A DNA stretch of 37,479 bases from a bacterium (GCA_030647415.1 JAUSKB010000025.1:1-37479); one strand, 5' to 3'. Counted from the first letter of the stretch, positions 1 to 37,479 are shown. A program made the numbers and translations. Notes: a model not told the origin generated them from the sequence alone.

Positions 1-221
1 GCTCATGAGTCGCTGCCGCGGCTTCCGGAGCCGCGAATCGACGGAACTTTGGCTTCTGGCATGGGCGACGCATCAGAAAACGATCCGTTGCCGACCAAAA
101 AAATCAACCGAATTACTGCGTTAATCCCTCGCCCGAATAAGTCCTATATTGTTTCTGGTACCGAGGGATTCATTTTCTCGTTTAGGACGGCCGTCCTATT
201 TGGTAAAAGTTGACACGATAG

Positions 222-1076
222 GTGATCCATAGTGGCCTGATCACAAAGATATTCTCAATGCGCTATACTAAACCCATGACATCCCGCAGTGGGTTCTCGG
301 TGGTCGCGCTTCTCGCCATAGCCGGCGTTCTGGTGGTCGTCGGGGCGGGATATTACTGGTGGGATGCGACGAGCGGCCAGCGAGTCGCCTGCACCCAGGA
401 GGCGAAGATCTGCCCAGACGGGAGCACGGTGGGGCGCACTGGGCTGAAGTGCGAATTTACGGCATGTCCAGAAATCCCCGTGATGACGGGAGCGGAATGC
501 CAAGCGCGCGGGGGAGAGGTAGTAAACACGCTCGCTGGAACGCCTGGCTACCAGCCGTCGGAGGTACTCGGGGAAATTCGTGAGGCGAACTGTCCCTGCG
601 TGTGCGTGAAGCGCGCCGCAACCTCGACTGTGGGAACGGCGGATGACCAGTCGTACCAGGGGGTTATCGCGGAGTTCCTGACGCAGTGGCCGGAAATACA
701 GAAGACGGTTCCCTTCAAGCCCGTGCTCGGCTCGACAAGCTGGGGGGTCACCGCATTTCAATTTCTGACCGGAGACAAATCGCTCTTCCTCGTAGCGTTT
801 GAAGACGGGCACGTTGCAGCTGCAGCGATGGTGCAGATTGTAGCCACACCAGCCAAGAATCTTCGTTCTTTCTCGATTCTTAAAACCGTGCCACCCGACC
901 TGTTTCCACTCACCGCAGATGCCTGGTATGCGTTTCTACGGTATAGCGGTGATCCGTACAAAGCGAAAAACTTTGTGACGAGCGTAGTTCGCGGCACGGA
1001 GGTCATCACCTTCAATGGGTGGGTGGAGGTGCCGGAGAATCCATTTGTGTGGATGGCCCCCACGAAGGTTTTTTAG
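222..1076 (+). CDS. Hypothetical membrane-anchored, Cys-containing exported protein (start may be 276)
   Basis: ORF track; N-terminal hydrophobic segment GFSVVALLAIAGVLVVVGAGYYWW followed by a Cys-rich CTQEAKICPDGSTVGRTGLKCEFTACP segment. Confidence 0.6.
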   Translation: MIHSGLITKIFSMRYTKPMTSRSGFSVVALLAIAGVLVVVGAGYYWWDATSGQRVACTQEAKICPDGSTVGRTGLKCEFTACPEIPVMTGAECQARGGEVVNTLAGTPGYQPSEVLGEIREANCPCVCVKRAATSTVGTADDQSYQGVIAEFLTQWPEIQKTVPFKPVLGSTSWGVTAFQFLTGDKSLFLVAFEDGHVAAAAMVQIVATPAKNLRSFSILKTVPPDLFPLTADAWYAFLRYSGDPYKAKNFVTSVVRGTEVITFNGWVEVPENPFVWMAPTKVF

Positions 1077-1093
1077 GAAAGAGTTTGTACAGG

Positions 1094-1212
1094 AGTAGAT
1101 AGAGCTATCCACGACGGCACATCTCGGAGTCCCGCCACGGCGGGACGAGAGCGAGGGCGCTTCGCGAGCAATGCGGAGACGCCCGATGACGGAGGGGATA
1201 GCTCTATCTACT
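1094..1212. repeat. Inverted repeat with perfect 17-bp arms (AGTAGATAGAGCTATCC 1094-1110 / GGATAGCTCTATCTACT 1196-1212)
   Basis: Direct reading of both arms; the interior also holds a TCCCGCCACGGCGGGA hairpin. Confidence 0.85.
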
Positions 1213-1235
1213 GTTATCCACACCCCGCGCTCTAT

Positions 1236-1264
1236 TTGACATATTCGGAGGTTTCGGCGAGAAT
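1236..1264 (+). promoter_or_regulatory. Candidate sigma70-type promoter for the tuf-ribosomal operon
   Basis: TTGACA (1236-1241), 17-nt spacer, GAGAAT (1259-1264); followed by the IR GTAGTAATAAGGTCGAACCTACTAC. Confidence 0.4.
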
Positions 1265-1392
1265 ACCCCCACAGTAGTAATAAGGTCGAACCTACTACAT
1301 AACGAACAACAAACAACCAACGACGGACAACGGCAGGCAGCTGGCAGATTTTTGTCGGTTGTAGGTTGTTGGTCGTCAGTTACCCACTTTTT

Positions 1393-2592
1393 ATGGCAGA
1401 AAAAGAGAAGTTCCAGCGAACGAAGCCTCACGTGAACGTGGGGACCATCGGGCACGTGGACCACGGCAAGACCACCTTGACCGCGGCCATCACGCACGTG
1501 CTCCACATGAAAGGTCTGGCAAGGAAGGTGGAGACGGTCGACATGATCGACAACGCGCCGGAGGAGCGGGCGCGCGGCATCACGATCGCCCTCCACCACT
1601 CCGAGTATGAGTCCGAGAAGCGGCACTACGCGCACATCGACGCGCCCGGCCACGCGGACTACATCAAGAACATGATTACGGGAGCCGCCCAGATGGACGG
1701 CGCGGTGCTCGTGGTTTCCGCCGCAGACGGCCCCATGCCGCAGACGCGCGAGCACATCCTCCTGGCACGCCAGGTCGGCGTACCCGCCATCGTTGTGTTC
1801 CTCAATAAGTGCGATATGGTAGACGACCCCGAGCTCATCGACCTCGTGGAATCCGAGATACGAGAGCTTCTGAAAAAGTACCAGTTCCCAGGCGACACAA
1901 CCCCCATCATCCGCGGGTCGGCCCTGAAGGCGCTCGGAGCGAAGTCGCCGGATGACGAGGTAGCGAAGCCCATCCTTGAACTCATTGCGGCACTCGACAA
2001 CTTCATTCCGGAGCCGGTGCGCGACATCGACAAGCCGTTCCTGATGCCCATCGAGGACATCTTCTCGATTGAGGGTCGTGGCACCGTCGTGACCGGCCGC
2101 GCAGAGCGCGGCATCCTCAAGGTGAACGAGGAGGTCGAGGTGATTGGGCTCAAGCCCACGCAGAAGACGGTTGCAACCGGTATCGAGATGTTCCAGAAGC
2201 TCCTCGACGAGGCGCGCGCGGGCGATAACGTCGGAATCCTCCTGCGGGGTCTGAAGAAGGAGGATGTGGAGCGCGGTCAGGTCATCGCGAAGCCCGGTTC
2301 GGTCACCCCGCACACGGAGTTCACCGCGGAGATTTATGTGCTTTCGAAGGAAGAGGGCGGTCGGCACACCCCGTTCTTCAAAGGCTACAAGCCGCAGTTT
2401 TACATCCGGACGACCGATGTAACCGGCGAGGTGGTCCTCCCCGAGGGCACCGAGATGGTTATGCCGGGTGACACCGTCTCCATTACCGTGAAGCTCATCG
2501 CGCCGGTGGCGCTCGAAGAGAAGCAACGGTTCGCAATCAGAGAGGGAGGCAAAACGGTCGGGGCAGGTGCCGTCACGAAGATCATTAAGTAA
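1393..2592 (+). CDS. tuf: Elongation factor Tu
   Basis: [55 protein letters not shown]; start trimmed from the ORF track start at 1366. Confidence 0.97.
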
Positions 2593-2684
2593 CTAACAAC
2601 CAACGACTGACGACCAACAACAGCCCACTTCAGAATTCGTTGTTGGTCGTAGGTTGTTGGTCGTAGGTTGTGCGTTAACCAGTC

Positions 2685-3020
2685 ATGGCAAGAAAAGACG
2701 AGGAACTTACAAAAGAACAACGCCTTCGACTTCGTGTCAAATCATATGACGCGAAGCTCATCGATAACTCGGTCCGGCAAATCATCGAGGCCATCCGCCG
2801 CCAGGGCGGCGAGGTGATCGGTCCGGTACCGCTCCCCACGGAATTCAAACGGTACACCGTAAACCGCTCGACGTTCGTGCATAAAAAGTCCGGGGAGCAG
2901 TTCGAGATGCGGGTGCACAAGCGCCTCATCGACATTCCGTCGCCGAGTCAGAAGATTATCGAATCGCTGACCGACCTGAACCTGCCCGCCGGTGTTGATG
3001 TGGAGATTAAGATGGGGTGA
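2685..3020 (+). CDS. rpsJ: 30S ribosomal protein S10
   Basis: LRLRVKSYDAKLIDNSVRQIIEA...GPVPLPTEFKRYTVNRSTFVHKKSGEQFEMRVHKRLIDI. Confidence 0.96.
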   Translation: MARKDEELTKEQRLRLRVKSYDAKLIDNSVRQIIEAIRRQGGEVIGPVPLPTEFKRYTVNRSTFVHKKSGEQFEMRVHKRLIDIPSPSQKIIESLTDLNLPAGVDVEIKMG

Positions 3021-3133
3021 TTGAGTGACCCAATCATGACAAAAACCCAGAATGGTCCAACACGATACCTTGACGGCGGAACCGTGGTAGGGTAGGATTT
3101 TCCTGGTTGGCCCGCGGCAATGCCGTATGAAGG

Positions 3134-3160
3134 ACAGCAGGGCGGTCCCCTGTTGTTTTT
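3134..3160 (+). terminator. Terminator/attenuator-like hairpin between rpsJ and rplC
   Basis: ACAGCAGGG-CGGT-CCCCTGTTGT followed by TTTT. Confidence 0.5.
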
Positions 3161-3168
3161 ATGTCACG

Positions 3169-3256
3169 AGGCTCGGCCTCGTGATGCCGAGGCCAGCAGG
3201 ACGAGGCGCGGGAGGCTCGGCCTCGTGATGCCGAGGCCAGCAGGACGAGGCGCGGA
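3169..3256. repeat. Tandem duplication, 2 x 44 bp GC-rich hairpin unit
   Basis: aggctcggcctcgtgatgccgaggccagcaggacgaggcgcgg occurs at 3169 and again at 3213. Confidence 0.9.
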
Positions 3257-3298
3257 AAATATGACGGATACCCCAGTTTTTGTATGTGCATATATAGT

Positions 3299-3757
3299 AT
3301 GTCAAAAATTCTTGCAAAGAAGATACGAATGACCCAGCTCTGGCGAAACGACGCCGTCCTGCCGGTTACCGTACTTTCCTATTGTGGCCTGGAAGCGCAA
3401 CTTCCGGCTTTTACCGAGCTTACGCCCGGCATGAAGGTGCGGATATCCGGTACCTCGAAGGGGAAGGGATACCAAGGTGTGGTGAAGCGGCATGGATTCC
3501 ACGGCGGACCAAAATCGCACGGGCAGAAGAACCGTCTTCGCGCTCCCGGATCAATCGGCAGCACTGCGCCGCAGCGGGTGATTAAGGGCCGCCGCATGGC
3601 CGGTCACATGGGCGCGGTTCGCGTGACGGTACGGAACCTTACCGTCGTCGCAGTTGATGCCGAAGCGCGGACCATATCGGTCCGCGGCGCCGTTCCAGGC
3701 ATGCGGGGGAGCAAAATCGAGATTCGGCAAGCTACAGCATTAAGCACTAAATCCTAA
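3299..3757 (+). CDS. rplC: 50S ribosomal protein L3, short form (152 aa)
   Basis: KIRMTQLW...VRISGTSKGKGYQGVVKRHGFHGGPKSHGQKNRLRAPGSIGSTAPQRVIKGRRMAGHMGAVRVTVRNLTVV; start moved to MSKILAKKIRMTQ. Confidence 0.93.
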   Translation: MSKILAKKIRMTQLWRNDAVLPVTVLSYCGLEAQLPAFTELTPGMKVRISGTSKGKGYQGVVKRHGFHGGPKSHGQKNRLRAPGSIGSTAPQRVIKGRRMAGHMGAVRVTVRNLTVVAVDAEARTISVRGAVPGMRGSKIEIRQATALSTKS

Positions 3758-3933
3758 ATTCGAAATCCTAAATGGTTCGACGAGCTCATCATCCCGAGCG
3801 AAGCCGAGGGACAAATCCAAAATCCTAATGATCCAATTCGAAACAATGCCTCGCTTCCCAGAATTTCGTTTAGAATTTCGGATTTCGATATTGTTTAGAG
3901 TTTAGAATTTCGGATTTAGAATTTACCAGTACC
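3742..3933. repeat. Family A intergenic inverted repeat (A1) with REP-like core GGTTCGACGAGCTCATCATCCCGAGCGAAGCCGAGGGA
   Basis: Left side aaatcctaaattcgaaatcctaaat; right side gaatttcgtttagaatttcggatttcgatattgtttagagtttagaatttcggatttagaattt. Confidence 0.75.
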
Positions 3934-3934
3934 T

Positions 3935-4633
3935 ATGCCAACCATTTCAATCATGAACCCAGATGGTGCCGAAGTCGGCACGATGAACCTGCCCGAGCGG
4001 CTTTTTGGCGTCCACTGGAACGCCGACTTGGTGCACCAGGTCATGGTCGCCGAGCGTTCGAACCGCCGACAGCCCCTCGCGCACACAAAGGACCGGAGCG
4101 AGGTTGCGGGCGGTGGGCGGAAGCCCTGGAAGCAGAAGCACACCGGTCGCGCGCGAGCAAGCTCGTCACGCTCGCCGCTTTGGTCCGGCGGTGGCATCAC
4201 GTTCGGGCCACGGAACGACCGCAATTTCACGAAGAAGGTGAACGTGAAGATGCGCCGCACGGCGCTCGCCGTCGTGCTCTCGCGGAAGCTCACGGATGGG
4301 GAAGTTCGAGTCGTCGACTCGTTCGTGCCTCGGGAGCCGAAGACCAAGGTGGTCGCCGCCATGCTTCGCCGCGTCGTCGGCGTCGCCGGTGAATCACTCT
4401 GTGTCGTTCCCGCGGGGAGCACCGCAGCATTCCGCGCGGCACGAAACATTCGGAAAACTGCCGTGGTCACGGCATCGGGCGTTAATCTCTCTGCGTGCCT
4501 CGAGCACCGATACCTCGTTTTCGACCGGAAGGGGCTCGACGCATTCATTGAAGCGCAAAACTCTAAGCACGAAGCCCGAAACCCTAAACAAATCCGAAAT
4601 ACGAAACCTCAAATCCGAAACAAATCCGTTTAG
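3935..4633 (+). CDS. rplD: 50S ribosomal protein L4 with repeat-encoded C-terminal tail
   Basis: RQPLAHTKDRSEVAGGGRKPWKQKHTGRARASSSRSPLWSGGGITFGPR is the L4 signature; tail NSKHEARNPKQIRNTKPQIRNKSV lies in a repeat. Confidence 0.94.
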   Translation: MPTISIMNPDGAEVGTMNLPERLFGVHWNADLVHQVMVAERSNRRQPLAHTKDRSEVAGGGRKPWKQKHTGRARASSSRSPLWSGGGITFGPRNDRNFTKKVNVKMRRTALAVVLSRKLTDGEVRVVDSFVPREPKTKVVAAMLRRVVGVAGESLCVVPAGSTAAFRAARNIRKTAVVTASGVNLSACLEHRYLVFDRKGLDAFIEAQNSKHEARNPKQIRNTKPQIRNKSV

Positions 4634-4694
4634 AATTTCGGATTTCGATATTGTTTAGAGTTTAGAATTTAGGATTTAGAATTTACCAGCAACT
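4557..4694. repeat. Family A intergenic inverted repeat (A2), L4-L23
   Basis: aagcacgaagcccgaaaccctaaacaaatccgaaatacgaaacctcaaatccgaaacaaatccg / tttagaatttcggatttcgatattgtttagagtttagaatttaggatttagaattt. Confidence 0.8.
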
Positions 4695-5024
4695 ATGGCA
4701 TCGAAACCAAAAACAGAACATTCCGGCGCATCTTCACCAGAGGCACTCGTCCGCTACATCGGCGTCATCGAACGCCCGCACATGAGCGAAAAGGCCTACC
4801 GGCTCGCCGCGTTACGTCAGTACGTGTTTGTTATCGGCAAGCGTGCCACGAAGCGGCAGGTCCAGGAGGCGGTTGAGCGTCGGTATGGTGTTACGGTAAT
4901 CGCGGTCCAGACCATGCGCGACCGGCGTAAGTCCCGCCGTTGGCGCGGGGTGGAGCGGACGCTGACGCCGCGGAAAAAGGCAATTGTCACCCTTCCCGAG
5001 GGTCAAAAGCTCGAACTCGCATGA
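4695..5024 (+). CDS. rplW: 50S ribosomal protein L23
   Basis: RPHMSEKAYRLAALRQYVFVIGKRATKRQVQEAVERRYGVTV. Confidence 0.92.
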   Translation: MASKPKTEHSGASSPEALVRYIGVIERPHMSEKAYRLAALRQYVFVIGKRATKRQVQEAVERRYGVTVIAVQTMRDRRKSRRWRGVERTLTPRKKAIVTLPEGQKLELA

Positions 5025-5845
5025 AATCCTACCATCCCAGCTCACCGGGCCGGCGGCAGATGACCGTCGTCGACTACTCGCCGCTCACGTCGGGCACGCC
5101 CCGGCGGAAGTCGCTCACGCATCGCATTACCCGCAAGGCAGGGCGCAACCACTCGGGCCGTATCACCGTTCGCCACCAGGGCGGCGGTGAGAAGCGGCTG
5201 TACCGTACCGTTGATTTCACCGGTGGTCCCGGTGGCGTGTCGGGGCAGGTGCTGTCCATTGAGTACGACCCGTACCGCACGGCATTTATCGCATTCGTTG
5301 CATACCGGAGTGGTGAGCGCCGCTATATCCTTGCGCCGGACGGCCTCGTAGCCGGGGAAACAATACTGAATGGTCCCGAGGCACCGCTCACCGTAGGCTG
5401 CCGGACCTCGCTTGGTCGGATTCCCGCCGGTTCGTTCGTGCACAACGTGGAGATTCGGCCGAACGGCGGCGGGCAGCTTGCGCGGTCCGCGGGCGTGTCG
5501 GTGCAAATCCTGGCTACCGAGGAGGGGCTCACGCTTCTGAAGCTCGCCTCGGGTGAGACGCGGAAGGTGCCCTCGGCGTGCGCCGCATCGATTGGCCAGG
5601 TATCGAACCGCGACCACAATCTCACCGTCTTCGGAAAAGCAGGCCGCTCGCGATGGGTCGGCATTCGCCCCACGGTCCGCGGCAAGGTCATGAACCCGCG
5701 CGACCACCCCTATGGCGGCGGCGAAGGCCGCACGCAACGCGGTACTCGACGTCCGAAGACGAAGTGGGGTAAAATCACCGGTGGTCGAAGGACACGCAAT
5801 CCGAAGAAGTGGTCAAGCGCGCTGATTGTGAAGCGCCGAAAATAA
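5021..5845 (+). CDS. rplB: 50S ribosomal protein L2
   Basis: SGRITVRHQGGGEKRLYRTVDF..., GRSRWVGIRPTVRGKVMNPRDHPYGGGEGR; ATGA overlap with the L23 stop; start trimmed from 4940. Confidence 0.96.
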   Translation: MKSYHPSSPGRRQMTVVDYSPLTSGTPRRKSLTHRITRKAGRNHSGRITVRHQGGGEKRLYRTVDFTGGPGGVSGQVLSIEYDPYRTAFIAFVAYRSGERRYILAPDGLVAGETILNGPEAPLTVGCRTSLGRIPAGSFVHNVEIRPNGGGQLARSAGVSVQILATEEGLTLLKLASGETRKVPSACAASIGQVSNRDHNLTVFGKAGRSRWVGIRPTVRGKVMNPRDHPYGGGEGRTQRGTRRPKTKWGKITGGRRTRNPKKWSSALIVKRRK

Positions 5846-5962
5846 TGTGATACCAATATGCTAATTCATTCGAATGATACAAATAATACGAATATGGGCC
5901 CCATCGAGCCATTCGTATGATTGGTATCATTCGTACCATTCGTATATTGGTATCGTAATCAA
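5846..5962. repeat. Family B intergenic inverted repeat (B1), L2-S19
   Basis: gataccaatatgctaattcattcgaatgatacaaataatacgaat / attcgtatgattggtatcattcgtaccattcgtatattggtatc. Confidence 0.85.
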
Positions 5963-6286
5963 ATGTCACGAAGCTCTAAAAAAGGCCCGTGGGTAGACCC
6001 CCGGCTCGTAGAAAAGATAGCAAAGCTCGGTGCGAAGCCGGGCGACCAGACGGTCATAAAGACCTGGTCACGGTCGTCGGAGCTCGCGCCCGAGATGGTC
6101 GGGCTCACGTTTGCCGTCCATAACGGGAAGGATTTCATCGAGGTCCGTGTGACAGAGGATATGGTTGGCCACCGCCTCGGTGAGTTCTCGCCGACCCGCA
6201 AGTTTATTCGGCACGGCGGGAAGATGCAGAAGGATCTCGAGCAGTCGAAGGCGGCCACGCCCGCCGCAACACCCGCGAAGAAATAG
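5963..6286 (+). CDS. rpsS: 30S ribosomal protein S19
   Basis: [15 protein letters not shown]...[50 protein letters not shown]. Confidence 0.96.
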
Positions 6287-6433
6287 AGTAATCGCGAATA
6301 ATGCTAATGCAATCCGTAATAATGCGAATGAAACAAGTAATCACGAATAATGCGAATAGCAGATATAATAATGTGAATGAAATGCGCATGTATTCGCATT
6401 ATTTGAGTTAAATTAGCATTATTCGCGATTACT
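6287..6433. repeat. Family C intergenic inverted repeat (C1), S19-L22, perfect 22-bp terminal arms
   Basis: AGTAATCGCGAATAATGCTAAT at 6287-6308 and its exact reverse complement at 6412-6433; the left arm starts right after the S19 stop, the right arm ends 3 nt before the L22 ATG. Confidence 0.93.
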
Positions 6434-6436
6434 CCT

Positions 6437-6973
6437 ATGATTACCGCAACCGCAAAACTCCGCTATCTGAAGATTACGCCTCGCAAGGCGCGGTTCGTGG
6501 TGGACACGATTCGTGGGTGCTCGGTAAACGTTGCGGAGGCGCGGCTTTTAGTCTCCCCGCAGCGCTCGAGCGCACCGATTTTGAAGCTCCTCCGGTCCGC
6601 CGTTGCGAACGCGCGACAGAACGCGAAGCTCGACCCCGCAAAGCTCGTTATCACGGAGATCCGTGTCGACCAGGGGCCGAAGACAGGTCGCTGGATGCCG
6701 CGGGCCCGCGGTTCGGCGGGGCTTATTGAGCGGAAGAGCTGCCACATCTCGATCGTGCTCGCGGAATCGGCGACGGTGAAGTTGCCACGCTACACGATTG
6801 TTGCACCGGCGCACCCGATGAAGAAGAAGCACGAGCACAAGAAGGCGGGAAAGAGGAAGGTGCCGCACGCGGCGGCCGAGACGGGAGATACCGAGAAGCA
6901 CGATGAGGTCGGACCGGTGCCGAAACCCGGGAAGGGCTACCTGAAGCGGATGTTCCGGCGGAAGAGCGTGTAG
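6437..6973 (+). CDS. rplV: 50S ribosomal protein L22 with long charged C-terminal extension
   Basis: AKLRYLKITPRKARFVVDTIRG...RWMPRARGSAGLIERKSCHISIVL; extension HPMKKKHEHKKAGKRK...KRMFRRKSV. Confidence 0.93.
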   Translation: MITATAKLRYLKITPRKARFVVDTIRGCSVNVAEARLLVSPQRSSAPILKLLRSAVANARQNAKLDPAKLVITEIRVDQGPKTGRWMPRARGSAGLIERKSCHISIVLAESATVKLPRYTIVAPAHPMKKKHEHKKAGKRKVPHAAAETGDTEKHDEVGPVPKPGKGYLKRMFRRKSV

Positions 6974-6976
6974 TGC

Positions 6977-7086
6977 GATACCAATATGCTAATTCATTCG
7001 AATGATACGAATAATACGAATTATGGATGTGAATTGTGGAATATTCGTATGATTCGCATCATTCGTACCATTCGTATATTGGTATC
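6977..7086. repeat. Family B intergenic inverted repeat (B2), L22-S3
   Basis: Arms 6977-7021 and 7043-7086; nearly identical to B3 at 10727-10836. Confidence 0.9.
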
Positions 7087-7097
7087 ATAATCTCTCC

Positions 7098-7787
7098 ATG
7101 GCACAGAAAATCAACCCAAAGACCTTCCGGCTCGGTATCACGGTACCGTGGTCCAGTCGCTGGTTCTTCAAGAAGCCGAACCGATTTTTCCTCGAGGAGG
7201 ACCACGCCATCCGGACCTTTCTCATGGGAAAAGTGCGCGATGCCGGCATTGATGGCATCGACATCGAGCGGACCGGTCCGTCGGTCCGGGTCACTATCAA
7301 GGCGCACCGTCCCGGCCTCATCATCGGTCGCGGCGGCAAGGGCATCGAGGAGCTCCGTGACGGTCTCCTCGTCGCGCTCCGGAAACTTCGTGTGCGTCGG
7401 AAGGTGACGACACCGTCGACCCTACATCTCAACATCGAGGAGCTGAAGCGCGCCGAGGCATCGGCGCCAGTCGTCGCCCAGCAGGTTGCGACGGATCTCG
7501 AGCGGCGAATGCCGTTCCGCCGTTTGATGAAGCGGACGCTTGAGAATGTGATGCAGAACCGTGAGGTGAAGGGTGCGAAGGTTCGGCTGTCCGGTCGTCT
7601 GAACGGCGCGGAGATTTCCCGGAGCGAATGGAAGGCGATGGGTACGATGCCGCTACAGACGCTTCGCGCGAACATCGATTACGGGGAGGCGACCGCATTT
7701 AACACCTACGGCACCATCGGCGTGAAGGTGTGGATATACAAGGGCGAAATTTTCGAAAAATCCGAAGCACGAAGCACGAAACTCTAA
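7098..7787 (+). CDS. rpsC: 30S ribosomal protein S3
   Basis: KINPKTFRLGITVPWSSRWF..., GLIIGRGGKGIEELRDGL (KH domain), VRLSGRLNGAEISRSEW. Confidence 0.96.
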   Translation: MAQKINPKTFRLGITVPWSSRWFFKKPNRFFLEEDHAIRTFLMGKVRDAGIDGIDIERTGPSVRVTIKAHRPGLIIGRGGKGIEELRDGLLVALRKLRVRRKVTTPSTLHLNIEELKRAEASAPVVAQQVATDLERRMPFRRLMKRTLENVMQNREVKGAKVRLSGRLNGAEISRSEWKAMGTMPLQTLRANIDYGEATAFNTYGTIGVKVWIYKGEIFEKSEARSTKL

Positions 7788-7895
7788 ACAAATCCGAAAT
7801 ACGAAACCTCAAATCCGAAACGAATCCGTTTAGAATTTCGAATTTGGAATTTGTTTAGGATTTAGATATTAGGATTTAGATATTACATTTTCACC
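7767..7895. repeat. Family A intergenic inverted repeat (A3), S3-L16
   Basis: cgaagcacgaagcacgaaactctaaacaaatccgaaatacgaaacctcaaatccgaaacgaatccg / tttagaatttcgaatttggaatttgtttaggatttagatattaggattt. Confidence 0.8.
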
Positions 7896-8312
7896 ATGTT
7901 ACAGCCCAAGAAACAAAAACATCGAAAGCAGCAGAAGGGACGTTCGAAGTCCCGCCTCGTCGAGACACGCGGGCTTCGCGTCGCGTTCGGCTCGTACGGC
8001 CTCCAGGCGCTCCAGGCCGGCCGCATCTCCTCGCGCCAGATTGAGGCGGCACGGAAGGTCATCAGTCACACCATGGAGCGAGTCGGGAAGCTCTGGATTC
8101 GCATTTTTCCCGATAAGCCGATCACCAAGCTCCCACCCGAGGTCACGTTGGGCGGTGGCAAGGGCGAGGTCGACCACTATGTTTTCCAGGTCCGCCCTGG
8201 TCGAATTCTTTTCGAGCTCGACGGCGTCCCGGACGCGATTGCCCGCGAGGCGCTTCGGAAGGCAGGGCACAAACTGCCGGTGACCACGAAGATTGTCACG
8301 CGTATCGACTAA
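7896..8312 (+). CDS. rplP: 50S ribosomal protein L16
   Basis: [19 protein letters not shown]...FGSYGLQAL...[40 protein letters not shown]. Confidence 0.96.
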
Positions 8313-8316
8313 CACC

Positions 8317-8544
8317 ATGAAATTACGGGACTTGAAACATGAACGGACGAAAAATGTCATCGAGCTCGGCGCAGAGCTTGTGAAAAGCCAGGTGCGCCTC
8401 GATGGGTTGCGCTTCGACCTCGTGCAGGGTAAGGTGAAGAACATTCGGGAAATTCGCGCGCTTCGGCGGATGATCGCCCAACTTCGCACCCTCATGGGCG
8501 AGGTTGCTGGGATAGCGCCGACGGTTCCCGGACAGAAGACCTAA
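8317..8544 (+). CDS. rpmC: 50S ribosomal protein L29
   Basis: [58 protein letters not shown]. Confidence 0.88.
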
Positions 8545-8548
8545 GCAT

Positions 8549-8845
8549 ATGCGAATACTCACCGGAATCGTCACATCGGACAAGATGCAGAAGACCCGCG
8601 TTGTCGCCGTCACGCGGTCGGTGAAGCACCCGCGGTACCACAAGTACATCACGCGTACTTCGACGTTCAAGGCGCACGACGAGACGAACCAGTATCGGAC
8701 GGGCGACACGGTCGTCATCCGGGAGATTCGCCCGCGGTCGAAGGATAAGCGGTGGACGATAATCGCCCGAATACAGAACGCGAATCAGAGCGAATCAACG
8801 CGAATGTCCGCGAACGGCTCGGGTGATGTAGTGAGCGTCGAATGA
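8549..8845 (+). CDS. rpsQ: 30S ribosomal protein S17 with repeat-encoded C-terminal tail
   Basis: [69 protein letters not shown]. Confidence 0.93.
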
Positions 8846-8895
8846 CATCCATGGCGATTCGATTCTATTCGTGGCAATTCGATAGCATTCGAGCG
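8770..8895. repeat. Family F intergenic inverted repeat (GCGAAT / ATTCG words), S17-L14
   Basis: acgcgaatcagagcgaatcaacgcgaatgtccgcgaacg / gcgattcgattctattcgtggcaattcgatagcattcgagcg. Confidence 0.65.
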
Positions 8896-8903
8896 ATCAA
8901 CGT

Positions 8904-9269
8904 ATGATACAAGAACGATCCATACTCAGAGTTGCAGACAATTCAGGCGCAAAGACGGTCCGGTGTTTTCGCGTGCTCGGGGGAAGCCGGAAGCGATACG
9001 CTCGGGTTGGCGACATCATCATCGCCTCGGTGCAGGTCGCGGAACCCCGGAAGCAGGTGAAGAAGAAGGACATCGTGCATGCTTTGATTGTCCGGCAGCG
9101 TGCGCCGATGCGGCGCCCCGATGGCTCACGGATTCGGTTCGATGACAATGCGGTCGTCTTAATCGAGAAGAACGAACCGCGCGCCACGCGCGTCTTCGGT
9201 CCCATCCCCCGGGAGATCAAGGAGCTGGGGTACGACACCATCGCGTCGCTCGCGGAGGAACTCGTATAG
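8904..9269 (+). CDS. rplN: 50S ribosomal protein L14
   Basis: MIQERSILRVADNSGAKTVRCFRVLGGSRKRYARVGDIIIASV...RVFGPIPREI. Confidence 0.96.
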   Translation: MIQERSILRVADNSGAKTVRCFRVLGGSRKRYARVGDIIIASVQVAEPRKQVKKKDIVHALIVRQRAPMRRPDGSRIRFDDNAVVLIEKNEPRATRVFGPIPREIKELGYDTIASLAEELV

Positions 9270-9403
9270 TAATCGCGAATAATGCGAATCGAAGCGTAAT
9301 AATGCTAATCAAAAGCAAAACACCCATGAAATCTATTCGGCATTGTTCGCGGTTGCTCCCCATTCGCATTATTACTCTCTAATTCGCATTATTAGCGAAT
9401 ACT
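9268..9403. repeat. Family C intergenic inverted repeat (C2), L14-L24
   Basis: AGTAATCGCGAATAATGCGAAT 9268-9289 overlaps the L14 TAG; ATTCGCATTATTAGCGAATACT 9382-9403 ends 3 nt before the L24 ATG. Confidence 0.88.
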
Positions 9404-9406
9404 CCC

Positions 9407-9712
9407 ATGACTATCAAAAAAGGAGACACCATCATCGTCCGCATCGGGAAAAACCGGGGCAAGAAGGGCACCGTGGCCCGGATGTTGCCGTCCCGCGGCC
9501 TCATCCTGGTTTCCGGCGTGAATCTCTATAAGAAGCACGTGCGGCCGAAGAAGCAGGGGGAGAAGGGGCAGCTCGTCGAGCTCATGCGCCCGCTCCAGCT
9601 GTCGAATGTCGCTCTCTTCTGTTCGAACTGCGGCCGCGCTTCCCGGGTGGGATACCGCGTCGACGGTGCGAAGAAGGTCCGTTTCTGTCGCCGGTGCTCG
9701 GTTGCCCTGTAA
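9407..9712 (+). CDS. rplX: 50S ribosomal protein L24
   Basis: IKKGDTIIVRIGKNRGKKGTVARMLPSRGLILVSGVNLYKKHVRPKKQ...CSNCGRASRVGYRVDGAKKVRFCRRC. Confidence 0.95.
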   Translation: MTIKKGDTIIVRIGKNRGKKGTVARMLPSRGLILVSGVNLYKKHVRPKKQGEKGQLVELMRPLQLSNVALFCSNCGRASRVGYRVDGAKKVRFCRRCSVAL

Positions 9713-9722
9713 TCACACCACG

Positions 9723-10313
9723 ATGACTACCGCACACCACCACAAGAACCCGTTGATTGCGAACCTTCCCACTCGCCTCGCCGAGACGTCGAGTCGAGGC
9801 TGGGCTGAAGCTCCGGCGAAGCGGGTTGGGAAGGTTGTGGTGAACGTGGGCGTGGGGAAGCTCCGGAGCCAGGCGAACTTTGACGATAAGGTGCTCCCCG
9901 AGGTCATGAAGGACGTCGCAGCCATTACCGGGCAGCATCCGTCCATCCGCCGTTCCACGAAGTCCATCGCCGGGTTCAAACTCCGCGAGGGCGACATTGT
10001 GGGACTCCAGGTCACGCTTCGCGGCGCGCGGATGCGCGATTTCCTCATGAAGCTGTTTAGCATCGTGCTGCCGCGCGTGAAGGACTTCCGCGGCCTTGCC
10101 CCGACCACCGTCGACCATGATGGTAACTTGAACATCGGGTTCCGGGACCAGGTGGTTTTTCCGGAGATTGAGACGGAAAAGGTGCGGGTCTCGTTCGGCA
10201 TCCAGGTGACCGTTGTACCGAGCGTCCGCGGTCGTGAAGCCGCAGTTGCGCTGTACCGGTCACTCGGGGTACCATTACGGTCGAATATCGAAGCACGAAG
10301 CACGAAATCCTAA
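9723..10313 (+). CDS. rplE: 50S ribosomal protein L5 with repeat-encoded C-terminus
   Basis: KVVVNVGVGKL...ITGQHPSIRRSTKSIAGFKLREGDIVGLQVTLRGARMRDFLMKL; ends RSNIEARSTKS; start trimmed from 9606. Confidence 0.95.
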   Translation: MTTAHHHKNPLIANLPTRLAETSSRGWAEAPAKRVGKVVVNVGVGKLRSQANFDDKVLPEVMKDVAAITGQHPSIRRSTKSIAGFKLREGDIVGLQVTLRGARMRDFLMKLFSIVLPRVKDFRGLAPTTVDHDGNLNIGFRDQVVFPEIETEKVRVSFGIQVTVVPSVRGREAAVALYRSLGVPLRSNIEARSTKS

Positions 10314-10540
10314 ATGGTTCGACGAGCTCACCATCCCGAGCGAAGCCGAGGGACAAATCCCAATGACTCAAATTCGAAATAAATCACCATTTTGCGGAAT
10401 CCCGTTTGGAGTTTCGGATTTCGAATTTGTCCCGACTTTGTTCCGGTTTTACCGAGAATGCTCGACGAAGTCGGCATCGAGGATGCCCGATAGAATCGGC
10501 ATTTCGGATTTAGAATTTAGAGTTTAGGATTTATGCATCT
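10293..10540. repeat. Family A intergenic inverted repeat (A4) with REP-like core, L5-S14
   Basis: cgaagcacgaagcacgaaatcctaaatGGTTCGACGAGCTCACCATCCCGAGCGAAGCCGAGGGA...ggatttagaatttagagtttaggattt. Confidence 0.75.
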
Positions 10541-10723
10541 ATGGCCAAGACATCCGTAATCGCCCGTTCGGAAAAGACCCCGAAGTTCAGCACGCGCATC
10601 GTGCGGCGCTGTTTCCGGTGTGGACGAAAGCGCGGATACATCCGCGATTTCAACCTCTGCCGCATCTGTTTCCGCGAGTTGGCGAGCAAGGGTGAAATCC
10701 CCGGAATTCGGAAAGGCTCATAG
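10541..10723 (+). CDS. rpsN: 30S ribosomal protein S14, zinc-binding type
   Basis: [37 protein letters not shown]. Confidence 0.96.
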
Positions 10724-10726
10724 TGA

Positions 10727-10836
10727 GATACCAATATGCGAATTCATTCGAATGATACGAATAATACGAATTATGAACGCGAATTGTGGAATATTCGTAT
10801 GATTTGCATCATTCGTACCATTCGTATATTGGTATC
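10727..10836. repeat. Family B intergenic inverted repeat (B3), S14-S8
   Basis: Arms 10727-10771 and 10793-10836; near-identical to B2. Confidence 0.9.
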
Positions 10837-10844
10837 ATAATCCC

Positions 10845-11216
10845 ATGTACATCAACCTCCTCATTAGCATCAAGAACGCAGCGCGGGCCGGCAAGGCCTC
10901 GTTGAAAACGCCCTACACCACTATGGATGCGGCGGTCGTCGAGGTGCTCCGCCGGTACGGATTCGTGAAGGCGGTGGAGGTGAAGGGTCGGGGTGTGAAG
11001 CGCATCTTGGACATCGAGGTGAATCCCGACCGGCCCATCCGCGGCGTTACCTTCGTTTCAAAGCCGTCTTTGAAGCGGTACGGCGGATACCGTGCGCTGA
11101 AACCGGTGAAACAGGGGCACGGGCTCCTGGTGCTTTCGACGCCGCGCGGCGTGAAGAGCGCGATGGATGCTCGGCGTGAGCAGGTGGGTGGGCAGCTCCT
11201 TTTTGAGATATGGTAG
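10845..11216 (+). CDS. rpsH: 30S ribosomal protein S8
   Basis: INLLISIKNAARAGKASLKTPYTTMDAAVVEVLRRYGFVKAVEV...RRYGGYRALKPVKQGHGLLVLSTPRGVKSAMDAR...GGQLLFEIW. Confidence 0.95.
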   Translation: MYINLLISIKNAARAGKASLKTPYTTMDAAVVEVLRRYGFVKAVEVKGRGVKRILDIEVNPDRPIRGVTFVSKPSLKRYGGYRALKPVKQGHGLLVLSTPRGVKSAMDARREQVGGQLLFEIW

Positions 11217-11343
11217 AGTAATCGCGAATAATGCGAATGAAACACCCAGTAATAATGCGAATAGAGACCAGAACCGCTTCGAATGCGGGTAGTCGCATGC
11301 ATTCGCATTATTACCTCTGCTATTCGCATTATTAGCGATTACT
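11217..11343. repeat. Family C intergenic inverted repeat (C3), S8-L6
   Basis: AGTAATCGCGAATAATGCGAAT 11217-11238 directly after the S8 stop; ATTCGCATTATTAGCGATTACT 11322-11343, 2 nt before the L6 ATG (21/22 complementary). Confidence 0.9.
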
Positions 11344-11345
11344 CT

Positions 11346-11897
11346 ATGAGCAAAATAGGACGACAACCCATAGCGATTCCGACTGGCGTCACGGTTTCCG
11401 TCGACGCGACCGAGGTGACGGTGCAGGCCGCCGCCGGCGATATCCGCATCCAACTTCTCCGTGGCGTGAAGGTTGCGGTGGTCGGAAGCGAGGTCGTCTG
11501 CGAGCTCGTCGGGACCGGGAAGCAGGCGCGGTCGAGCTGGGGCACGATGCGTGCGCTTATCGCGAATGCGGTCGCGGGGCTCGTGAAGCCATTTGAGAAG
11601 TCGCTGATACTCGAGGGCGTGGGATACCGCGTCACAAAGGAGGGGAACGACCTGGTCCTTGCGCTCGGTTTTTCGCACCCCGTGAAGTATGCCGCAATTC
11701 CCGGCATCACCTTCGAGGTGGGAAAGAATTCCACCGTTACGGTGCGGGGTTCCGACCGTGCACGGGTAGGGCAAGTGGCAGCGGAAATTCGCGCCCTGAA
11801 GAAGCCCGAGCCGTACAAAGGGAAGGGGTTCCACTACTCTGACGAAGTTGTTCGCCGGAAGGCCGGCAAGAAGGCGGCAACGAGCACCACCAAATAA
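11346..11897 (+). CDS. rplF: 50S ribosomal protein L6
   Basis: MSKIGRQPIAIPTGVTVSVDATEVTVQA...LEGVGYRVTKEGNDLVLALGFSHPV...KPEPYKGKGFHYSDEVVRRKAGKKA. Confidence 0.96.
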   Translation: MSKIGRQPIAIPTGVTVSVDATEVTVQAAAGDIRIQLLRGVKVAVVGSEVVCELVGTGKQARSSWGTMRALIANAVAGLVKPFEKSLILEGVGYRVTKEGNDLVLALGFSHPVKYAAIPGITFEVGKNSTVTVRGSDRARVGQVAAEIRALKKPEPYKGKGFHYSDEVVRRKAGKKAATSTTK

Positions 11898-12029
11898 CAG
11901 TAAGCACGAAATTCGAAATCCGAAACTCTAAACAAGCTCGAAATATGAAATTTCAAATCAGAAACGAATCCGTTTGGAATTTCGAATTTGTTTCGGATTT
12001 AGATATTCGGATTTAGGATTTACCCATCT
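11898..12029. repeat. Family A intergenic inverted repeat (A5), L6-L18
   Basis: agcacgaaattcgaaatccgaaactctaaacaagctcgaaatatgaaatttcaaatcagaaacgaatccg / tttggaatttcgaatttgtttcggatttagatattcggatttaggattt. Confidence 0.78.
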
Positions 12030-12383
12030 ATGGCAACCACAAAAAAAACCATCGCAATACGAGCACGCCGGCGAAACCGGGTCCGGGTCCGAATTCGCGG
12101 CACGGCTGCGATACCGCGGCTCACGGTGTTCCGCTCGAATGTCGCCATCTACGCTCAGCTCATTGACGACGCGACCGGGACAACGGTCGTGCGGGCGAGC
12201 TCGCGCGACCTCGTGAAGCGCGGTCCCAAGATGGCGGACGCCACGGCGGTCGGGAAGCTCATTGCCGAGCGCGCGACACCAGCCGGCATCACGGCGGCGG
12301 TTTTCGACCGTGGTTCCTATCGGTACCATGGTCGGGTACAGGCGCTCGCGGAGGGCGCGCGAGCGGGCGGACTGAAGTTCTGA
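12030..12383 (+). CDS. rplR: 50S ribosomal protein L18
   Basis: [51 protein letters not shown]...[26 protein letters not shown]. Confidence 0.95.
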
Positions 12384-12439
12384 CGCGCGTTTCCTGAACT
12401 AGTCAACAAGCAAACGAGCGAACCAACAAACTAACCAAC

Positions 12440-13222
12440 ATGCCACCGACAAACAACACACCGAATAGCACCGCACAACAGCCCATCGCGCCCGCCTCGC
12501 CTTCGCGAGCGCGAAGCGGGCCCGGCGCGAGCCGAGGCGGACCGGGTGGCGGTCGCGGTCCCGGTAGTCGAGGTCCGGGTGGGCGAGGCCCTTCCGCCTT
12601 CGGTGGCGGCGGTCGCGGTCCAGGCGGACGGGGTCCAGGCGGTCGCGGTCCAGGCCGCGGCGGCTATGGGCGGCGGCAGGAACGCACAAGCGAGTACCAG
12701 GATCGGGCGCTTGAGATTCGGCGGGTTTCCCGCGTGATGGCCGGTGGCAAACGCTTCAGCTTCCGGGCGGCGGTTGTCGTCGGGAATCGGAACGGGAAGG
12801 TGGGACTTGGCGTCGCGAAGGGGCTCGATGTGCAAGGCGCGATTGAAAAGGCCCGTCGGTACGCGGAGAAAGCGGTCATCACCATTCCGCTTCGGGACGG
12901 CCGGACAGTCGCCCACGACGTGGAGGCGAAATACGGCGCCGCGATTGTGCGCATAAAGCCCGCCAAGGCGGGACACGGTCTCATCGCGGGCGGTTCGGCG
13001 CGCATCGTGCTCGAGCTTGCAGGCGTCCGAGACGTTTCCGCGAAGATCATCGGTACCACAAAAAACAAGGTTTCAAACGCGCAGGCGACATTGAAGGCAC
13101 TCATGATTATTGCGCAGTCGACGCGTATCAAGAAGCCGATCCAGCCCGTTGCGGCTATGCCGCACGGCAACGAACAAACGGACAAACCGACAAACGAGCC
13201 AACCAATCAACTAGCTAACTAG
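12440..13222 (+). CDS. rpsE: 30S ribosomal protein S5 with Gly/Arg/Pro-rich N-terminal extension
   Basis: Core ALEIRRVSRVMAGGKRFSFRAAVVVGNRNGKVGLGVAKGLDVQGAIEKA...; N-terminus RGPGGRGPSAFGGGGRGPGGRGPGGRGPGRGG. Confidence 0.94.
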   Translation: MPPTNNTPNSTAQQPIAPASPSRARSGPGASRGGPGGGRGPGSRGPGGRGPSAFGGGGRGPGGRGPGGRGPGRGGYGRRQERTSEYQDRALEIRRVSRVMAGGKRFSFRAAVVVGNRNGKVGLGVAKGLDVQGAIEKARRYAEKAVITIPLRDGRTVAHDVEAKYGAAIVRIKPAKAGHGLIAGGSARIVLELAGVRDVSAKIIGTTKNKVSNAQATLKALMIIAQSTRIKKPIQPVAAMPHGNEQTDKPTNEPTNQLAN

Positions 13223-13238
13223 CCAACTAGTAAACTAC
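13170..13238. repeat. Family E (AACN-type 4-nt periodic) spacer; a partner spacer lies at 12397-12438
   Basis: aacgaacaaacggacaaaccgacaaacgagccaaccaatcaactagctaactagccaactagtaaac; upstream aactagtcaacaagcaaacgagcgaaccaacaaactaaccaac. Confidence 0.6.
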
Positions 13239-13239
13239 C

Positions 13240-13668
13240 ATGCAACTCCACACCTTACATGCAGCGACCAGGCGGCGCCCCACGAAGCGCGTCGGGCGCG
13301 GCGGAAAGCGCGGCACGACTTCCGGCAAGGGCACGAAGGGTCAGCGCTCGCGTTCGGGCCATCGCATCCGGCCGGCAGCGCGCGACCTCGTGCTCAAATT
13401 CCCGAAGCTCCGGGGAGTGGGAAACAGTCGTCGGTCCGTGTCCGCAACCATCGTGAAGACAGGCGACATTCCCGCGCTCCTCGCGCGCGCAAGGGTGGCG
13501 GAGCTCACCCGGGAGGTCCTGGTGTCACTCCGAAAGATTCGCGCCGTGAAGGATGCGGTGAAGGTGGTGGCGAACGGGAAGCTCGCGTCCGCCGTCGCCG
13601 TGAACGGTATCCCCGCGACGAAGGGGGCGAAGGCAGAGATCCTGAAATTCGGCGGCACCGTTTCATAA
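13240..13668 (+). CDS. rplO: 50S ribosomal protein L15
   Basis: TKRVGRGGKRGTTSGKGTKGQRSRSGHRIRPA. Confidence 0.93.
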   Translation: MQLHTLHAATRRRPTKRVGRGGKRGTTSGKGTKGQRSRSGHRIRPAARDLVLKFPKLRGVGNSRRSVSATIVKTGDIPALLARARVAELTREVLVSLRKIRAVKDAVKVVANGKLASAVAVNGIPATKGAKAEILKFGGTVS

Positions 13669-13747
13669 CCGACAACCAACGACGTACAACCAACAACCCC
13701 AGTAATTCGCATTATTACCTCTGCCATTCGCATTATTAGCGATTACT
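13668..13747. repeat. Chimeric spacer: family D left arm plus family C right arm, L15-SecY
   Basis: aaccgacaaccaacgacgtacaaccaacaac followed by attcgcattattacctctgccattcgcattattagcgattact. Confidence 0.75.
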
Positions 13748-13749
13748 CC

Positions 13750-15021
13750 ATGAACAAGTTCCTCCAAATTTTCAAGATTCCCGATCTCCGGAAGAAGGTC
13801 CTCATGGTCCTCTTTTGGCTTTTTATATTCCGCCTTCTCGCGGCTATCCCCATCCCCGGCATCGACCCCCTGCGGCTTCAGGAGTTCTTTTCCCAGAACC
13901 AGCTTTTCGGCTTCCTAAACCTCTTCTCCGGCGGCGGCCTCTCGAACCTCTCCCTCCTCATGCTGGGCGTGGGGCCGTACATCACCGCGACCATCATTCT
14001 CCAGCTCCTCACTATTATCTTCCCGAACCTGAAGAAGGCCTACTACGAGGAGGGGGCGCAGGGGCGGGCGAAGTTCAACCGGTACTCGCGCTACCTCACG
14101 GTGCCGCTTGCCGTTCTCCAGGGGTACGGATTTTTGAACCTGCTCCAGTCCCGCGGCGCCATCGAGCGGCTGGCCTTCCCGGACCTCTTGACGAACGTCA
14201 TTATGATTACGGCGGGGAGCGTGCTCATCATGTGGATCGGGGAGCTCATCTCCGAGTACAAGATCGGGAACGGGGTCTCGCTCCTCATCTTCGCCGGCAT
14301 TGTGAGCCAGGTACCGCAGGAGGTATTCACGAGCTTTGCGACCTACTCGCCGGCGGTGCTCCCAACCTACATCGCCTTCATCATCCTTGCCGTCGTCGTC
14401 ATTATGGGCGTCGTTTTCATCAACGAGGGGGAGCGCAAGATTCCGGTCTCCTACGCGAAGCAGGTGCGGGGAAACAAGCTTTATGGCGGCGTCTCCACCT
14501 ACCTCCCGCTTCGGGTGAACCAGGCGGGCGTCATTCCTATCATCTTTGCCATCTCCCTCCTCCTCTTCCCGCAGTTCATCGCGCAGGCCGTCGCCATCGT
14601 GTCACCGGAGCTCTCGGTACAGCTCAATGATTTTGTGAACAAGTTCCTCGGGAACACGCTTATGTACAGCGCCGCCTACTTCGTGCTCGTCGTCGTCTTC
14701 ACCTACTTCTATACTGCAATCACCTTCGACCCCGAGGAAATCTCGAAAAATCTCCAACGGAGCGGGGGATTCATCCCCGGTATCCGGCCGGGCCCGGCGA
14801 CGGCGGAGGTCATCGCAAAGACGGTGGGCCGCACGACCCTCTTTGGCGCCCTCTTTCTCGGCATTGTGGCGGTCCTGCCGAATATCACCCAGCTTGTGAC
14901 GGGCATCCAGGCGCTTGCGCTCGGTGGTACGGGGCTCCTCATCGTCGTTGCAGTCGCCCTCGAGGTCATGAAACAGGTGGAGTCCCAGCTCACGGTCAGA
15001 GAGTACGAGGGGGTGATGTGA
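13750..15021 (+). CDS. secY: Preprotein translocase subunit SecY
   Basis: Ten hydrophobic segments; PGIDP, GVGPYITATIILQLL, NGVSLLIFAGI, LPLRVNQAGVIPIIFA, FIPGIRPG. Confidence 0.97.
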   Translation: MNKFLQIFKIPDLRKKVLMVLFWLFIFRLLAAIPIPGIDPLRLQEFFSQNQLFGFLNLFSGGGLSNLSLLMLGVGPYITATIILQLLTIIFPNLKKAYYEEGAQGRAKFNRYSRYLTVPLAVLQGYGFLNLLQSRGAIERLAFPDLLTNVIMITAGSVLIMWIGELISEYKIGNGVSLLIFAGIVSQVPQEVFTSFATYSPAVLPTYIAFIILAVVVIMGVVFINEGERKIPVSYAKQVRGNKLYGGVSTYLPLRVNQAGVIPIIFAISLLLFPQFIAQAVAIVSPELSVQLNDFVNKFLGNTLMYSAAYFVLVVVFTYFYTAITFDPEEISKNLQRSGGFIPGIRPGPATAEVIAKTVGRTTLFGALFLGIVAVLPNITQLVTGIQALALGGTGLLIVVAVALEVMKQVESQLTVREYEGVM

Positions 15022-15285
15022 CGGGCTTTGCCTAAAATCCAGTCGCCTGAGGCGGCCGGATTTTAGTTGCAAAACCTTCACCCCGCATTTTTGCGGGGTA
15101 GCGGGGTCCCGCAGTTCCGTCGCGGCACCGTCCCGCCATGGCGGGACTCGCTCCCATATTAGCGTCGCGCGGTCCGAGACCCGCCCGAACGTACCCCGCC
15201 AGAATGACTCTGCCGGGCTGGCGTTCGGTACGGGCGGGTGTGCCGCTCCGGAACCGCGAAACCCCGCTTGTGGTGGTTGGTAGGG

Positions 15286-15356
15286 GGAGGTCGAACCTCC
15301 TATGGGATGTCCGACATCCAAAATATTACGCATCCCGCATCGGATGTCGGACATCC
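15286..15356. repeat. Three 15-nt palindromes of type GGANGTC-S-GACNTCC
   Basis: GGAGGTCGAACCTCC 15286-15300; GGATGTCCGACATCC 15305-15319; GGATGTCGGACATCC 15342-15356. Confidence 0.85.
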
Positions 15357-15512
15357 AAATATTGTGTAGCCCACTCCAGCAATATTCACGGTCCCCGTTC
15401 TCAGCGATGCACGCCCCCCGGCGGGGGAGGGTGCGCGCTCCACAATACTGCCATCCTCATTGACCATACCGGCGGTAGCCCCCATCCCCAACATCAAATA
15501 TACTTATCGTGT

Positions 15513-16085
15513 ATGCGGACCATCATCTTCGAGGGAATCGCGACGAGTGGAAAAACCTCCGTTGAGCGATGTCTAATTGAATTGTTTGAGGCGAATAAGG
15601 TGAGTTACCTACTGGTGGAGGAAGACAAGACGCTCATGCCTGTTCTCTATAACCATGACGTTTTAGCGAGCCTGCGGTTGCTCACAGAATCCATTGTCAC
15701 GGCGTATGTGGAACAACGGGACGTTTACATCTTCGACCGTCTGCATCTCACCCACGCCTGCCGGACCGAGTCCGAAATCGAGAAGTTCAGGGAGGTTGAG
15801 GACATACTTCGGACGCACAACCCCGTTATCGTACTACTCACTATCGAGGAGTCGCTCATTTCCGAGCGGGTGCGCTGGGCGCTCGCGAACCGCGACGCGG
15901 ATTGGGTCCGGCACGCTCGCCGGCGCGAGAGCGACGAGGCAATTTTTGCGCATTATCGTGAGCAGCAGGCTGACTTGCAGCGGCTCATCGAAGCAAGCAC
16001 GCTCCCGCACGAAACTATTACCACCTCCGATCTTGATTTCCAGGGTGCCGCCCGGCGCATTTATGAGACATACTGTATTCTATGA
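15513..16085 (+). CDS. P-loop nucleoside/nucleotide kinase (thymidylate-kinase-like)
   Basis: MRTIIFEGIATSGKTSVE (Walker A), DRLHLTHA; start trimmed from 15138. Confidence 0.65.
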   Translation: MRTIIFEGIATSGKTSVERCLIELFEANKVSYLLVEEDKTLMPVLYNHDVLASLRLLTESIVTAYVEQRDVYIFDRLHLTHACRTESEIEKFREVEDILRTHNPVIVLLTIEESLISERVRWALANRDADWVRHARRRESDEAIFAHYREQQADLQRLIEASTLPHETITTSDLDFQGAARRIYETYCIL

Positions 16086-16513
16086 TCCATCAGGAAAAAC
16101 CGGAAGGATTTAACCCCCGGTTCGAGGTGGTGAGCTGCTTCATGGAAGAGAACGGAAGAATTCTCCTCTTGCACCGCCAGGATCATAAGCCGGAAGGGAA
16201 TAGCTGGGGTGTTCCGGCAGGGAAGGTGGATGAGAGTGAGTCTGTTGGCGAAGCCATGCTTCGTGAGTTATTTCAGGAGACCGGCTACCAGGCTCGCGAG
16301 GATGAGCTACAATATATACAAAAAGTGTATGTGAAATATCCAACGTTTGATTTCATCTACCACATCTACCATCTCCCGCTCTCCCAAAAGACAGCAATCA
16401 CACTTGCTTCTAGTGAGCATAAAAACTATGAGTGGACGACACCGGCGGAGGCGCTCCAGAAGAACCTCATTCGTGACCTGGATGCCTGTATTAAACTTTT
16501 CTATAAGCTGTAA
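16082..16513 (+). CDS. NUDIX hydrolase
   Basis: Nudix box GKVDESESVGEAMLRELFQETGY; 4-nt ATGA overlap with the upstream kinase. Confidence 0.9.
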   Translation: MIHQEKPEGFNPRFEVVSCFMEENGRILLLHRQDHKPEGNSWGVPAGKVDESESVGEAMLRELFQETGYQAREDELQYIQKVYVKYPTFDFIYHIYHLPLSQKTAITLASSEHKNYEWTTPAEALQKNLIRDLDACIKLFYKL

Positions 16514-16538
16514 TTGGCAAGGTGTTCATAATATCTAT

Positions 16539-16586
16539 GGAAGTCGGATTTCCATTAATCTAGTGGAGTTAAACTCCACTAGATTA
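16539..16586. repeat. Palindromes: GGAAGTCGGATTTCC and TAATCTAGTGGAGTT-A-AACTCCACTAGATTA
   Basis: 16539-16553 and 16556-16586; the second has perfect 15-bp arms. Confidence 0.85.
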
Positions 16587-16668
16587 TCTTCAGATTGTTT
16601 CCCCAATAAAACGGCGTCACAGATACCGTTTCACTTGCTTCGTTTCCCGCATGCGGTAGGATTACCGC

Positions 16669-17130
16669 ATGGAGGACTGCATCTTCTGTAAGATTGCGAA
16701 GGGGGAGACCCCCGCGCACCGGATCTGGGAGGACGAGCGGCACCTCGCCTTCCTGTCCATATTCCCGAACACCGAGGGGTTTTCCGTCGTGATTACGAAG
16801 GAGCACTACCCGAGCTACGCGTTCGACCTACCGAACGACGTCCTCGCGGGGCTCACGCTCGCCGCGGGGAAGGTTGCCAAGATTCTCGACTCCGCGCTTG
16901 AGGACGTCGGGAGAACAGGGATGATTTTCGAGGGATTTGGTGTTGACCATGTCCATGCGAAGCTTTTCCCGATGCACGGGACCCGCACGAAGGGCTGGGA
17001 GCCGCACCAGTCAAACGTGGACAAGTACTTCGAGCAGTATGAGGGCTACGTGTCCTCGCACGACTACCGGCGGGCGGATGACGCCGCGCTTGAGCGTTTG
17101 GCGAAACGGGTGCGGGGGGAGGAGACGTAG
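16669..17130 (+). CDS. HIT family protein
   Basis: CIFCKIAKGETPAHRIWEDERHLAFL...FGVDHVHAKLFPMHGT. Confidence 0.9.
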   Translation: MEDCIFCKIAKGETPAHRIWEDERHLAFLSIFPNTEGFSVVITKEHYPSYAFDLPNDVLAGLTLAAGKVAKILDSALEDVGRTGMIFEGFGVDHVHAKLFPMHGTRTKGWEPHQSNVDKYFEQYEGYVSSHDYRRADDAALERLAKRVRGEET

Positions 17131-17178
17131 GGCACGGTCCGGGGATGCAAAACGCCAGATGGGTGCTACACTGGATAC

Positions 17179-17886
17179 ATGAAAAATCAACGGGCAGTCG
17201 TGATCTACGGGCCGCCGGGGAGCGGCAAGGGGACGCAGGCGGAGCTTTTGGCACGGAAGTACGGGTTCATCCACTTCGACACCGGGCGGTACATCGAGGG
17301 GCTCATCCGGTCACCACAGGCGGACCGGGACCCGGTTTTGCAGCGCGAACGGGCGAACTACGAGGCCGGCCGCCTCTGTACACCCGAGTGGGTGTTCAAC
17401 GTGACCGCGGACGAGGCGGCGCGGGTCGCCGACGCAGGATTCAGCATCGTCTTCAGCGGGTCGCCGCGCACGATGCCGGAGGCGTTCGAAAGCGTGGGGA
17501 AGGTCCGGGGCAAGCGGTACCGCGGCCTCGTCGCGGTGCTCGTCGCACTCTACGGGAAGCGGAATGTTTCGGTCGTCCAGCTCAAGGTTCGGCCTGCCTC
17601 CTCCCTGAAGCGCAACAGTTCGCGCCGCGTTTGCGTCGAGTGCGACCTTCCGGTTTTGGGCGAGGTGCGGCACCCGCGGTGCGGCTTCTGCGGGAGTGCG
17701 AAGTTCCGGACGCGCAAGGACGACGACCCGAAAAAGATACTGGTGCGGCTTGAGGTGTACAAGCGACAGACCTTCCCCATACTTGCAGAGCTCCGGAAGC
17801 GCGGCGTTTCGGTGCACGCGGTGAACGGCGAGGTGATGCCGTACCTGGTCTCAAGGAAAATAAATAAGAAGCTCGGATTTTTGTGA
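17179..17886 (+). CDS. adk: Adenylate kinase, zinc-lid type
   Basis: VIYGPPGSGKGTQAELLARKYGFIHFDTG; lid CVECDLPVLGEVRHPRCGFCG...RKDDDPKKILVRLEVY. Confidence 0.85.
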   Translation: MKNQRAVVIYGPPGSGKGTQAELLARKYGFIHFDTGRYIEGLIRSPQADRDPVLQRERANYEAGRLCTPEWVFNVTADEAARVADAGFSIVFSGSPRTMPEAFESVGKVRGKRYRGLVAVLVALYGKRNVSVVQLKVRPASSLKRNSSRRVCVECDLPVLGEVRHPRCGFCGSAKFRTRKDDDPKKILVRLEVYKRQTFPILAELRKRGVSVHAVNGEVMPYLVSRKINKKLGFL

Positions 17887-18008
17887 AAATCCTAAATCCT
17901 AATATCGAAATTCTAAACAAATCCTAAATTCCAATTTCTAAACGAATTCGTTTCGAATTTCGTGCTTGGTATTTGTTTAGAGTTTAGGATTTAGGATTTC
18001 GAATTTTC
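17887..18008. repeat. Family A intergenic inverted repeat (A6), adk-map
   Basis: aaatcctaaatcctaatatcgaaattctaaacaaatcctaaattccaatttctaaacgaattcg / tttcgaatttcgtgcttggtatttgtttagagtttaggatttaggatttcgaatttt. Confidence 0.8.
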
Positions 18009-18773
18009 ATGTCAATTCGTCTTAAATCTGCCAAAGACCTCGCTGGTCTCCGGGAATCCGGCGCGATACTCGCCGACGTGCTTTGCGAGCTCGCCTCGGC
18101 CGCCCAAACGGGCATACGTCTCGAGGAGCTTGACCGGCTGGCACGGGCGGCCTTGAAGCGCCGGAAGGCGACGCCCACTTTCCTGAACTACCGGCCGGAG
18201 GGCGCGAACCATCCGTACCCGGCCGCACTTTGCACCTCAGTGAACGACCAGGTGGTGCACGGGCTGCCGAATACTTACCAGCTCCGGAAGGGTGACCTCT
18301 TGAAAATCGACCTCGGCGTCACCTACAAGGGATATATAACGGACAGCGCGACGACGGTCGGCGTGGGGAAGGTGTCGCCGAAGGCGCGGCGGCTCATGCA
18401 GGCGACCCGCGAGGCGCTTGAGGCCGGCATCGCGGCATGTGTGCCGGGCGGCCACCTGGGGGATATCGGCCATGCCGTCGAGCGGACTGCGAGACGGGCA
18501 GGGTGCCGCGTCATCCGGGGGCTTACCGGGCATGGTGTGGGGTTCAAGCTCCACGAGGACCCGCCGGTGCCGAACTCCGGAAAGAAGGGGATAGGGATGA
18601 GTCTGCCTGTGGGCCTTGTCATCGCCATCGAGCCGATGCTCGCGACCGGTTCTGGGGATACCATCCAGCGAGAAGACGAGAGCTACGCGACGGCGGACGG
18701 GTCGCTCTCCGCACATTTCGAACATACAATTGCAATCACCGAAGACGGGTGCGAGATTTTGACTGCGCGGTAG
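18009..18773 (+). CDS. map: Methionine aminopeptidase type I
   Basis: LNYRPEGANHPYPAALCTSVNDQVVHGLP...LKIDLGVTYKGYITDSATT...GLTGHGVGFKLHEDPPVPN...IEPM. Confidence 0.95.
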   Translation: MSIRLKSAKDLAGLRESGAILADVLCELASAAQTGIRLEELDRLARAALKRRKATPTFLNYRPEGANHPYPAALCTSVNDQVVHGLPNTYQLRKGDLLKIDLGVTYKGYITDSATTVGVGKVSPKARRLMQATREALEAGIAACVPGGHLGDIGHAVERTARRAGCRVIRGLTGHGVGFKLHEDPPVPNSGKKGIGMSLPVGLVIAIEPMLATGSGDTIQREDESYATADGSLSAHFEHTIAITEDGCEILTAR

Positions 18774-18849
18774 TTCGGTACAGAGATCTGCTATTCTGTT
18801 TTTAGAGAATGTACGAGTAAAACTTCATTAACAATCTAAAGGGGTTACT

Positions 18850-19368
18850 ATGTTAGAAAAAAAAACTCCGCAAACGCTTCCTCAATCTGTCCCCAAAATC
18901 TCAATGCGAGAATTCAAAAAGCTGGCGAGGTGCATCAGACCAGTGATTGAGTTTTCTCCGAGAAGTGGACCATATGGGTATGATGGGTTTGATAGTCGTT
19001 GTCGTCCCCATATCGACCCCACCTATAAGGGGAGGCTATACTGGGCGTCTGTGAATGCCAAGAATTACAGTACGCCGTTGCACCTCATGAATATCTGTTG
19101 GGATCCTAGAGCCACATCACCAGCAAGGGGGCTCAAGCGCCTTGGTGCTGTGACAGTCCTCATTAACAACAGTGTTGCTGGAAACTGGTTCACCCCAAAC
19201 CTCCTTGAAATTCTTGCCCAAATTCCGCGGGAGGTGCGGGGTCGGCGGGTCGTAGGTTTTAAGATCCCTCGTCACTGCTCCCGTGACTGTAGCTTAGAGG
19301 ATACTTACGAATCTGGTAACCCTAGTGGATACCATAGGGCTGGAATTATTCTTTACACTCGGGGGTAA
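18850..19368 (+). CDS. Hypothetical protein (172 aa)
   Basis: ORF with upstream purine-rich aaagggg; no family recognised. Confidence 0.6.
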   Translation: MLEKKTPQTLPQSVPKISMREFKKLARCIRPVIEFSPRSGPYGYDGFDSRCRPHIDPTYKGRLYWASVNAKNYSTPLHLMNICWDPRATSPARGLKRLGAVTVLINNSVAGNWFTPNLLEILAQIPREVRGRRVVGFKIPRHCSRDCSLEDTYESGNPSGYHRAGIILYTRG

Positions 19369-19385
19369 CTACTTCCGTATCCGCC

Positions 19386-19958
19386 GTGGCTAATGTCGCG
19401 GCGGCTTCTTTTACTTGCGGAAGTTTTCCGGGAGCTGTAGAGTGGGAGGCAGAAACAGACACATTCACAGTAGAGGTATATATGTCCAGAACAAGGCATA
19501 TCGGCGTGGTGTCGATTGAGCGGTACGATTTCATGGCCTGCTGTATGGCGGAGGGGCTGGAGGTTCTTGAAAAGAGACGGCGGGTGTCTTCGGAGTTATT
19601 TCCTTCGGCAGTGCTCAAGTGTGCAAGGCGATTTCTGGCCTCCGCGGCGAGTTTCTGCGGTACGAATCCGGAGCCGACTCAAGCCGTCGCCGGGACGAAT
19701 TTCATGTATGCGGATGCCGCACTCGAACTTGTGTTTAGGGAAAAATACGAAACAGCGGTGGTTAGGGCCATCCTTGAAACGTATCTTCTTTTCCTTAATC
19801 TCCTCGATGCAAAAATAAAACAGAGGTCGCCTTCCGCTGGAGTACCGAGGATAATTTTTTCCCCAAACTCCATATCACTCTTTTTCCGGGCGCTCGAGCG
19901 GCACGAGGAGATAAAGAGATCCCTCTGGTATCAGAGAATTCGCGTCCCGTTGGGATGA
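19386..19958 (+). CDS. Hypothetical protein (GTG start)
   Basis: ORF track; follows 18850-19368 on the same strand; ends before a terminator-like hairpin. Confidence 0.55.
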   Translation: MANVAAASFTCGSFPGAVEWEAETDTFTVEVYMSRTRHIGVVSIERYDFMACCMAEGLEVLEKRRRVSSELFPSAVLKCARRFLASAASFCGTNPEPTQAVAGTNFMYADAALELVFREKYETAVVRAILETYLLFLNLLDAKIKQRSPSAGVPRIIFSPNSISLFFRALERHEEIKRSLWYQRIRVPLG

Positions 19959-19982
19959 TGGGTTTCGTCGAAAAACCATGTA

Positions 19983-20013
19983 CCCCGCCCTCACCGGCGG
20001 GGTTGTTATTTTT
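19983..20013 (+). terminator. Rho-independent terminator
   Basis: CCCCGCC-CTCAC-CGGCGGGG followed by TTGTTATTTTT. Confidence 0.75.
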
Positions 20014-20035
20014 GTGGCGGTTGCACTGGATAGCG

Positions 20036-20067
20036 ACATCCTTACATACTCCAGTATGTAAGGATGT
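20036..20067. repeat. 32-nt palindrome ACATCCTTACATACT-CC-AGTATGTAAGGATGT
   Basis: Perfect 15-bp arms, 2-nt centre. Confidence 0.85.
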
Positions 20068-20082
20068 TGTTAGTTACAGTTG

Positions 20083-20484
20083 CTATTTCAGGTTTCGAAG
20101 TTTCGCATACAAATCTCCGTAGGAGTCGTATTCGATGATCGTATCCGCGATGTGGCGGAGGAAGGTTGTCGTAATATCACGCCGCACAGCGACGATGAAC
20201 CGCTTCCCCTTCGCGAGTGCGTACCCCGCCTCGAGGAGCATTCCCTCGCTCCGTTCTGTGGACTTCACGAATGCCAGATAGGTGTCCGCGGAGTCGAGCT
20301 CTCGGAGCGCCCATTCGAGTATCTGGCGTGGTGTGAACCGCTCCTTCGTGAACTTCTCCTCCTCCCAGACCGAGCAGACTGTCTCGTGTCCGGCCGCGTG
20401 GAGCGCCTCCTCGATGCCCCGAATAACACCCTTAAGCTCGCTCATATCCTCCCCTGTAAATCGGAATGAGATGAAAATTTTCAT
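20083..20484 (-). CDS. Nucleoside 2-deoxyribosyltransferase-like / TIR-like fold protein
   Basis: MKIFISFRFTGEDM...SADTYLAFVKSTERSEGMLLEAGYALAKGKRFIVAVRRDI. Confidence 0.55.
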   Translation of the reverse strand: MKIFISFRFTGEDMSELKGVIRGIEEALHAAGHETVCSVWEEEKFTKERFTPRQILEWALRELDSADTYLAFVKSTERSEGMLLEAGYALAKGKRFIVAVRRDITTTFLRHIADTIIEYDSYGDLYAKLRNLK

Positions 20485-20496
20485 GGCTCAATATCG

Positions 20497-20535
20497 GGAA
20501 GTCCGACTTCCCGAGGTGAAGGAAGTCGGACTTCC
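20497..20535. repeat. Pair of GGANGTC-S-GACNTCC palindromes
   Basis: GGAAGTCCGACTTCC 20497-20511 and GGAAGTCGGACTTCC 20521-20535. Confidence 0.85.
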
Positions 20536-20541
20536 TAAAAT

Positions 20542-22884
20542 TCAACTCCTCCTCCTTTTTCTCTTATCTTTTGTCTCTTTTCCTCCCGCTTGTTTGTGCG
20601 GGTTATGATTCACGCACGTCCGGTTCGAGCACCGGTCCGGTATTGTCTTGGTCCCTACCATCATGAGCGAGCCGCATACCTCGCAGGTCTTCCCCGTTGG
20701 CCGGGACTTCATGATGAATTTGCAGGTCGGGTAATTCGAGCAGCTGAAGAAGGGGCCGAAGCGCCCACGGCGTTCCACGAGATCGCCATCACGGCACAGG
20801 GGGCATTTCACGCCCGTTTTTGCCTTCTCCTCCTCTTCCTTGCTTTGCCGCACGTAGTGGCAGCCGTTCTTACCGCGCTTCCAATTCGAGCAGGAGACGA
20901 AGCGCCCGAACCGTCCCTCGCGCTCGACGAGCATGCCGCCCTTTCGGCCAGCCGCCGCGCACTCGGGACACGCCTCGCCAAGTTCCTTCGGGGGTTCGAT
21001 GATGCCCCCGTCCGCCTTCCGCGCCCCTGCGCAGTCCGGGAAGCGCTTACAGCTCAAGAACCGCCCGGTGCGCGAGAGCTTCACCACCATGGGGGAGCCG
21101 CAGAGCGGACAGATGTGCGCCGCATCCGCCTCGCCAAGCGTGGTGAGTTTGTCGAGACTCTCCTTGGATTTTACGTCCGCCGCGAACGGCGTGTAAAAAT
21201 CCTCGAGCGTCTTCCGGTAGTCGCGCTTCCCTTCGGCGATCTCGTCGAGGTCCCGCTCCATCTCCGCGGTGAAGGAGTCGCTGATGTACGTGCCAAAGTG
21301 CGTTTCGAGGAAGGTCGAAACGACATCGCCGGTGTCGGTGGGGCGGAGCGTCTTTCCGTCCTTCTCGACGTAGCCGCGGTCGAGGATGGTCTTCAAGATG
21401 GAGGCATACGTGGACGGCCGGCCGATTTCGCGCTTCTCAAGCTCCTTCACCAGCCCCGCCTCCGTGTACCGGTCCGGCGGTTCGGTTTGTTTCTCTTCCT
21501 CGCGGAGGTCAATGAGTTTCAGCATGGCGCCTTCAGCGACCTTGGGGAGCTCCACATCATCACCGCGAGCGTCCGGGTCCGCGAGGAGCCATCCCGGTTC
21601 GATGACCCTGCTCCCATTCGCGGTGAAGTCGGGGATTGGTTCCGGCGCACCAATAACGTTCGCGCCAATCTTGGTCCGGAGGATGCGGGCATCCGCCATC
21701 TGTGAAGCGACCGTGCGCGACCAGATGAGGTTGTAGAGCCGGCGCTGTTCCTCGTTCGCTCCCGCGTGGCGCCTGCCGGCATCGGTCGGCCGGACCGCCT
21801 CGTGCGCCTCCTGTGCGCTCTTTGATTTCGTCTGGTAGGTCCGCGGTGCCACAAGCTCCTTCCCGAAGAACCGCTCGATAGCGGCGAAGATGACCGGGAG
21901 GGCTTCGCGACTCACCGTGACGCTGTCAGTCCGCATGTAGGTGATGAGCCCCTGCTCGTAGAGCTTCTGTGCTACGCCCATCGTGCGCGAGGGGGCAAAG
22001 CCGAGGCGCGACGAGGCGGCCTGCTGAAGCGTCGAGGTGGTGAACGGCGGCTTTGGCTGTCGCCGCGCTTCGGTTTCCTTTACGAGAGTCACCTGCCATG
22101 GGTGCCCGTTCGCGGCGGCGATGATAGCGTCCGCCCGCGCCCGGTCGCGCGGCTCTTCGGCGCAGATGAGTTCAAGCGAGGTGCCCTTCGGCGTTTTGAA
22201 GATGCCCGTGAGAACCCAGAAGGTCTCGGGAATAAAGGCGCGAACCTCCCGCTCCCGCTCCATGAGGATGCGGAGGGCGGGGGACTGTACCCGGCCGGCG
22301 GAGAGGCCGTAGCGCACTTTTTTCCAGATGAGGCCGGAGAGGTCGTACCCGACGAGCCGGTCGAGGACTCTGCGCGCCTCCTGCGCTTTCACCAGGTTTC
22401 GGTCGATGTCGCGCGGGTGGGCGAGGGCCTCATGTATCGCGTGCTCCGTGATTTCATGAAAAACAATTCGTTGTATTTGAGGTTTCGGATTTTCCGCCAG
22501 AGGCGCCTGCCCGTCCGAAGCCGAGCGGAGGCGGGGATCAGCCTTCGGCTGAAGTATTTCAGATTTAGTATTTCCCAAGCCGATGGCTTGGGTAATGTGC
22601 CAGGCGATCGCCTCCCCCTCGCGGTCAGGGTCGGTGGCGAGGTAGACGACGGACGCCTTCTTGGCGAGTTTTGTAAGCTCCGCGAGGACCAGCTCCTTCC
22701 CCTCAACGACCTCATAGCGTGGCACGAAACCGCCCGGGATATCGATTGCCTGCCGGTTGCTCTTCGGGAGGTCGCGGACGTGGCCGACGCTCGCCCGGAC
22801 CTCAAATCCGCTTCCAAGGAACTTCGTGATAGTCTTCGCCTTCGTGGGGGATTCGACGATGACGAGTTTTTTTTCCTTTATCAT
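20542..22884 (-). CDS. topA: DNA topoisomerase I with four C-terminal zinc-ribbon-like motifs and an internal insertion
   Basis: KKLVIVESPTKAKTITKFLG, DPDREGEAIAWHI, RVQSPALRILMEREREV, YMRTDS; C-terminal CPLCG/CPECA/CPLCR/CEVCG. Confidence 0.96.
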   Translation of the reverse strand: MIKEKKLVIVESPTKAKTITKFLGSGFEVRASVGHVRDLPKSNRQAIDIPGGFVPRYEVVEGKELVLAELTKLAKKASVVYLATDPDREGEAIAWHITQAIGLGNTKSEILQPKADPRLRSASDGQAPLAENPKPQIQRIVFHEITEHAIHEALAHPRDIDRNLVKAQEARRVLDRLVGYDLSGLIWKKVRYGLSAGRVQSPALRILMEREREVRAFIPETFWVLTGIFKTPKGTSLELICAEEPRDRARADAIIAAANGHPWQVTLVKETEARRQPKPPFTTSTLQQAASSRLGFAPSRTMGVAQKLYEQGLITYMRTDSVTVSREALPVIFAAIERFFGKELVAPRTYQTKSKSAQEAHEAVRPTDAGRRHAGANEEQRRLYNLIWSRTVASQMADARILRTKIGANVIGAPEPIPDFTANGSRVIEPGWLLADPDARGDDVELPKVAEGAMLKLIDLREEEKQTEPPDRYTEAGLVKELEKREIGRPSTYASILKTILDRGYVEKDGKTLRPTDTGDVVSTFLETHFGTYISDSFTAEMERDLDEIAEGKRDYRKTLEDFYTPFAADVKSKESLDKLTTLGEADAAHICPLCGSPMVVKLSRTGRFLSCKRFPDCAGARKADGGIIEPPKELGEACPECAAAGRKGGMLVEREGRFGRFVSCSNWKRGKNGCHYVRQSKEEEEKAKTGVKCPLCRDGDLVERRGRFGPFFSCSNYPTCKFIMKSRPTGKTCEVCGSLMMVGTKTIPDRCSNRTCVNHNPHKQAGGKETKDKRKRRRS

Positions 22885-22950
22885 GGTTTTCGTCCCGCCA
22901 AGGCGGGATCCTCGCCGCTTCTGGCTCGCTTCGCGCGCGAAGCGGCGGGA

Positions 22951-23901
22951 TTATCGTACCACAAATCCGGGTCCAGATTCGACTACCAGGTCGAGCAGGG
23001 TAAGCATGGTGAGTTCCGCTCCCACCACGTTTGGTGCAAGACCGGTCGCGGCCGAGATGTCATCAGGGCGCTGCGTCGTCGTGGAATGGGAGAGGTGGTC
23101 GAAGATGCGGCGCTGTGATTCCGAGAGGAGCGGTAGCGTGCGTTGCGTCACAGACCGTTTTTCCGCCGCTTCCGAGGCCGCAAGCCCGAGGTCTTCGAGG
23201 ATGTCGTCGGCCGTGGCAATGAGCCGCGCGCCCTCGCGGATGAGCCGGTGCGATCCCGCGAAGTTTGGGTGCCGGGCGGGGCCGGGAAGGACGAATACCT
23301 CGCGTCCCTGCTCCAGGGCGTACTTCGCGGTGACGAGGGTTCCGGAGCGCGCTGGCGCCTCAATGATGACTGTCGCGAGGGCAAGGCCGCTCACGATTCT
23401 GTTTCGCGCCAAAAACTGGCTAGGGAACGCCGGCGTGCCCAGCGGATACTCAGAGAGGAGGCAGCCGTTTCGTTCCAGGATACGGCGCGCCAACTGTTCG
23501 TGTGACGGGGGGTACACGGTATCGAGCCCGTTCGCCAGGACCGCGACTGTTCTCCCGCCGCCCTGGAGCGCTCCTTCGTGTGCCGCGGCGTCGATGCCGA
23601 GCGCAAGCCCGGAGACGACCACAATGCCATGCCGGGCGAGGTCCCGTGCGATTTCACGTGCGACCATCAGCCCGTCATGCGTTGCCTTTCGGGTCCCCAC
23701 AATCGCGATGTGCGGCGTGCCCGCCGGCGGGAGCGAGCCGCGGACGAAAAGCTCGCTCGGGCAGCCCGGCGTTTCACGGAGCTGCCGCGGATACGATTCG
23801 TCCGTTGCCGGGACTCGGGAAATATCGGCGTTCACGACCTGTGGTATAATTGCAGTATACCCTGTTAGAGATTTGCGCGCATACTCTGTGTATATGTACA
23901 T
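22951..23901 (-). CDS. dprA: DNA processing protein DprA/Smf (start may be GTG at 23835)
   Basis: IAIVGTRKATHDG...VVSGLALGIDAAAHEGAL...TVAVLANGLDTVYP...SEYPLGTPAFPSQFLARNRIVSGLALATVIIEAPARSGTLVTAKYALEQGREVFVLPG. Confidence 0.94.
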   Translation of the reverse strand: MYIYTEYARKSLTGYTAIIPQVVNADISRVPATDESYPRQLRETPGCPSELFVRGSLPPAGTPHIAIVGTRKATHDGLMVAREIARDLARHGIVVVSGLALGIDAAAHEGALQGGGRTVAVLANGLDTVYPPSHEQLARRILERNGCLLSEYPLGTPAFPSQFLARNRIVSGLALATVIIEAPARSGTLVTAKYALEQGREVFVLPGPARHPNFAGSHRLIREGARLIATADDILEDLGLAASEAAEKRSVTQRTLPLLSESQRRIFDHLSHSTTTQRPDDISAATGLAPNVVGAELTMLTLLDLVVESGPGFVVR

Positions 23902-23963
23902 GGTTTACAATCAGGAGTACCAGAGTCGTAGCCGAGAGATTGTACGCAAATCTCTAACAGGGT
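23859..23963. repeat. Inverted repeat with perfect 19-bp arms between dprA and the pilO-like gene
   Basis: ACCCTGTTAGAGATTTGCG 23859-23877 / CGCAAATCTCTAACAGGGT 23945-23963. Confidence 0.9.
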
Positions 23964-24021
23964 AAACCCCAGAGATTTACACACACGCCGCTCAAATCGG
24001 AAACCCCATTCACCCGCCACC

Positions 24022-24543
24022 ATGGAAAATTTTAAGCGCCAACTGACGATACATGTGGTGATAACCGTCGTGCTCGTCGGCGCGCTCACTGCCGGACTCA
24101 TCGTTGCCGGCAAAAGGATCAATAGCTCGACCACAGAAATCCAGGGGCTTCGGCAGGAGCTGGTCACCCGATGGTCATCCCTCTTCATGCTTGCCGACCT
24201 CTTGACCTCGTACAATGCCCGTGCGGAGCAGGGCCTCACCGTGCTCAAACGGGTCATTCCCCAACGGGACGCGCTCCTGAACCTCGGGCGGGACATCCGG
24301 AGCCTTGCGGTGAAATCGAACATCGAGCAGACGTACACATTCATTTCCGAATCGCCTGCGGACACCGGGTCGTTGGGCTACGTCACATTCCAGCTCGCAC
24401 TCACCGGCTCATACGACGATTTGCGCTCGTACATCCAATCGCTCGACACCTTTATGTATCTATCGCGATTCGATGCGGTCCAGTTTGACCGCTCGACGTC
24501 CAAATCGTCCGCAACGGTCAAGGGACGGGTCTTTTTCCAGTAA
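24022..24543 (+). CDS. PilO-like type IV pilus assembly protein (putative)
   Basis: N-terminal TM, coiled segment, then GYVTFQLALTGSYDDLRSYIQSLDTFMYLSRFDAVQF, typical of PilO-like proteins. Confidence 0.5.
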   Translation: MENFKRQLTIHVVITVVLVGALTAGLIVAGKRINSSTTEIQGLRQELVTRWSSLFMLADLLTSYNARAEQGLTVLKRVIPQRDALLNLGRDIRSLAVKSNIEQTYTFISESPADTGSLGYVTFQLALTGSYDDLRSYIQSLDTFMYLSRFDAVQFDRSTSKSSATVKGRVFFQ

Positions 24544-24544
24544 T

Positions 24545-24781
24545 ATGCGCTTCGTACGAACCATAGGGGAACGGATCCGGCATATGCCGTCTCGGCAGGT
24601 CATGTTTTCTGTGCTTGCGGGTGTGCTCGCGCTTGCCGCGCTCTGGTTTGTCGTGTATGCCTCCCTTTTTCTGGCGCATCGCGTGGATGAGTCGTTCAGC
24701 AGCGAGGTGCAGCCGATGCCGGCGCCGCCCGTGCGGTTTGACATCGAAGGTTTTGACCGGCTGCGCCTGAATCAGCAGTAG
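24545..24781 (+). CDS. Small single-TM protein, possible pilus accessory
   Basis: Start trimmed to MRFVRTIGER; immediately downstream of the PilO-like gene. Confidence 0.5.
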   Translation: MRFVRTIGERIRHMPSRQVMFSVLAGVLALAALWFVVYASLFLAHRVDESFSSEVQPMPAPPVRFDIEGFDRLRLNQQ

Positions 24782-24830
24782 AGGCTCGCTCCCACGCCTT
24801 ACCACAAGACCGCCTCTCGGTGGCATTTTG

Positions 24831-25042
24831 TGGGCGTGGAAGGAATCGAACCTTCGACCTCCAAATTATCAGTTTGGCGTTCTACTTCACCCCGTTAGAC
24901 TTGGGCAGTGGGCACGGGAGGGATCGAACCTCCGACCTCCAAATTATCAGTTTGGCGTTCTACCACTGAACTACGTGCCCAAGTCTAATGGGGCAAGCTG
25001 TCAGCCGGAGGCTGATCCGCCTCTGGCGGAAACTACACGCCC
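24831..25042 (-). pseudogene. Interrupted tRNA-Ile-like gene: 5' part (25030-25042) and 3' part (24831 to about 24895) separated by an intact tRNA-Ile and hairpins
   Basis: 5' GGGCGTG-TA-GTTT pairs with 3' GAAC...CACGCCC-A; anticodon arm CCAAA-CTGATAA-TTTGG; T-arm GAAGG-TTCGATT-CCTTC. Confidence 0.7.
24909..24980 (-). tRNA. tRNA-Ile(GAU)
   Basis: GGGCACG TA GTTC AGTGGTA GAAC G CCAAA CTGATAA TTTGG AGGTC GGAGG TTCGATC CCTCC CGTGCCC A. Confidence 0.95.
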
Positions 25043-25061
25043 AAGTGGTTTCTATCGTGCC

Positions 25062-25067
25062 ATTATA
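25062..25067 (-). promoter_or_regulatory. Candidate -10 box (TATAAT on minus strand) 19 nt upstream of the outer tRNA-Ile 5' end
   Basis: Plus strand ATTATA; no convincing -35 seen. Confidence 0.35.
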
Positions 25068-25100
25068 CATACCATTTTTCAAGCATGGTATGCTGTATCT

Positions 25101-25739
25101 ATGATTCCCGCTGCGCCCCTACCGAAGGTCGCCTCAGGCGACCGAAGGGGGGCCGCATATCTCGCGAAACGCGACCCATCGCTCCGGACCGTCATCAAGC
25201 AGACGAGGCTCGCCGCCGTCAATGTCTCGGAAAACCGCTTCCAATTTCTCGTCGAAGCCATCATCGGCCAGCAGCTTTCGGAGAAGGCCGCCGCGACCAT
25301 CACGCGGCGGTTTCACGCCTTGTTTCGCACCGGTGGGTTCCCGTCGCCGCGTGTTGTGCTCCGCGTGTCGCTACGCCGCATCCGGGTCGTCGGCATCTCG
25401 AACGCGAAAGCGGCATACATTCATAACGTCGCGCGGGCGGTCGCGGGCGGAAAGTTGAAACTCAAAACACTCGACCGGCTCGCCGATGCCGAGGTGGCGG
25501 CAACGCTCACGGTGGTGAAGGGGATTGGCCCGTGGACGGCAGAAATGTTCCTCATATTCGCGCTCGGCCGGCCTGATGTTTTCTCGGCGGGAGATGCGGG
25601 ATTACAGACCGCGATGCGGAGGGTGTACGGGCTCCGGAAGCCGCCCGCCGCGGCGTGGGTCCGTCGGACGACGGAGCGATGGCGGCCGCATCGAAGTTTG
25701 ACCTGCCGCTACCTCTGGGCGTCGCTCGATAACAAATAG
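25101..25739 (+). CDS. HhH-GPD DNA glycosylase (AlkA / 3-methyladenine DNA glycosylase II-like)
   Basis: FQFLVEAIIGQQLSEKAAATI...LTVVKGIGPWTAEMFLIFALGRPDVFSAGDAGLQTAM; start trimmed because the ORF track N-terminus runs through antisense tRNA. Confidence 0.9.
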   Translation: MIPAAPLPKVASGDRRGAAYLAKRDPSLRTVIKQTRLAAVNVSENRFQFLVEAIIGQQLSEKAAATITRRFHALFRTGGFPSPRVVLRVSLRRIRVVGISNAKAAYIHNVARAVAGGKLKLKTLDRLADAEVAATLTVVKGIGPWTAEMFLIFALGRPDVFSAGDAGLQTAMRRVYGLRKPPAAAWVRRTTERWRPHRSLTCRYLWASLDNK

Positions 25740-25759
25740 TAGACAGTAGGCAGGAGTAT

Positions 25760-25791
25760 CTATTCAACAATTCCATGGAATTGTTGAATAG
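25760..25791. repeat. Perfect 32-nt palindrome CTATTCAACAATTCCATGGAATTGTTGAATAG
   Basis: Self reverse complement; partial copy GTTGGAATTGCTGAATAG follows. Confidence 0.9.
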
Positions 25792-25888
25792 TGTTGGAAT
25801 TGCTGAATAGCGCCATTTTTGCTACCGTTTGAACGGGCTAGGTCGCCGAAGGAGACCGCCCGAACATCTTGAGAAACAAAATGTTTTA

Positions 25889-25959
25889 GGGCCTATAGCT
25901 TAATGGTAGAGCACCCGGTTTGCATCCGGGAGACGCGGGTTCGATTCCCACTAGGTCCA
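25889..25959 (+). tRNA. tRNA-Ala(UGC)
   Basis: GGGCCTA TA GCTTAATGGTAGAGC A CCCGG TTTGCAT CCGGG AGACG CGGG TTCGATT CCCAC TAGGTCC A; G3-U70 present. Confidence 0.95.
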
Positions 25960-25960
25960 C

Positions 25961-26057
25961 GGGCCCACCAAGATTTATCGGGACAATGAGGAGGTCAGCG
26001 GTTCCCTGCCTGCCGTACTTCGTACACGAAGGCAGGCGGAGAATCCGCTTGGGTCCA
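25961..26057 (+). pseudogene. tRNA-like remnant with hairpin inserted in the T loop
   Basis: GGGCCCA (25961-25967) pairs with TGGGTCC (26050-26056) including G3-U70; AGGTC-AGCGG-TTC / AAT-CCGCT T-arm split by 36 nt (26005-26040). Confidence 0.45.
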
Positions 26058-26262
26058 CCGGCAGATGTAACGGGGTGAAGTTAAACGGTCGCCTAAGGCG
26101 ACAGGTCGCGGGTTTTCCGGCTGTCATCCCGAGCGAAGCGAGGTTACAGCAGCGCAATCCGGCATAAATTATGAAGATTTATGCGGGACGACTCCTCCCT
26201 GGTCCACAATTCAGAATTTATGGCTTTACAATTTTATGTGGTATATGATAAAGATACATTGT

Positions 26263-26598
26263 ATGGGAAATACTACTACAAGAGGGAAATATCGCTGGAT
26301 TGTGTTTAAGAAGGGGACGGAATGGGTAGCTACGGCTTTGGAGTTTAATATTGTTCAGGTTGGCGACGACCCAAATCTGGTTTACTTAGAATTACAAGAG
26401 GCCGTAAAAGGATATGTCGAGGCTGCTCAGAAAATTAAAGGTTTTCGTGAAAAGACAATAAGCCCGATCTTGAATCAAAAACCAGACGAAGAGTATGAAA
26501 AACTTTGGAATCAAGCTCAATTGACGACAGAAAAACCCACAACCCAACTTCCAACGAATGTATTTAATTTTGGAACTCGGAACTTAGCTACCGTATAG
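26263..26598 (+). CDS. HicB-like antitoxin
   Basis: KYRWIVFKKGTEWVATALEFNIVQVGDDPNLVYLELQEAVKGYVEAA; adjacent to a HicA-like ORF. Confidence 0.6.
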   Translation: MGNTTTRGKYRWIVFKKGTEWVATALEFNIVQVGDDPNLVYLELQEAVKGYVEAAQKIKGFREKTISPILNQKPDEEYEKLWNQAQLTTEKPTTQLPTNVFNFGTRNLATV

Positions 26599-26610
26599 CT
26601 CTGTTTCAAT

Positions 26611-26844
26611 ATGCCGCATGGTATTTCAAATTGGACGTTCCTCGACGTCAAAACTTTTTTGATAGAACACGGCTTCCAGTTTCATCATGTGAGAGGCAGC
26701 CATTATTACTTTAAGAAATATCATAATAATAGATTCTATATGACCCATGTGCAGTATCACGGATCTAAGTCAATTCCCGAGGGAACCGTGAATGCAATCA
26801 TCCGCCAGTCGGGGATACCAAAGGAGAGATGGATGGGAAAATGA
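26611..26844 (+). CDS. HicA-like toxin (YcfA family)
   Basis: TFLDVKTFLIEHGFQFHHVRGSHYYFKK...HVQYHGSKSIPEGTVNAIIRQSGIPKERW. Confidence 0.75.
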   Translation: MPHGISNWTFLDVKTFLIEHGFQFHHVRGSHYYFKKYHNNRFYMTHVQYHGSKSIPEGTVNAIIRQSGIPKERWMGK

Positions 26845-27044
26845 AAAATCAAAAAGGATTCATCCAAATACCAATACTTATCGCAATCATTGCGGGGTTC
26901 TGACTTTTTCAAACAAATACCACCACACTTATTGGTGAAACAATAATGATTTTATTGTTGATTCAACCTCAGCTTTATATCTTATCTCATACATGTGGAT
27001 AACTAGGCTTGGACTTTCTAGTTTTGTTCTAATGAAGGTACCGT

Positions 27045-27815
27045 ATGAAATTAACTTTTGACCAACGACTTGCAGCAAACTACAAAAGCACACCGCAAAA
27101 GGTGCGTGTTTTAACGGAACAATGGGTCGATAATTCAATTTTTTGCCCGAATTGTGGACACGTGGATATTGATAAATATCCGAATAATCAGCCAGTTGCC
27201 GATTTTCACTGCTCTAATTGTCGAGAAGAATATGAATTGAAAAGCAAGCAAAGCACAATCGGAACGAAAATTGTAGACGGCGCGTATCGCACGATGCTCG
27301 AACGACTAACGAGTAGCAATAATCCAAACTTTTTTCTACTCAACTACGACTTATCAAATTTTTCAGTTACTAACTTTTTTGTCATACCGAAACACTTTTT
27401 CGTGCCAGAAATTATCGAGAAACGAAAACCGCTTGCGACAACGGCGCGCCGTGCTGGTTGGGTTGGATGCAACATTCTTCTGCAAAGTATTCCGCAAACA
27501 GGCAAAATCTTTTTCGTAAAGAACGGACAAATTGAGTCGAAAGAAAAAGTGCTTGCGGGATGGAAAAAGACATTATTTTTGCGCGATGAAAAGGAAGTTT
27601 CAGCGAAAGGTTGGTTGCTTGACGTAATGCGATGTGTTGAAAAGCTCGTAAAGAAAGAATTCACCCTTGACGAGGTGTATAAGTTTGAAAATGAATTGAG
27701 CAAACTTCATCCCGAAAACAAGCACATTAAAGATAAAATCCGCCAACAATTACAAATTTTACGCGATAAAGATTATCTTAGTTTTATGTCCCGGGGGTAT
27801 TATCGGCTTACATAA
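27045..27815 (+). CDS. DpnI-like methyl-directed (type IIM) restriction endonuclease
   Basis: CPNCGH...NNQPVADFHCSNCREEYELKSK...DGAYRTMLERL...NNPNFFLLNYD...RKPLATTARRAGWVGCNI...FTLDEVYKFENEL...NKHIKDKIRQQLQILRDKDYLSFMSRGYYRL follows DpnI throughout. Confidence 0.92.
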   Translation: MKLTFDQRLAANYKSTPQKVRVLTEQWVDNSIFCPNCGHVDIDKYPNNQPVADFHCSNCREEYELKSKQSTIGTKIVDGAYRTMLERLTSSNNPNFFLLNYDLSNFSVTNFFVIPKHFFVPEIIEKRKPLATTARRAGWVGCNILLQSIPQTGKIFFVKNGQIESKEKVLAGWKKTLFLRDEKEVSAKGWLLDVMRCVEKLVKKEFTLDEVYKFENELSKLHPENKHIKDKIRQQLQILRDKDYLSFMSRGYYRLT

Positions 27816-27817
27816 TT

Positions 27818-28018
27818 ATGGAAATACAACTTTCGCCATTTTGGGTAAAACTTATTTTGAGAATCGTTCCGTATGGACTATCTCATCGTATTTTGATTAT
27901 GTGCCGTGGATACAGCGAGGACTTGCAGAATTTTACCGAGCTTGTTTGGGAAGACGATAAATACTTGGATTTTTACGACAAGGAAACTTATCCCGAATAT
28001 CAGTTATGGCTAACATGA
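27818..28018 (+). CDS. Small hypothetical protein
   Basis: ORF track; 66 aa, AT-rich island. Confidence 0.4.
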   Translation: MEIQLSPFWVKLILRIVPYGLSHRILIMCRGYSEDLQNFTELVWEDDKYLDFYDKETYPEYQLWLT

Positions 28019-28191
28019 ATCACACAAAACTCCAATCACAATATGATAAGATTTATTCCTACTTCAGAACCACTTGTGAACCTTTTGATTTTCTGGAGTG
28101 GGGTGGAAAAGTTTTACAAGTATGGGATGGCAACACAGTAGTTGAGGTGTATCATCTACCAGAGATGGGTTTTATATTGAGAGATAAATAA
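28015..28191 (+). CDS. Small hypothetical protein
   Basis: MNHTKLQSQYDKIYSYFRTTCEPFDFLEWGGKVLQVWDGNTVVEVYHLPEMGFILRDK; overlaps the upstream ORF. Confidence 0.4.
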   Translation: MNHTKLQSQYDKIYSYFRTTCEPFDFLEWGGKVLQVWDGNTVVEVYHLPEMGFILRDK

Positions 28192-28195
28192 TTAT

Positions 28196-28354
28196 ATGAA
28201 ACTAAAAAAATTTATAAATAAATTGCAGGAAATTAGAAGGAAATATGGAGAAGATGCGGAAGTTATTATGGCTGATTATATTCCCGTTGTTGACCCAGTT
28301 TTTCTATCAGACAAGAATGTGGGAAATAAAGTAGTAATAACTGATCAAAAATGA
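28196..28354 (+). CDS. Very small hypothetical ORF (52 aa)
   Basis: ATG...TGA overlapping the next ATG as ATGA; not in the ORF track. Confidence 0.35.
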   Translation: MKLKKFINKLQEIRRKYGEDAEVIMADYIPVVDPVFLSDKNVGNKVVITDQK

Positions 28355-28617
28355 AATTTCAAAAAGTTGCTGGCTCGGTTGATGAAAAGTTGCAAACGTG
28401 CGATTTCAAGAAAAAGCAATATCGCAAACTTATGGCACCGCTGAATATCGAGGTCGAATACATCTACATTCTCAATGATTGGTTCAAAATTCCGGCATAC
28501 AAAGACACACTCGATTATGTTATATCAGTCGGGTGTCAGTATTATTTCAATTATTTACCACTACAAAAATTGGGGTTGCCAGTACCCACAAAAGGAGCAT
28601 TAGTTGAGAATATGTGA
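28351..28617 (+). CDS. Hypothetical protein, possibly a C-terminal restriction-endonuclease fragment
   Basis: KVAGSVDEKLQTCDFKKKQYRKLMAPLNIEVEYIYILNDWFKIPAYKDTLDYVISVGCQYYFNYLPLQKLGLP; starts mid-domain; by eye only. Confidence 0.4.
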   Translation: MKFQKVAGSVDEKLQTCDFKKKQYRKLMAPLNIEVEYIYILNDWFKIPAYKDTLDYVISVGCQYYFNYLPLQKLGLPVPTKGALVENM

Positions 28618-28629
28618 CCCCACAAAATT

Positions 28630-29193
28630 ATGCCCCGCGCTATCATCGTGCACGGCTGGAGCGACAGTCCTGCGGGGAGTTGGTTCCCGTGGCTTACGCG
28701 CGAGCTTGAGGCGAGGGGATTCGCGGTCACGGTCCCTGCGATGCCCGACCCTGATGCGCCGAAAATCGAGGCGTGGGTGGCGAAACTTCAGGAAACCATT
28801 GGAACACCAGATGACAACCTCGTGCTCGTTGGCCACAGCGTCGGATGCCAGACCATTCTGCGATATCTCGAATCGTTGCCGGAAGACACGCGAGTCGGGC
28901 GGGTAGTTCTTGTCGCACCGTGGTTCACACTCCAAAACCTCGGCGAGGATGAAAAGGAAGTCGCCAAGCCGTGGCTCACATCGCCCATGGACCTCGCGAA
29001 GGTCCGGACACGCGCGGCATCATTCGCGGCCATCGTTTCCGACAACGACCCGTATGTTCCTATGGAGCCGACCGCGACCATACTCCGGGGCACGCTCGGT
29101 GCAACAGTCGCAGTGGAAGCAGGTAAAGGGCACGTATCCGGCGAGGATGGCGTGACGGAGCTTCCGTCGATCTTGAGTGCCGCAATCGGCTAG
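28630..29193 (+). CDS. RBBP9/YdeN-type alpha/beta hydrolase
   Basis: MPRAIIVHGWSDSPAGSWFPWL...LVLVGHSVGCQTILRYL...VSDNDPYVP. Confidence 0.88.
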   Translation: MPRAIIVHGWSDSPAGSWFPWLTRELEARGFAVTVPAMPDPDAPKIEAWVAKLQETIGTPDDNLVLVGHSVGCQTILRYLESLPEDTRVGRVVLVAPWFTLQNLGEDEKEVAKPWLTSPMDLAKVRTRAASFAAIVSDNDPYVPMEPTATILRGTLGATVAVEAGKGHVSGEDGVTELPSILSAAIG

Positions 29194-29351
29194 CTCGGCA
29201 TTTGGGCTAATGGGTATTCCTGCCCGCCCCTGCCTACCGGTCACACCCCGCCAAAGGCGAGGTTCCGCTCCGGCGGGACCGTGGGCAGGCAGATTTGGTG
29301 GGAGTTAGCCAGCAATGGGTGAACAGTATGAATGCTGTCACCTCGGCATTT

Positions 29352-29411
29352 TTTGTTTGTTGTTGGTTGTCCCTCGCTCCTGCTCGGGATGAATCATTTG
29401 TTGTTGGTTAC
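29352..29411. repeat. Family D element with inverted REP-like core
   Basis: ttgtttgttgttggttgtccctcgctcctgctcgggatgaatcatttgttgttggtt. Confidence 0.55.
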
Positions 29412-29431
29412 GCTTGCGCTACACTGATGGT

Positions 29432-30610
29432 ATGCGTGTCGCCATCCTCCATGACTACTTAAACCAGCTCGGCGGCGCGGAGCGGGTGCTTCAGGTACTT
29501 TTGGACATGTTCCCGGGTGCCGACCTCTACACGCTGTTCTACGATGCAGTGCGGACCGAGGGTCGGTTCGCGCGGCAGGTGACGAAAACGAGCGCGCTCG
29601 ACATTCCCTTCATCCGCGACCGGCACCGTGCCTTCATCCCGCTCCTCCCGTGGGCGGCACGCTCGGTCTCCTCGCCCACGCGCTACGACCTCGTCATCTC
29701 ATCGACTGCAAGCTACGCGAAGGGGTTTCGGGTGGACGGCTTGTGCCACGTCGCCTACTGCTACACGCCGCTCCGGTACGCCTGGGAGCGGGAGTACGTG
29801 GATGCGATTCCGTTCCTGCCGGGGTTTGCAAAGCGGCTCATCGCGCCGATCGTCGCGCGCTCGCTCCAGAAATGGGACTTCGCCGCCGCGCAGCGACCGA
29901 ACCTCTTCATCGCTATTTCGGAGCATATTGCTGGGAAGGTGCGTGCCTACTACCGCCGCGACCCGATTGTCATCTACCCGCCGGTCGACACCGAGATGTT
30001 CTTTCCCGAGCCGGTCGGGCTCACCCGAACGACTATTCAGTCGGGCGGGGAGCGAGGAAGCTACTTTCTCATGGTCGGGCGGCTTCTCCACTACAAGCGG
30101 TTCGACCTCGGCATCCAGGCGGCGGTGCGCCTTCGTCGACCAGTCCGGATTGTCGGCGATGGACCGGATGGATCGCGGCTCCGGCGGCTCGTGAATTCGC
30201 CATTCGTCGAATTCATTCCACGCGTCACGGACCAGGAACTTCGTTTACTGTACTCGAACGCAACGGCGCTCGTGTTTCCGCAGGTGGAGGACTTCGGACT
30301 CGTTGCCGCGGAGGCGCTCGCCTGCGGCACACCCGTGGTTGCGTACGCGAAGGGCGGCGGCGGGGAGATTGTCGAGGATGGCGTAACCGGCGTGCTCGTG
30401 GCGGACCAGACGGTGGATGCGTTCACGGATGGGATGCGGCGCGTCGGCGCGATGACGTTCGACCGCCTCACGCTTCGGGCCGCCACAGAGCGTTTCTCAA
30501 CGAAACGATTTCAGAGCGAATTTCTCGGCGCTATCCAGTCGGCGGGCGTGCCGCTCGAACGTTCCGTCGCCCGCACGATCAAGCGGGTCACGTATGCACG
30601 TCGCCGTTGA
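29432..30610 (+). CDS. GT4-type glycosyltransferase
   Basis: MRVAILHDYLNQLGGAERVL...GRLLHYKRFDLGIQAAVRL...VEDFGLVAAEALACGTPVVAYAKGGGGEIV. Confidence 0.92.
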   Translation: MRVAILHDYLNQLGGAERVLQVLLDMFPGADLYTLFYDAVRTEGRFARQVTKTSALDIPFIRDRHRAFIPLLPWAARSVSSPTRYDLVISSTASYAKGFRVDGLCHVAYCYTPLRYAWEREYVDAIPFLPGFAKRLIAPIVARSLQKWDFAAAQRPNLFIAISEHIAGKVRAYYRRDPIVIYPPVDTEMFFPEPVGLTRTTIQSGGERGSYFLMVGRLLHYKRFDLGIQAAVRLRRPVRIVGDGPDGSRLRRLVNSPFVEFIPRVTDQELRLLYSNATALVFPQVEDFGLVAAEALACGTPVVAYAKGGGGEIVEDGVTGVLVADQTVDAFTDGMRRVGAMTFDRLTLRAATERFSTKRFQSEFLGAIQSAGVPLERSVARTIKRVTYARRR

Positions 30611-31760
30611 TATCCGGCTCCTCACGACCGGGAAGACGACCGGAGTCGAGGAGTATACCCGAGCGCTTATTGATGCCCTGCTCCGCCGCGCGGATGGCCA
30701 CCACTACACGCTGGTGTACAACGGGCTCGTCCGTGCGCCGCTCCCGGCGCGGTGGTTAAATCATCCAAAGGCGCGGGTGGTCACTGCCCGTATCCCGAAC
30801 AAGTTCCTGGACGCCGCGCTCTGGCTCACCTATGAACCGCACCTCGGCCGTTTTTGCATGGAGCCGCCGGACCTTGTCTACTCGCCGCACCTCAATATCG
30901 TCGCGCCGCCGCCGGGCGTGCCGCGCGTCATGACCATCCATGACCTCTCCTTTCGACACTATCCGGAGTTTGTGCTCCTGCGCCGCCGTCTCTGGAATTG
31001 GTTTCAGGCATACGAAGCGCGCGCCCGGTCCGCCGATGCGGTGGTGGCGGTCTCGGAGTTCACCCGTCGGGACGTCATCGAGACCCTCGGTGTCGCATCA
31101 GAGCGCGTCCATGCCATCTACCCCGGCCGAAATTCGGTGTACCGCCCGTATGCACCCCACGACCCGGAGCTTGCGGTGTTTCGGACGGCGCACCCAGAGT
31201 TTGCCGCACCGTTTATCCTTACCGTTGGGACAGTGGAACCGCGAAAGAACCACCGTGCGGCGATTCGTGCGTTTGCCGCGCTGAAACGGAATCCGGCGTA
31301 CCGAGCGCTCAAACTCGTCATCGCCGGGCAGTGGGGCTGGAAGTATGGTACGATACGAAAAGAGGCCGCAGTGACGCACTGCGCGGCGGACATTCTGTGG
31401 TGGCGGACCGCGACCGAACGAGAACTCCGCACCCTCTATACGCTCGCACGCGTCATGGTGTACCCCTCGTGGTTTGAAGGATTCGGTTTCCCACCGCTCG
31501 AGGCGATGGCGTGCGGTACGCCGGTTGTGACGTCAAACCGCTCCTCCCTGCCGGAGGTGGTGGGGGAGGCGGCGCTTACCGTGAGCCCGTGGGACCCAGC
31601 GGAGCTCGCGGCAGCCATTGCCGCCGTTTTCCCCGATGGTCCGCTCCGCGATCGGTTCATCGCGGCGGGGTTCCGGAACATTGATCGGTTCGACTGGGAC
31701 CGCACCGCCGACCAACTCGTCTCCCTCTTCGAGTCGCTTGTCGTGGAACGTAAAGTCTGA
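30594..31760 (+). CDS. GT4-type glycosyltransferase
   Basis: [29 protein letters not shown]...[17 protein letters not shown]...[35 protein letters not shown]. Confidence 0.93.
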
Positions 31761-31802
31761 ATTCCGTTGTAGGTTGTTGGTTGTTTATTGTCGATTACCT
31801 CA

Positions 31803-33911
31803 ATGCCCACCCTCGTCCCGCATAAGAACATCGAACCGATACTGATGGATATCCGGCGGCCGGGTGCCACTCGGCAGGCGCCGGTATTCCGGTCAATTGT
31901 ACACCTCGAGCGGTCGCCGGAGCAGACTTCGAGGTTTGCGGCCTCCGCCAGCCGGCGGACGGCGCGCCGGGTGGTTTTCGCAGTCCTTACGGCACTCATT
32001 GTCGGCCTTAGCACTGGTACCTGGTGGTCGCTCCATGAGGTTCAGCGGTTGACGCAATCTCTATCCGGTCGCGGCGACATCGTCGCACAGAACTTCATCT
32101 TGGCACTCGAGGCCTTAACCGCGTTCAAGCCGGGGGAGGCGCACGCCTATCTGGTCAACAACGAGCAGGCGATGAAGGACCTCTCCGGATCGCTCGGCGT
32201 TACGGAGCGCGCAATGCTGAATGTTGCCGGCGGCATGGTACCTGCTATCAAGGCAAGCACCGCCATTTTTGGCAGCGCCGCGAAGCTGAATGAGCAGTTC
32301 CTGGATCTCTCAAGCCTCCTCATGGAGTTTCAGGCGCACGGACTTGTTTACTTCCAATCCGACGGGGAGCGGCTCCTCGTGCTTTTCGGGCGCATACGGG
32401 CGAGCATCGCGGACATCAGCGCGACCACCAAGGAGCTCAAAAATTCCACTGCGTCGTTGCGCGGCGCCTCGAGTTTCGTGGCATCGCTTGATGACGAGCT
32501 CGGCGAGCACTACCTGAAGCGCGCCGCAGACCTCTACCAGGTGGAGCAGTTTCTTGATGCGCTCCTTGCATTTCTTTCCTCCGATTCCGATCGCCATTTT
32601 CTGATACTATTTCAGAACCCAGCAGAACTTCGGCCGGGCGGCGGGTTCATCGGGAGTTACGCAGACCTCACCATCCGTCGCGGGCAGCTCGCGAACCTCG
32701 ACGTGCGGGATATTTACGACCCGGACGGACAGCTTGCGCTGAACGTCACGCCACCGACGCCGCTCCGGACCTTGACCGAGCGGTGGGGCGCCCGCGACGC
32801 GAACTGGTTTTTTGATTTCCCGACCTCGGCACGGACCGTGCTCGGACTCCTGGAAAGCTCGAAGATGTATTCAGAGCGGCACACGACCTTCGAGGGCGCG
32901 CTTGCGTTAAACATCGACATTGTGAAGACAATCCTTGGAGCAGTCGGCCCCATCAAACTTCCCGACTACACGTTCACCGTGACCGCGGACAACTTCCTCT
33001 CGGAGGTCCAGCGCGAGGTTGAGACTGGAGCGGACAACAAGGCGGGGCACCCGAAGCGGATCCTCTCCGTGCTCACGCCCATCATTCTCGAGCGGCTGAA
33101 CAGTTTATCACCGGAGGCACATATGGCGCTCCTGGACGCGTTCGGGGCGCATCTCACGCGGAAGGACATTATGGTGTACATGAAGGACCCCACACTTGCC
33201 ACCTACTTTGCCGCTCGGGGCGTGGATGGCGCGGTGTACACCCAGCCGACCGGGTTCTGGGGTAGCTACGTGGGTGTGGTGGATGCGAACGTGGCGGGCG
33301 GCAAGTCCGACGCCTTCATTACGCAGACCATTGATGCGCGCATCGATGTGGATACGGACGGCGGCGTACTCACGGACCTCGCGGTCACTCGGGCGCACGC
33401 GGGCGACAAGCAAAAGGACCCGTGGTGGCGCACGACGAACCAGAACTACCTCCAGGTGTATACATTGCCAGGCTCAACACTCGTCGGCCTTTCGGGCAAT
33501 GATGTGAAAACCATGGTGACCGCGGAATCGGAGGGGAACGACTTCACCGCGAACACGGATTTGGACCGCATCGAGCGCACGACGACGTTCCTCGCGTCCG
33601 AGAACGCCTGGTCGCTCCAGGCGTTCGGGAAACAGGTATTCGCAACCTGGTTCAATGTGGCGGCGGGGAAGCGCAAGACACTTGAGGTCCGCTACCAGAC
33701 GCCGGACACGACCGGCGAGGCGGTAGTGCCGGGGCGGCAGTTCACCTTTGTGTTCGACCGGCAGTCGGGCGTGAAGACCTCGCTCCGGGCCGCCATTCTT
33801 GCCCCCATCGGGTACGAGTGGGCGGAGGCGCGCGGTTCTGCCTTTGTCATCGAGGAGCCGGACCCGCCGGCCCGTATTGAGACAAAGCTCACGCTGGTGA
33901 AACAGTTGTAG
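31803..33911 (+). CDS. DUF4012 domain-containing membrane protein
   Basis: One TM near the N-terminus; [31 protein letters not shown]...[11 protein letters not shown]. Confidence 0.88.
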
Positions 33912-33992
33912 TGTGTACCCTGGAGCGTGAATCCTGAAATGTAAAATGGAACCGACAATGATACGCAATCCACCCCCCGGCGCGAACGGCGC

Positions 33993-34032
33993 AACAATCG
34001 GGTGCTATGCCATAGCATAGCACCCGATTGTT
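33993..34032. repeat. Palindrome AACAATCGGGTGCTATGC-CATA-GCATAGCACCCGATTGTT followed by TTATT
   Basis: Perfect 18-bp arms; core GGTGCTATGCCATAGCATAGCACC recurs at 34580-34603. Confidence 0.92.
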
Positions 34033-34111
34033 TTATTGCCCCGATTGTATTCGAAGTGTCCGGATCCTAAACAGAATTTGCCCTGCGACAGCTGGCGGCT
34101 TGTCAGACCAT

Positions 34112-34168
34112 AGAACCCATCTCAAAAATAGATTTTTATGCGCCCGGTCTATTTTTGAGATAGGTTCT
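34112..34168. repeat. Inverted repeat at the 3' end of the TrpR-like gene
   Basis: AGAACCCATCTCAAAAATAGA 34112-34132 / TCTATTTTTGAGATAGGTTCT 34148-34168, one mismatch in 21. Confidence 0.88.
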
Positions 34169-34559
34169 AGTGGAGCCGCACGCGACCGTATTTCGTCTTC
34201 CGATAGTTTTGTATCTCGCCGGAGTGGTAATCCGGCATACCTCTCCCGGGACCTCGTTTCCGCTCCGTTTTTCCGCGCTCCCAGTAGCTCCGGTATCCAT
34301 GCTCACCCACCGATTTCTTCAAGACGCTGATGGTCTGCGGCGAGAGCCACAGTTCGTCGGCGATTCGCCGGTACGAGATTCCGGCGCCGATGCGCTCAAG
34401 CGCCGCGGCGCGGATGACGAGCGCATGGCGCTCGCGGGGAGTGACGAGCGGTTCCAGCCGCGCCCGTGACCGTATGAGCTTCTTCCAACACGCCGCCTCC
34501 CACTCCTTTCGAGAGGCGTAGTGACTCACGGGCGGTATCAAGAAAGCGTTCCGTGCCAT
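34167..34559 (-). CDS. TrpR/YerC-like HTH regulator
   Basis: LVTPRERHALVIRAAALERIGAGISYRRIADELWLSPQTISVLKKSVGEHGYRSYWERGK. Confidence 0.7.
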   Translation of the reverse strand: MARNAFLIPPVSHYASRKEWEAACWKKLIRSRARLEPLVTPRERHALVIRAAALERIGAGISYRRIADELWLSPQTISVLKKSVGEHGYRSYWERGKTERKRGPGRGMPDYHSGEIQNYRKTKYGRVRLH

Positions 34560-34579
34560 ACGTTCCAGTAGTATACCAT

Positions 34580-34603
34580 GGTGCTATGCCATAGCATAGC
34601 ACC
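34580..34603. promoter_or_regulatory. Operator-like palindrome GGTGCTATGCCATAGCATAGCACC just upstream of the TrpR-like gene
   Basis: 20 nt from the start codon; identical 24-nt core at 34000-34023. Confidence 0.5.
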
Positions 34604-34776
34604 CGTTGGATTTTTCGCTATTTCCAGCGTATGGGGTGTTTTCATCTCAAAAAATCATACGCCGGAACTAGTATTACCCATTCGGCATGAATCATCTGAA
34701 GGGATTTTACGGATGGGCGGGGTTCCGGTACTCTAACTAGGCTATTCACGCCCAGGCGCGGCGGAACAGCGTTTCC

Positions 34777-36741
34777 ATGAGCAACATTCGGAATTTTGTC
34801 ATTATCGCCCATATTGATCACGGTAAGTCCACACTTGCCGATCGCTTTCTTGAGATGACTGGCACGGTCGCGGCGCGCCGCATGCACGCCCAGTACCTGG
34901 ACCAGCTCGACTTGGAGCAGGAGCGTGGTATCACCATCAAGATGGCGCCCGTGCAAATGAGATACAAACCTACAACTAACAATGGTTCGACAAGCTCACC
35001 ATCCCGAGCGGAGCCGAGGGACCAACAACCGACAACGAGTGCGAGTAGTCGTGAGTTGTTGGTTGTAGGTCGTGAGTTATTAAATTCAGAATATATCTTG
35101 AACCTTATAGATACTCCAGGTCATTCTGATTTTTCCTACGAGGTCTCACGGGCGCTCCACGCCGTCGAGGGCGCCATCCTCCTTGTGGATGCGTCGCAGG
35201 GCATCCAGGCACAGACCCTCGCGAACCTCCGCTCCGCGCGCGCGGCGGGACTCACCATCATCGGCGCGCTGAATAAGGTGGACCTCTTAGCGAGCGACCC
35301 GCACGGTGAGGAACGCCTGCGAGCGGGAGCGGCGGAGCTCGCGGAGCTCATCAGCTGCGAACCAGGGGATATCTCTCGGGTTTCCGGAAAGACAGGCGAG
35401 GGTGTGGCGGAGCTTTTAGGAGAGGTCATCCGGAAGCTCCCGCCGCCGCGGAACCGAAGCCCGCTTTGGCGAGGCGAAGGCCCGCCGCCGAAACACCTCG
35501 ACAAGGTTCGCGGGGCACCGCGCGCCCTCATTTTCGACTCGTTCTACGACAACCACCGGGGCGTGGTGGCGTCCGTCCGGGTCTTCCACGGCGAGTTTCG
35601 AGCCGACGACACGGTCTACATGGTCGCGACCAAGGCGCAGTCGAAGCTGAAGGAGCTTGGTCACCTGGCGCCGCAGCCGGTCAAAGATGATTCGCTCGGG
35701 GAGGGGATGATCGGCTACCTCGCGACCGGCATCAAGGACCCGGATATCGTCCACATTGGCGACACGGTGGTTGCCGTCCGGCCGGAGAACCGCCAGCGGC
35801 TCGCTGCCGAGGAACTACTTGAGGGATACCAGGAGCCGAAGCCGGTCGTATTCGTGTCGTTCTATCCGGACTCGAACGACGATCACGAGCTCCTCTTGAA
35901 GAGCCTGAAGAAGCTGAAGCTGAACGACGCGGCGCTCGTCGTCGAGCCGGACCAGAATGAAGTGCTCGGCCGGGGGTTCAAGGTGGGGTTCCTCGGCCGG
36001 CTTCACTTCGAGATAACGGCGGAACGACTCTCGCGGGAGTACGGCGCGGAGACGGTGAACACCTTTCCGTCCGTCGCGTACCGCATCAAAACGCCGCGCG
36101 GGTGGGAGGTCATCGTCCAGCCGGACGAACTGCCGGACGACGCACTGGAGATTTGGGAGCCGGTGGTGCGCCTCTCCATTCTCGTGCCGCACGACCGTTT
36201 GCCGGCGCTCTTTCCCATTCAGGCGCGGTACCGCTTTACGGACAGCGTGACCGAGAGCTTCCATGACCGCGTGGAGCTTCGGGCGACCATGCCGCTCGCG
36301 GAGCTCGTCGGCGACTTCGACGACCAGGTGAAGTCCGCGACCGAGGGGTACGCCTCGTTCAGCTACGAGCTTGCGGGGTACGCAAAGGCGGATATCGTGA
36401 AGCTCGAGGTGCGCATCACGGACCAGCGCATTCCCGGTCTCTCGCGCTTCGTGCCGAGCGAGGGGCACGAGCGTGAGGCGCGAAAGATGGCGGAGCGGCT
36501 GAAGTCCATCCTGCCGCGCGAGCAGCACGCCCAGCCCATCCAGATAATCGTCGGGGGGCGCGTCGTGGCGCGGGAGGACATTACCGCGCTCCGGAAGGAT
36601 GTGACGGGGTACCTGTATGGCGGCGACCGCTCGCGGAAGATGAAGCTGTGGAAAAAGCAGAAGCGGGGGAAGGAGCGGCTCGCGGGGCGCGCGGTGACGC
36701 GGCTCACGCCGGAAATGTTCAAGGAATTGTTGAAGAAGTAA
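34777..36741 (+). CDS. lepA: Elongation factor 4 (LepA) with repeat-derived internal insertion
   Basis: NIRNFVIIAHIDHGKSTLADRFLEMTG...DLEQERGITIKMAPV...DTPGHSDFSYEVSRAL...GRLHFEI. Confidence 0.96.
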   Translation: MSNIRNFVIIAHIDHGKSTLADRFLEMTGTVAARRMHAQYLDQLDLEQERGITIKMAPVQMRYKPTTNNGSTSSPSRAEPRDQQPTTSASSRELLVVGRELLNSEYILNLIDTPGHSDFSYEVSRALHAVEGAILLVDASQGIQAQTLANLRSARAAGLTIIGALNKVDLLASDPHGEERLRAGAAELAELISCEPGDISRVSGKTGEGVAELLGEVIRKLPPPRNRSPLWRGEGPPPKHLDKVRGAPRALIFDSFYDNHRGVVASVRVFHGEFRADDTVYMVATKAQSKLKELGHLAPQPVKDDSLGEGMIGYLATGIKDPDIVHIGDTVVAVRPENRQRLAAEELLEGYQEPKPVVFVSFYPDSNDDHELLLKSLKKLKLNDAALVVEPDQNEVLGRGFKVGFLGRLHFEITAERLSREYGAETVNTFPSVAYRIKTPRGWEVIVQPDELPDDALEIWEPVVRLSILVPHDRLPALFPIQARYRFTDSVTESFHDRVELRATMPLAELVGDFDDQVKSATEGYASFSYELAGYAKADIVKLEVRITDQRIPGLSRFVPSEGHEREARKMAERLKSILPREQHAQPIQIIVGGRVVAREDITALRKDVTGYLYGGDRSRKMKLWKKQKRGKERLAGRAVTRLTPEMFKELLKK

Positions 36742-36822
36742 GTTCACAACCAATGACCAACAACCTACAACGCCAGAGCTCTCACTTCTGGTGTTCGTTG
36801 TTGGTTGTGGGTTGTCGGTTAT
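36742..36822. repeat. Family D intergenic inverted repeat, lepA-ftsB
   Basis: acaaccaatgaccaacaacctacaacg ... cgttgttggttgtgggttgtcggtt. Confidence 0.75.
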
Positions 36823-36831
36823 ACTAATACC

Positions 36832-37146
36832 ATGCGAGCGTGGCAAATCGCAATTGTTGTGGCCATCGCCGGAGTCCTCGGATGGGGGCTGGTCGGCTTT
36901 TCGAGCGACCGGAAGACGCTCGAGCGCGCGCTCGCGGAGCTCTCACAGAAGACCGAGAAATTGCGGAGCGAGAATCGAGAGTTGGAGGACCGGCTCGTGT
37001 ACCTGACGGACCCGCGGAACCTGGTGAAGGAGCTGAAATCTCAGTTCAACTACCGGGAGGAGGGGGAGAAGCTCGTCATCATCGTCCCGGCGACCGCATC
37101 CTCGACCGCGACCACGACGTTGCCAGGAAGCGCCGGGGGGCGGTAG
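36832..37146 (+). CDS. FtsB/DivIC-like septum formation initiator
   Basis: Short N-terminal TM, coiled coil KTLERALAELSQKTEKLRSENRELEDRLVYLTDPRNLVKELKSQFNYREEGEKLVII; start trimmed from 36805. Confidence 0.75.
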   Translation: MRAWQIAIVVAIAGVLGWGLVGFSSDRKTLERALAELSQKTEKLRSENRELEDRLVYLTDPRNLVKELKSQFNYREEGEKLVIIVPATASSTATTTLPGSAGGR

Positions 37147-37303
37147 AATGGCTTTACCGAAAAAAGCGGGATTGGTTTATCACCGCCATAGCGGGACCCC
37201 GCAGGATGCGGTGGGTGGTAGAACATCAGCTTCTTCCCGATTTGTCTGAAAATTCAAGCGGGCGTAGAATTTTCAGTGACAAATCGCAATCCCGTAGAAT
37301 TTT

Positions 37304-37374
37304 GCGGGTATAGTTTAGTGGTAGAATGGCTGCTTCCCAAGCAGCAGACGCGAGTTCGATTCTCGCTACCCGCA
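37304..37374 (+). tRNA. tRNA-Gly(CCC)
   Basis: GCGGGTA TA GTTTAGTGGTAGAAT G GCTGC TTCCCAA GCAGC AGACG CGAG TTCGATT CTCGC TACCCGC A followed by encoded CCA. Confidence 0.94.
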
Positions 37375-37479
37375 CCAGAAAGGAAATTGCAAGTTTGAAA
37401 GGCTCGCCTCGCTTTGCTCGGCGACTAATTTGTATTCAATTTTGGGGGTAAAAACGAATTCACGGTTTCGCAAAATATG

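Follow-up and report, generated by a model that had tools for sequence, protein, structure and literature searches.

The ribosomal-protein operon of a Patescibacteria genome carries word-built inverted repeats between its genes, and these spacers are probably small, non-coding palindromic mobile elements, REP/MITE-like in the broad sense, that are confined to or specialised for operon junctions. Host-dependent bacteria with reduced genomes are expected to purge selfish DNA and to keep their ribosomal operons compact; here, about three-quarters of the junctions in the most essential operon are palindrome-filled, and one family recurs little changed in distant relatives. A preliminary description of this DNA had offered two possible roles, a selfish palindrome and operon-wide mRNA hairpins. 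The first is supported by dispersal in both orientations, junctions occupied in one genome and empty in another, distant matches of one family (B) and a preference for tight stop-start junctions; family B also follows a strict code of fixed and free positions.

The window (the whole stretch of DNA analysed, 37,479 nucleotides) is contig C3 of a 964-kb genome (38 contigs, 99.65% complete), whose nearest relatives in collections share its GTDB family but belong to different genera; SecY comparison placed Ca. Jorgensenbacteria and MAGs closest (best, 81% identical). Gene calls were simple, and families were assigned by word patterns. Inverted repeats were scored with an einverted-like score (threshold, ≥50), with dinucleotide-shuffled gaps as controls. 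Genome-wide counts cover 882 kb of the 964 kb, scanned in stretches, and the outgroup comparison used one phylum (Actinobacteria). An Rfam 15 gathering scan of the window returned tRNAs only, with no known RNA family at the spacers.

The elements in the window are as follows, with inverted-repeat score and folding z in brackets; entries lacking both, those with nested inserts and the family E arrays were read from the sequence.

1300-1382, + strand: family D inverted arms, tuf leader
2591-2669, + strand: family D palindrome, tuf-S10 (score 51, z -4.7)
3755-3925, + strand: family A palindrome, L3-L4, with a nested insert at about 3772-3812 (score 43, z -1.4)
4562-4685, + strand: family A palindrome, L4-L23, its left arm being the L4 C-terminal tail (z -3.0; relatives lack the tail)
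5849-5954, + strand: family B palindrome, L2-S19 (score 71, z -6.0)
6286-6434, + strand: family C palindrome, S19-L22 (score 82, z -9.0)
6977-7086, + strand: family B palindrome, L22-S3 (score 71, z -4.5)
7759-7886, + strand: family A palindrome, S3-L16, its left arm starting within the S3 coding end (score 48, z -2.0)
8760-8900, + strand: family F words (GCGAAT), S17-L14, the left part being S17 coding sequence; hairpin not significant (z -0.1)
9268-9403, + strand: family C palindrome, L14-L24 (score 77, z -6.0)
10285-10531, + strand: family A palindrome, L5-S14, with two nested inserts at about 10315-10358 and 10426-10500 (z -2.7)
10727-10836, + strand: family B palindrome, S14-S8 (score 71, z -6.7)
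11214-11346, + strand: family C palindrome, S8-L6, its outer ends including the stop codon and the A of ATG (score 68, z -9.6)
11909-12021, + strand: family A palindrome, L6-L18 (score 49, z -4.4)
12397-12439, + strand: family E single-arm array, L18-S5 (z -1.5)
13171-13239, + strand: family E array of one arm, crossing the end of the S5 coding sequence and entering the S5-L15 gap
13671-13748, + strand: chimeric element at L15-secY, its left arm from D and its right arm from C
17884-18009, + strand: family A palindrome, adk-map, its outer ends including the stop codon (score 78, z -8.1)
36746-36820, + strand: family D palindrome, lepA-ftsB (score 40)

Word arrays occupy 16 of the 21 tuf-secY junctions, and RNA folding gave z-scores of -4.4 to -9.6 at tuf-S10, at all B and C junctions, at L6-L18 and at adk-map. 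Families A, B, C and D were located at every junction named in the preliminary description, including adk-map and lepA-ftsB, and its placement of the arms directly after the stop codon and shortly before the next ATG holds for co-directional word elements (medians, 4 nt from the stop codon and 11 nt from the start codon). Three family A junctions keep their family assignment but depart from that layout: at L4-L23, S3-L16 and L5-S14 the left arm starts within the coding sequence of the gene upstream, where it specifies a C-terminal tail. The description had also listed E and F as palindromic spacer families; the words are present, but E consists of single arms, lying at S5-L15 mostly inside the S5 coding end and not in an intergenic spacer, and F at S17-L14 is mostly coding, with its first part within S17, and its folding does not exceed that of its shuffles. 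Shine-Dalgarno motifs are few, although this is not peculiar to the elements (17% at word elements versus 15% at other tight junctions). The GC-rich stem and U tract of an intrinsic terminator were not found at the elements, in which the arms are AT-rich and a start codon follows directly.

Genome-wide, a strong inverted repeat (score, ≥50) was found in 139 of 599 intergenic gaps and in none of the 599 after dinucleotide shuffling, which excludes chance pairing of AT-rich spacers. The phenomenon is not specific to the operon: the palindrome families A-D and H (an additional family of GTAATAG words) are dispersed over the genome, and the gaps per family number 30 for A, 27 for B, 15 for C, 28 for D, 3 for E and 4 for H. 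Word elements lie in co-directional gaps in 98 of 107 cases, versus 294 of 453 unclassified gaps (P = 8e-9). The orientation classes of word elements (98/9) stand in exactly the proportion seen at tight junctions (153/14); the co-directional bias is therefore a bias for tight junctions, of which about one-third of the co-directional ones are occupied. The arms span 83% of the gap in word elements versus 26% in other inverted repeats, and extend into the stop codon in 28% versus 2%. When the element is subtracted, the residual gap is ≤30 nt in 46 of 75 elements (61%), and such gaps make up 2.6% of co-directional intergenic bases; the excess has a P of about 1e-53 to 2e-53 if insertion is uniform per base, and 4e-9 per junction. 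Uniform insertion followed by purging from genes cannot yield this concentration. Local copying among neighbouring junctions was likewise rejected, with no general excess (p, 0.19 to 0.62), although some nearest pairs are neighbours. Single-arm arrays (half-elements) are found at tight junctions as well.

The preliminary description had proposed comparing the same junctions in relatives, where they proved to be short. Across 99 loci and 1,336 junctions, most ribosomal-protein junctions had medians of 2.5 to 24 nt, excepting tuf-S10 and S10-L3, and relatives have 1 to 15 nt at junctions filled by elements here. Clean pairs were found among genomes with SecY 84 to 93% identical (L082/L131, L164/L173, and L169/L172), the same junction being occupied in one and empty in the other; S14-S8, for example, measures 127 nt in L082 and 1 nt in L131. 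The L2, S19, L22, L14, S8, L6 and L15 proteins end at the same C-terminal position as in relatives, and L4, S3 and L5 carry the word-coded tails. In the Actinobacterial controls, no inverted repeat was found at any of 235 junctions. The comparison shows the elements to be insertions into formerly tight stop-start junctions. Relatives also carry a second class of element, which is inserted ahead of start codons with duplication of the codon: of 8 such elements in L376, 5 have a left flank of ATGAG or ATGAA according to the following gene, and the same junctions are empty in the close relative L374. The duplicated start codons and the empty L374 junctions demonstrate, independently of the elements here, that ribosomal-protein junctions in this phylum do receive mobile elements.

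Family B gives the clearest view of spread. It is asymmetric, with about 25 dispersed copies here, most in one orientation and at least 3, up to 6, reversed. Element orientation is skewed, a point against the mobile reading, as that of a neutral insert need not be. Homologues of B are 84 to 93% identical to the copies here in G034 (same order) and 79 to 89% identical in G149 (a phylum-level relative with S3 53% identical), with alignment scores of 50 to 65 versus 17 to 20 for shuffled sequences; in both genomes they usually lie at stop-start junctions, and in G149 they occur in both orientations. The B grammar was matched in 19 of 240 phylum genomes (reversed-pattern control, one chance match overall), the D grammar in 22 of 287 and a CTAATNN grammar in 29 of 240, some of the last being plain tandem arrays according to the reversed-pattern control. 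Near-identical B elements in very different hosts, together with their patchy distribution, speak for horizontal spread, extreme constraint being a less probable alternative. Phage and plasmid records gave no match for B, and two pattern scans of viral contigs gave almost only single matches among the matches listed. One element behaves otherwise: that at S3-L16 is 87% identical and gap-free between G002 and G008, where 4-fold sites are 41% identical, and the orthologue scores 110 bits and any paralogue at most 63 bits. It looks like an old element constrained in place, which pure selfishness does not explain.

That orthologous element, kept between genera, is one of the observations consistent with the other proposed role, in which host-selected intercistronic RNA hairpins would process or stabilise mRNA or couple translation at each operon junction. 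Arms adjoining stop and start, strong folding z-scores and depletion of elements in convergent and divergent gaps point the same way, but we consider this explanation unlikely. Compensatory changes, which the preliminary description had made a test of the hairpins, are absent among copies in this genome: RNAalifold on 16 oriented B copies gave a covariation term of 0.05, with compensatory pairs at 1 of 25. Left and right arms are no more complementary within an element than between copies (A, z -1.0; C, z 0.2; D, z -0.8; oriented B, z -1.9), and on the transcript strand there were 87 G.U versus 102 A.C mismatches, so there is no G.U excess. The same operon also works in relatives with 1- to 15-nt junctions. 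Half-elements occupy tight junctions too, so arm pairing is not indispensable.

The arms are arrays of degenerate words, mostly 7 or 9 nt in length; a 7-nt period dominates, and was found for families A and D as well as for 31 of 45 arms from relatives. A universal CNAA core was considered and rejected; it is enriched in A, B, C and relatives and not in D or H. The family B word is nTnCnAAT. In 25 copies, and in a test made without ascertainment bias from selecting the pattern, variation affected 22 of 1,203 constant positions (1.8%) and 134 of 715 free positions (18.7%; Fisher P = 4e-39), a contrast that neutral decay of old copies would not produce. The code fits recent copies in need of recognition positions; function in place would fit too. 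The arrays might then be binding sites for host DNA- or RNA-binding proteins, regulatory in operons, the constant positions being the recognition bases. The ten-fold lower variability of those positions, the existence of single-arm arrays, the element conserved in place between G002 and G008 and a proposed precedent in TAACTGA repeats (PMC4679880) all accord with this. We nevertheless regard it as quite improbable, given that a genome of 0.96 Mb would have to supply a separate reader for each of at least five unrelated word families, that most junctions of relatives lack any array and that transfer is the better explanation for near-identical B elements in distant relatives. A further possibility is that the sequences never moved between sites but grew where they stand, through replication slippage and strand switching at small palindromes. 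Such growth has tandem words and inverted arms as its expected products and would suit the dominant 7-nt period, but it is very improbable overall and already contradicted for family B, whose copies at about 25 sites here and in other genomes share their asymmetric arms and their ends. Arms within an element are also no more alike than between elements, contrary to strand switching.

If the spacers are mobile elements, an enzyme should move them. Two Y1 transposase genes were found in the genome; the one on C38 is enclosed by its own AAAAAGGGTGTCAGGAACCC inverted repeats, and neither gene has B, C or D words nearby. A RAYT as the mobiliser was therefore rejected, the Y1 genes being without flanking word families, and the search of the Y1 transposase family yielded no mobilising enzyme linked to the words. 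No target duplication was detected around family B (observed, 1.75 versus 2.23 by permutation of B flanks). On the mobile-element reading, elements of about 60 to 150 bp would spread within the genome and, at least for family B, also between distant Patescibacteria. A trans-acting enzyme would recognise the constant word positions and copy or move the elements. Most visible copies would be recent, with free positions having drifted along the transmission chain and constant ones having been kept by the need for recognition. Junction specificity would combine a target preference near stop and start codons with tolerance: element ends, which appear often to supply or overlap the stop codon, and a palindrome fold that brings stop and start close may spare translation of the essential neighbours, making operon junctions a safe niche. 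That the hairpin is tolerated for holding stop and start together is an attractive inference. More tentatively, and with the odds somewhat against it, there may be a phylum-wide guild of horizontally moving stop-start palindromes, with a fixed/free code read by a mobilising enzyme, tolerated inside essential ribosomal operons because the hairpin brings stop and start together and thereby keeps translational coupling.

If the mobile reading is true, mobile DNA in Patescibacteria has a niche at operon junctions, and the constant/free recognition code should lead to the enzyme. The occupied junctions would also serve as natural insertion experiments on how far stop and start can separate in essential operons without Shine-Dalgarno motifs. 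Essential operons would in that case offer shelter to a little-known type of mobile DNA.

No description of palindromic intergenic repeats in Patescibacteria was found in the literature searched. The TAACTGA heptamer direct repeats of Beggiatoaceae, Cyanobacteria and Bacteroidetes are patchy across phyla and lie near start codons in ribosomal-protein operons, mostly without a ribosome-binding site (PMC4679880). The elements here share with them 7-nt words before start codons in such operons, few Shine-Dalgarno motifs and a patchy distribution. TAACTGA repeats, however, are direct repeats of one identical word, whereas the words here are degenerate, some positions being fixed and others free, and their inverted arms take up the entire junction, with several families per genome. 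REP, BIME and REPIN sequences are short, dispersed, non-coding palindromes, many of them no more than about 15 nt from a stop codon (PMC12306157). The elements are likewise short, dispersed, extragenic, non-coding palindromes close to stop codons; unlike REP/BIME/REPIN, they have word-array arms of about 40 to 60 nt and are concentrated in tight co-directional junctions. REPs and REPINs are mobilised by RAYT, and, unlike RAYT-linked REPINs, the Y1 transposase genes here are not flanked by the same palindromes. Like MITEs, the elements are non-coding, about 60 to 150 bp long and present in many copies and both orientations, with long terminal inverted repeats; unlike MITEs, they showed no target duplication around family B, and the Y1 family yielded no partner transposase. 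The STRR heptanucleotide repeats of cyanobacteria, which include some in the tRNA-Leu intron P6b hairpin, are degenerate heptamers that have been reported in both arms of a hairpin. The present elements resemble them in having degenerate heptamers in two hairpin arms; STRR repeats are not known to fill operon stop-start junctions. In the literature searched, the closest described case is that of the TAACTGA repeats (PMC4679880), and the closest palindromes are the REP elements (PMC12306157).

The word-type element (a palindrome with arms of degenerate iterated words) filling the S3-L16 junction was 87% identical, with no gaps, between L090 and L093, ribosomal protein loci from different genera, and 4-fold sites in the same comparison were 41% identical. 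From these alignments, the element appears to have been kept in place, and pure selfishness would not account for it. Word arrays also ran through the 3′ coding ends of three genes in the window, and inserts were nested within its family A word-type elements, as follows.

3772-3812, insert within family A element
3935-4633, L4, word array through 3′ coding end
8549-8845, S17, word array through 3′ coding end
10315-10358, insert within family A element
10426-10500, insert within family A element
12440-13222, S5, word array through 3′ coding end

The arrays encoded the C-terminal tails of L4, S17, and S5; the L4 tail was missing in aligned relatives. The nested inserts were higher in GC (e.g., TGGTTCGACGAGCTC..CCCGAGCGAAGCCGAGGGAC), and one was similar to an insert of another genus (L371, S17-L14). 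In the S10-L3 gap (3170-3256), a 43-nt GC-rich unit was duplicated in tandem, adjoining a terminator-like hairpin.

Class II elements (TCCC-stem...stem-GGG, immediately 5′ of ATG) had variable stems and occupied essential operons. At insertions, the start codon was duplicated, the left flank (ATGAA or ATGAG) matching the following gene's first five bases. These elements, found at five junctions of L376 (L2-S19, L29-S17, L14-L24, S14-S8, and S8-L6) and in L089, L091, L092, L097, L120, and L363, look like MITEs targeting start codons. Two further element types were represented in the window.

15022-15100, partial class III copy, 3′ of secY
23855-23967, TACCCTGTTAGAGATTTGC family, separate from the others, terminal repeats TACCCTGTTAGAGATTTGC...

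The TACCCTGTTAGAGATTTGC family (~100 to 130 bp; ~59 gaps across the genome) is possibly kin to relatives' class II, and 30% of its co-directional copies overlapped the next gene's start codon. Class III elements (~200 to 240 nt) ran from GGGCTTTG-hairpin-CAAAACCTTA through a variable CCC..GGG stem to TGCTCAATGTTG..CAACATTGGC, immediately 5′ of ATG. They occupied ribosomal protein junctions in several lineages (L079, L080, L095, L120, L159, and L160); the L159 element was missing at the same place in L150 (SecY 98% identical).

At 24831-24980 (minus strand), an intact tRNA gene stood beside a weaker tRNA match sharing much of its sequence, probably a partial tRNA duplication. Elsewhere in the genome, a Y1-type transposase gene (L209, contig C38, ~15096-15443), flanked on both sides by an inverted AAAAAGGGTGTCAGGAACCC repeat, is putatively RAYT-like.
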